64,000 nt of DNA from Dokdonia sp. 4H-3-7-5 (GTDB lineage Bacteria > Bacteroidota > Bacteroidia > Flavobacteriales > Flavobacteriaceae), in the NCBI RefSeq assembly GCF_000212355.1, contig NC_015496.1, positions 372,001 through 436,000 on the forward strand, in the 5' to 3' direction. The notes under the pieces were generated by a model. That model searched no databases and was not told the origin of the DNA. It worked only from the letters and a program-made list of their open reading frames with translations. Positions 1 through 64,000 of the stretch are shown here, piece after piece (the first letter of the stretch is position 1; each line of letters starts with the position of its first letter). The position numbers and the translations under genes are program-made.

Positions 1-1138
1 GATATCCTGGAAATGACGGATTAGGCCAGTTAATAAATCTATATAAATTAGTTTGATAAGATGGGTCAATGTGCGCTTGAATGTAGACACTTGGGCGCAT
101 GACCATATACTCATACTTATCTGCCCACGTGGAAACAGCAGCATCATTTAATGAAAAGCCTAACTTTAAAAGCATTATAAGTGATTGCTCATAACTCACA
201 TCTAGTTGATCTATCAATTGATTTGCAATTGATATTTGACGACCAGGAGGACTTATCATGAGACCTTCTACATCGTCAGACCAGAACTCTGCTATCCATA
301 GATCATCATTATCTTCTTCTCTTGCTGTATTGTTGATGGTATATACTTCCATCATTTCATTATAAAAATCACTATCTATGCTTGTACTATAATTGATTGT
401 AGGCGGTATACTTGATGTCTCTTCTGACGATATTACAAACGTTCTTGCACTAGCCCAATAAGGAAACCAAGCTCTTTCCTCATCTGCACTGTAGGTCCAA
501 TAACCTTCACCTGCTGGAGGTTCATAAGCATAGGGTTGTGGTTCTATTATTTGAGATTCTGCTGCAGCGTCGGTTTGGCTGTATAAAATTACTTGTTCTG
601 CAACATAGGTTCCCCAATCCATAGAATTTGTAATTACATCTGCACTTAAACCTTCTTGAAGTCTGATTTCTTGAGCATTTTTATGCTGGTCAATTTTCAC
701 ATCCACATCTGATTGCACATTATACATGAAGTGATCAAAAACTAGTGCATAGCAAGTATTCAGAGCTACTTTAATGTCTACATTATCTGGGCGCTCACTA
801 AAGTCAATAGTTAATCCATCAAGATTATTTACGTTAGACTGGTTTCCATCTACATCTGCAACTGCTACTTCATATGCCGCAAGATGTATATAAGCTAAGG
901 ATCTGGCAGTAGCAACAGGTCTCATACCATAGGCATATTGATCTACTTCTAACCAAAGCGTATTCCAGTCTGTAATGAGCTGTGTGGTTGGGTCTGTAAC
1001 TATTATTGAAGTATCAATAATATCAGATACTGCTACATTTTGATTAAGACTCACATCATCTACATCATCTTGACAAGATTGAAATAAGAAGACAACAAGG
1101 AGTCCTAGTAGTAAAGGATTAATACATGAGATTCTCAT
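1..1138 (-). CDS. Vanadium-dependent haloperoxidase/PAP2-superfamily lipoprotein, partial
   Basis: The minus-strand reading frame starts at ATG 1138-1136 and stays open to the left edge, so the C-terminus is missing. The N-terminus is a lipoprotein signal: a hydrophobic run ends in FQSC with Cys22, followed by QDDVDD, the kind of acidic stretch that directs Bacteroidota lipoproteins to the cell surface. The body contains DWNTLWLEVDQYAYGMRPVA and ARSLAYIHLAAYEVAV, typical of the helical bundle of vanadium haloperoxidase-like and PAP2 proteins. The last visible residues are NWPNPSFPGY, which in the family directly precede the PSGH motif carrying the vanadate/phosphate-binding His. Whether this copy has haloperoxidase or phosphatase activity cannot be judged without the missing part. 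Family assignment is fairly sure; substrate is unknown. Confidence 0.75.
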   Translation of the reverse strand, partial: MRISCINPLLLGLLVVFLFQSCQDDVDDVSLNQNVAVSDIIDTSIIVTDPTTQLITDWNTLWLEVDQYAYGMRPVATARSLAYIHLAAYEVAVADVDGNQSNVNNLDGLTIDFSERPDNVDIKVALNTCYALVFDHFMYNVQSDVDVKIDQHKNAQEIRLQEGLSADVITNSMDWGTYVAEQVILYSQTDAAAESQIIEPQPYAYEPPAGEGYWTYSADEERAWFPYWASARTFVISSEETSSIPPTINYSTSIDSDFYNEMMEVYTINNTAREEDNDDLWIAEFWSDDVEGLMISPPGRQISIANQLIDQLDVSYEQSLIMLLKLGFSLNDAAVSTWADKYEYMVMRPSVYIQAHIDPSYQTNLYRFINWPNPSFPGY

Positions 1139-1521
1139 AACGAATTATTTAAGCAGTGTATTACACATCTAATCACCATAAACTTAGCCGCAAAATACTA
1201 TTAATAGGCTAGAAATAAATTTTTATTTCTTCAAATGATAGTCGGATTTCATTTATCAATATTAAATATTCTCAGCACAATAAAAAAAGCCTTAAAAATC
1301 TAAATGTCAACAAATTAGCCCAGCAAGTAAATATACAAGTACTAAAATTTAAATATAACCAAAACGTCGACGAAATACATTTATCGTCTACAAAATACAC
1401 AATTTAACATTTTTATTAACATTTATCCTTGGTTTTTTTCTAGTTTAGCAGCTTTTAAAAATAAACCCCTAACGAATTAAGGCATCCCAAATTCCTTAAT
1501 TGACTTAAACCTACTATTGCT
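1139..1521. other. Divergent intergenic region between lipoprotein and M14 peptidase genes
   Basis: This AT-rich spacer separates two divergent genes. I see no ORF or RNA gene. It holds two copies of an AAATACA-centred motif spaced 20 bp apart (CGACGAAATACA at 1368-1379 and TACAAAATACAC at 1389-1400), which resemble copies upstream of the second giant gene. Confidence 0.6.
1368..1400 (+). promoter_or_regulatory. Paired AAATACA motif upstream of M14 peptidase
   Basis: CGACGAAATACA (1368-1379) and CGTCTACAAAATACAC (1385-1400) carry AAATACA boxes exactly 20 bp apart, about two helical turns. Close relatives (CGATGAAATACAC twice) occur upstream of the other giant T9SS gene at 7849 and 7912. A shared activator or repressor site is inferred; no regulator is known. 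Confidence 0.35.
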
Positions 1522-4500
1522 ATGAAGCAAACCTACTTAAAGGTTGTTATCCTTATCGTTGTACTTGTCTTTGGTACAATCGCTACAGTTCAAGGGCAAC
1601 ACAATCACGTAAATGGAAAACGTATTAAAATTTCCAATCCAACACCAAACCAACTCACATTGATTGCTACCTCGGGTATAGACCTTAAGTGTGGTGCTGA
1701 GATTTTTGGCAACGAACTTGTATTAGAATTAAGCAATCAAGAGGTAGAGATAATCGAGCAACTTAATATCTCCTTTACTACCATTATTGATGATACACGG
1801 GCTTATTATAAAGAACAAAATGAGGTTGAATTACCAAAAGCAAAGCAGGAACTTAATGCCTTAAAATCTTTAAGTTATTCTAATAATGAAACTAGATCCT
1901 TAAGTACGACTGGTACTACTATTTCTAACATTATTCAATACGAAGGGGAGACTGAAATAAACTGGCAGACTCCACAAAATTTTGAGTTAGGAAGCATGAA
2001 TGGTTGTCTAACCTATGGGGAGATGCTTTCAGAATTAGATAGAATGAGGCAATTATATCCTCATTTAATTTCTGTCCGTAAAGATGCATCACTAGCTGAA
2101 GATGGGTCTGGTACTCCTATAACTACCCACGGTAATAGCTTTACTAATGGTGGTCAATATGATACTTGGCCTGGACAAACTGTTTATTATGTGCGCATCT
2201 CTGATAATCCAAATACAGATGAGGCAAACGAACCAGAATCCTTCTATAGTGGTATGAGCCATGCCCGTGAGGCAAGTAGTATGATGAACCTTATCTACTA
2301 CATGTGGTATATACTTGAAAACTATGAAACTGACGCAGATATCAAGAATTTAGTTGATAATCATGAGATGTACTTTATGCCAGTAGCAAATCCAGATGGG
2401 TTGCTTTGGAATGAGCAAACAGATCCTAATGGTGGAGGATTACAACGTAAAAATTTAAATCCTGATGCTAATACAGGTGACAACTCTGCACGTGGAGTGG
2501 ATCTTAATAGAAATTACGACTACTTTTGGGGTGCAAACAACGCTTACACAGGTAATGGAGTAGGATCAAGTGCCACACCTAGTTCTCAAGTATATAGAGG
2601 TACAGCAGCATTTTCTGAACCAGAGACAAGAATCACAAGAATATTTGTAGAAAACCACGACGCAAAAACCGCACTCAATCACCACGCGACATCTAACTTA
2701 CTACCTCATGGCTATAATGCCTATCCAGGTTCACCAGCTTCTGGGCGTGAAGATGACTATGTGAAATTTTGTCATGATCTTACAAGATTTAATAGGTACA
2801 TTTATGGGGAAGCTCCTAATGTTCTTACGGTTGCAAATGGAGACATGAGTGACTGGATGCTAGGTGGTGATCCAGACCCACTTAATGGTGGTAGTGTAGG
2901 ATCAGGAAAAGGCATCCTTGCTCTTGCGCCAGAAAATGGAAATGCTTTAGGGGAAGAAGCAGATCCTCTTTTCAACTCTGGATTCTGGCCATCTCCATCC
3001 CAAATTGTAATCGTAGCAGCTAGGGCAACAAGAATGAATTTAGTGAATGCATTATTTGCTGGAAAACTAGCGCAACTACATGATGAAACTCCATTTAATA
3101 TTTCAACACTCACTGGTGATTTAAAATTTGGAATTGAATATTTAGGAATGACATTAAGCCCTCTTACCTTAACAGTTACTCCGGTATCTACAAATATTAT
3201 ATCTATAGGTACTACTCCAAATATTAATCTTGCTAAACAAGAACAAACAGATATTGCTATTTCTTATCAATTAGGAACGATTGCCGCTGGAGATACTATT
3301 GAATATGAAGTGACCTTAAGCAATGATACACACATTATATATCAATCGACAATTCAAAAAACATACCAGCCATCAGAACTTTTTATTGATGATATAAATC
3401 CTACCTCAATTTCTAACTGGACGAGCTCTGGTAGCGGGACGGAATGGGTAACATCTGCAACAAGTGGTTTTGGAAATTCTAGAGGTATTACTTTTGATGC
3501 TACTCCTCCATATGCCAATGATAGAAATGTTCAACTCACGCTTAATCAAAGTTTCGACATCTCAAACTTATCTTCTACTACCCTTATACAGTTCTATGCT
3601 AAATGGGATTTAGAACGTAATTTTGATTATGTTCAATTACAAGGTCGAGATGGCAATTCAGGACAATGGATTCCATTAAGTGGTAAATACACAAAACCAG
3701 GCTCTACGCTTGCCTCTATGCGCTACAATCCAGCAAATGGGTCTGGTGGCATAGCAAAATCAACAGCAGATCGTGATAATCAACCTGACAATCTGCCGTT
3801 ATTTGAAGGCTTTAAAGGTAATAAATGGGTGCTTGAAGAGATAGAAATTAGCCCCGAAGCCAATAATTTCTTAGCAGGAGCATCAGACCTACAACTACGC
3901 TTTGTCTTTGATAGTGATTCATCAAATAATGCTGACGGTTATACAACTACGTTTGCAGGATTTTCCTTTGATGAATTTAGAGTCTTAAATGTAGCTACTG
4001 ATAGATCTTGTATTTCTGGAACTACACCCGTAAATCATGAAGATTTTGAAATAGGTCTAGGCGACTGGACCCAAAATTTAAATGATGACGGTGATTTAAC
4101 TCATGGATCTGGGAGTACTGCAACTACAGGGACAGGGCCTAGTGCTGCTTCTCAAGGAACTTATTATTTTTATACAGAGGCATCAAGCAACTCTATTGGA
4201 GTAGGTTCTAATGCAGAGGTGATAATTACTAGTCCATGTATAGACTGGAGTGGTGGTCTTACTGGCTCATTTGATTTTGACTATCATATGCTAGGTACAA
4301 ACGTCGGATCTCTAGTCGCAGAGGTAAAATTAAGTAGCGATTCAGCTTGGACACAAATATTTGCTCGATCTGGCGCACAAAGTACAAACGGAACAGACTG
4401 GAAAAATGCAACCGTAAATTTAAACGCATATAGTAATGAGATTTTTCAAATACGATTTGTAATAACCACAGGAAATGGCGCGTCTAGTGATATTGCCATT

Positions 4501-7431
4501 GATAATCTTAGAATTGACCCTACAGACACAACGGACCCTATTGCCACTTGTAAAAACATCACAGTGAGTTTGGGATACGATGGAATCGTAGTATTACAAC
4601 CATCGCAAATTAATGATGGCTCTACAGATAACATTGGAATAGAAACTTACAGCTTAGATATAGACAATTTTGACTGTACAAATGTTGGAGCAAATACTGT
4701 TACTCTTACAGTTACAGATTTTAAAGGAAATATAGATACATGTACAGCTACTGTGACCGTGGTCAATGATGAAGCTCCGCTAAACTTACAAGCAAGTAAC
4801 ATTCAAGCGACAACCGCTACACTTAATTGGGTAGCAACACCTAACAACTCCTACACAGTACGCTTTCGCGAAAGCGGAATAACAACTTACACTAGTGTAA
4901 ATACCACAACTAATAGTCTTAACCTAACTGGTCTAGAGGTTGGTAAAACATACGAAGCTCAAGTAAAGGCTACGTGCACAGCAGGTAGTGATTCTCCATA
5001 TAGCGAAACTATTAGTTTTACTACACAACTCACGTATTGTGGATCAGAAGGAAGTATAGATTTTGCTAATGGAATTACTCGTGTTATTCTCGGAGGTATA
5101 AATAATCCATCTGGACCCGAACCCGCATACACTGATTTCACCACAGAAATAGCAACGCTTGCCCGAGGATCTTCACATAACCTTTCAGTACATCTAAATA
5201 CTTTAGGGAACAATAGTCACACGACTACAGTTTGGATAGATTGGAACAGAAATGGAGATTTTACTGACGCTGGAGAATCATACGATTTAGGAATAGATAT
5301 TAATAAAAATGATCAAGCTACAGATAGTTCTCCATTCACAATTACAGTCCCTATAGATGCAACACTAGGGAATGTAAGAATGAGAGTAAGTAATAAATTC
5401 AACGAGGTATCAACCCCTTGTGAGGTTGGTTTCTTTGGAGAAGTAGAAGATTACACTATTACTATTGAACCAGCGTATTACATCTATAATGCTGGAGCTT
5501 GGACACCTCAAGATCCAAGTGGTATCGCTACAAGTAATGACAATATTGAAGTACGTTCTGGAGCTCCTACCCTATCTGCAAATACAATAGTAAATAATGT
5601 AACGATACTTGCTGGCGCAACATTAGATCTAGCAGCTACTACGCTGGATGTAAACGGTGACCTTACTAATTCGGGTGAGATCTCTGGAGCAAGTGGTACA
5701 CTTTTAATGACGGGAAGCTCTCCTCAAGAAATTGCAGGTAATGCTCTTGAAATCGCCAACTTAGTAATTGATAATAGTGATACCACTCAAGGTGTTACCT
5801 TAAGCACGGCAGTTTCAATCAACAAATTACTGACGTTAACAGATGGAACTCTTAATACTGGAGATACACTTACCCTATTGAGTAATCCTACAAGAACTGC
5901 AATGATTGATATAATTACGGGTGGGACCATCTCTGGTAATGTGACTACAGAAAGATACATTCCAGCAAGAAGAGCTTTTAGATTACTTTCTAGTCCTGTA
6001 ACTACCACTACAAGTATTAATGCAAACTGGCAAGAAGGGGTTAATAACACAGGTACATCCTTCCCTACCGACAATGTGAATCCTAACCCTGGTTATGGTA
6101 CTCATATCTCAGGTTCCTTAACAGGTGAAAATGGTTTTGATGCTACGGCTTCTGGAAATGGTTCTATCTTTAAATTAGATAATGCATCTCAGTCTTGGCA
6201 AGATGTTACAAATACAGATGTAACTACCTTAAATGCTGGTGAACCGATTAGACTTCTAGTAAGAGGTGATCGTAGTGTTAACGTGACAAGCAACGCTGCT
6301 ACTCCCACTGCTACCAAGTTAAGAGCAACAGGAACTATTGCAACCTCTCCTGTAAGTGTAACTGGCAGTACACTTAACCACAATGCGGGAGCTTTTAACT
6401 TTATAGGAAATCCATATCAGGCTTCTTTAAACATAAACACCGTACTTTCAGCTTCTACAAATGTGAGAACTGGTCAGATTTGGGTATGGGATGCTACTCT
6501 AGGTTCGAGAGGACAATATGTAACTGTTCTTCTAGACGGAAGTGGTTCTAGTAATGGAGCAAATTCTAAAGACTACCATTTCATACAACCTGGTCAAGCT
6601 ATTTTTACAGCAACAGATGCTACTGTTACAGATAGTAGTACTGAGATTGTCTTTAACGAGACAGATAAAGTTCCTGGTAATATAGTACCGCTCTATAGTA
6701 ATTCATCAAATGCTATTGCTACATCACCACACCTTATAGGTAGATTGTATAGAAGTGAACACTATGGTGAAGAAATAGGCTTACAAGATAACTTTGTCAT
6801 CCTTTATGGTGATAGCTATAGTAACGACGTAACATCAGAAGATGTTTCAAAGTTCTTTAATATTGATGAGAACATGGGCGTTTTGAAAGATGGCGGACTC
6901 CTAAGCATTGATAAAGTAGCTATGCCTACAGAAGATGATCAAATACAACTTTACAATGCACTATATCGCACTAGTAATTACACATTAGATCTTGACATCT
7001 ATGGATTAAATGAGGTTGAAACATATCTTAAAGACAACCACACAGGTGAGACTACCTTACTAGAAGAAGGATTAAACACTATCGCTTTTACGGTTGATAA
7101 TGACATTGAAACAAGTGTCGATACAAATCGTTTTGAAATTGTTTACCAGCGAGAAGTATTATCAACTACAACTGAAGAAGTGATTGATTTTGCAATGTAT
7201 CCTAATCCTATAACAAATGGAAGATTAACCATTACATCTACTGCACTCTCAGGAAGCGATGTAGATGTCGTAATTACAAATTTACTAGGACAAACAGTTA
7301 TGAGTAATGAGGCATCCTTTAGAGGGAACAAAACGGTAATTCATGATCTTGACCAACTAAGTAGTGGTATGTATATACTATCTATTAAAGGTGAAAAGAT
7401 CAAGATTTCTCATAAAATTGTTATTCAATAA
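1522..7431 (+). CDS. Secreted M14 zinc carboxypeptidase with T9SS sorting domain
   Basis: This 1969-residue protein starts with a Sec signal peptide (about residues 1-25). The peptidase M14 domain follows: HARE gives zinc ligands His247 and Glu250, GVDLNRNYD holds the substrate-binding Arg330, the third ligand is His387 or His388 in NHHATSNLLPHGY, and Glu471 in APENG is the likely general base. After it come a jelly-roll/immune-inhibitor-A-like region (about 618-840), a second binding module, a HYR-like module (about 995-1080), a fibronectin type III domain (about 1084-1170), a GEVED domain (WIDWNRNGDF to EVEDYTI, about 1236-1310) and a T9SS type A C-terminal domain (YPNP to the end, about 1890-1969). 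It should be exported by T9SS to digest peptides at the surface or outside the cell. A copy of the iterated palindrome inside the FN3 domain encodes RFRES. The 64-residue PID-CTERM-like gene starts 15 bases after its stop. Confidence 0.93.
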   Translation: MKQTYLKVVILIVVLVFGTIATVQGQHNHVNGKRIKISNPTPNQLTLIATSGIDLKCGAEIFGNELVLELSNQEVEIIEQLNISFTTIIDDTRAYYKEQNEVELPKAKQELNALKSLSYSNNETRSLSTTGTTISNIIQYEGETEINWQTPQNFELGSMNGCLTYGEMLSELDRMRQLYPHLISVRKDASLAEDGSGTPITTHGNSFTNGGQYDTWPGQTVYYVRISDNPNTDEANEPESFYSGMSHAREASSMMNLIYYMWYILENYETDADIKNLVDNHEMYFMPVANPDGLLWNEQTDPNGGGLQRKNLNPDANTGDNSARGVDLNRNYDYFWGANNAYTGNGVGSSATPSSQVYRGTAAFSEPETRITRIFVENHDAKTALNHHATSNLLPHGYNAYPGSPASGREDDYVKFCHDLTRFNRYIYGEAPNVLTVANGDMSDWMLGGDPDPLNGGSVGSGKGILALAPENGNALGEEADPLFNSGFWPSPSQIVIVAARATRMNLVNALFAGKLAQLHDETPFNISTLTGDLKFGIEYLGMTLSPLTLTVTPVSTNIISIGTTPNINLAKQEQTDIAISYQLGTIAAGDTIEYEVTLSNDTHIIYQSTIQKTYQPSELFIDDINPTSISNWTSSGSGTEWVTSATSGFGNSRGITFDATPPYANDRNVQLTLNQSFDISNLSSTTLIQFYAKWDLERNFDYVQLQGRDGNSGQWIPLSGKYTKPGSTLASMRYNPANGSGGIAKSTADRDNQPDNLPLFEGFKGNKWVLEEIEISPEANNFLAGASDLQLRFVFDSDSSNNADGYTTTFAGFSFDEFRVLNVATDRSCISGTTPVNHEDFEIGLGDWTQNLNDDGDLTHGSGSTATTGTGPSAASQGTYYFYTEASSNSIGVGSNAEVIITSPCIDWSGGLTGSFDFDYHMLGTNVGSLVAEVKLSSDSAWTQIFARSGAQSTNGTDWKNATVNLNAYSNEIFQIRFVITTGNGASSDIAIDNLRIDPTDTTDPIATCKNITVSLGYDGIVVLQPSQINDGSTDNIGIETYSLDIDNFDCTNVGANTVTLTVTDFKGNIDTCTATVTVVNDEAPLNLQASNIQATTATLNWVATPNNSYTVRFRESGITTYTSVNTTTNSLNLTGLEVGKTYEAQVKATCTAGSDSPYSETISFTTQLTYCGSEGSIDFANGITRVILGGINNPSGPEPAYTDFTTEIATLARGSSHNLSVHLNTLGNNSHTTTVWIDWNRNGDFTDAGESYDLGIDINKNDQATDSSPFTITVPIDATLGNVRMRVSNKFNEVSTPCEVGFFGEVEDYTITIEPAYYIYNAGAWTPQDPSGIATSNDNIEVRSGAPTLSANTIVNNVTILAGATLDLAATTLDVNGDLTNSGEISGASGTLLMTGSSPQEIAGNALEIANLVIDNSDTTQGVTLSTAVSINKLLTLTDGTLNTGDTLTLLSNPTRTAMIDIITGGTISGNVTTERYIPARRAFRLLSSPVTTTTSINANWQEGVNNTGTSFPTDNVNPNPGYGTHISGSLTGENGFDATASGNGSIFKLDNASQSWQDVTNTDVTTLNAGEPIRLLVRGDRSVNVTSNAATPTATKLRATGTIATSPVSVTGSTLNHNAGAFNFIGNPYQASLNINTVLSASTNVRTGQIWVWDATLGSRGQYVTVLLDGSGSSNGANSKDYHFIQPGQAIFTATDATVTDSSTEIVFNETDKVPGNIVPLYSNSSNAIATSPHLIGRLYRSEHYGEEIGLQDNFVILYGDSYSNDVTSEDVSKFFNIDENMGVLKDGGLLSIDKVAMPTEDDQIQLYNALYRTSNYTLDLDIYGLNEVETYLKDNHTGETTLLEEGLNTIAFTVDNDIETSVDTNRFEIVYQREVLSTTTEEVIDFAMYPNPITNGRLTITSTALSGSDVDVVITNLLGQTVMSNEASFRGNKTVIHDLDQLSSGMYILSIKGEKIKISHKIVIQ
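4860..4877. repeat. Iterated palindrome copy 1 (in CDS)
   Basis: ACGCTTTCGCGAAAGCGG. It lies inside the FN3 domain of the M14 peptidase gene and is read there as R-F-R-E-S. Confidence 0.9.
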
Positions 7432-7446
7432 ACTAATAAAACTCAT

Positions 7447-7641
7447 ATGACTACATATAAAAAACATATCATCACAACACTCCTCCTTTTATTCATAACT
7501 GTTGGAGTCCAAGCGCAAATCACCTTTGCAAATGATGTAAATGACGAAGCTCCTGCTGCACCTATAGATGGATTTATAGCAATTGGCCTCGCTGCAGGCG
7601 CGTATCTAGGATTAAAGAAACGCGCACAGTCGGAAAAATAA
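7447..7641 (+). CDS. Small secreted protein with PID-CTERM-like sorting signal
   Basis: This 64-residue protein consists almost wholly of targeting signals. Residues 1-23 are a Sec signal peptide ending VQA. A short linker follows, then Pro39-Ile40-Asp41, a hydrophobic helix (GFIAIGLAAGAYLGL) and a basic tail (KKRAQSEK). That tripartite motif-helix-basic layout is the architecture of PEP-CTERM/LPXTG-type sorting tails, and the PID motif matches the PID-CTERM class known from Bacteroidota. The mature peptide would be only about 15 residues. The gene starts 15 bases after the M14 peptidase stop and is followed by a strong terminator, so it is probably cotranscribed with the peptidase. Function is unknown; the sorting assignment is family-based. 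Confidence 0.75.
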   Translation: MTTYKKHIITTLLLLFITVGVQAQITFANDVNDEAPAAPIDGFIAIGLAAGAYLGLKKRAQSEK

Positions 7642-7667
7642 TTATTTAGTGTTAATTCAAGGCTTGA

Positions 7668-7698
7668 GGAGCATCCTAACTTAGGATGCTCTTTTTGT
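7668..7698 (+). terminator. Rho-independent terminator after small secreted protein gene
   Basis: AGCATCCTAA (7670-7679), a one-base loop and TTAGGATGCT (7681-7690) form a perfect stem followed by a T-rich run. It ends the peptidase/PID-CTERM transcript. Confidence 0.85.
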
Positions 7699-7709
7699 TT
7701 TTAGTAGTT

Positions 7710-7725
7710 ACGCTTTCGCGAAAAA
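7710..7725. repeat. Iterated palindrome copy 2 (half-decayed)
   Basis: ACGCTTTCGCGAAAAA keeps the left arm and core but has lost the right arm. It lies about 12 bases past a terminator. Confidence 0.75.
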
Positions 7726-7786
7726 TTGAATAAAACGCTAAAATAAATTAATCAAAATATCATTTTGGCTCTTTTGTACTATCCAA

Positions 7787-7809
7787 AACTAACTAACTAA
7801 CTAACTAAC
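7787..7809. repeat. AACT tetranucleotide microsatellite
   Basis: Five tandem AACT units plus AAC, about 155 bases upstream of the candidate -33 element of the adhesin-like gene. Such tracts can change length by slippage. Confidence 0.9.
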
Positions 7810-7848
7810 GGCTAATCAAAAACTCTTGAATGAAATGATTAAAATCAC

Positions 7849-7924
7849 CGATGAAATACACATCATTACAAAAGATTACTTGTAATTCATCCATTCACCA
7901 ACTAAAAACATCGATGAAATACAC
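7849..7924 (+). promoter_or_regulatory. Two CGATGAAATACAC motifs flanking an inverted repeat
   Basis: Identical 13-mers CGATGAAATACAC lie at 7849-7861 and 7912-7924. Between them, ATTACAA (7865-7871) and TTGTAAT (7880-7886) form a perfect 7-bp inverted repeat with an 8-base spacer. This looks like an operator region for the adhesin-like gene. No regulator can be named. Confidence 0.4.
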
Positions 7925-7963
7925 AAATAGCAGTTGAATTACGCAATTTTTACTGTTTTACCA

Positions 7964-7992
7964 TTGTAAAACCAAGTTTTTTTATAATTTAG
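7964..7992 (+). promoter_or_regulatory. Candidate Bacteroidota promoter of adhesin-like gene
   Basis: TTG at 7964-7966 and TAATTTAG at 7985-7992 are 18 bases apart, close to the Bacteroidota -33/-7 consensus (TTG, then TAnnTTTG with one mismatch). Transcription would start near 8000, leaving a leader of about 50 bases. Confidence 0.45.
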
Positions 7993-8050
7993 CCGTCCCA
8001 ACTCACTACAATACTCACCCCAACAGTTTTGTAGCGACAAATCTTATTAA

Positions 8051-11000
8051 ATGAAAAAGCCCTCAATTGGTAGAGTACTACTTCTCGCCTCCGTAATTTT
8101 GGTTATTACACAATCTGTGTCATCCATTAGTGCGCAAACCGTTTTATTCAACGCAGACTTCTCAAATACGACTGGTGATAATGCGTGGACTCAGAGCATA
8201 AACACCAATGGTTCATTTGATGCAGTAGACTTTGTTTTAAATAATCAATTTCCGAATTATGCAAACAATGCATTATTTGCTCTTGAAAGTCCTATAATTG
8301 ATTTAACAGGATATTGGAATCTTACTCTTGATCTACGTCATTTTTACAAAACAGAACCCTTTCGAGATGGGATTCAAATGCAATATCGTATTGATGGAGG
8401 TACTTGGTCTGTACTGGGAACCGAAGCCAATGGATATTATAATGACACAGACGTAAATGGAATAGCAGATAATACTGATGGATGGTCAGGTGATAATACT
8501 CCATTTAGTGGTAATGCATTTACTGCTGCACCTACATTGGACTTGACCACCTTCAATACCAATTTTAATAACGCATCTAATGTGCAATTACGTGTTGTTT
8601 TTGGTAGTGATAACACAAGTGATCTTTTAATAAATAACGACGGAGCAGCCATAGATGACGTAATCATAAGAGGACGATTAATTGGGGAATATTGCACTCC
8701 TCAAGCAATTAGCAATCCATCTACAATACGAAGAGTCGCTATTAACACTATCGATAACAATACGCCAATACAAAACAATGGATATTCGGATTTCACTACC
8801 ATCTCTACAGATTTAGAACAAAATTCTTCTTATCCATTAACTGTACAAGTAAACACAAATGGAAATTTCACTTTCAACACTAGAGCTTGGATAGACTGGA
8901 ACCAAGATGGAGATTTCAATGACGCCGGAGAAGAATATAATACTGGAACAGCATCAAACGTTGCAAATGGTGCAACCTCAAATTCTCCTTTAAATATAAC
9001 CGTACCTGCCGGAGCTAACCTAGGGCCAACTGTGATGCGTGTTCAAAGTAAATGGAATGGAACTGCAGGTAATCCCTCACCATGTTTAGCTAATAATTCA
9101 TACTATGGAGAAACGGAAGATTATCAAATAAATGTTACATCATCAGTACCCCAACCAGAAATTGCAATTTTCGGATCAGGAATAGAAATCATTGACGGAA
9201 GTACAACTCCAAATGCTGGGGATGGAACTAACTTTGGAACCATCACCGCTGGATCGATACTCAATCGCACATTCACCATAAGAAATACTGGTACTGCAAC
9301 TCTCAACCTATCAGGAAGTGTATTAGGTGGCACTAGCGCTTCAAGTTATACTATCACATCGCCTCCACCTGCAACTATTGCTGCGGGTAGTTCGGCAACG
9401 TTTACTATTACATATAACCCTACAGTAGGAGGTGTTCATAATGCTACATTCAGCGTTGCTAACAATGATAGTAATGAAAATCCATACAACTTTAGTATTA
9501 CAGGAACAGCTACAGGTCCACAGCCAGAAATATCATTAAATGGTCTGGGTAATATTATAAATGATGGCGATACCACAACACTAGTTAGTAATGGCACTAA
9601 TTTTGGAGCCAGCCTAATAAACGGTAGTATAAGCCGAACTTATACCATTGCAAATTCTGGAAGCGCAAACCTTAACCTTACAGGTGCTTCTCCATATGCT
9701 ATTATAACTGGAAGTCCTTACTTTACAGTAACCGCAATACCTTCTAGTACTATTATCCCAGGTGGAGGCTCTACTTCTTTTGAGGTTACCTACAATCCTA
9801 TCTTAGTTGGAAATCACTCTGCTACAGTTACTATCAATAATAATGACAGTGACGAAAATCCTTATACATTTGTTATTGAAGGACAATGCACGCTGGTGGT
9901 TGCTCCAGAGATAGATATTTTTGGAAATGCTGTAGAAATTGTAGACGGTGATACTACTCCAAATACTGCAGACGACACAGATTTCAGTAACGTGTTCTTA
10001 GGATCCTCTGATGCAAATGACTTTACAATCACAAACACAGGAACAGCAGATTTAGTACTGAATGGCACACAAGTTCAAATTCAAGGAGGTGGAGGTAATT
10101 TTGCAATTTCATCAATGCCGTCGACTACAATAGCTGCTGGAGAATCGAGCGTTTTTCAAGTAACGTATACACCAAATGCTGTTGGAACTCATAATGCGAC
10201 TGTGAGAGTTACATCTAACGATATAAATGAAGGTGACTATACTTTCGATATTGAGGGTTCATCCACAATTGATATATCTCCCCGATACACTATCCATTAT
10301 AATAATTTTGATGTTAGCGCAGAAGGTTGGACTGTTTCAAACCTTGGAGGAGCATCCGTATGGACGTATGGAGCAAACACCACCGAACCTGGAACAGATG
10401 GAAATTACTTTTATACCAATAACTATAACGACTTCGCACCAGGAAGTGACACTTATGCTATAAGCCCTGTTATAGATCTTACTGGTTTTACGGACTTAAG
10501 ATTATATATTGATGTGAGATTTAATCTCGATAATGATCTAGAAGATGGAATGAATATAGAATATTCATCAAATGGTGGAACTAATTGGACAGTATTAGGA
10601 ACTTCAGGTCTAGGAGCTGATAATAAGTGGTACAACGATGCTAATGTTTTAGGTCTAGGAACTAACGTAAATGGATGGAGTGGTATTAATGATAGTAATT
10701 TTAATGCTGCTAAATCACAGTTTATGACATCATACCTAGACTTGCCAGCATCTCTAGTTAATAATCCTCAAGCTCGCTTTAGAGTGAGATTCTCAGATGA
10801 TAATGACGCTACAAGGGATGATGGTGCAAATTTTGATAATTTTATAATTGTTGGAAACCCACAGATTCCTTTTGGAAATCCAGCTTCGGGTCCAGCAGAT
10901 GTAGCTTCAAACTTAAAACTTTGGTTAAAAAGTAATTCTGGAATAACTGCTACAGATGGAAATCAAGTAAATGTGTGGTCAGATCAAGCTCAAGATAATG

Positions 11001-14000
11001 ATGCTACCGTAAGTAGTTTTGACGCACCTACTTATTTTAACAATAGCGCTGAAAATATAAACCATAATCCTGTACTTAGTTTCAATGAGGCAGATAAAAC
11101 TCAGCTTAAAGGTAAGGGAGGATTCTATTCTCAAGATTATTGGGTAGTATTAAAACAAAACGGCACAATAGATGGCACTACACCAAACGCCTTTGAAGGC
11201 GTTGTTGCTGGTAGAGCTTCAAACAGACAGTTTTCTGAAGATGGAACTGGATTTTGGACTGGTAAAATATCTATACGCTTCTCTGGTAATGATAATATGT
11301 TAAGCCACATGATTGGTTCTACTCCAGCTAGTGCTAATTCAACTACTCCAAATACATATGGACGTGCTTATTCGTCTAATTCAGACAGTTATACTGATGA
11401 AGTAATTATTATAAATATTAAGAGAAACGCTAGTGGGAATGGTTCAGAAATTTACAAGAATGGTATAAGAGTAGATAACGTAGATGCGTTTGCATACAAT
11501 CAGAACACAAATACAGTTGGTAATGTGTTACCATATGATGACATTAACAACTCAATTTATGCCTTAGGAGTAAGTTTTGCCGGCTTAAATAGAACAGACA
11601 TATCGTCTTGGTTTAATGGGAAGATAACGGAATTCATAAGCTACAGCTTACCTAACTCATTACTTAATCAGAAAAAAATACAATCATATCTTGCTTTAAA
11701 AAATGGAGTAACACTTCATCGTACCAATAGTACTACAACTACAAGACAAGGTGATGAAAATTATATTGATAGTGATGGTACTACTATATGGGATACCACC
11801 ATAAACAATGGTTTCACATATGATATAGCTGGGATAGGTAGAGATGATGCTGCTACTTTAAACCAAAAACAATCTACTTCAAGTAATCCAGGAGCAATTG
11901 TCACTATGGGACTTTCAGATATATACAACACTAATTCGGAAAATATCAGTGCAAATACCAACGTTATAAATGATAAAAACTTTCTTGTATGGGGAAATAA
12001 CAACGGTTCTTTTGCTGCCTCTGCTCCTATTCAAGTTGATTTGAGTGATGGTATAGCTGGTTTAAATACATTAGTAGATTTTTCTTCTATTTTACGCACA
12101 TGGAAAGTAGTCGAAACTGGAGCTGTTGGAGACGTAAAAATCTCGGTTCCTGAAGCCTCACTTTCTGCCACAATAACACCGCCTGGAAATTTCTTAATGT
12201 TTATATCAGACACGCCTTCATTTAGTCCAACCTCAGAGTATCGAGTAATGACTTCAAACGGAACAAATATTGAAACCATTTACGATTTTGATGGTACTAA
12301 ATACATCACATTCGGATATGCACCAGAATATATCTATGAGCGATCAATTACATTTGATGGTACAAGAGATTATATGGATGCAGATGATGTTGCAGACCTC
12401 ACGGGACCATTTACTATATCAACTTGGATAAAACCTGGTGCAAATGCAAATGGAACTGATATTATTTCTAAAAGAAATTTTGGATCTTTTACTGAAGGTT
12501 ACGCACTTATACTTAATAATGCCTCAAGACCTCGCATCGTATGGAGGAATGCAGCGGGAACTACTGAAGCTCTAAGTGCTTCTATTGCGCTACCTCAAGA
12601 TGAATGGCACCATATTGCTGTAATATATGACGGAAATAGAGCTACATTCTATATTGATGGTATAGAAGATAATTCAGGTGTACGAAATAGCCCTGTAAGC
12701 TCAAGCCAACATTTTATGGTTGCTGCTGCAAACTATCAAAACCCTACAAGATTCTTTGATGGAACTATAGATGAGGTAAGAGTATGGAATCAAGCGTTAT
12801 CACAAGAGCAACTACAGTTCATCATGAATCAGGAAATTGAAAAATTTACCGATGACTCTGTAAATGGTAAAATCATACCTCAAAATATTTCTAAAAATGA
12901 AGTAGCTAGCATCCCTTGGGCAGATCTTGAAATGTATTTACCTATGAATAAATACACTTTTACAAACGTAAAAGACGAGTCTGACAATAATTATGTAGCA
13001 GCCATAAAAAATCTGCAAACTGTAGATTTCCAAACGGCTCCCCTACCTTATGTTTCAACTGCAGATGGAGTTTGGGCAAATACTAACACATGGACTAACG
13101 GAGCTACACAAGCTCTACCAGGAGCGCCATCATTAGTTGATGCAACGCAAACCATTGATTGGAATATTGTTCAAACAGCACATAACATTTCTACAGCATC
13201 AAATAACACGGTTCTAGCACTTGATGTAAGTACTGCCGAGTTAACCGTAGGAAATGATAGTAAGATGGAAGTATCTCACTATTTAAAATTAGACGGTGTT
13301 ATGGATCTTGTTGGAGAATCACAATTAATACAGACAGAAAATAGTGATCTGGCAGCTGCTAGTATTGGAAGACTTGAAAGAGATCAGCAAGGTACGTCAG
13401 ATACCTTTTCATATAATATCTGGTCATCCCCCGTAGAAAAAACAAATCCTGATGGCACATTTACTATAGCATCTATTATGAACGATGGGACTGATGAAAA
13501 CAATCCGCAATCATTAAATTTCAGTACTGGATTTAATGGAGCGAACACCATACCTAAGACGGTGAGTGCTTATTGGCTATTTACCTACAGAAATGACCCT
13601 GCAGACACCTATAGTGCTTATGAGCAAATAGGTCCTTACGGATCTTTAGATATAGGTGATGGCTTTACAATGAAAGGTCCCGGTAGTGGTGGCATCACAG
13701 ATCCACAAAATTATGTTTTTATAGGAAGACCTAATAATGGCACAGATGCAGCATCTATTGACAAATTAATAAATGCAGGCAATGACTTTATGATGGGTAA
13801 TCCTTTTCCTTCTGCCCTTGATGCAAATAAATTTATTAATGATAATCCACACCTAACGGGTACTTTGTCATTCTGGGAACACTGGGGTGGAGGTAATCAT
13901 TTCTTAGCAGATTATGAAGCTGGATATGCACTCTATACTTTAAGTGGAGGTACTCCTGCAGTAAGTCACCCTGCTCAAAACACGAGCGGTGTAGGTACTA

Positions 14001-14962
14001 AAACTCCTACTCAATTTATTGCAGTAGGTCAAGGGTTCTTTGTAAGAGCAGCAACTACTGGAACAACTAATTTTAACAATACACAGCGTGTCTTTGCAAA
14101 AGAAGCATCTTCTGGTTCATTTTTCTTTAATGGTGAAACAACACAATCAGAAAATGCCCTTAACGCAGAGGATGATATTGTACAACATGAGGACCTAAGA
14201 GAAAAATTTAGAATAGGTTTTGATTCTCCTAGCGCTTATCACAGACAGCTTTTAATGACTATCGATGAGAATACGACTTTTGGATATGACAGAGCTTATG
14301 ATGCCGTTATTGATAACCACCCACAAGAAGATATGATGTGGATGCTAGATGATAATAAAGCCATAATTTTAGGAGTTCCTGCTATTGAGAATGACCGAAA
14401 ATTCCCTTTACGTATTGGTTTACCTATGGATGGTGAAATTTCTATCGGTGTAGATGCACTTGAAAATGTAAATACAGAAAATACAACTGTTTATGTGTTT
14501 GACGCCCTTCAAGATACCTACACAGACATCACGACTGATGATAAATTCACTTTAACGCTAGAGGCTGGAACTTACTTAGACCGATTTTATATCGTGTTTG
14601 AACAAACGGCAGCAGCTGAAGAAGATACTGATGATACTACACAACAAACTGATGAACAAGAAGAAAATAATCAAGATATCGAAGTGGTTGATACGGACAT
14701 TATTGATGAAACTGAGGAATCAGATAACTTGAGTATCTACTTCAATAGCCAGTCTCATGATATTGTAATTAACAAAAGAGTAGATTATGACCTTAAGTCA
14801 ATACAGCTTTTCACTATGTTAGGTCAACTTATAAAAGAGTGGACACCAGATAGCGAAACCTCAAGAATAGAGTTGCCAGTGCAAGATATAAGTACGGGTG
14901 CTTACATTATTAAAGTGCAGAAATTACAAACTACATACACTCAAAAATTAATTATTCACTAA
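8051..14962 (+). CDS. Giant secreted multidomain adhesin-like protein with T9SS sorting domain
   Basis: This 2303-residue protein has a signal peptide ending ISA-Q (cleavage near residue 28). Then come a cleaved-adhesin/MAM-like jelly roll (about 30-220), a GEVED domain (WIDWNQDGDF, about 280-355), three ASPM/HYDIN-like choice-of-anchor-D repeats (starting near 368, 490 and 619, each PEI-x-I/L-FG/NG ... DGDTTPN ... FTITNTG), a second jelly roll (about 750-945), a region starting LWLKSNSGI and ending near 1420 that recurs in Bacteroidota surface proteins, a LamG/concanavalin domain (SITFDGTRDYMDADD to DEVRVWN, about 1427-1580) and an acidic linker before the T9SS type A domain (about 2228-2303). 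No enzymatic motif was found. The likely role is surface adhesion or glycan/protein binding. Confidence 0.88.
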   Translation: MKKPSIGRVLLLASVILVITQSVSSISAQTVLFNADFSNTTGDNAWTQSINTNGSFDAVDFVLNNQFPNYANNALFALESPIIDLTGYWNLTLDLRHFYKTEPFRDGIQMQYRIDGGTWSVLGTEANGYYNDTDVNGIADNTDGWSGDNTPFSGNAFTAAPTLDLTTFNTNFNNASNVQLRVVFGSDNTSDLLINNDGAAIDDVIIRGRLIGEYCTPQAISNPSTIRRVAINTIDNNTPIQNNGYSDFTTISTDLEQNSSYPLTVQVNTNGNFTFNTRAWIDWNQDGDFNDAGEEYNTGTASNVANGATSNSPLNITVPAGANLGPTVMRVQSKWNGTAGNPSPCLANNSYYGETEDYQINVTSSVPQPEIAIFGSGIEIIDGSTTPNAGDGTNFGTITAGSILNRTFTIRNTGTATLNLSGSVLGGTSASSYTITSPPPATIAAGSSATFTITYNPTVGGVHNATFSVANNDSNENPYNFSITGTATGPQPEISLNGLGNIINDGDTTTLVSNGTNFGASLINGSISRTYTIANSGSANLNLTGASPYAIITGSPYFTVTAIPSSTIIPGGGSTSFEVTYNPILVGNHSATVTINNNDSDENPYTFVIEGQCTLVVAPEIDIFGNAVEIVDGDTTPNTADDTDFSNVFLGSSDANDFTITNTGTADLVLNGTQVQIQGGGGNFAISSMPSTTIAAGESSVFQVTYTPNAVGTHNATVRVTSNDINEGDYTFDIEGSSTIDISPRYTIHYNNFDVSAEGWTVSNLGGASVWTYGANTTEPGTDGNYFYTNNYNDFAPGSDTYAISPVIDLTGFTDLRLYIDVRFNLDNDLEDGMNIEYSSNGGTNWTVLGTSGLGADNKWYNDANVLGLGTNVNGWSGINDSNFNAAKSQFMTSYLDLPASLVNNPQARFRVRFSDDNDATRDDGANFDNFIIVGNPQIPFGNPASGPADVASNLKLWLKSNSGITATDGNQVNVWSDQAQDNDATVSSFDAPTYFNNSAENINHNPVLSFNEADKTQLKGKGGFYSQDYWVVLKQNGTIDGTTPNAFEGVVAGRASNRQFSEDGTGFWTGKISIRFSGNDNMLSHMIGSTPASANSTTPNTYGRAYSSNSDSYTDEVIIINIKRNASGNGSEIYKNGIRVDNVDAFAYNQNTNTVGNVLPYDDINNSIYALGVSFAGLNRTDISSWFNGKITEFISYSLPNSLLNQKKIQSYLALKNGVTLHRTNSTTTTRQGDENYIDSDGTTIWDTTINNGFTYDIAGIGRDDAATLNQKQSTSSNPGAIVTMGLSDIYNTNSENISANTNVINDKNFLVWGNNNGSFAASAPIQVDLSDGIAGLNTLVDFSSILRTWKVVETGAVGDVKISVPEASLSATITPPGNFLMFISDTPSFSPTSEYRVMTSNGTNIETIYDFDGTKYITFGYAPEYIYERSITFDGTRDYMDADDVADLTGPFTISTWIKPGANANGTDIISKRNFGSFTEGYALILNNASRPRIVWRNAAGTTEALSASIALPQDEWHHIAVIYDGNRATFYIDGIEDNSGVRNSPVSSSQHFMVAAANYQNPTRFFDGTIDEVRVWNQALSQEQLQFIMNQEIEKFTDDSVNGKIIPQNISKNEVASIPWADLEMYLPMNKYTFTNVKDESDNNYVAAIKNLQTVDFQTAPLPYVSTADGVWANTNTWTNGATQALPGAPSLVDATQTIDWNIVQTAHNISTASNNTVLALDVSTAELTVGNDSKMEVSHYLKLDGVMDLVGESQLIQTENSDLAAASIGRLERDQQGTSDTFSYNIWSSPVEKTNPDGTFTIASIMNDGTDENNPQSLNFSTGFNGANTIPKTVSAYWLFTYRNDPADTYSAYEQIGPYGSLDIGDGFTMKGPGSGGITDPQNYVFIGRPNNGTDAASIDKLINAGNDFMMGNPFPSALDANKFINDNPHLTGTLSFWEHWGGGNHFLADYEAGYALYTLSGGTPAVSHPAQNTSGVGTKTPTQFIAVGQGFFVRAATTGTTNFNNTQRVFAKEASSGSFFFNGETTQSENALNAEDDIVQHEDLREKFRIGFDSPSAYHRQLLMTIDENTTFGYDRAYDAVIDNHPQEDMMWMLDDNKAIILGVPAIENDRKFPLRIGLPMDGEISIGVDALENVNTENTTVYVFDALQDTYTDITTDDKFTLTLEAGTYLDRFYIVFEQTAAAEEDTDDTTQQTDEQEENNQDIEVVDTDIIDETEESDNLSIYFNSQSHDIVINKRVDYDLKSIQLFTMLGQLIKEWTPDSETSRIELPVQDISTGAYIIKVQKLQTTYTQKLIIH

Positions 14963-14989
14963 CATTGCCCCAAATCGCAACGTTGACAA

Positions 14990-15016
14990 AACCTCCTCTT
15001 TCAGGAGGTTTTTGTT
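14990..15016 (+). terminator. Rho-independent terminator after adhesin-like gene
   Basis: AACCTCCT (14990-14997), loop CTTTC, AGGAGGTT (15003-15010), then a T-rich run. Confidence 0.85.
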
Positions 15017-15022
15017 TTTTAT

Positions 15023-15040
15023 ACGCTTTCGCGAAAGCGT
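15023..15040. repeat. Iterated palindrome copy 3 (intergenic)
   Basis: Perfect 18-bp ACGCTTTCGCGAAAGCGT, directly after the terminator of the adhesin-like gene. Confidence 0.95.
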
Positions 15041-15136
15041 ACTACTACATCAAAATTTTAAGAAAACCATAACATACTTACATGTAAGTTTAGTAAGCTT
15101 TGCAAGACAACATTTATCTAATAATCTAACCACATT

Positions 15137-16036
15137 ATGAAATATACATTACTTACCATAGCAGCCAGTGCACTGCTTACAATCACATCTTGTAAACAAG
15201 AAAACACAACCACTACTCCTACATTAGAAGTAGCTACTGTAAATGAAAATCTTGCAAAAGTTGAAACCTCATGGATTACCGAACGTGTGACTAAAGCAAA
15301 AAAGAGACTAAATAATACTGAGGCCGGAAAAATTGTATGGCAATCTATGGAGGCTCATGGCGGACTGCAACGTTTTTTTGAAAACGGACCACTTTCTTTT
15401 CGTTTTGATTATGTTCCATTAGATGGAAGTACTCGTCGCTATACAGATGAGACACTAGACACGTGGAATAATAAAGCGGTACACTGGAAACCCGAAGATA
15501 CAACGCAACGTTTTGGATGGGATGGAGAAAAGGCTTGGAAACAAGTATCAGACTCAACAGCATTTCCTTTTGATATGCGCTTTTGGGCACTGACACCTTA
15601 TTACCTTGCTGGCTCACCTTTTATTTTAGATGGTGAAGGTGTCAACCTTGAGAAACTAGAAGACAAAACATGGAAGAATAATAACTACGACGTCGTTAAA
15701 ATTACCTTTAGTAAAGGTACTGGCGACGCCCCAGATGATTATTATATTATTTATGTAGGTAAAGAAGATCATAAGGTAGCTGTTGTACGTTACATCGTGT
15801 CATACCCTAAATATTTTCCTAACGGCGGCGCTGCTCCAGAAAAACTCATGGAAGTTCAAGGAACAACTATAGTAAATGGTATAGAATTGCCTACAGGTTT
15901 CCACACACACTGGTTAACAGAAGACGAAGAAGCCGGAGAACATATAACTACTATCACAATAGACAACATCCGTTTTAATCCAGAGATAGAAAAAAGCTAC
16001 TTTGACATTCCTGAAGGTGCAATTATTATTGAATAA
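15137..16036 (+). CDS. Lipoprotein of unknown function, DUF6503-like
   Basis: The protein has 299 residues. The signal ITSC puts the lipidated Cys at residue 19, followed by KQENTTTT. The body begins with AGKIVWQSMEAHGGLQRFFENGPLSFRFDYVPLDGSTRRYTDETLDTWNNKAVH, a pattern I associate with a Bacteroidota lipoprotein family (DUF6503) with a LolA-like beta-sheet fold. It is rich in Trp and Tyr on alternating positions, as in an open beta half-barrel. The gene stands alone between terminators. A periplasmic or outer-membrane ligand-binding role is possible but unproved. Confidence 0.6.
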   Translation: MKYTLLTIAASALLTITSCKQENTTTTPTLEVATVNENLAKVETSWITERVTKAKKRLNNTEAGKIVWQSMEAHGGLQRFFENGPLSFRFDYVPLDGSTRRYTDETLDTWNNKAVHWKPEDTTQRFGWDGEKAWKQVSDSTAFPFDMRFWALTPYYLAGSPFILDGEGVNLEKLEDKTWKNNNYDVVKITFSKGTGDAPDDYYIIYVGKEDHKVAVVRYIVSYPKYFPNGGAAPEKLMEVQGTTIVNGIELPTGFHTHWLTEDEEAGEHITTITIDNIRFNPEIEKSYFDIPEGAIIIE

Positions 16037-16067
16037 ATAAACACACTTTCGTGAAAGCGAAATAAAA

Positions 16068-16106
16068 GTTAAAGCCAGCTCGCTACCGCGTGTTGGCTTT
16101 TTTTAT
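16068..16106 (+). terminator. Terminator after lipoprotein gene
   Basis: AAAGCCA and TGGCTTT arms enclose a GC-rich loop and are followed by a long T run. A decayed palindrome copy (ACACTTTCGTGAAAGCGA, 16043-16060) lies between the stop codon and this hairpin. Confidence 0.75.
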
Positions 16107-16236
16107 TTAACATAAAGCTCCTTAATAGCTGTTAAGAAATCTAACTTATTGTTAAAAGCGACATCTGTTGAAATCCAAAAGATTTATCTCTACGTAAAAC
16201 TACCTCACCTTGATATAGAACTTTGATTTAAAACAT

Positions 16237-17643
16237 ATGGACATTAAAAACAACCTTCCAGAAGAATTAGCATCAACTACTACCGAGAAAAACTCAGTTG
16301 TAAATAAAATATCTAAAAATCCTTGGGGAACTACTGTACTCATTACAACATTCTTGCTCCTAGTCATATCTGCTTATATAGCATATATGTTGCGTTATGA
16401 CTTTTCACAACTAGATTTTGAACGTAAGAGTACTATCTTTGGCTATGCATTTATGACGGTTGCATCCGTATTTCTTGCCTATAAAAGTGCCTTCTTCTTA
16501 TATACACTTTATAACTATTTCCGATACAAACCCGTAGCATCTGTTACAGATGAAGAGTTACCTACTGTAACTGTAATTGTACCTGCCTATAATGAAGGAA
16601 AGCAAGTATATGCAACACTCCAAAGTCTTGCTGCCAGTGATTACCCTGTAGAAAAAATACAACTGTTATCAATAGATGATGGTAGTCAAGATGATACATG
16701 GCATTGGATGCAAGTCGCCAAAAAAGAACTAGGTAATCGTGTTTCTATATGCCAGCAACCTAAAAACATGGGTAAACGTCATGCATTATACCGTGGTTTT
16801 CACGAAGGAACTGGAGAGGTTTTCATCACTGTAGACAGTGATTCTATGGTGACTCCAGACACGCTTAGAAATTTAGTTAGTCCATTTATTGATAATGAAG
16901 ATTGTGGTGCTGTAGCAGGTAACATAAGAGTATTGAACAATGAGAAGGCATTATTACCAAAAATGCTTGACGTGAGTTTTGTACTTAGTTTTGAGTTTGT
17001 ACGATCTGCAGAGAGTAACCTCAATTCTGTATTATGTACTCCTGGAGCGCTTGCTGCTTATAGAAGAGATGCTGTTTTTGCTTGTCTAGAAGAATGGATT
17101 GATCAAACGTTCATGGGGAAACCATCAGATATAGGTGAAGATCGCGCGATGACAAATATGATTCTTAGCCAAGGTAAACATGTACTTTTCCAGAAAAATG
17201 CATATGCTTACACTAACGTACCAGAAAACTATAAAGGACTTTATAAAATGTTCATTAGATGGGGAAGAAGTAACGTACGTGAGAACATCGCAATGGCAAA
17301 ATATGTGTTTACAGACTTTAGAGAAGGCTCAAAAACGGGCACGAGATTACTTTTTCTGAGTCAGTCATTGCAGATTATCATGACATATCCCTTCCTAGCT
17401 TTTATGTTATTTTTTATAGCGACTCATCCAGTGCTATTCTTAACGTCAACACTAGTGAGTATCCTTGTACTATCTACATTCCCTGCACTATTTTACGGTA
17501 AAAAATATAATATCGCAGAGTCTTTTTATGCATATTCATACAGTTTATTTTACACCTTTGGCTTATTCTGGATCACTCCTTACGCCATCGCAACTGCTGG
17601 TAAAAGTGGCTGGTTAACGCGTAGTTTACCACAAGCAGTATAA
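16237..17643 (+). CDS. Membrane glycosyltransferase family 2 (hyaluronan/chitin/PNAG synthase-like)
   Basis: The protein has 468 residues. Two N-terminal membrane helices (about 32-56 and 65-95) precede the GT-A domain. Motifs of processive GT2 enzymes are present: PAYNEG, Asp147-Asp148 in DDGS, Asp200-Ser-Asp202 (nucleotide-sugar and metal binding), Asp302 in GEDR (catalytic base) and Arg341-Trp342 in IRWGRS, matching the (Q/R)xxRW motif. Several C-terminal helices (about 375-450) would form the export channel. It therefore probably polymerises and extrudes a beta-linked polysaccharide from the inner membrane. Sugar and linkage cannot be read from sequence. No de-acetylase or secretin partner is adjacent, which leaves a single-gene synthase as the simplest reading. 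Confidence 0.85.
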   Translation: MDIKNNLPEELASTTTEKNSVVNKISKNPWGTTVLITTFLLLVISAYIAYMLRYDFSQLDFERKSTIFGYAFMTVASVFLAYKSAFFLYTLYNYFRYKPVASVTDEELPTVTVIVPAYNEGKQVYATLQSLAASDYPVEKIQLLSIDDGSQDDTWHWMQVAKKELGNRVSICQQPKNMGKRHALYRGFHEGTGEVFITVDSDSMVTPDTLRNLVSPFIDNEDCGAVAGNIRVLNNEKALLPKMLDVSFVLSFEFVRSAESNLNSVLCTPGALAAYRRDAVFACLEEWIDQTFMGKPSDIGEDRAMTNMILSQGKHVLFQKNAYAYTNVPENYKGLYKMFIRWGRSNVRENIAMAKYVFTDFREGSKTGTRLLFLSQSLQIIMTYPFLAFMLFFIATHPVLFLTSTLVSILVLSTFPALFYGKKYNIAESFYAYSYSLFYTFGLFWITPYAIATAGKSGWLTRSLPQAV

Positions 17644-17661
17644 TTGACTATAATAAATAAG

Positions 17662-17700
17662 AAAGGCTCAAATTCACATGATGAATTTGAGCCTTTTTGT
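17662..17700. terminator. Terminator between glycosyltransferase and ilvA
   Basis: AAAGGCTCAAATTCA and TGAATTTGAGCCTTTT form a long stem with T runs on one side and A runs on the other. The two genes converge here, so it may serve both, though ilvA would read through the palindrome first. Confidence 0.85.
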
Positions 17701-17716
17701 TTTTACTTAGTTTGCT

Positions 17717-17732
17717 ACGCTTTCGCGAAAAT
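17717..17732. repeat. Iterated palindrome copy 4 (half-decayed, intergenic)
   Basis: ACGCTTTCGCGAAAAT lies between the terminator and the ilvA stop codon; the right arm is lost. Confidence 0.8.
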
Positions 17733-17742
17733 ATGATTACAC

Positions 17743-19008
17743 TTAAACAAGCAGTTGAAACAGCTCTGGTTTATCATTAAGATATTCACCATAGAATTTA
17801 CGTGCATGCATTCGATCGAGAAGCGGCTGTAAATCTTTTGAAGATTTTATTTCTAGACCTACGATTGCTGGTCCCTGTTCCCTACTCGTCTTTTTAGAAT
17901 ATTCAAAATAAGTGATATCGTCTGTGGGGCCGAGCACCTCAGCCACAAATTCTTTTAATGCTCCCGCTCGCTGCGGAAACTTCACAATAAAATAATGTTT
18001 TAAGCCTTGATGTAGTAACGCACGCTCCTTGATTTCTGCAGTACGGGTGATATCGTTATTGCTTCCGCTTACGATGCAAGCGATATTTTTACCTTTAATT
18101 TCTTTAGCAAATTTATCTAATACGGCAAGCGTCATTGCACCTGCAGGTTCTGCTACAATAGCATCTCTGTTATATAAATCGAGAATAGTCTGGCATATCT
18201 TACCTTCAGTAACCGTAACTACCCTATCCACAAATTGCTGAGCAATTGCAAAGTTGCGATCGCCTACTCGTTGCACTGCCGCACCATCGACAAATTTATC
18301 AATCTCTTCTAGCGTAGTATTTTCCTTTTTTGAGAGCGAAGTGAGCATCGCAGGAGCTCCTGCTGGTTCTACTCCTATAATCTTTGTTTTAGGTGACAGG
18401 TGATGAAAAACGCTAGACAATCCAGCTATCAACCCTCCGCCACCTACTGGAACAAAAACATAATCTAACGGCTGCTCAGACTGTGTTAATATCTCTAAGC
18501 CTACAGTCGCCTGGCCCTCTATTATTTTTTCGTCATCAAAGGGATGTACAAATGTTTTTCCTTCTGTGGTACAAATATCACTCGCTCGCGCAAAAGCATC
18601 ATCAAAAGTATCACCTTCTAACACGACAGTAATCCAATCTCCACCAAACATTTCTACTTGCTCCACCTTTTGATTAGGTGTTGTAGAAGGCATAAAGATG
18701 GTGCCATGAATACTTAAACGAGAGCACGACAAAGCTACGCCCTGGGCATGATTACCTGCACTGGCGCATACGATGCCTACTCCTTTTTGTTCATCTGTAA
18801 GCGTACTTATCTTATTGTAAGCGCCTCTTATTTTATAACTGCGAACTTGCTGTAGGTCTTCACGCTTTAAAAAAACCTCTGCATCGAACTTGGTTGAGTA
18901 TGTAAAGCTGCGCATAAATGGTGTTTTTATGGCAACCTTCTTTACCCTATTTGCTGCATCTGTAATAGACTTTAGCGTGGGAATAAATATTGTTGTTGCT
19001 ACTGTCAT
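17743..19008 (-). CDS. ilvA: Threonine ammonia-lyase (threonine deaminase)
   Basis: This PLP enzyme converts threonine to 2-oxobutanoate, the committed step to isoleucine. Lys59 in RSYKIRGAY is the Schiff-base lysine; SAGNHAQGVA and the glycine-rich VPVGGGGLIAG cofactor loop are present. At 421 residues it is the short form with a single C-terminal ACT-like region (from about 335, HYFIVKFPQRAGALKEF), unlike the 514-residue E. coli enzyme with two. The presence of a regulatory domain and the position at the end of the ilv cluster argue for the biosynthetic enzyme. The gene follows ilvC with 79 bases between. Confidence 0.95.
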   Translation of the reverse strand: MTVATTIFIPTLKSITDAANRVKKVAIKTPFMRSFTYSTKFDAEVFLKREDLQQVRSYKIRGAYNKISTLTDEQKGVGIVCASAGNHAQGVALSCSRLSIHGTIFMPSTTPNQKVEQVEMFGGDWITVVLEGDTFDDAFARASDICTTEGKTFVHPFDDEKIIEGQATVGLEILTQSEQPLDYVFVPVGGGGLIAGLSSVFHHLSPKTKIIGVEPAGAPAMLTSLSKKENTTLEEIDKFVDGAAVQRVGDRNFAIAQQFVDRVVTVTEGKICQTILDLYNRDAIVAEPAGAMTLAVLDKFAKEIKGKNIACIVSGSNNDITRTAEIKERALLHQGLKHYFIVKFPQRAGALKEFVAEVLGPTDDITYFEYSKKTSREQGPAIVGLEIKSSKDLQPLLDRMHARKFYGEYLNDKPELFQLLV

Positions 19009-19087
19009 TTATACATATTATCCATTCTCATTAATCTCAACCTTACTGATATCTAAATCCTCCACAAATTAATGAAGCACCTATTCT

Positions 19088-20560
19088 TTAAGCCGTTTTC
19101 ACTTTCTTCATTGCGACCATAGCTCTTCGTAATGTTGCTCCTATTTCCTCAACAGGATGATTGCGTATGGCATCGTTTACAGCAATAAGTTCTTGATTAT
19201 CTACATCATTTTCTTTTGCGAAAGCAGAACCTATAATATTTGTATCTACCCTCTTCATAAAGTCAGTTAATAACGGTTTACAAGCATGATCAAAAAGATA
19301 GCAACCATACTCTGCTGTGTCAGATATAATACGATTCATCTCAAAAAGCTTCTTTCTAGCAATAGTATTTGCAATAAGAGGCGTTTCATGTAACGACTCA
19401 TAATAAGCACTTTCTTCTATAATTCCCGCAGCGGTCATGGTTTCAAACGCGAGCTCTACTCCTGCTTTCACCATGGCTACCATGAGTACTCCGTGATCAA
19501 AATATTCTTGCTCCGAAATCTCTGCGGTAGTGATTGTCTGTTTTTCAAAAGCAGTTTCTCCAGTGGCAGCTCTCCATTTGTGAAGATTCTTATCATCTGC
19601 AGCCCAGTCTTCCATCATGGTTTTTGAGAAGTGACCAGAGATAATATCATCCATGTGCTTTTCAAATAATGGACGCATAATTTCTTTTAATTCCTCGGCT
19701 AGATTAAAGGCTTTAATCTTAGACGGATTATTAAGACGATCAATCATGGTTGTGATTCCGCCGTGTTTTAAAGCTTCTGTGATGGTTTCCCAGCCGTATT
19801 GAATTAATTTCCCAGCATATGCAGGGTCAATTCCTTTTTCTACCATTTTATCAAAACATAAAATAGAACCTGTTTGTAGTACTCCACAAAGGATTGTTTG
19901 CTCACCCATAAGATCAGACTTCACTTCTGCTACAAAAGAAGACTCTAGAACACCTGCTCTATGTCCTCCTGTCGCTGCTGCATAGGCTTTTGCTTGCGCT
20001 AGCCCTTTCCCTTCTGGATCATTATTAGGGTGTACTGCAATTAAGGTAGGTACTCCAAAACCTCTTTTATATTCTTCTCTCACCTCAGAACCAGGACACT
20101 TAGGTGCCACCATTATTACCGTGAGATCTTCACGTATTTCCATTCCTTCTTCTACAATATTAAAACCGTGAGAATAAGCAAGCGTAGCTCCCTTTTTCAT
20201 TAATGGCATTACAGCTTTTACAACAGCTGTGTGCTGTTTATCTGGTGTTAAATTGAGTACCAAATCTGCGCTGGGTATTAACTCTTGATATGTTCCTACA
20301 GTAAACCCATTAGAACTAGCATTTACAAAGGATGGACGTTTATCTGTAATCGCTCCCTCACGAAGTGCATAAGAAATATCACAACCGCTATCACGCATAT
20401 TAAGACCTTGATTAAGACCTTGCGCGCCACAACCTACAATCACAATTTTCTTCCCTTCTATAGCAGCTATTCCGTCTTGAAATTCGCTAGCATCCATAAA
20501 GCGGCATTTCCCTAGTTGTGCCAGTTGATCTCTAAGTGGCAATGTATTGAAGTAGTTCAT
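19088..20560 (-). CDS. ilvC: Ketol-acid reductoisomerase, class II
   Basis: This NADPH-dependent enzyme rearranges and reduces acetolactate or acetohydroxybutyrate in valine/isoleucine synthesis. It has 490 residues, the long class II form with a duplicated C-terminal knotted domain, as in E. coli. The Rossmann motif is [27 protein letters not shown] near the N-terminus. The [25 protein letters not shown] segment and the acidic metal-binding helices ([20 protein letters not shown]) are intact. A decayed copy of the iterated palindrome at about 19212-19228 encodes SAFAKEN in the C-terminal half. Confidence 0.97.
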
Positions 20561-20647
20561 TCTAATTAATTTTCGGTAAAGACGGTGGTTAGAAATACGT
20601 CTTTATAATGATTAGTTATTGTTTCTTTAGACTCTGTATTTGAGGTG

Positions 20648-21205
20648 TTACGTTTTCGCGAAAGCGGCCTCCTGCTCATTCCTTATTTGTTGCAATAATG
20701 AAGAGATAGGCATCTCTGTCTTAGTAACTGCAATTCTACCCGAACGAGTAAACTGCATGATACCAAAAGGTTTTAACTCGCGGTGTACCAAATCAATTTC
20801 AGACCTGCGGCCTGACTTTTCTAGCACAAAGAAGTCTCTATTTACTGTAACTATGCGCGCATGGCTATCTTTTATAATATTCTGAATTTGAGGCTCTTCA
20901 AAAAGCAACTCAGATTTGATTTTAAAAAGTGCGCTTTCTGTAAAAATGGTCTCTTCATCACTATGGTAAAAAGCTTTAATGACCTCAACCTGACGTTCTA
21001 TCTGACCTTTGATTTTCTCCATTTGATGTTCTGTAATATTTACCACTAGTGTAAATTTAAAAACATCATCTATCTCACTTTCTGAGGCAGAGAGGCTTTC
21101 AATATTAATTTTACGACGTTGAAATATAGCAGAGATGCGATTGAGTAACCCAATGTTGTTCTCGCTGTATATTGTTACCGTGTATGTTGTTATTTGCTCA
21201 CTCAT
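20648..21205 (-). CDS. ilvN: Acetolactate synthase small (regulatory) subunit
   Basis: The protein has 185 residues. The N-terminal ACT domain starts YTVTIYSENNIGLLNRISAIFQRRKINIESLSASES, the valine-binding module that confers feedback inhibition on the catalytic subunit, and a second ALS_ss_C domain follows from about 85. It sits between ilvB and ilvC, in operon order. The last residues, EAAFAKT, are encoded by a copy of the iterated palindrome, which therefore forms the gene's 3' end. A small C-terminal extension of this kind is unlikely to matter for the fold. Confidence 0.96.
   Translation of the reverse strand: MSEQITTYTVTIYSENNIGLLNRISAIFQRRKINIESLSASESEIDDVFKFTLVVNITEHQMEKIKGQIERQVEVIKAFYHSDEETIFTESALFKIKSELLFEEPQIQNIIKDSHARIVTVNRDFFVLEKSGRRSEIDLVHRELKPFGIMQFTRSGRIAVTKTEMPISSLLQQIRNEQEAAFAKT
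20650..20667. repeat. Iterated palindrome copy 5 (at ilvN 3' end)
   Basis: ACGTTTTCGCGAAAGCGG has one change in the left arm. It encodes A-F-A-K at the C-terminus of IlvN and touches the stop codon. Confidence 0.85.
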
Positions 21206-21280
21206 ATATGTTGAGTTTAAGTACTAATTATTTTATTGTAGCAAAACCGTTTAGGTTGTTCTATATAATCAATGATATTC

Positions 21281-23026
21281 TTATGCTAAGCGTATATCTG
21301 ATACTGATGCTCCTGTAGGAATCATAGGAAATACATTGTCCTCTTTTTCTACCATTACTTCTAGAAAGAAACTATTTTTTGAAGCAATCATACGAGTAAT
21401 AGCATCTTCTAGTGTGCTTCTGTCTGTGACTTTCTGAGCTTCAATATCATAAGCCTCTGCTATCTTACAGAAGTTGGGGTTCTTCATTTCTGTGCTGGCA
21501 TAACGCTTGTCAAAAAACAGTTGCTGCCACTGGCGCACCATTCCTAAAAACTCATTATTGAGCACTACAATCTTTACTGCAGCTCCGGTTTGAAAAATAG
21601 TACCAAGCTCTTGTATGGTCATCTGGTAACCACCATCACCTATAATCGCTACTACTTCGCGATCTGGTGCTCCCATTTTTGCTCCTATTGCTGCAGGAAG
21701 GGCAAAGCCCATCGTCCCTAGACCTCCAGAGGTGATGTTACTCTTAGATTTTTTGAAGTTTGCATAACGTATACCTACCATCTGGTGCTGGCCTACGTCT
21801 GTTACTATAATGGCGTCACCATTTGTTTTAGTATTAATGAGTTCAATTACCTCACCCATCGTTAGTCCATCCTTTGTAGGATGAATGTCGTTCTTTATGA
21901 CTTTATCAAATTCTATGTTGTAATGGTCTTTAAATCTTTGATGCCACGCAGTATGTTCTTTCTTTTCTATCAGCGGCAATATTCGTTCAAGCGTATCTTT
22001 AGAATTACCTAATACTGGTATGTCTGCTTTTACATTTTTATTAACCTCTGCTGGATCTATTTCAAAATGGATCACCTTAGCTTGCTTTGCATAGCTTTCA
22101 AGGTTGCCCGTCACTCGATCATCAAAGCGCATCCCAATAGCTATTAATACATCACATTGGTTAGTAAGTACATTAGGTCCATAATTGCCATGCATTCCCA
22201 CCATACCCACATTAAGCGGATGATCTGTAGGAATTGCAGATACCCCAAGGATTGTCCACGCAGCTGGGATTCCAGATTTTTCAACAAAGGCTTTAAAAGC
22301 TTCTTCTGCCTCACCAAGAATAACGCCTTGCCCCCATACGATCATGGGTTGTTTTGCATTATTAATAGCTTCGGCAGCTGCTTGTAATTGTTCTTCCTTT
22401 ACTTCTGGAACTGGCACATAACTGCGTATGTGTTCGCATTTTTCATAAGAAAATTCAAATTCTTCAAACTGGGCATCCTTTGTTATATCAATTAATACAG
22501 GCCCTGGACGCCCAGAACGTGCTATATAAAAAGCTTTTGCTAGTACTTCTGGGATTTCCTTAGCACTCGTAATTTGATGATTCCACTTTGTAACGGGTGT
22601 AGAAATCCCTATAATATCGGTTTCTTGAAAAGCATCACTTCCTAATAGGTGTGAGCCTACTTGCCCAGTAATACAAACCATAGGCGTACTATCTATCTGA
22701 GCATCTGCAATACCTGTAATTAGGTTTGTGGCCCCTGGTCCTGAAGTCGCAATAGCAACGCCTACTTTTCCAGTTGCTCTAGCAAATCCTTGTGCAGCAT
22801 GAGTAGCTCCTTGCTCATGACGTGTGAGTACGTGATGTATCTTATCTTGATGTATATGTAACTGATCATAAAATGGCATGATCGCCCCTCCGGGATATCC
22901 ATAAATTAAATCTGCTCCCTCTGCCAGTAAACAGTGAATTAATGCCTCGCTACCGTTCATAGTGGTAGTTGTCTTTGCTGGATTATGTATGGTTTTTGTC
23001 TCCATATACAGGTATTTATGTGGCAT
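21281..23026 (-). CDS. ilvB: Acetolactate synthase large (catalytic) subunit
   Basis: This TPP- and FAD-dependent enzyme condenses pyruvate with pyruvate or 2-oxobutanoate. It has 581 residues from the first ATG; a second ATG at 23005 (METKTIHNPAK) is an equally good start and gives 574. LTRHEQGATHAAQGFARATGK contains the catalytic Glu, and GDGGYQMTIQELGTIF...LNNEFLGMVRQWQ is the TPP-Mg site. It lies downstream of ilvD with a gap of about 107 bases and upstream of ilvN by 75. The wide gaps suggest separate translation initiation within one operon. Confidence 0.97.
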   Translation of the reverse strand: MPHKYLYMETKTIHNPAKTTTTMNGSEALIHCLLAEGADLIYGYPGGAIMPFYDQLHIHQDKIHHVLTRHEQGATHAAQGFARATGKVGVAIATSGPGATNLITGIADAQIDSTPMVCITGQVGSHLLGSDAFQETDIIGISTPVTKWNHQITSAKEIPEVLAKAFYIARSGRPGPVLIDITKDAQFEEFEFSYEKCEHIRSYVPVPEVKEEQLQAAAEAINNAKQPMIVWGQGVILGEAEEAFKAFVEKSGIPAAWTILGVSAIPTDHPLNVGMVGMHGNYGPNVLTNQCDVLIAIGMRFDDRVTGNLESYAKQAKVIHFEIDPAEVNKNVKADIPVLGNSKDTLERILPLIEKKEHTAWHQRFKDHYNIEFDKVIKNDIHPTKDGLTMGEVIELINTKTNGDAIIVTDVGQHQMVGIRYANFKKSKSNITSGGLGTMGFALPAAIGAKMGAPDREVVAIIGDGGYQMTIQELGTIFQTGAAVKIVVLNNEFLGMVRQWQQLFFDKRYASTEMKNPNFCKIAEAYDIEAQKVTDRSTLEDAITRMIASKNSFFLEVMVEKEDNVFPMIPTGASVSDIRLA

Positions 23027-23133
23027 TTTTTAAAACGTGCCCTTGTTTATTATCTTCTTAACGCTGTAAACTCTTTCAGTGTCCTTTGTGTAATAAAAAG
23101 TGAAAAACTCGTAAGTAATTCGTGGTTATTTCA

Positions 23134-24813
23134 TTAAAACTCATCGGTAACACAGCCCTCACTTGCAGAGGAAACCATTCTTGCATATTTGTAGAGCGAT
23201 CCTCTTTGTACCTTAAGTGGTGGAGCAATCCAGTTTGCCTTACGGCTTGCCAGTTCTTCCTCACTTATCTCCATATTTATGGTGTTATTTTCTGCATCAA
23301 TCACAATCATGTCTCCATCTTGTATGAGCGCAATACCACCACCAGTTTGTGCTTCGGGAGTAATGTGACCTACTACAAAACCATGTGTTCCTCCAGAAAA
23401 TCGACCATCTGTAATAAGTGCTACGTCTTTACCAAGTCCTGCACCCATAATTGCTGCTGTAGGCTTGAGCATTTCTGGCATTCCTGGACCACCTTGCGGC
23501 CCTTCATATCGTATAACTACAACATCTCCTTTCTTCACCTTACCTTCACCTATACCTGCGTTTGCCTCATACTCACCATTAAATACACGTGCGCTTCCGC
23601 GAAAATGTAACCCCTCCTTCCCCGTAATCTTTGCAACCGAACCTTCACTTGCAATATTTCCATACAGTATGCGGATGTGTCCTGTAGCTTTTATAGGATT
23701 CTCTACGGTATGAATTACATCTTGATGTGCTTTTAGATGGTCAACCTTTGCTAGGTTTTGTGCAATGGTTTTACCTGTTACCGTCATGCAGTCTCCATGT
23801 AGCATTCCTTGATCAAGCATATATTTTAACACTCCAGGAACACCACCTACGTTGTGAAGATCTTCCATTAAGTATTTTCCAGAAGGCTTTAAATCTGCTA
23901 GAAATGGAGTCGTATCACTTATCTTCTGAAAATCTTCAAGTTTAAAATCGATTTGCGCAGCTTTTGCAATCGCAAGAAAGTGCAATACCGCATTTGTAGA
24001 GCCGCCAAGAACGGTCACGAGCTTTACTGCATTTTCTAGTGACTTGCGCGTCACAATATCTGAGGGCTTAATATCTTTTTCAATCAAGTTTCTCAGAGCA
24101 GCTCCTACTCTAGCGCACTCTGCTGTTTTATTTGGAGAAACTGCTGGGTTTGAACTTGTATATGGTAAGCTCATTCCTAAGGCTTCTATGGCAGAAGCCA
24201 TTGTATTTGCAGTATACATACCACCACATGCTCCTGCTCCTGGACATGCCTTTTTTACTACTGTCTTAAATTCTTTCTCGCTTATGGTTCCTGCAACTTT
24301 CTCTCCCCATGCTTCAAAAGCAGATACCACATCTAGCTTCTTATCTTCATGACAGCCAGGTGCAATAGTTCCTCCATAAACAAGTATGGAAGGTCTATCT
24401 AAGCGTAGTTGTGCCATTAAAGCTCCAGGCATATTTTTATCACATCCTACAACCGTTATTAAGGCATCATAAGACATTGCTTGCACCACCGTCTCCATGG
24501 AATCGGCTATGATATCACGAGATGGTAGAGAGTATCGCATACCAGGAGTTCCCATCGATATACCATCACTTACACCTATTGTATTGTAAATCAGCCCTAC
24601 TAAATCAGATGTCTGTACACCCTTTTTAATATCGACAGCGAGCTTATTTAAATGCATATTACATGGATTACCTTCGTAACCTGTACTAGCAATACCTACA
24701 AGTGGTTTTTTAAAATCATCATCTGTGAGACCTATTGCGTGAAGCATAGCCTGTGCTGCTGGCTGCGTAGGGTCTTGAGTGACCGCTTTGCTGTATTTAT
24801 TAAGTTCCTTCAA
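23134..24813 (-). CDS. ilvD: Dihydroxy-acid dehydratase
   Basis: This Fe-S enzyme dehydrates 2,3-dihydroxy-3-methyl-butanoate/pentanoate to the 2-oxo acid. It has 559 residues; the Fe-S ligand motifs [13 protein letters not shown] and [19 protein letters not shown] are intact, as is the C-terminal [15 protein letters not shown]. The start must be TTG (24813-24811): the conserved N-terminus [28 protein letters not shown] begins there, and upstream an in-frame TAG occurs with no intervening ATG. It is the first gene of the ilvDBNCA cluster. A decayed palindrome at 23591-23606 lies within it (FRGSAR). Confidence 0.96.
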
Positions 24814-25150
24814 AAGTATAGTGTGTTTGGAATGGTTAAAATTATTATTCTAATATCAACTAGACAGTTTATAATAATAAAGCTGCCGATAACCAACTTA
24901 ACACATTTACACTTAAATTACTGAATAACAATTACTTAAATACATTAAAAACATACTTCTACAAGAATATACCGCCTTATTTAATAAAGAAACAGCGTTA
25001 TACAATTCATACTTAACAAACTAAAAAGAGCTCAAAACTTCACCTTTTAAGTTAATAACAACATCCTTAGGCAATACTTTATATTAAATCTTTCAGAAAA
25101 TCAGCGAGGCTCCCTTAATAAGTCCCTATTTTTGGTAAAAACACACTGCC
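24814..25150. other. Divergent promoter region of ilv operon and aldehyde dehydrogenase
   Basis: This AT-rich spacer lies between divergent genes. I looked for an attenuator hairpin or a leader peptide rich in Ile/Leu/Val on the minus strand and saw none. The only recognisable element is a -7-like box for the plus-strand gene. Confidence 0.5.
25127..25134 (+). promoter_or_regulatory. Candidate -7 box for aldehyde dehydrogenase
   Basis: TATTTTTG matches the Bacteroidota -7 consensus TAnnTTTG exactly. It lies 16 bases before the GTG start, implying a very short leader. No clear -33 TTG is seen. Confidence 0.35.
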
Positions 25151-26524
25151 GTGACTATTCCTCAACTACTAGAGACTCAAAGAAATTATTTTGCAACCGG
25201 ACAAACTAAGAGTATTGCTTTTAGGAAAGATTGTTTGGTACGCTTTCGCGAAAGCATAAAAAACAACGAGCAGGAAATCATTAATGCCCTAGCAGATGAT
25301 TTTAAAAAACCAGCTTTTGAAAGTGTGGCTACAGAAATCAGTATTGTGATGATGGAACTTAATAAGGCCATCAAAGAAATCTGGAAATGGCAGATGCCGA
25401 AAAAGGTTTCTTCATCGCTTTTAAATTTTCCATCCAGTGATAAAATCATGTATGAACCTTACGGCACTACACTAGTAATCTCACCATGGAATTATCCTTT
25501 CCAGCTTGCGGTAGGACCTCTAGTAGGTGCAATTGCTGCTGGTAATACGGTTGTGTTAAAACCTAGCGAACTCACTCCTAAAACATCAGAACTATTAGCT
25601 AAGATCATTGCCGAAGTTTTTGACAAAGGACACGTAGCAGTTATTCAAGGAGCTAAAGAGGTTGCGCAAGAATTACTGGCACAACGATGGGATTATATCT
25701 TCTTTACAGGAAGTGTTCCCGTGGGGAAAATAGTTTACAAAGCAGCTGCAGAACATCTTACGCCAGTAACTCTTGAGCTGGGAGGAAAAAGTCCTTGTAT
25801 AGTAGATGAATCTGCCAAAATACAACTAGCAGCAAAGCGAATTGTGTGGGGTAAATTTGTAAATGCGGGACAGACCTGTATCGCTCCAGACTATATCCTC
25901 GTGCATACTTCTGTAAAAGATAAATTGCTCACCGCACTCGATGTGGAAATCACAAATGCTTATGGTGCAGATCATGCAGTCTCTCCAGATTTTGCAAGAA
26001 TCATAAGTGATAAAAACTTTGATAGACTTTCAAGCATGCTTGAAAACGCCACAATATTTAAAGGTGGAAATACTGATAAGGATTCACTTTACATTGCTCC
26101 TACGGTGCTTGACAGTGTTACTATAAAAGACAAAGCAATGCAGGATGAAATTTTTGGCCCGATTCTCCCTGTACTCACTTATGAAACCAAAGAGGACATT
26201 TCCAAAATTATAAATTCCATGGAAAAACCACTGAGCGCCTATGTGTTTTCTGAAAAGCGCTCTTTTAAAAAATGGTTTAATAATAGTTTTTCTTTTGGTG
26301 GAGGTGCGATGAATGATACACTTGTTCATTTTGTAAATGATAAATTACCATTTGGCGGAGTAGGTCACTCAGGAATAGGAAGCTATCATGGCAAGAAATC
26401 CTTTTACACCTTCAGTCATGCAAAGGCAATTGTAAGCCGCGGTACATGGATAGATGTCCCAATGCGTTATGCTCCATACAAAGGGAAAATAGGTGTACTC
26501 AAGAAGTTTATGAACTGGTTGTAG
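25151..26524 (+). CDS. NAD(P)-dependent aldehyde dehydrogenase, ALDH3-like
   Basis: The protein has 457 residues, the usual length of the class 3 family. ISPWNYPFQLAVGPLVGAIAAGNTVVLKPSE is the cofactor-binding region, LELGGKSP carries the general-base Glu and NAGQTCIAPDY the catalytic Cys. It oxidises an aldehyde, probably long-chain or aromatic, to the acid. The start is GTG; no upstream in-frame ATG fits. A palindrome copy near the N-terminus is read as VRFRESIK, in the helix that precedes the conserved core, a place where ALDH3 proteins vary. Confidence 0.92.
   Translation: MTIPQLLETQRNYFATGQTKSIAFRKDCLVRFRESIKNNEQEIINALADDFKKPAFESVATEISIVMMELNKAIKEIWKWQMPKKVSSSLLNFPSSDKIMYEPYGTTLVISPWNYPFQLAVGPLVGAIAAGNTVVLKPSELTPKTSELLAKIIAEVFDKGHVAVIQGAKEVAQELLAQRWDYIFFTGSVPVGKIVYKAAAEHLTPVTLELGGKSPCIVDESAKIQLAAKRIVWGKFVNAGQTCIAPDYILVHTSVKDKLLTALDVEITNAYGADHAVSPDFARIISDKNFDRLSSMLENATIFKGGNTDKDSLYIAPTVLDSVTIKDKAMQDEIFGPILPVLTYETKEDISKIINSMEKPLSAYVFSEKRSFKKWFNNSFSFGGGAMNDTLVHFVNDKLPFGGVGHSGIGSYHGKKSFYTFSHAKAIVSRGTWIDVPMRYAPYKGKIGVLKKFMNWL
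25240..25257. repeat. Iterated palindrome copy 6 (in CDS)
   Basis: ACGCTTTCGCGAAAGCAT in the aldehyde dehydrogenase gene, read as R-F-R-E-S. Confidence 0.9.
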
Positions 26525-26628
26525 TACTTTAACTATAACAATAAAATAAGGGCATTTACCCCTACTAGAATAATCACTTCCCTAGTACTTTTACGTATGT
26601 TCAATTTTCCCCCCACAATAAAATTCTT

Positions 26629-26934
26629 ATGGGAAGACCAACAAAAACAGAACGTTTAAAAGAAGCCAGACCAATTATTATGCAATCAACCCTAATTTTT
26701 TGCAAACTGAATTTACAAAAGATCTACGCCCGTAGTCGTCGTCTAGAACTTACCCACTGGAATGAGGATCAAGACTACGCAGATTATATCAACAACCTAT
26801 GGACAACAATGATGAAGCACGATGCTATCAAAAAAGATGCTTTAAAGCTTGACGAAATGTTAGGAACAGGAGACGTTGTGCAATTACTAAGTGATATTGT
26901 CATGGAGCATAGAAAATCAAGTAACATTCAATAA
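26629..26934 (+). CDS. Small hypothetical protein
   Basis: I do not recognise this 101-residue protein. It starts MGRPTKTERLKEARP, a basic N-terminus seen in small DNA- or RNA-associated proteins, and is predicted mostly helical (IMQSTLIFCKLNLQKIYARSRRLEL; YADYINNLWTTMMKHDAIKKDALKLDEML). It has no signal peptide or membrane helix. The 3' end overlaps pxpC tail to tail by 18 bases. Codon use and the ATG start look normal for the window, so I think it is real. It could be monocistronic or follow the aldehyde dehydrogenase, which ends about 100 bases upstream. Confidence 0.6.
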   Translation: MGRPTKTERLKEARPIIMQSTLIFCKLNLQKIYARSRRLELTHWNEDQDYADYINNLWTTMMKHDAIKKDALKLDEMLGTGDVVQLLSDIVMEHRKSSNIQ

Positions 26935-27780
26935 AAACTGACTACCCTGTTGCATTTGCGCCAGTTTATTAAGATCACTAGCGACTACTTGTAGTACTCT
27001 AGGATATCCTCCTGTAGTCTGACAGTCATTCATTAAAAAAATTAATTTACCAGAGGGTGTAAGCTGTACTGTTCCTGGTATAACGGGACTTGTATATATA
27101 CCTTTTAGCGTGTTTGGTAAAGGCTCAACAAGTTGTATTGCCATCCTATTCCATAAGTTTGAAACCGTAAATACATGATCACTTAATTGTTGTTGCTGGT
27201 TGTAAGTGAGCTTTGAAAACTCAGGCCCCTGATAAACTTTAATAGTAACTACAGATGAATGTATTACCCCAGATTGTGATTGCATCTTGAGATGTGCACC
27301 TTTTGATTTGCCATATTTCGAGATACCTAAAGGTAGCTCCATCCCTACGGTGAGCTTTCCTTCTGGTGTAAGTGGGTAATACCAGCTTTTACTACCAAGT
27401 ATTGTTTGAGAATCTAGTCCTCCTGCAAAAGCGAGATAGCTTCTAGATCCTCCGTTTATTTTAGACATTTTTAATACTTGTTTGGCTTTCGCCAAAACAG
27501 GAACGCCTTCCATTACCTGAGCCCCATCTAGCGTAGCTCCTGCATTGCTACCAGTAATTACAAAGTTGACATCATGATTGAATACTATAGTAGGCCCCAG
27601 CAAAGTACACTCTAGCATTGCTGCATGAGGTATATTATTGAGAATAGCATTTGCAATCATAAAAGCATGTTTATCCATAGCACCACTTTGTGGAACTCCT
27701 AGATGCGCGTAACCTTCTCTACCATTATCTTGGACAGTTGTATAAAATCCCGGGTGCAGTATGGAAATAGAAGGTTTCAT
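26917..27780 (-). CDS. pxpC: 5-oxoprolinase subunit C (KipA/biotin-dependent carboxyltransferase family)
   Basis: The protein has 287 residues. It begins ISILHPGFYTTVQDNGREGYAHLGVPQSGAMDKHAFMIAN, the hallmark of the AHS2/KipA/PxpC family, and continues with LAFAGGLDS and the late TTGGYPRVLQVVASDL motif. PxpABC cleaves 5-oxoproline (pyroglutamate) to glutamate with ATP. The gene overlaps pxpB by 4 bases (ATGA) and ends the operon. A decayed palindrome-like sequence (about 27482-27497) encodes LAKAKQ. Confidence 0.92.
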   Translation of the reverse strand: MKPSISILHPGFYTTVQDNGREGYAHLGVPQSGAMDKHAFMIANAILNNIPHAAMLECTLLGPTIVFNHDVNFVITGSNAGATLDGAQVMEGVPVLAKAKQVLKMSKINGGSRSYLAFAGGLDSQTILGSKSWYYPLTPEGKLTVGMELPLGISKYGKSKGAHLKMQSQSGVIHSSVVTIKVYQGPEFSKLTYNQQQQLSDHVFTVSNLWNRMAIQLVEPLPNTLKGIYTSPVIPGTVQLTPSGKLIFLMNDCQTTGGYPRVLQVVASDLNKLAQMQQGSQFLLNVT

Positions 27781-28469
27781 AAATTATTAGACATTGCTAT
27801 CTTCTCAAAATCAGCCTCATTAATGGCATAAAATTTAATTATATCGCCTGCCTTGAACAGACCAGGTGTTGCTTTTGTTGCGTCAAATAACAAAATAGGA
27901 GTTCTGCCAATGACATGCCAGCCACCAGGACTATCTTGAGGATAAATACCAGTTTGAGTTCCTCCGATGGCAACACTTCCTTTTGCTATTGAGCGCGAGG
28001 GAACGGATTTTCTGTCAAGATGTAATCTATCATCGAGATTTTCTAAATATGGAAAACCGGGTAAAAACCCTAAGAAGTAAATGGGATACTCTCTACTTGT
28101 ATGAATTTCTATAATTTCAGGTATTGTACATTTCACTTGGCTTGCATACTCCTTTAAATCCGGAGCAAACCTATTACTATAACAAACAGGGATTTTATAT
28201 AATACACTATTATAATCACTGTTTAACACCGGAATATTGAGCACCGTAGAGATTTGATGAACTAAAGCGTCTATGCTAGTATCCTTAGATATACATTTCT
28301 TTACTAGAAGCTCATTATATGTATGCACTAGCTCAACATTAAGAAGCTTTGATAGAGTCGCTTTTTTAATGAGCAGCCAATTCAAAAGATCCTGAGAAGG
28401 AGGACTTTCTATTTGAATTAATAACGAATAGTCTCCTAACCTACTAATATGAAAATTATACTGGCACAT
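27777..28469 (-). CDS. pxpB: 5-oxoprolinase subunit B (KipI/AHS1 family)
   Basis: The protein has 230 residues from ATG 28469. The in-frame stretch upstream to 28556 overlaps pxpA deeply and is not family-like, so I discard it. The chosen ATG shares its A with the pxpA TGA stop (TGATG), a coupling arrangement. AHS1 motifs are present: VKCTIPEIIEIHTSREYPIYFLGFLPGFPYLENLD and GSVAIGGTQTGIYPQDSPGGWHVIGRTP. With PxpA and PxpC it forms the ATP-dependent 5-oxoprolinase. Confidence 0.92.
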   Translation of the reverse strand: MCQYNFHISRLGDYSLLIQIESPPSQDLLNWLLIKKATLSKLLNVELVHTYNELLVKKCISKDTSIDALVHQISTVLNIPVLNSDYNSVLYKIPVCYSNRFAPDLKEYASQVKCTIPEIIEIHTSREYPIYFLGFLPGFPYLENLDDRLHLDRKSVPSRSIAKGSVAIGGTQTGIYPQDSPGGWHVIGRTPILLFDATKATPGLFKAGDIIKFYAINEADFEKIAMSNNL

Positions 28470-29200
28470 CACTTTATTAAAATATGCTCTTGAGCAAAAG
28501 CCTGGTGAATTTCTTTTACAATCTGTAATGCATTTTCTGTATCGCCGTGGACGCAAAGTGTATCTACGTCAAAAGGAAGTGTAAGATTGTTGATTGTTTT
28601 TAGTTGGCGCTTCTTTACCATTCGTAATACGTGAGGTAAGACTGCATTATGAGATGTTAATACCGCAGCTGGTGAACTACGAGATACTAGTGAGTAATCA
28701 TCATTATAATTTCTATCTGCAAAACCTTCTATGCTTATAGCTAGTTTTGAAACAGCTAGCGATGCGATTACAGAATTATGAGGTACGTAGAGCACAAGAC
28801 GGTCATCTATCTCAAGTATGGTATCTATAATGAGATGAGCTATTTCTTCATTTTTGGCAGCTTCGTTATATAACGCACCATGTGGTTTTACGTGATGTAC
28901 GTGTTGTCCACTTTTTGCTGCTAAACTAATAAGAAGTTTAATTTGAGAAGTTATTGACTCTTTTAAAAGTTCATAAGAAATAGTCATTGCCTCACGACCA
29001 AAATTCTTGCGATCCGGGTAACTGGGATGAGCACCAATTTTCACATTAGATATTTTCGCGAAAGCGAGAACTTCCAACATCGTTGCTGTATCTCCCGCAT
29101 GACCACCGCAAGCGATGTTACAAGAGCTCAAATACGGTATTAACTGAGCCTCGTTCCCTACACCTTCACCTACATCGCTATTGAGATCTATATGCATCAT
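28469..29200 (-). CDS. pxpA: 5-oxoprolinase subunit A (LamB/YcsF family)
   Basis: The protein has 243 residues from the ATG at 29200, which overlaps the transporter stop as ATGA; the next ATG (29197) is the alternative. Family motifs are DLNSDVGEG at the N-terminus, LSSCNIACGGHAGD, KIGAHPSYPDRKNFGR, VKPHGALYN and the late LCVHGDTENA. It supplies part of the active site of 5-oxoprolinase. A palindrome copy encodes LAFAKIS in the segment following ACGGHAGD. Confidence 0.94.
   Translation of the reverse strand: MMHIDLNSDVGEGVGNEAQLIPYLSSCNIACGGHAGDTATMLEVLAFAKISNVKIGAHPSYPDRKNFGREAMTISYELLKESITSQIKLLISLAAKSGQHVHHVKPHGALYNEAAKNEEIAHLIIDTILEIDDRLVLYVPHNSVIASLAVSKLAISIEGFADRNYNDDYSLVSRSSPAAVLTSHNAVLPHVLRMVKKRQLKTINNLTLPFDVDTLCVHGDTENALQIVKEIHQAFAQEHILIK
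29052..29067. repeat. Iterated palindrome copy 7 (in CDS)
   Basis: ATTTTCGCGAAAGCGA has an intact core but a changed left arm. In pxpA (minus strand) it is read as A-F-A-K. Confidence 0.8.
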
Positions 29201-30420
29201 AATAGTCCAAATACTTTTAAGATAGTGCGCGCACCTAGCACAAAAACAACTAACCAAATAACGATTGAAATTCCATTTTGAAGTGATGAGTTTACATAAT
29301 TACCTAGTACATCCCGTTTATTTACTATCCAGATTAAGTAACCAGCAATTATAGGTAATAAGACACCATTTGCTACTTGTGCAAACTGAATAATCTCTAC
29401 AGGGCTGTACCCTATAGATGAAAAAACAATGCCTAGTATAAGAATTGTAAGCCAGACTGCTCTAAACTTAGCTGATTTAAGATCTCGTTTCCACCCTAAA
29501 CAACCTTGCACAACATACGCCGCTGCAAGAGGTGCTGTAATAGCAGAGGTTAAGCCGGCTGCTCCTAATCCTAACCCAATAAAATACCTCGCATAATCTC
29601 CGAATAGAGGCTCTAGGCTTTGAGCAAGATCTGCTGCATTTTTTATCTCACTTCCCTGTATGGCTGCTGCACAAATGATGATTGCCATACTAACCAAACC
29701 TCCTAAAATTACTGCAACAATAGTATCACGACGTGCAGCTGGTAAATCTGACGCATTGCGCCACTTCTCACTAACTAATGAGGCATGTAAAAATAAATTA
29801 TAAGGAACTACGGTAGTACCTACCAGTGCAACTATAGTGAGTAAGCTACCATCTGGAAAAGATGGAATAAAACTACCTTTTAAAACAGCTAGTATATCTG
29901 GCTTTGTTACAAATGCCGTTGTTACAAAAGCTATACTCATGATAATAACAAGTGTGACCAGTATGCGCTCTAGCACTTTGTAATTTCCAACAAATAGGAT
30001 GATGCTAGCGAGGATTCCTAGCACTAAAGACCAACTATTAATATCCAAAGTACCCACGCTTAATGAGCTCGAAAAACCGAGTGCTTCTATACCTAGAACG
30101 CCTCCACTTATATTACCTGCCTCATATGCTGCATTGCCTATCGCTATAGCGCTAAGCATTAAGATAACGGCAAAAGTTTGTGTAATTTTATTTGATAATG
30201 AATCTCTTATAACGCCGGCTAATCCTTTACCAGATACAAGACCTATGCGAGCTGCCATTTCTTGCAACACTATGGTAGCTATAATGGATAATACCATAGC
30301 CCATAATAAAGTAAATCCATAGGCAACTCCTGTAATTGTACATACAGTGACTGTTCCCGGACCTATAAAGGCGGCAGCTACTAATACACCAGGACCTGAT
30401 AATTTGAATTTATTATTCAT
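29197..30420 (-). CDS. NRAMP-fold transporter lacking canonical metal-binding motifs
   Basis: The protein has 407 residues from ATG 30420; the TTG nine bases upstream is unnecessary. The LeuT/NRAMP fold is clear (about 11 membrane helices, SGPGVLVAAAFIGPGTVTV in helix 1, VPYNLFLHASLVSEKWR in helix 6). The metal-binding DPGN of helix 1 is G20-P-G-T23 here, and the MPH of helix 6 is V205-P-Y207. So the Asp, Asn and Met that bind Mn/Fe in canonical NRAMPs are absent. The gene is translationally coupled (ATGA) to pxpA. Bacillus subtilis has an NRAMP-family gene, ycsG, in its pxpA/kip locus. I infer an organic substrate, most simply 5-oxoproline, or a cation needed by the enzyme. General annotation pipelines would call it a divalent-metal transporter. 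Confidence 0.82.
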   Translation of the reverse strand: MNNKFKLSGPGVLVAAAFIGPGTVTVCTITGVAYGFTLLWAMVLSIIATIVLQEMAARIGLVSGKGLAGVIRDSLSNKITQTFAVILMLSAIAIGNAAYEAGNISGGVLGIEALGFSSSLSVGTLDINSWSLVLGILASIILFVGNYKVLERILVTLVIIMSIAFVTTAFVTKPDILAVLKGSFIPSFPDGSLLTIVALVGTTVVPYNLFLHASLVSEKWRNASDLPAARRDTIVAVILGGLVSMAIIICAAAIQGSEIKNAADLAQSLEPLFGDYARYFIGLGLGAAGLTSAITAPLAAAYVVQGCLGWKRDLKSAKFRAVWLTILILGIVFSSIGYSPVEIIQFAQVANGVLLPIIAGYLIWIVNKRDVLGNYVNSSLQNGISIVIWLVVFVLGARTILKVFGLL

Positions 30421-30491
30421 CGATTGCAATCAATATATTGTAATGATCTATATGATAATCACAAAGTACGGAGAACACTTGATATAATAAC

Positions 30492-32027
30492 CTACGGTAA
30501 TTTATTTTTAAAGAGTACACTAAAAATAGAACCCTCGCCTTTTACACTAGAAACACTTATCTCATCACCCATGTCTTCTATTTGGTTTTTGGTCATAAAT
30601 AAGCCTAAACCTTTTGCGTCTTCATTACGGTGAAATGTTTTATAAAGTCCAAATAGCTTACCTCCATTTGCATTGAGATCAAGGCCTAATCCATTATCCT
30701 CTACAGATAATAACAAGTCATTTATGGATATCATCTCCGCATTAATTTTTACGATAGACTGCCTATTACTATCACTATACTTAACCGCATTTGATATTAG
30801 ATTAAACAAAATACTTTCTAGATATGCAGCATTATAAGTAATCTGGATATCATTAGGAATATCACAGATTACAACAACATCTTTCTCAGTTATTTGAGCT
30901 TGAAGTGTATTGATTGTTTTATCTATATATTCTCTCAAGAGAATAAGCTTTGGAGTATCAGATAAGCTTCTATTTGAAGAAGCTATATCATTAAGATTAT
31001 TTATTGTACCACTTAAACCGTCTGAGATATCATTGAGGTAAGGAGCTAACTCTTTCTTCTCCTCTGGACTCTCGGCATCATCTATGAGCTGTAGAATACT
31101 TTTGAGATTTCCTGCATGTGTTCTTAGGTTATGTGATACGATGAGAGCAAAGTTTTTAAGGCGTCCATTATGACTTTCTATAAGTTTATTCTTGCTAAGA
31201 ATGTCTTCTTCAAACTCCTTCATCGCTGTAATATCAACATGAGTTCCTATCATGCGCGATGGCTTTCCTTTTTCATCCCACTCTACAGCCTTGCCCTTAT
31301 CTTGAATCCACTTATATGTCCCGCTTGAAGAAAAAATACGATGTTGCCCTGAATAGTATTTAGTACGTCCCTCAAAGTATGCATTCATATCATCAAAATA
31401 CATTTGCTTATCATCTGGATGTACTTTATCTGTCCATGTACTATCGCTTAGCAGTATACTATCTCTAGGAATCTCTAAAAATTCTAATGACTTGTCTGAG
31501 TAATAAACTTCATCATTTTTAATATCCCAATCCCAAACTCCTATTTCTGATCCTTCGAGAGCAAACTCAAATCGATCCTTAACTCTAAGCAATTCTAACT
31601 GAGTATTTTTCATCTCAGTAATATCTGTGGCATAACCATGCCAGCTTACTACATTCTCAGAAAGCTTTTCTGGTGTGGCATGTATATTTACCCATCCGTG
31701 AGCCCCTGATGGCAAAAGAAATCTAAATTGCTGAATCCAAGGATTAAAGGTTCTCATAGATTCATAAATAGCATCTAGAACCAATTTTCTATCATCTATA
31801 TATATTAAATCGGAAACTACATGCGCATTATCTTGAAGATATTCTAGTGTGAGACCATACAGTGATTCTGCATTCTCTGTAATAAAGGGAAATGAATATT
31901 TTTTAGACCGCTTATCGAATTCAATTCTAAAGAAAAAACCTTCTACTTGATCTAAGAATTTCTTGAAACTATTGAGGCTTACTGCCTCGTGAGCGGTCTG
32001 GTCTAGAGATTTTTTTTGTGATATCAT
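30492..32027 (-). CDS. PAS-domain sensor histidine kinase
   Basis: The protein has 511 residues and no membrane segment or signal peptide, so it is cytosolic. Two PAS/PAC modules (about 20-145 and 150-280; WVNIHATP...WHGYATDITEMK and WIQDKGKAVEWD...MIGTHVDITAMKE) precede a HisKA-type domain with phospho-acceptor His299 in SHNLRTHAGN. The HATPase has N-box NLISNAVKYS, G1 EDNGLGLD and G2 KGLGLFMTKNQIE. No response regulator is adjacent; the partner is elsewhere. A 26-bp interrupted palindrome lies just upstream. The signal sensed is unknown. Confidence 0.9.
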   Translation of the reverse strand: MISQKKSLDQTAHEAVSLNSFKKFLDQVEGFFFRIEFDKRSKKYSFPFITENAESLYGLTLEYLQDNAHVVSDLIYIDDRKLVLDAIYESMRTFNPWIQQFRFLLPSGAHGWVNIHATPEKLSENVVSWHGYATDITEMKNTQLELLRVKDRFEFALEGSEIGVWDWDIKNDEVYYSDKSLEFLEIPRDSILLSDSTWTDKVHPDDKQMYFDDMNAYFEGRTKYYSGQHRIFSSSGTYKWIQDKGKAVEWDEKGKPSRMIGTHVDITAMKEFEEDILSKNKLIESHNGRLKNFALIVSHNLRTHAGNLKSILQLIDDAESPEEKKELAPYLNDISDGLSGTINNLNDIASSNRSLSDTPKLILLREYIDKTINTLQAQITEKDVVVICDIPNDIQITYNAAYLESILFNLISNAVKYSDSNRQSIVKINAEMISINDLLLSVEDNGLGLDLNANGGKLFGLYKTFHRNEDAKGLGLFMTKNQIEDMGDEISVSSVKGEGSIFSVLFKNKLP

Positions 32028-32118
32028 AGTAAGGGGGTGCTATCATGTTAAACAAAGATATTGTTTAATAAAAAGCAACACTCTTACCGTTATCATAAAT
32101 TAAAAAAATACCAAAATC

Positions 32119-32144
32119 ATCGATTAAATACAATATTAATCGAT
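32119..32144. promoter_or_regulatory. Interrupted palindrome upstream of PAS histidine kinase
   Basis: ATCGATTAA (32119-32127) and TTAATCGAT (32136-32144) form a perfect 9-bp inverted repeat with an 8-base spacer. It lies 92 bases upstream of the kinase start and contains CGATTAAATACA, similar to the motif before the giant T9SS genes. A dimeric regulator site is the simplest reading. Confidence 0.45.
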
Positions 32145-32190
32145 AAAGTGCAAATATAGATAGTTTATGAATTAACTAGTTATGAAAATA

Positions 32191-33729
32191 TTAACCCAAC
32201 CATCCATCACGATCTAAGCTTCTATATTGTATTGCTTCAGAAATATGAGTACCTGTTACGATAGCGGCACCTTCAAGATCTGCTATGGTTCTTGATACTT
32301 TCAAAATACGATCATAAGCCCTAGCAGATAGATTTAAACGTTCCATCGCAGTTTTTAATAACTCTTTTGATGCATCGTCAAGTGCGCAATATTTTCTTAT
32401 TTGCTTCACATTCATCTGAGCGTTATAATTGGTTTTTACGCTTTCGCGAAAGCGTTCTACCTGTAATTCTCTCGCTGCAGTTACACGTTTACGTATGTCA
32501 ACACTTGACTCTGCCTTCGTCTCATCACTAAGCTTTTCAAAAGGAACAGGCGTTACCTCAATATGTATATCAATTCGATCTAGTAAAGGTCCAGATATTT
32601 TACTTAGATAGCGCTGCATCTCTGCAGGGCTACTAGTAACCGGAGCATTAGGATCATTAAAATAGCCTCCCGGACTAGGATTCATACTCGCTACGAGCAT
32701 AAAACTAGAAGGATAAGTAACCGTAAATCGCGCTCTGGATATAGTAACTTCTCTATCTTCGAGTGGCTGTCTCATCACTTCTAATACCGAACGCTTAAAT
32801 TCTGGTAATTCATCTAAAAATAGTACGCCATTGTGAGATAAAGATATCTCACCAGGTTGAGGGTAAGCTCCGCCACCTACGAGTGCAACATCACTAATAG
32901 TATGATGCGGACTTCTAAAAGGGCGCTCAGACATAAGACCTTGATGCTCCTTAACTCGCCCTACTACAGAATGAATCTTAGTAGTTTCCAGCGCTTCTCG
33001 CAATGACATGGGAGGTAAAATACTAGGTAATCTTTTACTAATCATGGTTTTACCAGATCCTGGTGGCCCTATGAGTATGATATTATGCCCTCCTGCTGCA
33101 GCAATTTCCATACAACGCTTTATAGATTCTTGTCCTTTTACATCTGCAAAGTCAAACTCTGGATGCTCAAGATTTTTATAAAACTCGGCTCTAGTATCTA
33201 TAACCGTAGGTTCAAGAGGTGTCCCTTTATCAAAAAAGGCAATTACTTCACTTATATTTTCTACTCCGTAAACATCAAGTCCATCTACTATAGCTGCCTC
33301 TTTTGCATTTTGAGCGGGTAAAATAAACCCTTTATATCCTTCTTCTCTTGCTTTTATGGCTATGGGCAAAGCTCCTTTTATAGGTTGTAAACCTCCATCG
33401 AGAGAAAGTTCTCCCATAAGGATATATTTCTCTACCTCATCTCCCTTAATTTGTTCGGTGGCAATAAGTATACCTGTAGCAAGAGGTAAGTCATATGCAG
33501 ATCCTTCTTTACGTAAATCTGCGGGTGACATATTAAGAATAAGTTTCTTCCCTGGTATCTTGTAGCCATTATTCTGTAATGCTGCTGCAATACGATAGCT
33601 GCTTTCCTTAATTGCGTTATCTGGTAGCCCTACAAGGTGGTAACCTACTCCTTTATCTACATTTACCTCTATTGTAATTGTAGTAGCATCTACCCCAAAA
33701 ACAGCACTTCCATAAACTTTAGTTAGCAT
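32191..33729 (-). CDS. YifB/ComM-family Mg-chelatase-like AAA+ ATPase
   Basis: The protein has 512 residues. An N-terminal Lon-protease-like ChlI domain (MLTKVYGSAVFGVDATTITIEV...) is followed by Walker A GPPGSGKTMISKRLPSILPP, Walker B LFLDELPEF, sensor EVMRQPLEDREVTISRARFTVTYPSSFMLVASMNPSPGGYF and a C-terminal helical domain. In Vibrio, ComM is a hexameric helicase that promotes branch migration during natural transformation, and the family is widespread. It may serve recombination or DNA uptake here; nothing in the neighbourhood settles this. A perfect palindrome copy encodes ERFRESVK near residue 425-432. Confidence 0.93.
   Translation of the reverse strand: MLTKVYGSAVFGVDATTITIEVNVDKGVGYHLVGLPDNAIKESSYRIAAALQNNGYKIPGKKLILNMSPADLRKEGSAYDLPLATGILIATEQIKGDEVEKYILMGELSLDGGLQPIKGALPIAIKAREEGYKGFILPAQNAKEAAIVDGLDVYGVENISEVIAFFDKGTPLEPTVIDTRAEFYKNLEHPEFDFADVKGQESIKRCMEIAAAGGHNIILIGPPGSGKTMISKRLPSILPPMSLREALETTKIHSVVGRVKEHQGLMSERPFRSPHHTISDVALVGGGAYPQPGEISLSHNGVLFLDELPEFKRSVLEVMRQPLEDREVTISRARFTVTYPSSFMLVASMNPSPGGYFNDPNAPVTSSPAEMQRYLSKISGPLLDRIDIHIEVTPVPFEKLSDETKAESSVDIRKRVTAARELQVERFRESVKTNYNAQMNVKQIRKYCALDDASKELLKTAMERLNLSARAYDRILKVSRTIADLEGAAIVTGTHISEAIQYRSLDRDGWLG
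32438..32455. repeat. Iterated palindrome copy 8 (in CDS)
   Basis: Perfect ACGCTTTCGCGAAAGCGT in yifB/comM, read as R-F-R-E-S. Confidence 0.95.
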
Positions 33730-33932
33730 CTAATCAATTGTTTGCATAAATATAGGTAATACTCTGGTAATCAAACCCTACAATTTCAACAAGCTGTTTT
33801 AGGGGCAAACACCCCTACATCATCTTGTAAAATCCCCCTATTTTTACAGTACATAAAGGGATTCTTAATTCAATTATCAAAAAACTATACTCAATAAATC
33901 ATATTAAGAATATAACAATACGATAGACATTA

Positions 33933-33981
33933 TTTAGGGGTGAAAGGCATCTCTGCGCTCGCAGAGGTGCTTTTCTTTTTT
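33933..33981 (+). terminator. Orphan plus-strand terminator, unit 1
   Basis: TTTAGGGGTGAAAGGCATC (33933-33951) leads into a perfect stem, GCATCTCTGC (33947-33956) with GCAGAGGTGC (33961-33970), followed by TTTTCTTTTTT. It ends no known gene, so a non-coding transcript is inferred upstream. Confidence 0.7.
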
Positions 33982-34040
33982 AAATCATTAAAAATTACCT
34001 TTTTAGAATAAAATATTATCGCTAAGTAAAAAATGTAAGT

Positions 34041-34048
34041 TATATTTG
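34041..34048 (+). promoter_or_regulatory. Candidate -7 box of small RNA unit 2
   Basis: TATATTTG matches TAnnTTTG exactly. It would start transcription at about 34055 and give an RNA of about 90 nt up to the unit 2 terminator. No -33 TTG is evident. Confidence 0.35.
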
Positions 34049-34051
34049 GCG

Positions 34052-34146
34052 CTCCTAAGAAATTAGGGGACTGTGAGCTATTCATTTAGCTATCATGAAT
34101 TTAGGGGTGAAAGGCATCCCTGCTTAGCAGGGGTGTTTTTCTTTTT
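34052..34146 (+). ncRNA. Candidate structured small RNA with its own terminator
   Basis: CTCCTAA-GAAA-TTAGGGG (34052-34069) forms a 7-bp stem capped by a GAAA tetraloop. AGCTA/TAGCT follows as a small second hairpin. The 19-mer TTTAGGGGTGAAAGGCATC (34100-34118), identical to unit 1, then leads into the terminator GCATCCCTGC/GCAGGGGTGT and a T-rich run. The stems differ from unit 1 by paired changes (CTCTGC/GCAGAG versus CCCTGC/GCAGGG). I recognise no known RNA family. Confidence 0.45.
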
Positions 34147-34163
34147 AAAACTATACTTTACAC

Positions 34164-34199
34164 AAAAAAGCCTGAGAAATTAGTTTCTCAGGCTTTTTT
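34164..34199. terminator. Bidirectional-type terminator downstream of CocE hydrolase gene
   Basis: AAAAAAGCCTGAGAAAT and its complement around a TAG-centred loop form a long stem with T/A runs on both sides. It lies 28 bases past the hydrolase stop codon. Confidence 0.85.
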
Positions 34200-34226
34200 G
34201 ATTATTGTGATTATTGATTAGTACTC

Positions 34227-36104
34227 TTATTTGGTAAGAATATTAAATTCAATTTTTGAAGAGTGGAACACGCTATGTGTTTGTTTAGTAAAATCTTCTT
34301 CTTTTGCCTCAAAGATATTATCCACATACGTTTGCGGATTTAAATCTATAAGAGGAAACCATGTGCTTTGTATTTGTACTTGCAATTTGTGTCCCTTCTT
34401 AAAAGTATGAAGCACGTCTTGTAGCTTAACAAAAACCTCATCTTTCTCTCCGGCAACAAATGGTTGAGGGCGCTCAAAGCTCTTTCTAAAACGACCGCGC
34501 ATTACCTCACTACGTACCATCTGGTGATATCCTGCCATCTCTACACCTTCTTCTGTTTCTTGAGTATTAGGAACATCATCTGGGTACACATCAATAATTT
34601 TTACAATCCAATCTGCAGATGTTCCTGTAGTGGCTACATTAAGTTTTGCCATGATGTCTCCTACTAGCGTCAAATCATCATCAAGTACCGGTGTTTCATA
34701 TACCAATACATCCTCACGCGCTGCAGCAAATCGCTGATCGTCAGACATGTATTTACGTGGTGTAAATACCATCTTTTTACCTTCTGCATACGGAACTGGG
34801 TTTGCTGGGTCACTTACAAACTTCTCTGCATCGTATTTACTGGAAGGGCTTCCAGTAAGTGCATTATCTTTTCCTAAGAAGAATGAAGCCGGCATAGCCT
34901 TTTTAGGTGGCCATTGTTCAAAAGAGTTCCACTCTTTACTTCCTGAATCAAATATATGTGCTTCTGGCAATCCTGTAGCTCCGTCTTTATCACCACCCTT
35001 TAAGAAGTGATTAAAGAATTTTGTCTCAATATCTCTTTGAAAATAATCTGAAATATTATCACCAAAATATACATTACCCACTGCTTGTCTCGGCTTATTA
35101 CGAGCCCAGTCTCCATGACTCCAAGGTCCAAAAACAACCGTATTGTAATTATTACTGCGTTTCTCGATGTTCTTGTACGTCTCCCAAGGTCCGTATAAAT
35201 CTTCGGCATCATATAGTCCTCCTACAACCATTACGGCTGGCTCTATATTTTCTAGGTGCTGTATAAGCCCTCTAGATTGCCAGAACTCATCATAGTTAGG
35301 ATGTTCTTTTAATTGCGTCCAGAACTCATTAGTCTCATCATAATATTTATCCAAGTTTGATAAAGGACCTGTTTTCAAGAAAAAGTCAAACTGGTCATCA
35401 CTATCTAAATCTGGAAAATCATACCAAGACTCTGTAGTAGGAGCATCTTTCTGGTAACCAAAAACTGCAGTTGCTCTCCAGTAGCTTAACAAATAAGCTC
35501 CGTTATGATGAAAATCATCAAAAAAGAAATCGCCTATACATGCTTGTGGTGATGCCGCTTTTAAAGCTGGATGACCACTTAACAAAGAATAAGTTGCATA
35601 AAACCCAGGGTAAGAAATACCCCATGTCCCTACGTTTCCGTTATTATTCTCTACGTTATTTACTAACCACTCTATCGTATCATAGGTATCACTAGCTTCA
35701 TCTATTTGGGTTCCTGTTTTATTAGGAATAAATGCTCGCATGTTATCATACTTACCTTCACTCATCCAGCGACCACGCACATCTTGATATACGATAATAT
35801 TACCCTCCTGCATTAAATAAGCATTAGGAGCTATCGCCGTACGCATTTGCCCCTCACCATAAGGCTTTGAACTATATGGCGTGCGCTGCATTAGAATAGG
35901 ATACGATTTTGAGGTATCCTTTGGAGAGTAAATGGTTGTATGAAGATGCACGCCATCTCTCATTTTGATACGCACTTCTTGTTTGTTATAATGCTCAGAA
36001 ACTTGATAGGTGGTATCCAAAATAGTTTCTCGAGATTGTGCAGATGACGCTTTCGCGAAAGCAAAAAAGCATACTATACAAAGTAGTTTAAAGGTGTAAT
36101 TCAT
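34227..36104 (-). CDS. Secreted CocE/NonD-family acyl hydrolase (X-Pro dipeptidyl-peptidase-like)
   Basis: The protein has 625 residues. A signal peptide ends ASSAQ; a palindrome copy encodes its hydrophobic end (FAFAKASS). The S15/CocE alpha/beta-hydrolase core has RVKMRDGVHL-type start (IKMRDGVHLHTTIYSP), DVRGRWMSEGKY and the nucleophile Ser164 in GTWGISYPGFYA. A lid and a C-terminal jelly-roll (PepX_C, from about 450) follow. Relatives include alpha-amino-acid ester hydrolases, glutaryl-7-ACA acylases and cocaine esterase, so a peptide or ester of an amino acid is the likely substrate. Its ATG follows the dsbD stop with no gap, suggesting cotranscription, perhaps by chance of packing. Confidence 0.88.
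   Translation of the reverse strand: MNYTFKLLCIVCFFAFAKASSAQSRETILDTTYQVSEHYNKQEVRIKMRDGVHLHTTIYSPKDTSKSYPILMQRTPYSSKPYGEGQMRTAIAPNAYLMQEGNIIVYQDVRGRWMSEGKYDNMRAFIPNKTGTQIDEASDTYDTIEWLVNNVENNNGNVGTWGISYPGFYATYSLLSGHPALKAASPQACIGDFFFDDFHHNGAYLLSYWRATAVFGYQKDAPTTESWYDFPDLDSDDQFDFFLKTGPLSNLDKYYDETNEFWTQLKEHPNYDEFWQSRGLIQHLENIEPAVMVVGGLYDAEDLYGPWETYKNIEKRSNNYNTVVFGPWSHGDWARNKPRQAVGNVYFGDNISDYFQRDIETKFFNHFLKGGDKDGATGLPEAHIFDSGSKEWNSFEQWPPKKAMPASFFLGKDNALTGSPSSKYDAEKFVSDPANPVPYAEGKKMVFTPRKYMSDDQRFAAAREDVLVYETPVLDDDLTLVGDIMAKLNVATTGTSADWIVKIIDVYPDDVPNTQETEEGVEMAGYHQMVRSEVMRGRFRKSFERPQPFVAGEKDEVFVKLQDVLHTFKKGHKLQVQIQSTWFPLIDLNPQTYVDNIFEAKEEDFTKQTHSVFHSSKIEFNILTK
36047..36064. repeat. Iterated palindrome copy 9 (in CDS)
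   Basis: ACGCTTTCGCGAAAGCAA in the signal-peptide region of the CocE hydrolase, read as A-F-A-K-A. Confidence 0.9.
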
Positions 36105-38114
36105 TTATTGATTGTTAAAGGTTGTGATGGCAGTTTTAAGCCAGTTTTCATACTTTTTTGCATCAGGAGTATAAGCTACAGGCTTGTTTAACGGTTTTTC
36201 ATCATGATCCAGCATTACATAATATGGTGCTGCGACAAGATTATAACGTTCTATCTGGAAGTTACTCCACTTGTTACCTACTGTTTTAATGCGACGTCCT
36301 GAAGCACTTACTCCCTGCTCGGCTTCTGGAAGCTCTTCTTGAGAGTCTCCGTATAAAGATATCAAAACAACATCATTCTTTAAGATATTTAACACGCCCG
36401 GTTTAGACCACACTAGCTCTTCCATACGACGACAGTTTACACAAGCTTTTCCAGTAAAATCTAGCAGTACAGGTTTGCTCTCATTACGAGCATACTCCAT
36501 ACCTGCTTCATAATCTGTAAAGGATAATAATCCGTGCGGTCCTATTTCTGCATTTTCTGGAAACTCTGCCGTACTATTAGAGAGTGTAGGCTGCCCTCCT
36601 ATTCCATAAGGCGACTCGCTATAATTCATAGGCGGTGGGAAACCACTTATAAGTTTAAGTGGCGCACCCCATAATCCAGGAATGAGGTATAAAATGAAAG
36701 CAGTAGTCATTATCCCAAGTAGTAATCTGCCCACAGAGATATTCTTTACTTCTGTGTCATGTGATAGTTGGATTTTACCAAATAAATATAGTGCTAGCCC
36801 AACCATGATTGCAATAAGCAATACTAAAAACACCTCGCGCTCTAGGTAATGACCATCAATTACCAAATCTGCATTTGATAAAAATTTAAGTGCTAGTCCA
36901 AGCTCTAAAAATCCTAAAACTACTTTTACTGTGTTAAGCCATCCGCCAGATTTTGGCAAACTATTTAACCACCCTGGAAACATTGCAAATAATGCAAATG
37001 GCAGCGCTATCGCAGTAGAGAATCCAAGCATACTTATAACTGGGGTAATACCGCCTTCTGTGATAGATTGTACTAGTGCAACGCCTACTATAGGACCCGT
37101 ACAGCTAAAGGAAACGATAGCGAGTGCAAGCGCCATAAAAAATATACCTGCAAATCCTCCACGATCTGCTTTGCTGTCTATCTTATTTGCCCATTTTTGA
37201 GGAAGCATAATCTCAAAGGCTCCGAAAAATGAAACGGCAAATACTACTAGTAATATAAAGAACACTAGATTAAAAGTAACACTAGTAGAGACCTCAACAA
37301 TTGCGGTAGCTCCAAAAATACCAGTTACTGTGAGTCCCAGTACTACATATATAATAATGATAGAGATGCCATAAATGATAGCATTACGTATACCAGCAGC
37401 TCGAGATTTACTTTGTTTTGTAAAGTAGCTCACCGTCATAGGGATCATAGGGAACACGCAAGGGGTAAAAAGAGCTGCAAGACCTCCTAGAAAAGATAGA
37501 AAAAATGTAGCCCACGAACCTTTGTTACTAGGTCCATTATCATCTATCACACCTTCCTCTTCTTCTCCTTTATCTTTTTGTGCTGGTGTTGCTCCATATT
37601 TTTCAAACTCATTATAATCTGTAAAGGCTTTGACTTTACCCGTTTTGAGGTTGTGAGCAATATAAAAGTCTTGTGGAATACACACTTCTTTACATACCTG
37701 ATAGTTTATAACCGACTTGACAATGGTAATATCTTTATCTGTTAGCGTAATAGGCATAGATAGCTTAGGACGCTGTCCTGCATATTTAATCACATCCTCT
37801 TCAAAAATCTCATCGTAAGCGGTTTTGGTCTCGCTCTCTCGTGCAAATTTCTCACGGATAACACCTGCATCCTTTTGTAAAAACTCAAAGTTAAAAGGAA
37901 TTCCAGCTGGAGTTTCTTGAGCATAGATATACCATCCATCTTCTACAGTGGCTTGGTAATGCAAGACATACTCAGTGTCTGACACTTTCTCTACAGATCC
38001 TTCCCAGGCTACGGGATCAAGTGTTACTTGAGTGATGCCAAATCCTTGTGCGGCCACTCCACTTACTATAAATAATAGTAGAGAAGTTGCTATAATGAAT
38101 GCTTTACGCGTCAT
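36105..38114 (-). CDS. dsbD: Thiol:disulfide interchange protein DsbD family
   Basis: The protein has 669 residues. A signal peptide precedes a periplasmic DsbD-alpha-like domain with the pair CKEVCIPQ (about 25-165). A membrane domain of about eight helices has the conserved Cys in ALFTPCVFPMIPMTVSY and SFSCTGPIVG, and a C-terminal thioredoxin domain has the CVNC active site (Cys558, Cys561) after LLDFTGKA. It carries electrons from cytosolic thioredoxin across the inner membrane to periplasmic proteins, for disulfide reduction or cytochrome c maturation. Its ATG overlaps the tilS stop by 4 bases. Confidence 0.94.
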   Translation of the reverse strand: MTRKAFIIATSLLLFIVSGVAAQGFGITQVTLDPVAWEGSVEKVSDTEYVLHYQATVEDGWYIYAQETPAGIPFNFEFLQKDAGVIREKFARESETKTAYDEIFEEDVIKYAGQRPKLSMPITLTDKDITIVKSVINYQVCKEVCIPQDFYIAHNLKTGKVKAFTDYNEFEKYGATPAQKDKGEEEEGVIDDNGPSNKGSWATFFLSFLGGLAALFTPCVFPMIPMTVSYFTKQSKSRAAGIRNAIIYGISIIIIYVVLGLTVTGIFGATAIVEVSTSVTFNLVFFILLVVFAVSFFGAFEIMLPQKWANKIDSKADRGGFAGIFFMALALAIVSFSCTGPIVGVALVQSITEGGITPVISMLGFSTAIALPFALFAMFPGWLNSLPKSGGWLNTVKVVLGFLELGLALKFLSNADLVIDGHYLEREVFLVLLIAIMVGLALYLFGKIQLSHDTEVKNISVGRLLLGIMTTAFILYLIPGLWGAPLKLISGFPPPMNYSESPYGIGGQPTLSNSTAEFPENAEIGPHGLLSFTDYEAGMEYARNESKPVLLDFTGKACVNCRRMEELVWSKPGVLNILKNDVVLISLYGDSQEELPEAEQGVSASGRRIKTVGNKWSNFQIERYNLVAAPYYVMLDHDEKPLNKPVAYTPDAKKYENWLKTAITTFNNQ

Positions 38115-39418
38115 ACGATTGTAAATTTTATTGTTTTTAGTGTAGTATCTACTACTTTAAAACGGTCGTCTGCTCTGTGGCCTATCACCCATATTACAGC
38201 ATTATCACTGCACAAAAGCCAGACCTTTTTCTTTGCTATCAAAGATAACTTTTCATCTTTAAGATACTTACTCAACTTCTTCCTTCCTTTCATCCCATAA
38301 GGATAAAAGTAATCACCATCTTTCCACTTTCTGATGGTGAGTGGGTACCCTATAAGCGATGCATCTACTACTATCTCTTTTTTAGATAAACTAGTTACAA
38401 CAGGTCCTTCTCCCACAGACAGTATTCCAAAATCTCCTTTAATACGTTCCTCTCCTTGCTGCCATTGATAAGAACGTGTGGTTTCCATCTTAATTACAGA
38501 AATAATTAACTTCTCTCTATTTTTTAATAAGCGATGCGTACTAGAGGTTATCTCTTTTCCAGACTGCGCCTGTGGCAACTTATAAATGTCATCCCAAGCA
38601 GTAAACCCATAAGGGGATAATAATTGATACAACACGGCTTCTGGTTCTGGATGACTTGCTAGTTCAACTAGATCCATGACTTCATCACCGTTAGAAACAG
38701 TCATAAACTGTTGTCGTAATTGGTCTGTATAAACTTTCAGTAAACGTTCACTTTGTTTTAAGTGCTCCTGCGTATGCTGCAACCCTTTGAGGATATTGGG
38801 TTGAGCTTCCTCTAGATTAGGTATTGCATGATGGCGTATATGATTACGCACATAATTATCTGTTCCATTACTGCTATCTTCTCGCCATTGCAAACCTTCT
38901 TTTAAAGCATAATTTCTTATTTGCTTTCGCGAAAATTTGAGCAACGGCCTCACAATCTCTCCATTTACCACAGGGATTCCTGTGAGTCCTTTTATACCTG
39001 TACCGCGACCTAAATTAATGAGAAATGTCTCCAAATCATCATTGAGATGATGAGCAGTTAAAATGTAGTCGAAATCTTCGGCAACCGAAAGTTCTTTAAA
39101 CCATTGATAGCGAAGTTCTCTTGCTGCTATCTGAGTTGATGTCTTGGAAGTTTTCGCGTAAGCGGAAGTATCAAACCCCTTTATATAAATAGGAATGTTG
39201 TGGAGCGTACAATAGCTTGCAACAAAAACTTGATCACCGTCACTCTCTACTCCTCTTAAATTAAAATTGCAGTGTGCTACACTCATGGTAAGCCCGGCCT
39301 GACGACATAGCAATAATAAGAGCATACTATCAAGCCCGCCACTTACAGTAACGAGTATCTTACTATCAAGAAGAAATGGTAAATCTTGTGCGATATGGTG
39401 CTTAAAATCCTCAAGCAT
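38111..39418 (-). CDS. tilS: tRNA(Ile)-lysidine synthetase
   Basis: The protein has 435 residues. The PP-loop ATP-binding motif is V-SGGLDS (residues 26-31), followed by HCNFNLRG and the family signature LTAHHLNDDLETFLINLGRGTGIKGLTGIP. A C-terminal TilS domain includes RKWKDGDYFYPYGMKGRKKLSKYLKDEKL. The enzyme adds lysine to C34 of the CAU-anticodon isoleucine tRNA so that it reads AUA, an essential step. Two palindrome-type sequences fall inside it: one intact core (38931-38947, FSRKQ) and one decayed (39150-39165, SAYAKT). Confidence 0.96.
   Translation of the reverse strand: MLEDFKHHIAQDLPFLLDSKILVTVSGGLDSMLLLLLCRQAGLTMSVAHCNFNLRGVESDGDQVFVASYCTLHNIPIYIKGFDTSAYAKTSKTSTQIAARELRYQWFKELSVAEDFDYILTAHHLNDDLETFLINLGRGTGIKGLTGIPVVNGEIVRPLLKFSRKQIRNYALKEGLQWREDSSNGTDNYVRNHIRHHAIPNLEEAQPNILKGLQHTQEHLKQSERLLKVYTDQLRQQFMTVSNGDEVMDLVELASHPEPEAVLYQLLSPYGFTAWDDIYKLPQAQSGKEITSSTHRLLKNREKLIISVIKMETTRSYQWQQGEERIKGDFGILSVGEGPVVTSLSKKEIVVDASLIGYPLTIRKWKDGDYFYPYGMKGRKKLSKYLKDEKLSLIAKKKVWLLCSDNAVIWVIGHRADDRFKVVDTTLKTIKFTIV
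38931..38947. repeat. Iterated palindrome copy 10 (half-decayed, in CDS)
   Basis: TTGCTTTCGCGAAAATT in tilS keeps the left arm and core. It is read as F-S-R-K. Confidence 0.8.
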
Positions 39419-39427
39419 CCTTGTACA

Positions 39428-39610
39428 TTATACGCGCCCCTTAAGGGCATTAAATACCCAAGCAATAGCAAAAAAGCCAATACCCACAGATGCAAAACCC
39501 CAGCCGGCTACATCAGTATATCTAAAAACGCCTAGAGCAATAAGTCCTAAGCCTACTAAAATCATTATAAAAGTGGCCCAAGCCAGAACGGTATTTTTAT
39601 TCATACCCAT
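39428..39610 (-). CDS. CAL67264-family small membrane protein
   Basis: This 60-residue protein has two membrane helices (NTVLAWATFIMILVGLGLIALGVF and GWGFASVGIGFFAIAWVFNAL) and a short basic end (KGRV). It closely resembles a small membrane protein family restricted to Flavobacteriia (CAL67264). The start is either ATG 39610 (MGM) or ATG 39604; the shorter form, MNKNTVLAW, looks like the family N-terminus. It ends 9 bases before tilS, so the two are probably cotranscribed. Function is unknown. Confidence 0.8.
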   Translation of the reverse strand: MGMNKNTVLAWATFIMILVGLGLIALGVFRYTDVAGWGFASVGIGFFAIAWVFNALKGRV

Positions 39611-39771
39611 AGTTTAATTTTTAGGGAAAATCTTATTAAATAAGATAAGCTACAAATATCGGTTATTTATTGGAATTTGGGTAGCTGGTAATTTTTACAA
39701 TTCTCATTTCAAGCTTGTGCTACAATACTTACCTTTATAGACAGAAAAACATTCAAGCACACACACATTTT

Positions 39772-41400
39772 ATGGATTTAAAATTCAATAAAAACGAAGA
39801 TCATAATAAGTTACTCTTATCAGATATGAGAAACCGCCTTGCCGAAGTAAAACTTGGCGGTGGTCAGAAAAGAATAGATAAGCATAAAGCAAAAGGTAAA
39901 ATGACTGCTCGCGAGCGAATAGATTACCTAGTAGATAACCCAAACAAGTGTATCGAGATTGCTGCTTTTGCGGGTGAAGGTATGTATGAAGAACACGGCG
40001 GTTGCCCTTCTGGTGGTGTGGTTGTAAAAATAGGGTACGTATCTGGCAAGCAATGTCTCATTGTTGCAAATGATGCTACTGTAAAGGCTGGAGCTTGGTT
40101 CCCTATAACAGGGAAGAAAAATTTAAGAGCGCAAGAAATCGCAATGGAAAATAAGCTGCCTATCATCTACCTAGTAGATAGTGCAGGTGTTTATCTCCCT
40201 ATGCAAGATGAGATTTTTCCAGACAAGGAGCACTTTGGACGCATCTTCCGCAACAACGCGGTGATGAGTAGTATGGGTATTACGCAAATATCTGCTGTAA
40301 TGGGTAGCTGTGTTGCCGGTGGTGCATACTTACCTATTATGAGTGATGAAGCGCTTATAGTAGATAAAACGGGAAGTATTTTCCTTGCGGGAAGCTACCT
40401 TGTAAAAGCAGCAATAGGCGAGTCTATAGATAATGAGACATTAGGAGGAGCCACTACGCACTGTGAGATTTCTGGTGTAACAGATTACAAGTCTAAAGAT
40501 GACAAAGACGCTCTTGATACCATTAAAAAATTGATGGGAAAAATAGGCGATTATACAAAAGCAGGTTACAACCGTATTGAACCTGCAAAGCCTGCAAAAG
40601 ATCCAGAAGAACTTTTCGGACTATTACCTGCTTCTCGTGCAGATCAATATGACATGCGTGACATTATTGATAGACTAGTAGATAACTCAGAGTTTGATGA
40701 GTATAAGGAAGGATACGGGCAAACAATCCTTACAGGATACGCTCGCATTAATGGATGGGCAGTAGGTATAGTTGCAAATCAGCGCAATCTTGTAAAAACT
40801 AAAAAAGGTGAAATGCAGTTTGGTGGAGTGATCTACTCAGACAGTGCAGATAAAGCGACGCGCTTTATAGCCAACTGTAACCAGAAAAAGATACCGCTTG
40901 TATTCTTACAAGATGTAACTGGCTTTATGGTAGGTAGTAAAAGTGAGCACGGTGGTATTATTAAAGACGGAGCAAAAATGGTAAATGCTGTTTCAAACTC
41001 GGTTGTGCCTAAGTTTACGATTATTATAGGAAATTCTTACGGAGCAGGAAACTATGCAATGTGCGGTAAAGCTTACGACCCAAGACTTATTGTAGCATGG
41101 CCTAGTGCTGAGCTTGCAGTAATGTCTGGTAATAGTGCTGCAAAAGTATTACTACAGATAGAAACTGCATCTCTTAAAAAGCAAGGAAAAGAAATTACAC
41201 CAGAGGTAGAAAAAGAACTTTTTGACCGCATTAAGTCTCGTTATGATGATCAAGTGTCACCATACTACGCAGCGTCAAGAATTTGGACAGATGGCATCAT
41301 AGACCCGAGAGATACCCGTAAGTGGATCTCAATGGGTATCGAAGCCGCAGACCACGCTCCTATCGAGAAGCCTTTTAATCTTGGGGTGATTCAAGTGTAA
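39772..41400 (+). CDS. Acyl-CoA carboxylase carboxyltransferase (beta) subunit, methylcrotonyl-CoA type
   Basis: The protein has 542 residues from ATG 39772. An upstream TTG in frame would add 19 non-family residues and is discarded. It has two crotonase-like carboxyltransferase halves: GGCPSGGVVVKIGYVSGKQCLIVANDATVKAGAWFP and SCVAGGAYLPIMSDEALIV in the first, FLQDVTGFMVGSKSEHGGIIKDGAKMVNAVSNSVVPKFTIIIGNSYGAGNYAMCGKAYDPRLIVAWPSAELAVMSG in the second. The latter wording is typical of the methylcrotonyl-CoA carboxylase beta subunit, which acts in leucine breakdown, rather than of propionyl-CoA carboxylase. The biotin-carrying alpha subunit is not adjacent. Confidence 0.88.
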   Translation: MDLKFNKNEDHNKLLLSDMRNRLAEVKLGGGQKRIDKHKAKGKMTARERIDYLVDNPNKCIEIAAFAGEGMYEEHGGCPSGGVVVKIGYVSGKQCLIVANDATVKAGAWFPITGKKNLRAQEIAMENKLPIIYLVDSAGVYLPMQDEIFPDKEHFGRIFRNNAVMSSMGITQISAVMGSCVAGGAYLPIMSDEALIVDKTGSIFLAGSYLVKAAIGESIDNETLGGATTHCEISGVTDYKSKDDKDALDTIKKLMGKIGDYTKAGYNRIEPAKPAKDPEELFGLLPASRADQYDMRDIIDRLVDNSEFDEYKEGYGQTILTGYARINGWAVGIVANQRNLVKTKKGEMQFGGVIYSDSADKATRFIANCNQKKIPLVFLQDVTGFMVGSKSEHGGIIKDGAKMVNAVSNSVVPKFTIIIGNSYGAGNYAMCGKAYDPRLIVAWPSAELAVMSGNSAAKVLLQIETASLKKQGKEITPEVEKELFDRIKSRYDDQVSPYYAASRIWTDGIIDPRDTRKWISMGIEAADHAPIEKPFNLGVIQV

Positions 41401-41420
41401 TTGAACAGGCGATATTAGAT

Positions 41421-41466
41421 AAAAAAGCTAGGTCATTTATTAAGTTAAATGACCTAGCTTTTTTTA
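41421..41466. terminator. Bidirectional terminator between carboxylase and symporter genes
   Basis: AAAAAAGCTAGGTCATTTA and TAAATGACCTAGCTTTTTTT form an almost perfect 19-bp stem between two convergent genes. Confidence 0.9.
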
Positions 41467-41523
41467 TGTCTTACAGTATTAATTCTTCAGTTGGCCAACT
41501 TTAGAAAATAGCCATCAATATTT

Positions 41524-42915
41524 CTATTCTTTTAAAGCCTTAAAATACCTCCTCGCTTCCTTCATCACTCTTGGTGCGAGATACAAGGTTGCAATCATTG
41601 TTGGGATTGCCATGATGGCAAAAAATCCGTCTATCAAATTAATCATCATACTAAGTGATGTAGTTGCACCTATCAAGATACTTGCGATATAAGCGATGTT
41701 ATAATACTTTTTATTATGTGCTCCAAAAAGGAAACTCAAACACTTGGTACCATAATAACTATATGAGAAAAGTGATGAGATACTAAACACGGCGATGCAC
41801 AATAATAATATGTATTTACCTGCAGGTGATAACGCTTTCGCGAAAGCGGAAGCCGTAAGTGTAACTCCATTTGCATCGCTCGTTTGCCATACATCTGTTA
41901 CTAAGATCGCAAGCGCCGTAAGAGTACACACCACGATGGTATCGATTGCTGGACCGAGCATTGCTACGAGTCCTTCACGTATAGGTTCTGCTGTTTTTGC
42001 AGCGCCGTGCGCCATAGGTGCCGTACCTACACCAGCCTCGTTTGAAAAAGCACCACGTTTAATACCGAGTAATATGAGACCACCTACAACGCCACCCAGC
42101 AGTTTATCTCCCGTATAAAAATCAGCAGAGAAGGCGTCTGTAAATATGAGACCTAGATACTTAGGAACTACATCTATGTTTACAAAGAGTATTGCCATTA
42201 CCGCTACAAAATAGATGAGCACCATGGCTGGAACAAGTTTGGCAGCTGTTTTTGAAATACGATCGAGACCTCCTAAAATTACTACAGAAGTAATTGCAAC
42301 AAGCACAAGACCAATAATTAAATTCGAAGTAAAACCTACCTCAACACCCTGCGGAACGAGTAAAATATCATTTGCCGCCTGTGTGAGTTGGTTTACATTA
42401 AAAACCGGCAATGCTCCCACGAGTCCCGCAATACTAAAAATTACGGCAAGCGGTTTCCAAGCTTTACCCATTCCTTCTGTGATAAAATACATAGGTCCTC
42501 CCTGTGTTTTGCCCTCACTATCTTTACCTCTATACATTATGGCAAGTGAGCCTGTAAAAAACTTTGTTGCCATACCCACAATGGCACTCATCCACATCCA
42601 GAAAACAGCACCTGGACCTCCTATCGCAATTGCTACTGCCACACCTGCGATGTTACCCATACCCACAGTTGCACTAAGCGCTGTAGTGAGCGCCTGAAAG
42701 TGTGTGATCTCTCCTTCGTCGTTTTCTCCATCATATTTCCCTCGCAGTACTGCAACAGCATGACCTAGATATCTAAACGGTAAAAACCTCGAATAGATGA
42801 GCAAAAACAAACCGCCACCTATAAGTAAGCATACGAGCGGGATTCCCCACATAGCGCTAGAAAAATCTGCTATAAGTTCATTAGCCTGATCGTAAAATGA
42901 TGGTTGTGCTTGCAT
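41524..42915 (-). CDS. Alanine/glycine:cation symporter (AGCS family)
   Basis: The protein has 463 residues from ATG 42915 (MQAQPSFYDQ); an ATG 30 bases upstream is the alternative. It is an inner-membrane carrier of about 11 helices with the AGCS signature GGPMYFITEGMGKAWKPLAV and ALSATVGMGNIAGVAVAIAIGGPGAVFWMW near the N-terminus, and FSNEAGVGTAPMAHGAAKT in the middle. It imports alanine or glycine with Na+ or H+. A palindrome copy encodes SAFAKAL in an extramembrane loop. Confidence 0.92.
   Translation of the reverse strand: MQAQPSFYDQANELIADFSSAMWGIPLVCLLIGGGLFLLIYSRFLPFRYLGHAVAVLRGKYDGENDEGEITHFQALTTALSATVGMGNIAGVAVAIAIGGPGAVFWMWMSAIVGMATKFFTGSLAIMYRGKDSEGKTQGGPMYFITEGMGKAWKPLAVIFSIAGLVGALPVFNVNQLTQAANDILLVPQGVEVGFTSNLIIGLVLVAITSVVILGGLDRISKTAAKLVPAMVLIYFVAVMAILFVNIDVVPKYLGLIFTDAFSADFYTGDKLLGGVVGGLILLGIKRGAFSNEAGVGTAPMAHGAAKTAEPIREGLVAMLGPAIDTIVVCTLTALAILVTDVWQTSDANGVTLTASAFAKALSPAGKYILLLCIAVFSISSLFSYSYYGTKCLSFLFGAHNKKYYNIAYIASILIGATTSLSMMINLIDGFFAIMAIPTMIATLYLAPRVMKEARRYFKALKE
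41832..41849. repeat. Iterated palindrome copy 11 (in CDS)
   Basis: ACGCTTTCGCGAAAGCGG in the AGCS symporter gene, read as A-F-A-K-A. Confidence 0.95.
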
Positions 42916-42978
42916 ACAAGGTCTATTTATATGGTGAAGAAACAAAAATTAAGAGCAGTTTACCAAAACGTTCACATA

Positions 42979-42986
42979 TATTTTTG
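42979..42986 (+). promoter_or_regulatory. Candidate -7 box of topoisomerase IB gene
   Basis: TATTTTTG matches TAnnTTTG and lies 35 bases before the ATG. A -33 TTG at the right distance is not seen. Confidence 0.35.
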
Positions 42987-43021
42987 AACAGTCATTTGTT
43001 TTCATAACTAAATTTACTATT

Positions 43022-44101
43022 ATGACACTCACCGCCAACCAAATTGAAAACATCCTGAGAAACCCAGAGGAAACTGCAGCCGCAGCAAATCTCATTTACG
43101 TCTCTGATGCAGACCTCAACATAAGAAGGAAAAAGAAGAAGAAAAACTTTCATTATTACTTTAATGATAAACCTCTTGAGGACGAGAAGGAACTAGATCG
43201 CATCAATAATCTCGTAATACCGCCTAACTGGGAGAAAGTGCGCATTGCATATCCTCCTAACGGACATTTACAAGTGGTAGGACGAGATGCTAAAAACAGA
43301 AAAGTATACCGATATCACGATCTGTGGTCAAAAATTAGAAACCAAACTAAGTTTTATAAACTAGCCAATTTTGGAAACGCACTGCCTAGCATACGCGAGC
43401 GCATAGATGAGGATCTTGATGCTCCAGAGATGTCAAAACGCAAGGTACTTGCACTTGTCCTCAGGCTTATGGAAGAAACCCACATACGCATAGGTAACGA
43501 CTACTACGCAAAGCGCAATAAAACCTACGGCCTCTCTACCTTACGCACCAGACACGTGACAACCACCAAGGAAAAAATCCGCTTTGAGTTTGTGGGTAAA
43601 AAAGGTAAAAAGCACAACATCACCCTACGCAATAAGAAACTCGCAAAGCTTGTAAACCGTTGCGAAGAAATACCTGGCTGGGAGTTATTTCAATTTTATG
43701 ATGCAAATGGCGAAAAGCACCGCGTAGATAGCTCGATGGTAAACAATTATATACACGAGCTAAGCGGAGACTTGTTTTCGGCAAAGGATTTTAGAACTTG
43801 GGGAGCTACAAAAACTTTTTTTGAAACCGTGCACGACCTAGGCTACACAGAAGACGCAAAAGAAAACAAAGCAAACATACTCACCGCTTTTGATGCCGCT
43901 GCAAAAGCTCTAGGTAACACACGCAACGTATGTCGCAAGTACTATGTGCATCCTCAAATAGTAGATGCCTATGAGTCTGGATCTATCGTCGCTGAGTTTA
44001 AAAAGGTAGATGCTCATCAAGGAGCAAGACCATTTTTTACAGAAACTGAGGAAGTCTTACTGCAAATGATTTCAAAGTTTGAATTAGATTTTAGTAAGTG
44101 A
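43022..44101 (+). CDS. DNA topoisomerase IB
   Basis: The protein has 359 residues. It is a eukaryote/poxvirus-like type IB enzyme that nicks one strand through a 3'-phosphotyrosine and relaxes supercoils. The N-terminal DNA-clamp domain is followed by the catalytic tyrosine-recombinase-like fold: LRLMEETHIRIGNDYYAKRNKTYGLSTLRTRHV supplies catalytic Arg/Lys residues and NTRNVCRKYYVHPQIVDAY the nucleophile, Tyr308 by position before VHP. Length fits the bacterial family. It stands alone, convergent with purC. Confidence 0.93.
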   Translation: MTLTANQIENILRNPEETAAAANLIYVSDADLNIRRKKKKKNFHYYFNDKPLEDEKELDRINNLVIPPNWEKVRIAYPPNGHLQVVGRDAKNRKVYRYHDLWSKIRNQTKFYKLANFGNALPSIRERIDEDLDAPEMSKRKVLALVLRLMEETHIRIGNDYYAKRNKTYGLSTLRTRHVTTTKEKIRFEFVGKKGKKHNITLRNKKLAKLVNRCEEIPGWELFQFYDANGEKHRVDSSMVNNYIHELSGDLFSAKDFRTWGATKTFFETVHDLGYTEDAKENKANILTAFDAAAKALGNTRNVCRKYYVHPQIVDAYESGSIVAEFKKVDAHQGARPFFTETEEVLLQMISKFELDFSK

Positions 44102-44108
44102 TATAAGT

Positions 44109-44126
44109 ACGCTTTCGCGAAAGCGT
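44109..44126. repeat. Iterated palindrome copy 12 (intergenic)
   Basis: Perfect ACGCTTTCGCGAAAGCGT seven bases after the topoisomerase stop codon and five before a terminator. Confidence 0.95.
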
Positions 44127-44130
44127 AACA

Positions 44131-44160
44131 CAAAAAAAGCCCCTTCGTAACGAAAGGGCT
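44131..44160. terminator. Terminator between topoisomerase IB and purC
   Basis: AGCCCCTTCG and CGAAAGGGCT (one mismatch) around a TAA loop, preceded by an A run and followed by TTATT. It can serve both convergent genes. Confidence 0.8.
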
Positions 44161-44185
44161 TATTAATTTTTAAGATGCTATGCTC

Positions 44186-45133
44186 TTATTTTGCAAGGTA
44201 TGCGAGCACGTTCTTCTCGATACGATTAAGGATATTTGAAGTATCCGCTTTCGCGAAAGCGTCTCCCGTAATATTCTCATACAACTCAATATACCTTTCT
44301 GATACAGTCTCAATGTACTCGTCTGTCATCTCAGGCACCCTTTGTCCCTCTAGACCTTGAAAGTCATTTGAGATGAGCCACTGTCTCACAAACTCTTTAG
44401 ATAGTTGTTTTTGAGCTTCGCCAGCTGCTTGACGCTCCTCATAACCTTCGGCATAGAAGTAACGAGAAGAGTCTGGAGTATGTATCTCATCTATGAGAAC
44501 AATCTCACCATCTGCTGTTTTTCCAAATTCATACTTGGTGTCAACCAATATAAGTCCTCTAGATGCTGCTATCTCACTTCCTCTTTGAAAAAGCTTGCAT
44601 GTGTAATCTTCTAGCACTAGGTAATCTTCTTCTGAAACGATAGCCTTTTTAATAATATCTTCTCTTGAGATATCCTCATCGTGGTCACCCATCTCTGCCT
44701 TAGTCGCTGGTGTAATAATAGGCGCTGGAAATGCATCATTTTCTTTCATCCCTTCTGGCATTTCAACACCACAAAGAACTCTGCGTCCCGCCTTATACTC
44801 ACGAGCAGCATGACCAGACATGTATCCACGTATTACCATCTCCACTTTAAAAGGCTCACATCGCTTCCCTATTGCCACATTAGGATCTGGCGTAGCCACG
44901 AGCCAGTTAGGCACTAGGTCTTCTGTATCCTTCATCATTTTAGTAGCAATCTGATTTAAGATTTGTCCCTTAAAAGGAATTCCCTTAGGCATTACCACAT
45001 CAAAGGCACTAAGCCTATCTGTTGCAACCATCAGTAATAAATCATCTTCGAGCGTGTAGACTTCTCTCACTTTACCCTTATAGATAGATTTCTGACCAGG
45101 GAAGTTAAAATTAGTGTCTGTAATAGTGTTCAC
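44186..45133 (-). CDS. purC: Phosphoribosylaminoimidazole-succinocarboxamide synthase
   Basis: This ATP-dependent ligase joins aspartate to CAIR to form SAICAR in purine synthesis. The protein has 315 residues, the longer form also found in yeast-like and Bacteroidota enzymes. Motifs are [76 protein letters not shown] and the [14 protein letters not shown] metal-binding region. A palindrome copy near the 3' end is read as DAFAKAD, in the variable C-terminal tail. Confidence 0.96.
44245..44262. repeat. Iterated palindrome copy 13 (in CDS)
   Basis: CCGCTTTCGCGAAAGCGT near the 3' end of purC, read as A-F-A-K-A. It is only 119 bases from copy 12, the closest pair in the window. Confidence 0.95.
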
Positions 45134-45248
45134 TATAGGTTTGTTTGAACAGTTGTGATAAACCTTTTAAGGCATTAAAACAACACGATTATTTATTTTT
45201 CAAAAGTAAAATTCTAAATGCTTAATCAAGCATTATGCTTAACAAAAA

Positions 45249-46205
45249 TTAATCATTTCTATTTTCTATCTCTCTATAAGCTGCAATCATTTTCTTAACT
45301 AGAGGATGGCGTACTACATCTTTATCATCTAAGTAAACCATACCAACTCCTTGTACAGTTTTTAAAATAAGAAGTGCCTCTTTGAGACCACTGGTAACTC
45401 TCCTTGGTAAATCTATTTGCCCTGGATCTCCTGTAATCATAAATTTGGCATTGCGACCCATACGAGTAAGGAACATTTTCATCTGAGCGTGTGTTGTGTT
45501 TTGCGCCTCATCAAGAATCACAAACGCATTATCTAAGGTACGACCGCGCATGAACGCCATAGGAGCAATCTGTATAACTCCCTTTTCAATAAAAGTCTCT
45601 AGCTTTTCATGAGGTATCATATCGCGCAATGCATCATAAAGTGGCTGCATATAGGGATCTAGTTTTTCTTTTAAATCTCCTGGTAAAAAACCTAAATTTT
45701 CGCCAGCTTCAACTGCTGGACGCGTGAGTATAATGCGCTTTACTTGTTTTTCTTTGAGTGCCTTGACAGCAAGTGCCACTCCCACATATGTTTTTCCGGT
45801 ACCTGCTGGTCCTATGGCAAATGTTAAGTCATTCTTCTTTGCCAACTCAACAAGTTTTCGCTGGTTTGCAGTTTGCGGCTTTATAAGCTTACCACTTACA
45901 CCATGTACAAGTGTATCCCCGCTTTCAACTGGAGTTTCATAATCTGCTTTGCTTACACTAGTCAATACGCGTTCAATAGAATTCTCATCGAGCTTATTGT
46001 ATTTACCAAAGTGCTCCATAAGCATTGTCATACGCCTATCAAACTCCTCAAGGAGATCTTCATCACCATAGGCTTTAATTTTGTTACCTCTGGCAACAAT
46101 TTTAAGCTTAGGGTAATACTGTTTTAAAAGTTCGATATTTGAGTTACGCTGACCGAAAAATTCGCGCGGATTGATTTCTGAGAGTTCTAAGATTAATTCG
46201 TTCAA
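45249..46205 (-). CDS. PhoH-family ATPase
   Basis: The protein has 318 residues. A small N-terminal KH-like region precedes the P-loop domain with Walker A IGPAGTGKT (Lys138), LTRPAVEAGENLGFLPGDLKEKLDPYMQPLYDAL and Walker B AFVILDEAQNTTHAQMKMFLTRMG. PhoH proteins are RNA-associated ATPases/helicases, often linked to YbeY and rRNA maturation. Adjacent purC is codirectional with a 115-base gap. Confidence 0.93.
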   Translation of the reverse strand: MNELILELSEINPREFFGQRNSNIELLKQYYPKLKIVARGNKIKAYGDEDLLEEFDRRMTMLMEHFGKYNKLDENSIERVLTSVSKADYETPVESGDTLVHGVSGKLIKPQTANQRKLVELAKKNDLTFAIGPAGTGKTYVGVALAVKALKEKQVKRIILTRPAVEAGENLGFLPGDLKEKLDPYMQPLYDALRDMIPHEKLETFIEKGVIQIAPMAFMRGRTLDNAFVILDEAQNTTHAQMKMFLTRMGRNAKFMITGDPGQIDLPRRVTSGLKEALLILKTVQGVGMVYLDDKDVVRHPLVKKMIAAYREIENRND

Positions 46206-46356
46206 AAGGCAGAAGGATTTAGTGAGTTACGTCCGTAAAATATTTTAGATTTGTTTACTACTAAAATACGTCTTTTTTAACCAGCATTTGCATAACTCAT
46301 GCCTTTCTAAGTTAAGAAATAATAAAAAATTTTAGTTTATAACTATAACAGAATTA

Positions 46357-46376
46357 TATGCTTTTTAATAAGCATA
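46357..46376. promoter_or_regulatory. Inverted repeat before SAM hydroxide adenosyltransferase
   Basis: TATGCTT (46357-46363) and AAGCATA (46370-46376) form a perfect 7-bp inverted repeat with a 6-base spacer, 13 bases upstream of the ATG. It could be an operator or a leader hairpin occluding the start. Confidence 0.3.
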
Positions 46377-46389
46377 CACACATAACTCG

Positions 46390-47226
46390 ATGAAAATTAT
46401 CACTCTTACTACAGATTTTGGAGAGAAAGATCCCTTTGCAGGTGCTGTGAAGGGTGCTATATATTCAGAGTTAGAAGAAGTACGCATTGTAGATATATCG
46501 CACTCTGTTTCCCCTTTTCACCTTATGGAGGCAGCATACATTATTCAAAATGCTTATCAAAATTTCCCCAAAGGAACCATACACGTTATAGGTGTAGATA
46601 GTGAGCTTACACCAGAGACTAATCATATTGCTGTAAAACTAGACGGTCATTACTTTATATGTGCTAACAATGGTATTATTTCTCTCCTAACTAAAGATAT
46701 AGTACCTGAGGAAAAAGTAGAGATAAATATTCATGACCGCACGCAAACCAACTTCACCGTGCTTGACGTCTTTGTAAAAACTGCTTGCCACATTGCACGT
46801 GGCGGAACATTAGGAGTTATAGGAAAAAATATAGATACCATCAGACAACTTACAGGAATTTCTCCTGTAATAAACACCTCTCGAAATCAAATTTCTGGAA
46901 ATGTAATTTACATTGATAATTACGGTAATGTGATTAGTAATATCACAAAAAAACTCTTTGATGAGATAGGAAAAGGGCGTGATTACAAGCTTCAAGCGAG
47001 AGGTGCAGATATTTCAAAAATTCACAATCAATACAGTGACGCAATAAATTTTACTATTGATAAATCTAAACGAGAAGAAGAAGGCAAAAAACTGGCTGTT
47101 TTTAATTCTGGTGGATATGTAGAGCTTGCTATCTATAAGAGTAATCCAAGTACTGTAGGAAGTGCGGCAAGTCTCTTTGGCCTCAATTATAGAGATACTG
47201 TAATGATTAACTTTATAGATAAATGA
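46390..47226 (+). CDS. SAM hydroxide adenosyltransferase (DUF62 family)
   Basis: The protein has 278 residues. It starts IITLTTDFGEKDPFAGAVKGAIYSELEEVRIVDISHSVSPFHLMEAAYII, the signature of the S-adenosyl-L-methionine hydrolase family related to fluorinase and chlorinase, with FICANNGIISLL and YIDNYGNVISNI further on. These enzymes hydrolyse SAM to adenosine and methionine. The start is the ATG at 46390. Its stop overlaps the ATG of the next gene by 4 bases. Confidence 0.92.
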   Translation: MKIITLTTDFGEKDPFAGAVKGAIYSELEEVRIVDISHSVSPFHLMEAAYIIQNAYQNFPKGTIHVIGVDSELTPETNHIAVKLDGHYFICANNGIISLLTKDIVPEEKVEINIHDRTQTNFTVLDVFVKTACHIARGGTLGVIGKNIDTIRQLTGISPVINTSRNQISGNVIYIDNYGNVISNITKKLFDEIGKGRDYKLQARGADISKIHNQYSDAINFTIDKSKREEEGKKLAVFNSGGYVELAIYKSNPSTVGSAASLFGLNYRDTVMINFIDK

Positions 47227-47519
47227 TCGTAAGACTTGTAAAATTACGCTTTCGCGAAAGCGAGATACCAGCTTTTCTATCAAATTTTGAGAAAGTAAAA
47301 GAGAAAATTAGAGCATCTAATGGATGCCTATATTTAGAACTATTACGTGGTGAAGATGATCCATGCATTTTCTTCACACATAGCCACTGGATATCTGACG
47401 AAGCACTACAGAATTATCGGAACTCAGAACTTTTTAAGGGAATTTGGGCAGAAACAAAAACCAAGTTTAGCGCAAAGCCTGAAGCTTGGACTACCTCATC
47501 TCTAGAAAAACTATCTTAA
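47223..47519 (+). CDS. Antibiotic-biosynthesis-monooxygenase-like (dimeric alpha-beta barrel) protein
   Basis: The protein has 98 residues. IVRLVKLRFRESEIPAFLSNFEKVKEKIRASNGCLYLELLRGEDDPCIFFTHSHWISDEALQNYRNSELF is the pattern of a ferredoxin-like ABM domain. Such proteins range from monooxygenases to heme-degrading enzymes and unknowns; no specific catalytic set is evident. It is translationally coupled to the SAM hydrolase upstream (ATGA). The iterated palindrome supplies residues RFRES in its first beta strand region, so here the repeat is part of a conserved secondary-structure element. Confidence 0.82.
   Translation: MIVRLVKLRFRESEIPAFLSNFEKVKEKIRASNGCLYLELLRGEDDPCIFFTHSHWISDEALQNYRNSELFKGIWAETKTKFSAKPEAWTTSSLEKLS
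47246..47263. repeat. Iterated palindrome copy 14 (in CDS)
   Basis: ACGCTTTCGCGAAAGCGA at the start of the ABM-domain gene, read as R-F-R-E-S. Confidence 0.95.
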
Positions 47520-48532
47520 ATGTCTGGATTTCGTCGCAAAGAAGAAGGACTAATACCGTATTTCTCCTTAAAAATTTTTGAGAAATAACTTCGACTAGAC
47601 AACCCAAGTGCATATACTACCTCTGAAACATTTTTATCCTCTGAGGTGAGCATAGTCAGTGCTCTTTTAAGTCTAAACTCCTTGATATAATCATTTACAG
47701 TCATACCGTAATTGCGTTTGAAGCCATCTTGCAGTCTGTAAGTTTCGATACCCACAACTTCTGCAATTTCTGGAATAGTTACGAGCTCAGAAATATGCTT
47801 TTCTATATACTGAACAGCTGCTGCAATGTTATCTAAATCTGATAATCTAAGTGTGGTACGCTTATTACCTTCAAGAGAATCTTCCTTAAATAATTTAAGC
47901 ATCAACGAGGTACACTCTAATGCCTTTGCTCCAAGATAATTTGTTCTCACTAGACCTTGATCATCGTTAGTCAAGATATCGTCTATAATATCTGAAATTT
48001 GCAAACTATAGTATCCTTTATAGCAAACTTGAGTGAGAGCGTTAACATCTGCAAATAGTGGATAATACACTTCATCTACCTTTGATAAGTCGTAAGAAAG
48101 CTGCTCTTGAAATTTCGCCTTGTTGATTTCCAAATAGCAAACAATTGCCGGCTTTTCTTTTTTTATAATATAGACTTGATCTTCATTATATCTAGGCGCT
48201 GCAATAAGATGCTCTGCTCTTCTAATGGCCATTTCTTCAGAATCTCTAGAAAATTTGTGACCTACCTCCCCTTTCATGCAATAAATGAAACGCAGGGAAT
48301 TCATCCCATTATTCTCAAAATAAAGTTCGGTATCGTCTATCATATCACCATTAATGATGTGAAGACCGATACCGTTAGGAAAATTAATACCTTTTATGAA
48401 ACCTTTACCCAAATGTGTTGGAATTTGCATTGCAAATTCACCAAAATTATTTGTGAAATTAACTCCAAAGGCCTTTGCAATTTCAGGTACGAAGTCGTCT
48501 ACTTGTTCAATTCTTAGTCTGTATGATTTCAT
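47516..48532 (-). CDS. AraC-family transcriptional regulator
   Basis: The protein has 338 residues. The C-terminal AraC/XylS double helix-turn-helix (about 235-335) reads IPEIAEVVGIETYRLQDGFKRNYGMTVNDYIKEFRLKRALTMLTSEDKNVSEVVYALGLSSRSYFSKIFKEKYGISPSSLRR. The N-terminal half is a cupin-like region that I cannot assign to a ligand. The gene is convergent with the ABM gene (4-base overlap) and lies directly downstream of the heme oxygenase gene on the same strand. A regulatory link to that gene is possible but not shown. Confidence 0.88.
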   Translation of the reverse strand: MKSYRLRIEQVDDFVPEIAKAFGVNFTNNFGEFAMQIPTHLGKGFIKGINFPNGIGLHIINGDMIDDTELYFENNGMNSLRFIYCMKGEVGHKFSRDSEEMAIRRAEHLIAAPRYNEDQVYIIKKEKPAIVCYLEINKAKFQEQLSYDLSKVDEVYYPLFADVNALTQVCYKGYYSLQISDIIDDILTNDDQGLVRTNYLGAKALECTSLMLKLFKEDSLEGNKRTTLRLSDLDNIAAAVQYIEKHISELVTIPEIAEVVGIETYRLQDGFKRNYGMTVNDYIKEFRLKRALTMLTSEDKNVSEVVYALGLSSRSYFSKIFKEKYGISPSSLRRNPDI

Positions 48533-48636
48533 GTATTTACTTATTGACCATGAAGTTCAGGAATATTTACTTATAAAAAATGAATCATGCCACTTTTAAC
48601 CATGCTTTAACCAGAATGTATAATTATATGTGAATG

Positions 48637-49212
48637 CTAGATAAGCTCTTTTTTGTAGGCCTTCTTAAACAATTTGAAAGTAGCTTTTGCGCTTTTAACT
48701 GCGGTTTTAATTTCTTCATAGCTAAAGTCTAAAGAATTTACAGCCTCTTTGAACACGTTCCATCTCAACAAACCATCATTAACATTTCCATTAAAAAAAT
48801 GATGATGCTCAATATGTGATAAATTACTACAAGACTTAAGCTTTTTGCTCATCATAATTCCGCCTATCATAGACCCTTCTATGACGTACAACTTACCTAC
48901 TAAAGTTGCCTCATCTCTAGCTCCAGTGATACGCATAGGCTCTGGCAGCGGTAAACTTGAAAAAGCTGTAATATCTTTGGCAAGCGCATTTGTTTTTTCA
49001 TAACCTGCAAAAGGTTTCAGTCCTAGTGGCAACATCTCATAACGACCATTTATAAAATCTTCTACAGCTTTGTATACTTTAAAATTATGACGTAGTAATG
49101 ATTCATATTGATCTTGATCAATAGAACCATCCATAATATAATTAGTTAAATTATTCTTTTCTACCGTATCGTGAATAGACGACGTTCCATTTTTGAGTGC
49201 TTCTAAAATCAT
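48637..49212 (-). CDS. Biliverdin-producing heme oxygenase
   Basis: The protein has 191 residues, all helical. The proximal heme ligand is His14 in SSIHDTVEKNNL. GKLYVIEGSMIGGIMMSKKL matches the distal-helix motif YVLEGS-x-LGG of bacterial (BphO-type) heme oxygenases. It opens heme to biliverdin, iron and CO. A bacteriophytochrome lies less than 2 kb upstream on the same strand and needs biliverdin as chromophore, which supports this function. It lies downstream of the DUF3467 gene by about 106 bases. Confidence 0.85.
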   Translation of the reverse strand: MILEALKNGTSSIHDTVEKNNLTNYIMDGSIDQDQYESLLRHNFKVYKAVEDFINGRYEMLPLGLKPFAGYEKTNALAKDITAFSSLPLPEPMRITGARDEATLVGKLYVIEGSMIGGIMMSKKLKSCSNLSHIEHHHFFNGNVNDGLLRWNVFKEAVNSLDFSYEEIKTAVKSAKATFKLFKKAYKKELI

Positions 49213-49318
49213 AGGGATGTTTTTATAAGTAAACTATTCATATGTAATATTACCTTGCGTTTATGTAGAGCTAATTAATTATGGATCAGCTCATCACAAA
49301 CTATACCAATAAATAAAA

Positions 49319-49639
49319 TTAAGCTTGACCAGTTGGTCCAAAATTTAATGGAACAGGTTGTCTTTCATAATCCTTTATTACACCATGTGCATTTTCAAAG
49401 CGTTTTACATTTTCGGCTAATGCCTTTGCAAGTCTCTTAGCATGTTGCGGCGTTAATATGATACGGCTCTTTACCTTGCTCTTAGGCGTACCGGGCATAA
49501 TATTTACAAAGTCTACTACGAATTCTGAAACAGAATGATTGATAATAGCCAGATTTGAATAAGTGCCTTGTGCAACTGCCTCATCTAGTTCAATATTAAT
49601 TTGTTGTTGGTTTTTTTGAGTCTTTTTATCTTCAGCCAT
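49319..49639 (-). CDS. DUF3467 protein
   Basis: The protein has 106 residues. INIELDEAVAQGTYSNLAIINHSVSEFVVDFVNIMPGTPKSKVKSRIILTPQHAKRLAKALAENVKRFE is the DUF3467 domain, preceded by a Lys/Gln-rich N-terminus. In many Bacteroidota this gene follows rpoC directly. Here the light-signalling module (49.9-56.7 kb) separates them. Function is unknown. Confidence 0.88.
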   Translation of the reverse strand: MAEDKKTQKNQQQINIELDEAVAQGTYSNLAIINHSVSEFVVDFVNIMPGTPKSKVKSRIILTPQHAKRLAKALAENVKRFENAHGVIKDYERQPVPLNFGPTGQA

Positions 49640-49948
49640 GTGGGCGAGTATTGTAACGAGAGTAACACTCTCAATTTGATTGATTTAGTCTTTTTAATTT
49701 GATCTATAAAGAAGTCTGGAAAGGTAAGAATTGCCTTTCTTTCACGAAAGCGTAAATCCTCATCTCAATGTTAGATATTCGTTAATAAATGCTTAATATT
49801 TCCATAAAAATTAAGTTTTATGAAATAAAAAACCTGCTCAGTGGTTCTGAACAGGTTTTAAACATATATCATATTTTGTTTATTGTATACTTTTAAATCA
49901 TAGCAAGTCTAAAATTTTATAAACTGCTTATATAAATAATTTATAACA
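49640..49948. other. Intergenic region with decayed palindrome and terminator
   Basis: Between the response regulator and DUF3467 lie the terminator at 49829-49859 and a decayed palindrome (TCTTTCACGAAAGCGT, 49738-49753). No ORF was seen. The same two elements, with the same spacing of about 75 bases, occur after rpoC. Confidence 0.7.
49829..49859. terminator. Terminator after phytochrome operon
   Basis: AAAACCTGCTCAG and CTGAACAGGTTTT form a stem about 90 bases past the last response-regulator stop, followed by TAAACAT. It is homologous to the rpoC terminator at 57289, with a compensated T-A to C-G change in the stem. Confidence 0.8.
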
Positions 49949-50494
49949 TCATAATGAGTTTTTTATTTTTTCTAGATGCTCTCTTATTTTAGCTATTCGA
50001 TCTTGATGAGAGATATTTTCTCTATTAATATCCTCCATATACTCCTTTATATCATTTACAAGATCTGTGCTCTGCTTAATACGATTTCTAGTGTTTTGAA
50101 CAATAACAGGTCTGTTTTTGATTTTATCTATATATGGAGCTAGCTTAGAAGCAAGTACATTCATGTGTTTTTTTAAAATAAAGCCATCTGCACCGTTTAA
50201 AATGGTCTCTGCTGCCAGTTCTTCATCTTGAAGAGTGCCTGTAACAAACAAGAAGGTGGCAGTAGGAGATTTACTTCTAGCAACTTCTAGTACTTCCATC
50301 CCAGAGCACGTAGGTAAATTATAATCTGAAATTATCATTTGCGGATTAAAAGTCTTTATAGCAACCTCTAAATCTGCTAGATTATCAACAACCTGCACTT
50401 TATATGCTTTATCTAACTTGTGAATTTGCCTTGTAATAAGGGCAGCATCTGAGTCTGTATCTTCTACAAGTAGTATATGTACTTCTGTTGACAT
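49949..50494 (-). CDS. Response regulator with C-terminal helical extension
   Basis: The protein has 181 residues. The receiver domain (1-125) has the acid pocket Glu11-Asp12, phospho-acceptor Asp57 in IISDYNLPTCSG, the switch Thr in FVTGT and Lys in FILKKH. A basic, heptad-like helix follows (about 130-181, RIKQSTDLVNDIKEYMEDINRENISHQDRIAKIREHLEKIKNSL). No DNA-binding domain is present. It starts 2 bases after the preceding regulator's stop and should receive phosphate from the phytochrome or the CheB/CheR hybrid kinase. Confidence 0.9.
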   Translation of the reverse strand: MSTEVHILLVEDTDSDAALITRQIHKLDKAYKVQVVDNLADLEVAIKTFNPQMIISDYNLPTCSGMEVLEVARSKSPTATFLFVTGTLQDEELAAETILNGADGFILKKHMNVLASKLAPYIDKIKNRPVIVQNTRNRIKQSTDLVNDIKEYMEDINRENISHQDRIAKIREHLEKIKNSL

Positions 50495-50496
50495 AG

Positions 50497-50904
50497 TTAT
50501 TTATTTAATGTTAACCAATATTTGGCGACAATAGGAATTCGCTCCTTTAACTCGGCATAATTTTTAGGCTTTTCTAGGTAGCTATTTGCTCCATTGAGAT
50601 AAGCCTTATCCTTATCACTTATTTGATCTGATGAACTCATCATAACGATAGGTGCATATTTAAATAGCTCTATTTTTCTTATTTCCTTTAATAAGTCTAA
50701 GCCATTTAATCTAGGCATTTTTATATCTAACAATATAAGATCTGGTATGCGACTCACATCATCATAAGCCTTAAACCATGATAGAGCTTCTAAGGAATCA
50801 TCTATAAAACGAACTTCAACAAGGGGCATTTCTTTATCAAAAATACGACTCATTAATGCACTGTCTGTGGCATTATCTTCTACGGATACTATAAGTCCCT
50901 TCAT
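50497..50904 (-). CDS. Single-domain response regulator (Rcp1/BphR-like)
   Basis: The protein has 135 residues and is a lone receiver: Glu9-Asp10, phospho-acceptor Asp60 in LILLDIKMPRLNG, VMMSSS and the Lys in YLEKPKNY. Stand-alone receivers of this type accompany cyanobacterial and bacterial phytochromes. Its ATG overlaps the bacteriophytochrome stop codon, so the two are translated together. Confidence 0.92.
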   Translation of the reverse strand: MKGLIVSVEDNATDSALMSRIFDKEMPLVEVRFIDDSLEALSWFKAYDDVSRIPDLILLDIKMPRLNGLDLLKEIRKIELFKYAPIVMMSSSDQISDKDKAYLNGANSYLEKPKNYAELKERIPIVAKYWLTLNK

Positions 50905-53111
50905 TATCTAGTGGGTAGTTGAAAATAAAATGTGGCTCCTTCATCTATCTTACCTTCTGCCCAGATGCGACCTTGGTGTTTATCTATAACACGTTGAGAG
51001 ATAGCAAGACCTATCCCAGAACCTTCAAACTCATCCTTTACAAGTCTATTAAAAACTCCAAAGATTTTTTCGTTATACTTATTGTTGAAACCTATGCCAT
51101 TATCCTTTACATAGTAAACCGAAGGAGACTCACTACTATCAAAACCTACTTCTATAATAGGCTTTTCTACCATTTGAGAATACTTAAGAGCATTACCTAG
51201 AAGATTATTAAGCAATTGAAAAACCATACCTCGATCTCCAAAGGCATCAGGTAATTCTGGGTCAATAATAAATTGTGCGTCTTTGTACTTCATATCTACT
51301 TGCAAAAATGCAACTACCTCTTCTACTAAGTCTTTCATAGAAAAGACTCCCATAGCTATCTGGTTTTTACCTATTCCAGAAAATGCAAGGATATCATCTA
51401 TAAGCGTATTCATTTTGCTTGTAGAATCGATGATTGTCTGAATGGCTTTTTGACCGTATTCATCCAGCGTTTCAAAGTAATCTTCTTTAATTATTTGTGC
51501 AAAACCATCAATACCACGCAAAGGAGACCTCAAATCATGAGAAACACTGTAGCTAAAAGATTCTAACTCTTTATAAGCTTCTTTAAGTTTATCGTTAAGA
51601 AGTTTTACCTCTTGATACCTACTTATAATAATATTTGAAATACTAGTTTTGAGTGCTTGAGCAGAAGCTATTTCATAATCTTTCCAAGGAAGCGATGTAT
51701 TTACTTGCTCTTTATTCCATTTTTCAAAAGATTTCCTAGGGCTTAGTTTTTGCGCCTTTTCTTCCATCGCTTTTTCTGGATTTCCTCCCCAGGATATAAC
51801 TTGTTTAAGTTCTGGTTTAAACCAGAGAAGACAATCCTTTTCTCCTTTTGCAATAAAAACACAAAGTAATCCCGAGCCTATTTTGGCGAAAGCCGCCCCC
51901 TTATCATACTCTTCTGCAATATTTTGAGTGGTATATATATCGCCCATCTGCGTGTCATATATCCAGTCTATTAAGGCTATAATTTCTTCATTACTGGGAG
52001 TCTCTCCTACAGTGGACACATTATTTTCTAAAAATACTGCTCCACCCGTAGCTTCTGTAATAGTGAGCATTGATGTAGACTTCTGTGTCAAACCATTTGC
52101 CACGTCCCATCCATCACTCATTTGCTCTACAAGGCTAGCTCGTATAGCAGAAGTTGCGTTAATACGGCTGAGCACTTCATTTGACGCTCTTAATGTGAGC
52201 TGCGTAGAAAATACCTGAGTTAAAAACTTAACCGTTTGTCTTTGATAATAGTTTACAAACTTAGGACTATAATGATGACACGCTATTAAACCCCATAATT
52301 CTCCATCACTCACGATTGCTGCCGTGAGTGTTGCTCCGACTTTCATATTCTCCAAATACTCTATATGTATAGGAGACGATGCTCGAGACTCACAAAGACC
52401 TAAATCTACTGGCTCATCTTCTGCACTAGGCTTTGCATAAACGGGAACCGTCTGTGATGCAACATCTGCAATGATACGCACGCCTTGTTTTAAAAACAGT
52501 TTACGTGCTTGCTGTGGTATATCTGTCGCTGGGTAATGCATTCCTATCCAGCTATCAAGGTGCTCTTCACGAGCCTCAGATATAATCTTACCGTTCCAGT
52601 TTTCGTCAAATTTGTATATCATTACACGATCATATGCAGTAAAACCCTTAATGAGTCTTGCTGTTTTATCGCACATTGCAGAGACAGAAACAGCCTCACT
52701 TAAATCTGATATAATTTCAGATAACTGGCGTTGCATGTATTGAGCACTTTCTTGCTGTTGTATGAGCTCTAATTCTATATATACTAATTGATTGTTGTGG
52801 TGAGCGACTACTACATAACGTTTATCATCAATTGTTACTTCTAGAGAGGTCTTATTTTTACTTTTTATATATGTTTCTATAAGTGTACCATTTTGTCCCA
52901 ACACATCTTCAAGACGCTTAGAATAAAACTCTTCACGCTTTCGCGAAAGCGTAGAAATCACATTTTCAGATATGTGTGATATCTCAAAAGATGAGCTATC
53001 TATCACAAAAAGCATCGCATGAGATTGTATACGACCTATGAGATGTATAGGTTCTTTATCACAATTAGTTAGGTCAATCTTTTTTGGATATAAAGCAGAT
53101 GGACTCCCCAT
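50904..53111 (-). CDS. bphP: Bacteriophytochrome histidine kinase
   Basis: The protein has 735 residues. The order is PAS (about 14-115), GAF (135-310), PHY (310-490), HisKA (515-580) and HATPase (625-733). Cys17 in LTNCDKEPIHLIGRIQSHA is the N-terminal Cys that binds biliverdin; the usual IQPHG is IQSHA here. The GAF domain has PATDIP (Asp197), SPIHIEYLENMKVGATLTAAIV and WGLIACHHYSPK, with the chromophore-contacting His. His525 in SVSHDLRSPL is the phospho-acceptor; NLLGNALKYS, VKDNGIGF and GSGIGLAIS complete the kinase. It senses red/far-red light in the cytosol. It ends overlapping a response regulator and starts 8 bases after the CheB/CheR hybrid. Confidence 0.95.
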   Translation of the reverse strand: MGSPSALYPKKIDLTNCDKEPIHLIGRIQSHAMLFVIDSSSFEISHISENVISTLSRKREEFYSKRLEDVLGQNGTLIETYIKSKNKTSLEVTIDDKRYVVVAHHNNQLVYIELELIQQQESAQYMQRQLSEIISDLSEAVSVSAMCDKTARLIKGFTAYDRVMIYKFDENWNGKIISEAREEHLDSWIGMHYPATDIPQQARKLFLKQGVRIIADVASQTVPVYAKPSAEDEPVDLGLCESRASSPIHIEYLENMKVGATLTAAIVSDGELWGLIACHHYSPKFVNYYQRQTVKFLTQVFSTQLTLRASNEVLSRINATSAIRASLVEQMSDGWDVANGLTQKSTSMLTITEATGGAVFLENNVSTVGETPSNEEIIALIDWIYDTQMGDIYTTQNIAEEYDKGAAFAKIGSGLLCVFIAKGEKDCLLWFKPELKQVISWGGNPEKAMEEKAQKLSPRKSFEKWNKEQVNTSLPWKDYEIASAQALKTSISNIIISRYQEVKLLNDKLKEAYKELESFSYSVSHDLRSPLRGIDGFAQIIKEDYFETLDEYGQKAIQTIIDSTSKMNTLIDDILAFSGIGKNQIAMGVFSMKDLVEEVVAFLQVDMKYKDAQFIIDPELPDAFGDRGMVFQLLNNLLGNALKYSQMVEKPIIEVGFDSSESPSVYYVKDNGIGFNNKYNEKIFGVFNRLVKDEFEGSGIGLAISQRVIDKHQGRIWAEGKIDEGATFYFQLPTR
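52935..52952. repeat. Iterated palindrome copy 15 (in CDS)
   Basis: Perfect ACGCTTTCGCGAAAGCGT in the PAS domain of the phytochrome, read in the third frame as L-S-R-K-R. Confidence 0.95.
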
Positions 53112-53118
53112 AGTTTAC

Positions 53119-56100
53119 TTATTTTTTAATTTTGAAATAAAATGTACTACCTACATTTAACTGAGAGTCCACCCATATTGAGCCATCGTGAAGTTTTACA
53201 ATTTTCTCACAGTGTGCAAGACCGACACCAGTACCTTCATATTTATGCTGGGTGGATGCACGACCAAAAATTTTAAAAACCTGGTCAAGATCTTCTTCGG
53301 CTATACCTATACCATTGTCATTGATCACAAAGGTCCAGTACCCTTCATCTTCAAAAGATGAAATACGCACTATAGGACTTACATCTGGCTTTGAATATTT
53401 GAGTGAGTTACCTATTAAGTTCTGGAACAATAACCTCAACTCCGTATTATAAGCCTGGATAGTAGGCATTTTACTAAGATGTATTTTACCACCACACTCT
53501 CTCAGTCTTTTGCCGAGATCATACTTTACAATCTCTAGTAGTTCTTGAACATTTACTTCCGTACGCTCTAGTTCTTGCCCTATGCGGCTATGCTCTAGAA
53601 GTCCTTTGATTTGGTTTGCCATTCTACCTGCTGCACCATAGATGTAACCCAAGTATTCGGCAGCCTTAGGGTCTAGATCATCTCCAAATTTCTTTAGAAT
53701 AACATCACTACTAAAGCGTATCGTACCCAAAGGTTCTTGTAAGTCATGTGAACATATGGATACAAACTGTTCTAGGTCTGTATTAATGCGTTGTAACTCT
53801 TCATTCTTATCATACATTAACTGCTGTGCACGCTGCAAATCTGATATGTTTATTAAGGTAGAACGCGAGTACGAGTTACCTTCTTCTGGAATCACCAGCT
53901 CAGAATTAAGAATAATAGGAATCTCGTTACCTTCTGTATCTATAAGGGTCATTTGCTCACCTTCTATCACTCCAGTTCTTTGAATCTCATCCAAGAGACC
54001 AAGGCCTTTAGCCTTAGAATCGTCTGTGTAGAAATCAAATATACGCCTACCTACAACTTCGCTACGAGAATTTAAGCCAAGCGTCTCGATGAAAATTTTA
54101 TTACATTCTACAATACGTCCTGTAGAAGGATCTACACTAACGTGCATCACAGGATCATTTTCATAAAAATCTTTAAACTTCTGCTGGCTTTCTTTTAATT
54201 TCTTTTGTGAATCCACCGTTTTGGTAATGTCTACAAAGGCGATTACAGATCCTTCTATTTTATTAGTCCCTGTATAGAAAGGAGAAATACGTCGTATATA
54301 AGAGCGTCCACCTTTTTTATCAATTTGTGTTTCATTTACCTCACCTGTACTCATCACTGTTTCAATCTTACTTCTAAGTGACGATTTTCTCCCTGTTCCT
54401 AACTGGGTTAAGAAGTGATCTATAGGTCTCCCTACATCTTGCTTCATTAACTTGAAATGTTCTTGTATGGAAGGTGTAAATTTTCTAATTGTAAGTTGCC
54501 TATCTAGAAAGATTGTAGCTATCTGAGTACTATTAAGAATATTGTCCATATCTGCATTAAGCAATGCGAGATCATCCATTTTTTCAATATGCTCCACATT
54601 TACAGTATGCAATTCTTCATTTACACTCTGCAACTCCTCGTTTGTGCTCTGCAATTCTTCATTTGAGGCAAGCAACTCTTCATTGAGCGTTTGTAATTCT
54701 TCATTACTAGTCTCTGCATCCTCTAGCGCTTTTTTAAGCTCTCCTCTTGTTTCTTCTATCTCGTCTATAAGGTCTTTAATACGCTCGTCTGGAGCTACCG
54801 CAAGATTCATTGTGCCACGAGCTACAGCTGAGTCTGGATTTAATTCCTTTTCAATAAATGTTACTACGTAGTTGCAATCATCTGTGTTATTTTGAAAAAC
54901 AGGTTTTACCAGTACGTTAACAACGGTATCGGCACCTGCCTTTGGGGTAATCACGTCGTTGTAAATAAAGTCTTTTTTAGAACGCTTTGCTTTTCTCGCA
55001 GCCGAGTTTACTGCCGTTTTCAAATTATCAGGAAGCATCTTTAGTAAGTCTAAAGAAAAACCGCTTTCTGGTAATTGTGCATACTTAGAAAAAGAACCTA
55101 AAGCATCTAGTACTTTAAAGTCTGCATCGACATATACACTAGCAGTATCAAATTGAGATAAAAGCACATTGCTTATACTCATTTTAATATCATTGGTAAA
55201 TGTTTCTTTCTTGTGAATTACCGTTTTTTTCTGCTTTCGCGAAAGTAGAAAGTCACTCTTATCTGCATTTGAAGTAAGTAACTCACTATGCAATCTCTCT
55301 GATGGGTGTATATTCTTAAAAATTTTAAGCTTCCCATTGATTGTCTCAAAGGAATTACGCAAGGCAGTAATAGACTCACTAGAACCTAAAAACAAAAATC
55401 CATTAAGTTTCAATGCGTAGTGTAATGTATGCAATACCGCTGTTTGCACCTCTGGCTTTAAGTAAATCAAAAGATTACGGCATGAGACCATATCCATATT
55501 TTTAAATGGAGGGTCTTTTAAAATATCATGATTAGAGAAAATAATTTTCTTTCTAAGATCTTTAGCAACCTTATATTCTTCTCCATCTTTAATAAAGTAC
55601 TTCTGTAATTTACTTGGAGAAACGCTTTGAACAATGGTATTACTAAAAACTCCTTGAGATGCAAGTGCTATGTGCTCTTCAGAAATATCTGTAGCAAATA
55701 TTTTGAGCTTTATATCCTTTTCCTGACGATCTATTTCTTCTTGAAAAAGCAACGCCATTGAATATGCCTCTTCTCCTGTAGAGCAAGCCACATCCCAAAC
55801 TTTTATAGTATCTCCATCCCTTTTATTTCTTACAATACCTGGTATGGTCTCCGCCTCTAGTAAATTCCAAGCATTTGTATCTCTAAAAAATTTTGTGACT
55901 CCTATTAAAAACTCCCTATATAACACAGAAACCTCTTCTGGATGAATTTTAAGATATGCTATATATTGATCAAAACTACCCATTTTAAGGTTTTGCATAC
56001 GCCTTTCTGTTCGTCTCAGAATCGTAGGACGCTTGTAGTAATTGAAATTTATATTTGTATTAGTATGGAGGATATTTAAAATGGAACGCAAACGTTCATT

Positions 56101-56721
56101 ATCTTCTGTAGAAATATCTTCCTTAAAATTAAACACATCCTCATTATTAAAATAGCGATGTATTTCATCTATCATTTCTCCTGCGGGCACAATATAGTCT
56201 ACATTACCACTATTTATAGCGCTTGTAGGCATCCCATCAAAGCTAGCCTCATCTGGTTGCTGTACAAGTACAACTCCTCCATGTTCTTTGATAGCTTGCA
56301 CGCCTTTTGTACCATCACTACCTGTACCACTCAATATAACGCCTACGGCTTCCTTTCCATAAGCTTCTGCAAGGGAACTCATGAATAAATCTATAGGAAG
56401 ATTGAGCGTTTTGGCTACTGGTTTATTCAATAAAATAAGATGTCCATTTTCAATGATGAGATTCATTGAAGGAGGTATAACATATATATGACTTCTTTTG
56501 ATTTCAGAGTCATTTGTAACAGCGACAATAGGAACGTTTGTTTTTTTTGACAACAACTCTGCCATGAGGCTTTTGTGGTCTGGCGATAAATGTTGTATGA
56601 TTATATAACTGTAATCATAATTTTCTACTACATTATTAAAAAAGGCATTAAGAGCCTCTAGGCCACCAGCACTGGCTCCTACAGCAACAATTATATGCTT
56701 CTTATTTTGTGTGTCTTCCAA
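53119..56721 (-). CDS. CheB-CheR-PAS-histidine kinase hybrid
   Basis: The protein has 1200 residues. The CheB methylesterase domain (about 8-190) has the triad Ser17 (VGASAGG), His44 (IQHLSPDHKS) and Asp136 (GTGSDGTKG). The CheR methyltransferase domain (about 205-465) has KVWDVACSTGEEAYSMALLF and SCRNLLIYL. A PAS-like linker, a strong coiled coil (about 647-727, repeated NEELQ(S/T)(T/V)NEEL heptads), two PAS domains (to about 960) and a histidine kinase (His992 in CSHDLQEPLG; NLIGNSLKYS; INDNGIGI; GTGVGLAHCE) follow. No receiver domain precedes CheB. Hybrids like this lie outside chemotaxis operons; here it precedes bphP by 8 bases. The methylated partner is unknown. Confidence 0.93.
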   Translation of the reverse strand: MEDTQNKKHIIVAVGASAGGLEALNAFFNNVVENYDYSYIIIQHLSPDHKSLMAELLSKKTNVPIVAVTNDSEIKRSHIYVIPPSMNLIIENGHLILLNKPVAKTLNLPIDLFMSSLAEAYGKEAVGVILSGTGSDGTKGVQAIKEHGGVVLVQQPDEASFDGMPTSAINSGNVDYIVPAGEMIDEIHRYFNNEDVFNFKEDISTEDNERLRSILNILHTNTNINFNYYKRPTILRRTERRMQNLKMGSFDQYIAYLKIHPEEVSVLYREFLIGVTKFFRDTNAWNLLEAETIPGIVRNKRDGDTIKVWDVACSTGEEAYSMALLFQEEIDRQEKDIKLKIFATDISEEHIALASQGVFSNTIVQSVSPSKLQKYFIKDGEEYKVAKDLRKKIIFSNHDILKDPPFKNMDMVSCRNLLIYLKPEVQTAVLHTLHYALKLNGFLFLGSSESITALRNSFETINGKLKIFKNIHPSERLHSELLTSNADKSDFLLSRKQKKTVIHKKETFTNDIKMSISNVLLSQFDTASVYVDADFKVLDALGSFSKYAQLPESGFSLDLLKMLPDNLKTAVNSAARKAKRSKKDFIYNDVITPKAGADTVVNVLVKPVFQNNTDDCNYVVTFIEKELNPDSAVARGTMNLAVAPDERIKDLIDEIEETRGELKKALEDAETSNEELQTLNEELLASNEELQSTNEELQSVNEELHTVNVEHIEKMDDLALLNADMDNILNSTQIATIFLDRQLTIRKFTPSIQEHFKLMKQDVGRPIDHFLTQLGTGRKSSLRSKIETVMSTGEVNETQIDKKGGRSYIRRISPFYTGTNKIEGSVIAFVDITKTVDSQKKLKESQQKFKDFYENDPVMHVSVDPSTGRIVECNKIFIETLGLNSRSEVVGRRIFDFYTDDSKAKGLGLLDEIQRTGVIEGEQMTLIDTEGNEIPIILNSELVIPEEGNSYSRSTLINISDLQRAQQLMYDKNEELQRINTDLEQFVSICSHDLQEPLGTIRFSSDVILKKFGDDLDPKAAEYLGYIYGAAGRMANQIKGLLEHSRIGQELERTEVNVQELLEIVKYDLGKRLRECGGKIHLSKMPTIQAYNTELRLLFQNLIGNSLKYSKPDVSPIVRISSFEDEGYWTFVINDNGIGIAEEDLDQVFKIFGRASTQHKYEGTGVGLAHCEKIVKLHDGSIWVDSQLNVGSTFYFKIKK
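55231..55248. repeat. Iterated palindrome copy 16 (in CDS, slightly decayed)
   Basis: CTGCTTTCGCGAAAGTAG has an intact core and shortened arms. It is read as L-S-R-K-Q in the linker after the CheR domain. Confidence 0.85.
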
Positions 56722-57195
56722 AAAAGTAGGGGTTAAATCTAAAAAAAAGTACTAAAAAAAATGATCGAAGATATATTAAATATCTCAAATTAAGTTTTGT
56801 TTAAGAAATTTACGATTTAAAATTAACATTTCGTTTATGTCAGAAAAAAAATGAGATAATGATTCTTATTTTCACTTAAAAGTGTTCAACTTTTATTCAA
56901 TACAGCACGTTCTAGTCCAATTATATAAATGAAAAGGCTAAAAGTCAAACTAACAACGAAAGCATTAGATACGTCTAGTAGCGCCTAGATAAAAAAGTAA
57001 ATAATTCCTTCATATTGCTCATTACACATTGAAATTCTTGCAGATCTTCTCAACTTTTCGGTGAGTGATTTGATAACAGGATTTTCACATTAAAATAGTA
57101 GCATTACTTCAAATAGTGGTAAATACTCATCACCATTTTCGATGTGAAAAATCATAGAAATCGTTCTAATGCAACTATAAATTATAAAAATAATT

Positions 57196-57213
57196 ACGCT
57201 TTCGCGAAAGCGT
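57196..57213. repeat. Iterated palindrome copy 17 (intergenic)
   Basis: Perfect ACGCTTTCGCGAAAGCGT, 75 bases beyond the rpoC terminator. Confidence 0.95.
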
Positions 57214-57288
57214 AAATGATCTAATGCGCATTTCTCTTGACACGAAAAAACGAACATAATCTAAGCAATGATTAGTCATATAAAATAC

Positions 57289-57319
57289 AAAACCCGCTCA
57301 GCGTTGCTGAACGGGTTTT
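57289..57319. terminator. rpoC terminator
   Basis: AAAACCCGCTCAG and CTGAACGGGTTTT form a stem 54 bases past the rpoC stop, followed by TAAACAT. Confidence 0.85.
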
Positions 57320-57372
57320 AAACATTATTAAAGCTTTTGTTTCTTAAAAGATTAAAAAACTCAAACTATATA

Positions 57373-60300
57373 CTAGTTGTAATTTACTTCTTGCTTTTCA
57401 GTCATCATATTCTCAAGATCTTCTTTGCTTCCTACGAGTATATTATCGTAACGACGCATTCCCGTTCCTGCTGGAATTTTATGACCTACAATTACATTCT
57501 CCTTAAGACCTTCTAAGTGATCAATCTTACCGCTTACAGCAGCTTCGTTTAATACTTTTGTTGTCTCTTGGAATGATGCTGCAGAGATAAATGACTTAGT
57601 CTGTAGCGATGCTCTTGTAATACCTTGAAGGATAGGAGAAGCTGTAGCTGGACTTACATCACGAGCTGTAACTTGATTCTTATCTTCTCTTCTAAGTAAA
57701 GAGTTTTCATCGCGAAGCTCACGTGGTGAAACGAGTTGACCTGGTTTAAGGCTCTCAGATTCTCCTGCGTCTTCTACGACTTTCATACCGTACATTGCAT
57801 CATTTTCTTCAATGAAGTCTGCTTTGTGTACCAATTGATTCTCTAGGAAGATAGTATCTCCTGGATCTTGTATACGTACTTTACGCATCATCTGGCGCAC
57901 AACAACTTCAAAGTGCTTATCGTTAATCTTCACCCCTTGTAGACGATATACTTCTTGTACTTCGTTTACTAGGTACTGCTGTACTGCAGACGGCCCTTTG
58001 ATATTAAGAATATCATTAGGTGTCACAGATCCATCAGAAAGTGGCATACCTGCGCGTACATAATCATTTTCTTGAACTAGAATCTGATTAGATAACTTCA
58101 CTAAGTACTTCTTGATTTCTCCAAGTTTAGACTCTACGATTATCTCACGGTTACCACGTTTGATTTTACCAAATGAAACCACACCGTCTATTTCAGACAC
58201 TACTGCTGGGTTAGATGGGTTACGTGCTTCAAATAATTCAGTTACACGTGGAAGACCCCCTGTAATATCCCCAGCCTTTGCAGACCTACGAGGTATTTTT
58301 ACAAGAATCTTACCTTCTTTAATTTTATCTCCATCATCAATCATAAGGTGAGCTCCTACTGGTAAGTTGTAAGAACGAAGCGCGTTTCCTTTGCTATCCT
58401 CAATAATCAATGTTGGTATCTTCTTCTTATCTCTAGATTCAGATATTACTTTTTCTTGGAAACCTGTTTGCTCATCTGTTTCTACACGGTATGTAATACC
58501 TTGCTCAATAGACTCAAACTTAATTTTTCCAGCAAATTCTGAAATAACTACACCGTTAAATGGATCCCACTTACAGATTACATCTCCAGCTTTCACTTTA
58601 TCACCAGAGCTGGCAAATATTTGTGAACCGTAAGGAATTGTATTTGTACTTAATGTGATACCCGTTTTAGGATCAGATACTTTTGCTTCAGATGTACGAG
58701 AGATTACGATTTGAACATCGTTTCCTTCGTTATCTTGTCCAGTTACAGTCTTAAGATCTTCGATCTCAAGTAGTCCAGGGAATTTAGCTGTTACACTAGA
58801 ATCCTCAGACACGCCTCCTGCTACCCCTCCTACGTGGAATGTACGAAGCGTAAGCTGTGTACCTGGTTCTCCAATAGATTGTGCTGCTACTACTCCTACA
58901 GCTTCACCCATTTGCACCGTTTTGTTAGTTGCTAGGTTACGACCGTAACATTTCACACAAATTCCTTTCGTAGCCTCACAAGTAAGCGCAGAACGAACCT
59001 CTACAGTTTCTATTGGTGCAGCACCTATAAGATCTGCTATATCTTCGTCTATCTCTGCTCCTGCTTCAACAATCACTTCGTTAGTAAGTGGGTTGATAAC
59101 ATCATTAAGAGATGTACGACCTATTATACGTGCACTTAGAGATTCAATAACCTCTTCGTTTTTCTTAAGAGCTGCTACTTCTACTCCTCTTAATGTACCA
59201 CAATCTGTACTATTAATAATAACATCTTGTGATACATCTACAAGACGACGGGTTAAGTAACCTGCATCTGCCGTTTTTAAGGCTGTATCTGCAAGACCTT
59301 TACGAGCACCGTGTGTTGAGATAAAGTACTCAAGAATTGAAAGACCTTCCTTAAAGTTAGAAAGAATAGGGTTTTCAATAATAGCACCACCTCCATCGTT
59401 AGATTTTTTAGGTTTTGCCATAAGACCACGCATACCAGTAAGCTGACGTATCTGCTCCTTAGATCCACGTGCTCCAGAGTCAAGCATCATGTACACCGAG
59501 TTAAACCCTTGTTGATCCTCACGAATACGCTTCATAGAAAGCTCCGTGAGAGTCGCGTTTGTTGATGTCCATACATCAATAACTTGGTTATAACGCTCTG
59601 TGTTAGTAATAAGACCCATGTTATAAGATCCAGTAATACCTTCCACTTGCTCGTTTGCATCATCAATCATTTCCTGCTTCTCCTTCGGGATAATAATATC
59701 TCCAAGAGAGAACGATAGTCCACCGCGGAATGCAAATCCATAACCCATCGTTTTGATACGGTCAAGGAAATCTGCTGTTACAGGTACACTAGTCACTTTA
59801 AGAATCCCACCGATGATATCACGAAGAGACTTCTTAGTCAATACTTCGTTAATATATCCAGCAGCTTCTGGCACAGCTTCATTAAATAGCACACGACCTA
59901 CAGTCGTCTCCATTACTTTATAAACAAGCTCTTTATTTTCATTAAAATCCTTAGCACGTATTTTAATGATAGCATTAATATCTACACGCTTTTCATTGTA
60001 GGCAATGTTTACCTCTTCTGCAGAATAGAAAGTGATTCCTTCTCCTTTTACGTGAAATTCTGGAGTCGATTTTCTGGCCTTTGTCATATAGTAAAGACCT
60101 AATACCATATCCTGAGAAGGTACTGCTACTGGAGCACCGTTTGCAGGGTTTAGGATATTATGAGAAGCAAGCATTAATAGCTGCGCCTCAAGTATCGCTT
60201 CAGGTCCCAATGGTAAGTGTACTGCCATCTGGTCACCGTCAAAATCGGCGTTAAATGCTGTACATACTAATGGGTGTAACTGTATTGCTTTACCTTCAAT

Positions 60301-61674
60301 AAGTTTAGGCTGGAAGGCCTGTATACCTAGACGGTGAAGCGTAGGAGCACGGTTAAGGAGGATAGGGTGTCCTTTAAGAACATTCTCTAAAATATCCCAA
60401 ACTACTGGCTCTTTTTTGTCTATTATTTTCTTTGCTGATTTTACTGTCTTTACAATCCCACGCTCAATAAGCTTACGGATTACAAATGGCTTATAAAGCT
60501 CTGCAGCCATTCCTTTAGGAATACCACATTCAAACAATTTAAGCTCAGGTCCAACAACAATTACAGAACGTGCTGAATAATCCACACGCTTACCAAGTAA
60601 GTTTTGACGAAAACGCCCTTGCTTACCTTTTAAAGAATCAGAAAGAGACTTTAATGGTCTGTTAGAATCTGTTTTAACTGCAGATGACTTACGAGTGTTA
60701 TCAAAAAGTGAATCTACAGATTCCTGTAGCATACGCTTCTCGTTACGTAAAATTACCTCAGGAGCCTTGATTTCCATCAATCTCTTAAGACGGTTGTTAC
60801 GTATAATTACACGACGATAGAGGTCATTTAAATCTGATGTTGCAAAGCGACCTCCATCTAGTGGCACTAGTGGGCGTAATTCTGGTGGAATTACTGGTAC
60901 AACCTTCATAATCATCCACTCAGGTTGATTCTCACGATTCTTGTTTGAATCACGAAGTGCCTCTACAACTTGAAGACGTTTAAGCGCCTCCGTTTTACGT
61001 TGTTTAGACGTCTCATTATTTGCCTTGTGACGTAACTCATAAGAAAGCTCATCAAGATCAATTCTTTTAAGAAGGTCGATCAAACACTCAGCACCCATTT
61101 TGGCGATAAATTTGTTTGGATCCTCGTCATCAAGATATAGGTTTTCTTGAGGAAGACTATCAAGTATATTTAAATACTCCTCTTCTGTTAAGAAATCCAT
61201 CTTGTTAAGCTCCTCACCTTCTTCACTCTTTGCAATACCTGGTTGTATAACCACATAACGCTCGTAGTAAATGATCATATCTAATTTCTTAGATGGAAGA
61301 CCAAGTAAGTAACCTATTTTGTTAGGTAACGATCTAAAGTACCAAATGTGTGCAACAGGAACCACAAGATTAATGTGCCCCACGCGATCACGACGTACTT
61401 TCTTTTCTGTTACTTCAACACCACAACGATCACACACGATCCCTTTGTAGCGTATTCTTTTATATTTACCACAAGCACACTCATAGTCCTTTACAGGACC
61501 AAAAATACGCTCACAGAACAACCCGTCACGCTCTGGCTTGTGCGTACGGTAGTTTATTGTTTCCGGCTTTAAAACTTCTCCTCTTGATGCCCCTAGAATA
61601 GATTCTGGAGACGCAAGACCGATCGAGATAGCATTAAACTTCGGCTGTTGTACATTATCATTATTTCTTGCCAT
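57373..61674 (-). CDS. rpoC: RNA polymerase beta' subunit
   Basis: The protein has 1433 residues. The N-terminal zinc finger reads [36 protein letters not shown]. The active-site Mg motif NADFDGDQM has Asp477, Asp479 and Asp481. The second zinc site includes [17 protein letters not shown]. Trigger loop and C-terminal clamp segments ([47 protein letters not shown]) are intact. It follows rpoB with a 96-base gap that contains a palindrome copy, and ends in a strong terminator. Unlike most large genes here, it contains no palindrome copy that I could find. Confidence 0.99.
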
Positions 61675-61721
61675 AATTCTGTATATGTCGAATTAATTAT
61701 TGTTGTGAATGGTTATTGTTA

Positions 61722-61739
61722 CGCTTTCGCGAAAGCGGA
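61722..61739. repeat. Iterated palindrome copy 18 (between rpoB and rpoC)
   Basis: ACGCTTTCGCGAAAGCGG in the 96-base rpoB-rpoC spacer. As a hairpin in the transcript it could affect rpoB/rpoC mRNA, but no T run follows. Confidence 0.95.
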
Positions 61740-61770
61740 ACCTCAAAAGACTCCGCTTTCCAAAAACCAT

Positions 61771-64000
61771 TTACTTATTCTCTAGACGAATGTCTAGTCC
61801 CAGTCCTTTAAGCTCATGCATCAATACGTTGAAAGATTCAGGAAGTCCCGGCTCTGGCATAGGCTCTCCTTTTACAATACTTTCATACGTCTTAGCACGA
61901 CCAATCACGTCATCAGATTTTACAGTTAAGATCTCACGCAATGTTGCCGAAGCTCCATATGCCTCAAGAGCCCAAACCTCCATTTCACCAAAACGCTGAC
62001 CTCCAAACTGCGCCTTACCTCCAAGAGGTTGCTGCGTAATAAGAGAGTATGGTCCGATAGAACGCGCGTGCATCTTATCATCTACCATGTGTCCTAGTTT
62101 AAGCATATAGATAACTCCTACTGTTGCTGGTTGATCAAAACGATCTCCCGTACCTCCATCATATAAGTAAGTATGTCCAAAACGTGGAATACCCGCCTCA
62201 TCAGTAAGTGCATTAATCTGATCTAATGTAGCTCCATCAAAAATAGGCGTCGCATACGTTCTTCCTAATTTTTGACCAGCCCATCCTAGTACCGTTTCAT
62301 AAATCTGCCCGATGTTCATACGAGATGGTACACCAAGTGGGTTAAGAACGATATCTACTGGAGTTCCATCCTCAAGGAATGGCATATCTTCTTGACGAAC
62401 GATACGAGCAACGATACCTTTGTTACCGTGACGTCCTGCCATTTTATCACCTACTTTAAGCTTACGTTTTTTGGCAATGTACACTTTTGCAAGTTTGATA
62501 ATACCAGCTGGTAATTCATCTCCTACAGAAATTGTAAATTTCTCACGACGTAAGTTTCCTTGTAGATCGTTTTCTTTAATCTTATAGTTATGTAATAAAT
62601 CTGCTATAAGTGTATTAGTCTTATCGTCTGTAGTCCAAGTACCTTGCGTAAGGTGCGTGTAATCTTCTACAGAGTTAAGCATCTTAAGAGTGAATTTCTT
62701 TCCTTTAGGAAGAACTTCCTCACCTAAATCATTCATAACACCTTGAGCAGTTTTACCGTTTACTAGCTTAAATAATTTTTCAATTACTACAGCTTGTAAA
62801 TCATCAAACTTATCATCATACTCATTCTCAAGAACAGCGATATCTTCTTTATCCTTTGCACGCTTGCGCTTATCTTTTATTGCTCTTGCAAACAACTTCT
62901 TATTGATAACCACACCATGTAAAGAAGGTGAAGCTTTAAGAGAAGCATCTTTTACATCACCAGCTTTGTCTCCAAAGATTGCACGTAAAAGTTTTTCTTC
63001 TGGAGTAGGATCAGATTCTCCTTTTGGAGTAATCTTACCTATTAATATATCTCCAGGTTTTACCTCTGCTCCTATACGGATCATTCCGTGCTCATCAAGA
63101 TCCTTAGTAGCTTCCTCAGAAACGTTAGGGATATCATTAGTAAGCTCTTCGTTTCCTAACTTAGTATCACGCACATCAAGAGAATACTCATCAATGTGAA
63201 TAGAAGTAAAGATATCATCACGTACTACCTTTTCAGATATTACGATCGCATCCTCAAAGTTATATCCTTTCCAAGGCATGAAGGCAACCTTCATGTTACG
63301 TCCTAGTGCAAGCTCCCCTTTCTCGGTAGCATACCCTTGACATAATACTTGACCCTTTTCTACTCTATCACCTACTTTTACAATAGGCTTCAAGTTGATA
63401 TTTGTTCCTTGGTTCGTTTTACGGAACTTAATAAGGTTATATGATTTAGAATCTTCGTCAAAACTAACTAGACGCTCATCTTCCGTACGATCATATTTGA
63501 TAGTAATCATGTTTGCATCAACATACTCAACAGTACCCGCACCTTCTGCGTTAATAAGTACTCTAGAATCTGTAGCTACTTGACGTTCCAGACCTGTTCC
63601 CACGATAGGCGCATCTGCCATAATAAGTGGCACTGCCTGGCGCATCATGTTTGATCCCATCAATGCACGGTTTGCATCATCATGCTCCAAGAATGGAATA
63701 AGAGATGCAGATATAGAAGCAATCTGGTTAGGAGAGACATCTGCATAGTGTACGGTATCAGGATCTACAACTGGAAAATCTCCTTCCATACGTGCAATTA
63801 CTTTTTCTTCAGTAATTGCCCCGCTATCATCCATCGGGTTGTTTGCTTGTGCAATTAACATCCCTTCTTCCTCCTCTGCACTTAAATAAAGTGGTTCAGA
63901 TTTTAGATCGATTTTACCGTTTTCTACTTTTCTATATGGAGTCTCAATGAATCCCATGTTATTCACCTTTGCATATACTGCAAGAGATGAAATAAGACCA
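61771..64000 (-). CDS. rpoB: RNA polymerase beta subunit, 5' end missing
   Basis: The C-terminal 743 or so residues of RpoB. The frame is open to the right edge: before the internal GTG at 63966 it reads [25 protein letters not shown], matching the RpoB sequence, so that GTG is not a start. Visible landmarks are [32 protein letters not shown] (fork/rifampicin-region downstream part), [44 protein letters not shown] and the C-terminal [24 protein letters not shown]. The C-terminus ends ...LDIRLENK. Together with rpoC it forms the catalytic core. Confidence 0.98.

Follow-up and report, generated by a model that had tools for sequence, protein, structure and literature searches.

An Nramp-related protein without metal ligands in the pxp operon of Dokdonia sp. 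4H-3-7-5 is a probable 5-oxoproline importer

What does a member of a metal transporter family carry when its metal ligands are gone and its gene adjoins those for 5-oxoprolinase? This question is raised by a locus in a 64,000-nucleotide window (the whole stretch of DNA that was analyzed) of the genome of the marine bacterium Dokdonia sp. 4H-3-7-5, where we located the features listed in Table 1. The predicted transporter belongs to Pfam PF01566 (Nramp), scoring 302 bits against a gathering cut-off of 29.8, which bears out its initial annotation as an NRAMP homologue. Its start was placed at the ATG at 30420; the alternative in the open reading frame listing is an upstream TTG, giving 410 residues. 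Among the NCBIfam Nramp-type models, the protein passes only the general Nramp_1 ("divalent metal transporter"; 106.8 bits, cut-off 50) and does not reach MntH (164.2 versus 430) or nramp (100.8 versus 272.5). The nearest solved structure by sequence is 7qia, of EleNRMT type (E = 4e-39), and the closest named match is an uncultured Dokdonia protein with 98% identity. We classify the protein as a putative secondary carrier of the Nramp (PF01566) family, with a LeuT fold predicted by homology to solved NRAMPs; structure prediction for seven sequences (the Dokdonia protein and L001-L006) gave a mean pLDDT of 48, too poor for use. A homology search of the 3.39-Mb single-contig genome found no NRAMP with DPGN and MPH, and no Rfam match exceeded its gathering score within the window.

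Table 1. Positions of the transporter gene, its substrate-site motifs, and the adjoining pxp genes in the 64,000-nucleotide window.
Feature	Position	Strand	Remark
pxpC, 5-oxoprolinase subunit C	26917..27780	minus	Pfam CT_A_B
pxpB, 5-oxoprolinase subunit B	27777..28469	minus	start read from DNA
pxpA, 5-oxoprolinase subunit A	28469..29200	minus	start 29200 or 29197
ATGA overlap, transporter stop/pxpA start	29197..29200	minus	read from DNA
Nramp-related transporter, GPGT subgroup, 407 aa	29197..30420	minus	proposed 5-oxoproline importer
TM6 motif GTTVVPYN, residues 201-208, replaces GATVMPHN	29797..29820	minus	read from DNA
VPY, residues 205-207	29800..29808	minus	
TM1 motif GPGT, residues 20-23, replaces DPGN	30352..30363	minus	read from DNA

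The transporter, pxpA, pxpB, and pxpC form, in that order, a four-gene operon with successive overlaps of 1 to 4 bases. PxpA matches Pfam LamB_YcsF (265.8 bits) and the NCBIfam PxpA subfamily model (251.6 bits, cut-off 226), and PxpB matches TIGR00370 (154.1 bits, cut-off 145.55). PxpC matches Pfam CT_A_B at 216.5 bits and scores 174.5 bits with the NCBIfam PxpC equivalog model, under the cut-off of 500. The transporter stop codon, TGA, occupies 29199-29197. With pxpA starting at the ATG at 29200, the DNA contains the 4-nt ATGA overlap described in the initial annotation, while the alternative start at 29197 gives a 1-nt overlap, TGATG. The successive coupling of the three pxp genes, also claimed earlier, is matched by TGATG at 28471-28467 between pxpA and pxpB, with the pxpB start corrected to 28469, and by ATGA at 27780-27777 between pxpB and pxpC.

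The canonical Slc11/MntH signature, DPGN in TM1 and MPH in TM6, is absent from the Dokdonia protein. Alignments to solved NRAMPs set GPGT over DPGN and VVPYN over VMPHV/VMPHN, so the replacements noted initially hold in both DNA and alignment. The protein shares its family, and by homology its fold, with canonical MntH, NRAMP, and DMT1, but G, T, V, and Y stand where their metal/proton site has D, N, M, and H. Absence of the Asp, Asn, and Met ligands, initially reported for this one protein, extends to 91/91 sequences of its subgroup. This set comprises the Dokdonia protein, L001-L006, eight plasmid loci, and 76 genes from a Bacteroidota survey; a truncated row (L017), the duplicate short loci L049-L077, and L007 and L048, which are the Dokdonia gene itself, were left out of the counts. 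Nine residues (G20, P21, G22, G201, T202, T203, V205, Y207, and N208) are invariant across all 91 sequences, position 23 has T in 89 of them and S in the other 2, and P206 is kept in 74. Canonical NRAMPs have D-P-G-N in TM1 together with A202, M205, and H207 in 32/32 sequences, and T203 and N208 in 31/32. The subgroup also differs from them in TM3, with E100 in 83/91 and N103 in 91/91, in an ambiguous register: the alignment sets N103 on the canonical Glu, whereas spacing and the mutation names of Cellier set E100 there. With the metal ligands replaced by a fixed alternative set, selection for a different ligand seems more likely than decay.

We then looked for partners of this GPGT subgroup in 395 Bacteroidota genomes, using a homology search for the transporter (E up to 1e-40) and searches for the enzymes PxpA (PF03746) and HyuB (PF02538). 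The transporter search initially matched 83 genomes; those with an NRMT motif (G078, G097, G156, G160, and G267) and one with FGPGS (G162) were removed, leaving 77 of the 395 with a GPGT-type gene. These carriers divide into 43 near members with at least 43% identity and 34 far ones with 33-41%. Every one of the 77 genomes has PxpA (48) or HyuB (29), and none has both; two PF03746 matches under the curated cut-off (G106 and G370) were left out of the PxpA count. Among genomes without the GPGT type, 53/318 have either enzyme. The association covers 37 genera and 12 families, with a Fisher value of 5e-47 that is inflated because related genomes are not independent trials. Thus, either enzyme is found without the GPGT transporter, but the transporter is never found without one of them, and a new observation from the 395-genome sample is that this subgroup is always accompanied by a lactam-opening enzyme from either of two unrelated families. 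PxpA accompanies 42 of the 43 near members. In the exception, G282, a gene close by on the strand opposite to the transporter encodes HyuA and HyuB joined in one protein; the draft genome gave no PxpA match.

The co-occurrence is accompanied by physical linkage. For the 76 members besides Dokdonia, we examined flanks of about 6 kb in both directions, or shorter ones where a contig ended. Counting Dokdonia, pxpABC lies within 6 kb of the transporter in 37/43 near members, in all 37 with the order transporter-pxpA-pxpB-pxpC on one strand and in 32 with matches no more than 60 bases apart. Five of the 43 have neither enzyme within 6 kb and carry pxpABC elsewhere in the genome. Around the 34 far members, the same distance includes hyuA and hyuB in 16, hyuB alone in 2, pxpA in 1, and neither enzyme in 15. 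The hyu genes of the 16 hyuAB loci are on the transporter's strand, downstream of it in 6 and upstream in 10. Many Bacteroidota hyuB matches fall within one uninterrupted frame of roughly 1250-1370 codons; at three hyu loci that were checked, one open reading frame spans the length of both the HyuA and HyuB domains.

A similar arrangement occurs on plasmids. The 24 closest plasmid matches, 23 haloarchaeal and one from Pseudoalteromonas, carry the database label "Nramp family divalent metal transporter." Among seven examined for neighbors out of 24 above 42% identity, five have hyuA-hyuB directly after the transporter (Haloferax mediterranei, H. gibbonsii, Haladaptatus, Haloarcula, and Halocatena). 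Neither pxp nor hyu enzymes adjoin the transporter in the Pseudoalteromonas and Natrononativus loci, and neither is near a more distant match from Qipengyuania, bringing the plasmid members without an enzyme to 3/8. At two of the five haloarchaeal hyu loci (L010 and L211) there is also a gene with an Asp/Glu racemase family annotation; the best Pfam match of the L010 protein is arylmalonate decarboxylase. The HyuA/HyuB products that we tested (three proteins or protein pairs) have 7hk5 and 6yra as best solved matches, resemble database entries for N-methylhydantoinase, 5-oxoprolinase, and caprolactamase, and stay below every curated NCBIfam cut-off. Their superfamily includes hydantoin and caprolactam hydrolases as well as ketone carboxylases, and hyu association alone therefore cannot name 5-oxoproline as the substrate.

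As a control, we searched the surroundings of 40 NRAMP genes whose proteins all keep DPGN and MPH (40/40). Neither pxp nor hyu genes were matched at E 1e-4 at any of these loci within about 6 kb on each side (L193 and L196 were shortened on one side by a contig end). One of four NRMT-type loci (L154) had a weak hyuA-like match (26%, 94 bits). Separately, a Neorhizobium locus (L015) has a DHDPS-family gene near an NRAMP with "FGPG"; a second such candidate (L216) was rejected when a Pfam scan of the open reading frame gave no family.

PxpA also occurs in 25 of the surveyed genomes that have no GPGT-type gene, and we examined 20 of these pxpA loci followed by the other 5. An Nramp-related protein is encoded beside pxpA in 11 of the first 20. 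These 11 proteins are 45-59% identical to one adjoining pxpA on a Bacillus badius plasmid, and 9 could be aligned by BLAST to the Dokdonia protein, at 22-27% identity. Across all 25 genomes, this GPGF-type NRAMP is present in 15; among the 10 that remain, 4 have an MFS-type gene next to pxpA, of which two were Pfam-tested. With the Bacillus badius protein as query, the GPGF type was found in 16/395 genomes, none of them with the GPGT type; 15 have PxpA, the remaining one (G190) has HyuB, and in 14 the transporter is within about 3 kb of pxpA. One GPGF match (G292) contains an in-frame stop. The presence of GPGF or MFS proteins by pxpA in place of GPGT indicates that the operon's transporter slot is filled by different proteins. 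Conversely, the GPGT transporter has more than one kind of enzyme partner, and the simplest substrate common to the pairs would be 5-oxoproline.

Bacillus subtilis YcsG and Corynebacterium glutamicum PxpT probably belong to the GPGF type, judging from the published identities between them and from a Bacillus badius homologue (L209). Like the Dokdonia protein, members of the YcsG/PxpT type are PF01566-type proteins encoded beside pxpABC and proposed to import 5-oxoproline, and both have G-P-G in TM1 and a Tyr replacing the TM6 His. The signatures nevertheless differ: GPGT...GTT[VI]VxYN in the Dokdonia subgroup versus GPGF...GGTVGGY in the YcsG/PxpT type, of which seven plasmid proteins carry both GPGF and GGTVGGY. 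The parallel to ycsG drawn in the initial annotation therefore stands in part, in that YcsG is NRAMP-family and pxp-linked, but it is probably of another subgroup, and proteins of its type (L198, L200, L203, and L205) share about 24% identity with the Dokdonia protein. By these signatures and identities, the latter represents a subgroup distinct from the YcsG/PxpT type, which is a new observation.

A phylogeny of pxp-linked NRAMPs, proposed with the initial annotation as a check, separates the types, but the branching order varies between trees. In a 59-row tree, a branch (95/94) sets the GPGT rows apart from all others, and the GPGF, NRMT, and metal types each have their own branch; the seven GPGF rows are apart from the Dokdonia protein at 100/100. 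In a 38-row tree with the two longest rows removed, GPGT and GPGF together lie opposite the metal and NRMT types (97/96), GPGT forms one side of a branch in 8% of bootstrap trees, and GPGT is open at its base. By AU tests, GPGT as a clade of its own (p 0.15) and a grouping of GPGF with those GPGT rows that are pxp-linked (p 0.43) both escape rejection. Descent of the two pxp-linked types from one source is thus neither shown nor rejected, and we make no claim of two independent recruitments.

Other groups of PF01566 have been described that depart from the canonical metal site. The NRMTs do so, as described for EleNRMT, but keep a TM1 Asp within the signature DxxG (TM1) and TxxA/T (TM6) (PMC8806188), where the Dokdonia protein has G20 and all 91 GPGT subgroup sequences have Gly; NRMT-type sequences in our set read DAGG and TT[IV]APW. 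A preprint describes Nramp-related proteins without metal motifs, including a "G-motif 3" group that contains MntG, and terms the groups other than the NRMT-like one entirely uncharacterized (PMC12873925). PF01566 has also been divided into the metal family, the NRMTs, and an outgroup nearest to the metal family (PMC9606685, PMC10606218); this outgroup is called orphan in PMC10606218, and neither paper appears to assign it a function. The outgroup residues contained in the mutation names of these two papers by Cellier are present in the Dokdonia protein at 10/10 sites (G20, T23, Y99, N103, T202, V205, Y207, A347, N351, and G352), a comparison covering the TM1, TM3, TM6, and TM10 sites among those named there, which also lie in TM7 and TM11. 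The TM3 pair matches by spacing, whereas our alignment places those two residues differently. By the residues in these mutation names, the GPGT subgroup is apparently the orphan outgroup of metal NRAMPs.

The idea that NRAMP-family proteins import 5-oxoproline is in part already in print, in studies of PxpT and YcsG. As described in a 2026 report, PxpT (Cg1142) is an NRAMP-family protein 50% identical to YcsG, its deletion abolishes growth of C. glutamicum on 5-oxoproline and leaves growth on glucose, and plasmid-borne pxpT alone restores growth on 5-oxoproline; the authors cannot exclude divalent metal transport, and they cite Niehaus 2017 for a need for ycsG in B. subtilis (PMC13274462). A 2023 report claims instead that YcsG carries Mn, renaming it MntG: a strain lacking mntH, mntA, and ycsG together could be made only when it carried an additional copy of ycsG, and the authors note that the influence of losing ycsG on the use of 5-oxoproline may be a polar effect (PMC10448178). 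The plasmid complementation described for PxpT meets the polarity objection for that protein (PMC13274462), and the Mn claim as reported for YcsG contradicts the import reading for the GPGF subgroup (PMC10448178). In the open-licence literature, we found no paper tying the GPGT type to either 5-oxoprolinase or the hydantoinase-type enzyme.

We conclude that the Dokdonia transporter very probably imports 5-oxo-L-proline for PxpABC and no longer holds metal in its substrate site. This compound, also called pyroglutamate, is glutamate in cyclic form. Import was also the initial reading, and it is supported by the residues, the enzyme co-occurrence, the gene linkage, and the reported genetics of PxpT (PMC13274462), which favor 5-oxoproline, or a lactam much like it, over a metal. 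5-Oxo-L-proline would be carried inward, and PxpABC, from the next three overlapping genes, would open the lactam with ATP to give glutamate as a supply of carbon and nitrogen. In carriers with the LeuT fold, TM1 and TM6 are broken mid-helix and the exposed backbone amides bind substrate, with the amino acid carriers of this superfamily holding the carboxylate at a Gly-rich TM1 break. GPGT would clear the TM1 break of the Asp and Asn that bind metal. Backbone amides exposed in its unwound segment may then, together with the TM6 Thr, Tyr, and Asn, hold the carboxylate and lactam, a grip like that of amino acid carriers of the same fold. In one putative pose, the lactam could be met by these TM6 residues and Asn351 of TM10.

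A related cyclic amide (hydantoin, another lactam, or a pyroglutamyl compound) might instead be the main substrate, leaving 5-oxoproline as a minor one or one of several. HyuA/HyuB near many members, from a superfamily with N-methylhydantoinase, caprolactamase, and 5-oxoprolinase, would fit such a substrate, as would the racemase-family gene added at 2/5 haloarchaeal loci. We consider this unlikely, as PxpABC is a 5-oxoprolinase by its family names and published description (PMC13274462), PxpA accompanies the subgroup in 48/77 genomes, and 5-oxoproline is the simplest substrate for both the pxp and hyu contexts.

Import of Mn2+ or another divalent metal in the service of nitrogen-linked metabolism, as claimed for YcsG, is very unlikely for the Dokdonia protein. 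It would accord with the increase in cell Mn on ycsG overexpression and the binding of MntR at the promoter of the ycsG operon (PMC10448178), with the Nramp_1 score, and with a possible lack of any other NRAMP Mn carrier in Dokdonia, since no DPGN/MPH NRAMP was found in the genome. Against it are the loss of Asp, Asn, and Met throughout the subgroup, the absence of pxp or hyu genes at all 40 loci of ligand-keeping NRAMPs, the MntH model score far under its cut-off, and the C. glutamicum relative that is needed on 5-oxoproline and not on glucose (PMC13274462). There is only the slightest chance that the protein carries 5-oxoproline outward or in both directions, shielding the cell from 5-oxoproline formed internally. 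The compound does arise spontaneously from glutamate and glutamine (PMC13274462), and the title of a C. difficile paper names detoxification by Pxp, but an exporter next to a degrading enzyme would be redundant, and PxpT is reported as essential for growth on external 5-oxoproline (PMC13274462).

Import of 5-oxoproline by the GPGT subgroup would provide a candidate substrate for a group that database records label as divalent metal transporters, and it bears on the dispute over whether YcsG carries Mn or 5-oxoproline. We tentatively raise a broader and rather doubtful possibility, that all metal NRAMPs have their orphan nearest relative in the GPGT subgroup and that this subgroup, with the YcsG/PxpT type, reflects a PF01566 family that began as 5-oxoproline carriers. 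As the trees are unrooted, the origin of metal transport from a 5-oxoproline carrier is offered as a conjecture; if true, NRAMP metal transport would be derived, with Asp, Asn, and Met placed into a former lactam/carboxylate site. If the subgroup does import 5-oxoproline, the evolution of metal selectivity in NRAMPs could be traced against an outgroup whose chemistry is known.

Besides the transporter in the window, the Dokdonia genome encodes a single PF01566 match, with GVSH in TM1 and PAPL in TM6. No NRAMP with the canonical metal motif (DPGN in TM1, MPH in TM6) was thus found among the PF01566 proteins of this genome.

Among the GPGT transporters, one subclade is marked by its own TM6 sequence. 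In 8 of its 11 genomes, nearby ORFs cluster with proteins of the thiamine-diphosphate/2-oxoacid:ferredoxin-oxidoreductase type, with Pfam tests performed on two ORFs. HyuB is encoded in 10/11 of these genomes and PxpA in 1/11, and in none of the 11 do these genes lie within 6 kb of the transporter. In haloarchaea, the protein encoded after hyuAB in Haladaptatus has arylmalonate decarboxylase as its best Pfam match, and Halocatena (L211) also carries a gene annotated as Asp/Glu racemase family.

Features discussed here (L, fetched loci; G000, Dokdonia genome)
Feature	Location	Details
GPGT subclade	L120-L127, L129-L131	11 genomes; TM6 TT[VI]V[TA]YN
Gene after hyuAB, Haladaptatus	L010:10892-11626	Annotated as Asp/Glu racemase family protein
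Second PF01566 match, Dokdonia	L008:1417-2652 (G000:C1 about 2038921-2040156)	46.8 bits
Nramp-related protein and adjoining enzyme gene	L015:4813-7200	Neorhizobium plasmid

The Neorhizobium Nramp-related protein, with FGPGN in TM1 and an adjoining dihydrodipicolinate-synthase-family enzyme, perhaps represents a further non-metal group. A similar protein in the Bacteroidota genome G162 (L216) has FGPGS; a Pfam scan of one ORF neighboring it matched no family. On three plasmids (L198, L205, and L214), a GPGF-type NRAMP and pxpA-like genes occur alongside biotin carboxylase and a "putative hydro-lyase," with a biotin/lipoyl-containing protein additionally at L198 and L205; these loci may differ from ordinary 5-oxoprolinase operons.

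Four Bacteroidota pxp loci (L229, L233, L236, and L251) lack an NRAMP and carry an MFS-type transporter ORF by pxpA (Pfam tested at L233 and L251), which may represent a third kind of carrier for 5-oxoproline. On a Klebsiella plasmid (L201), genes for DUF969, DUF979, and pyroglutamyl-peptidase I come after pxpBCA; the two DUF proteins are candidates for another pyroglutamate-linked transporter.
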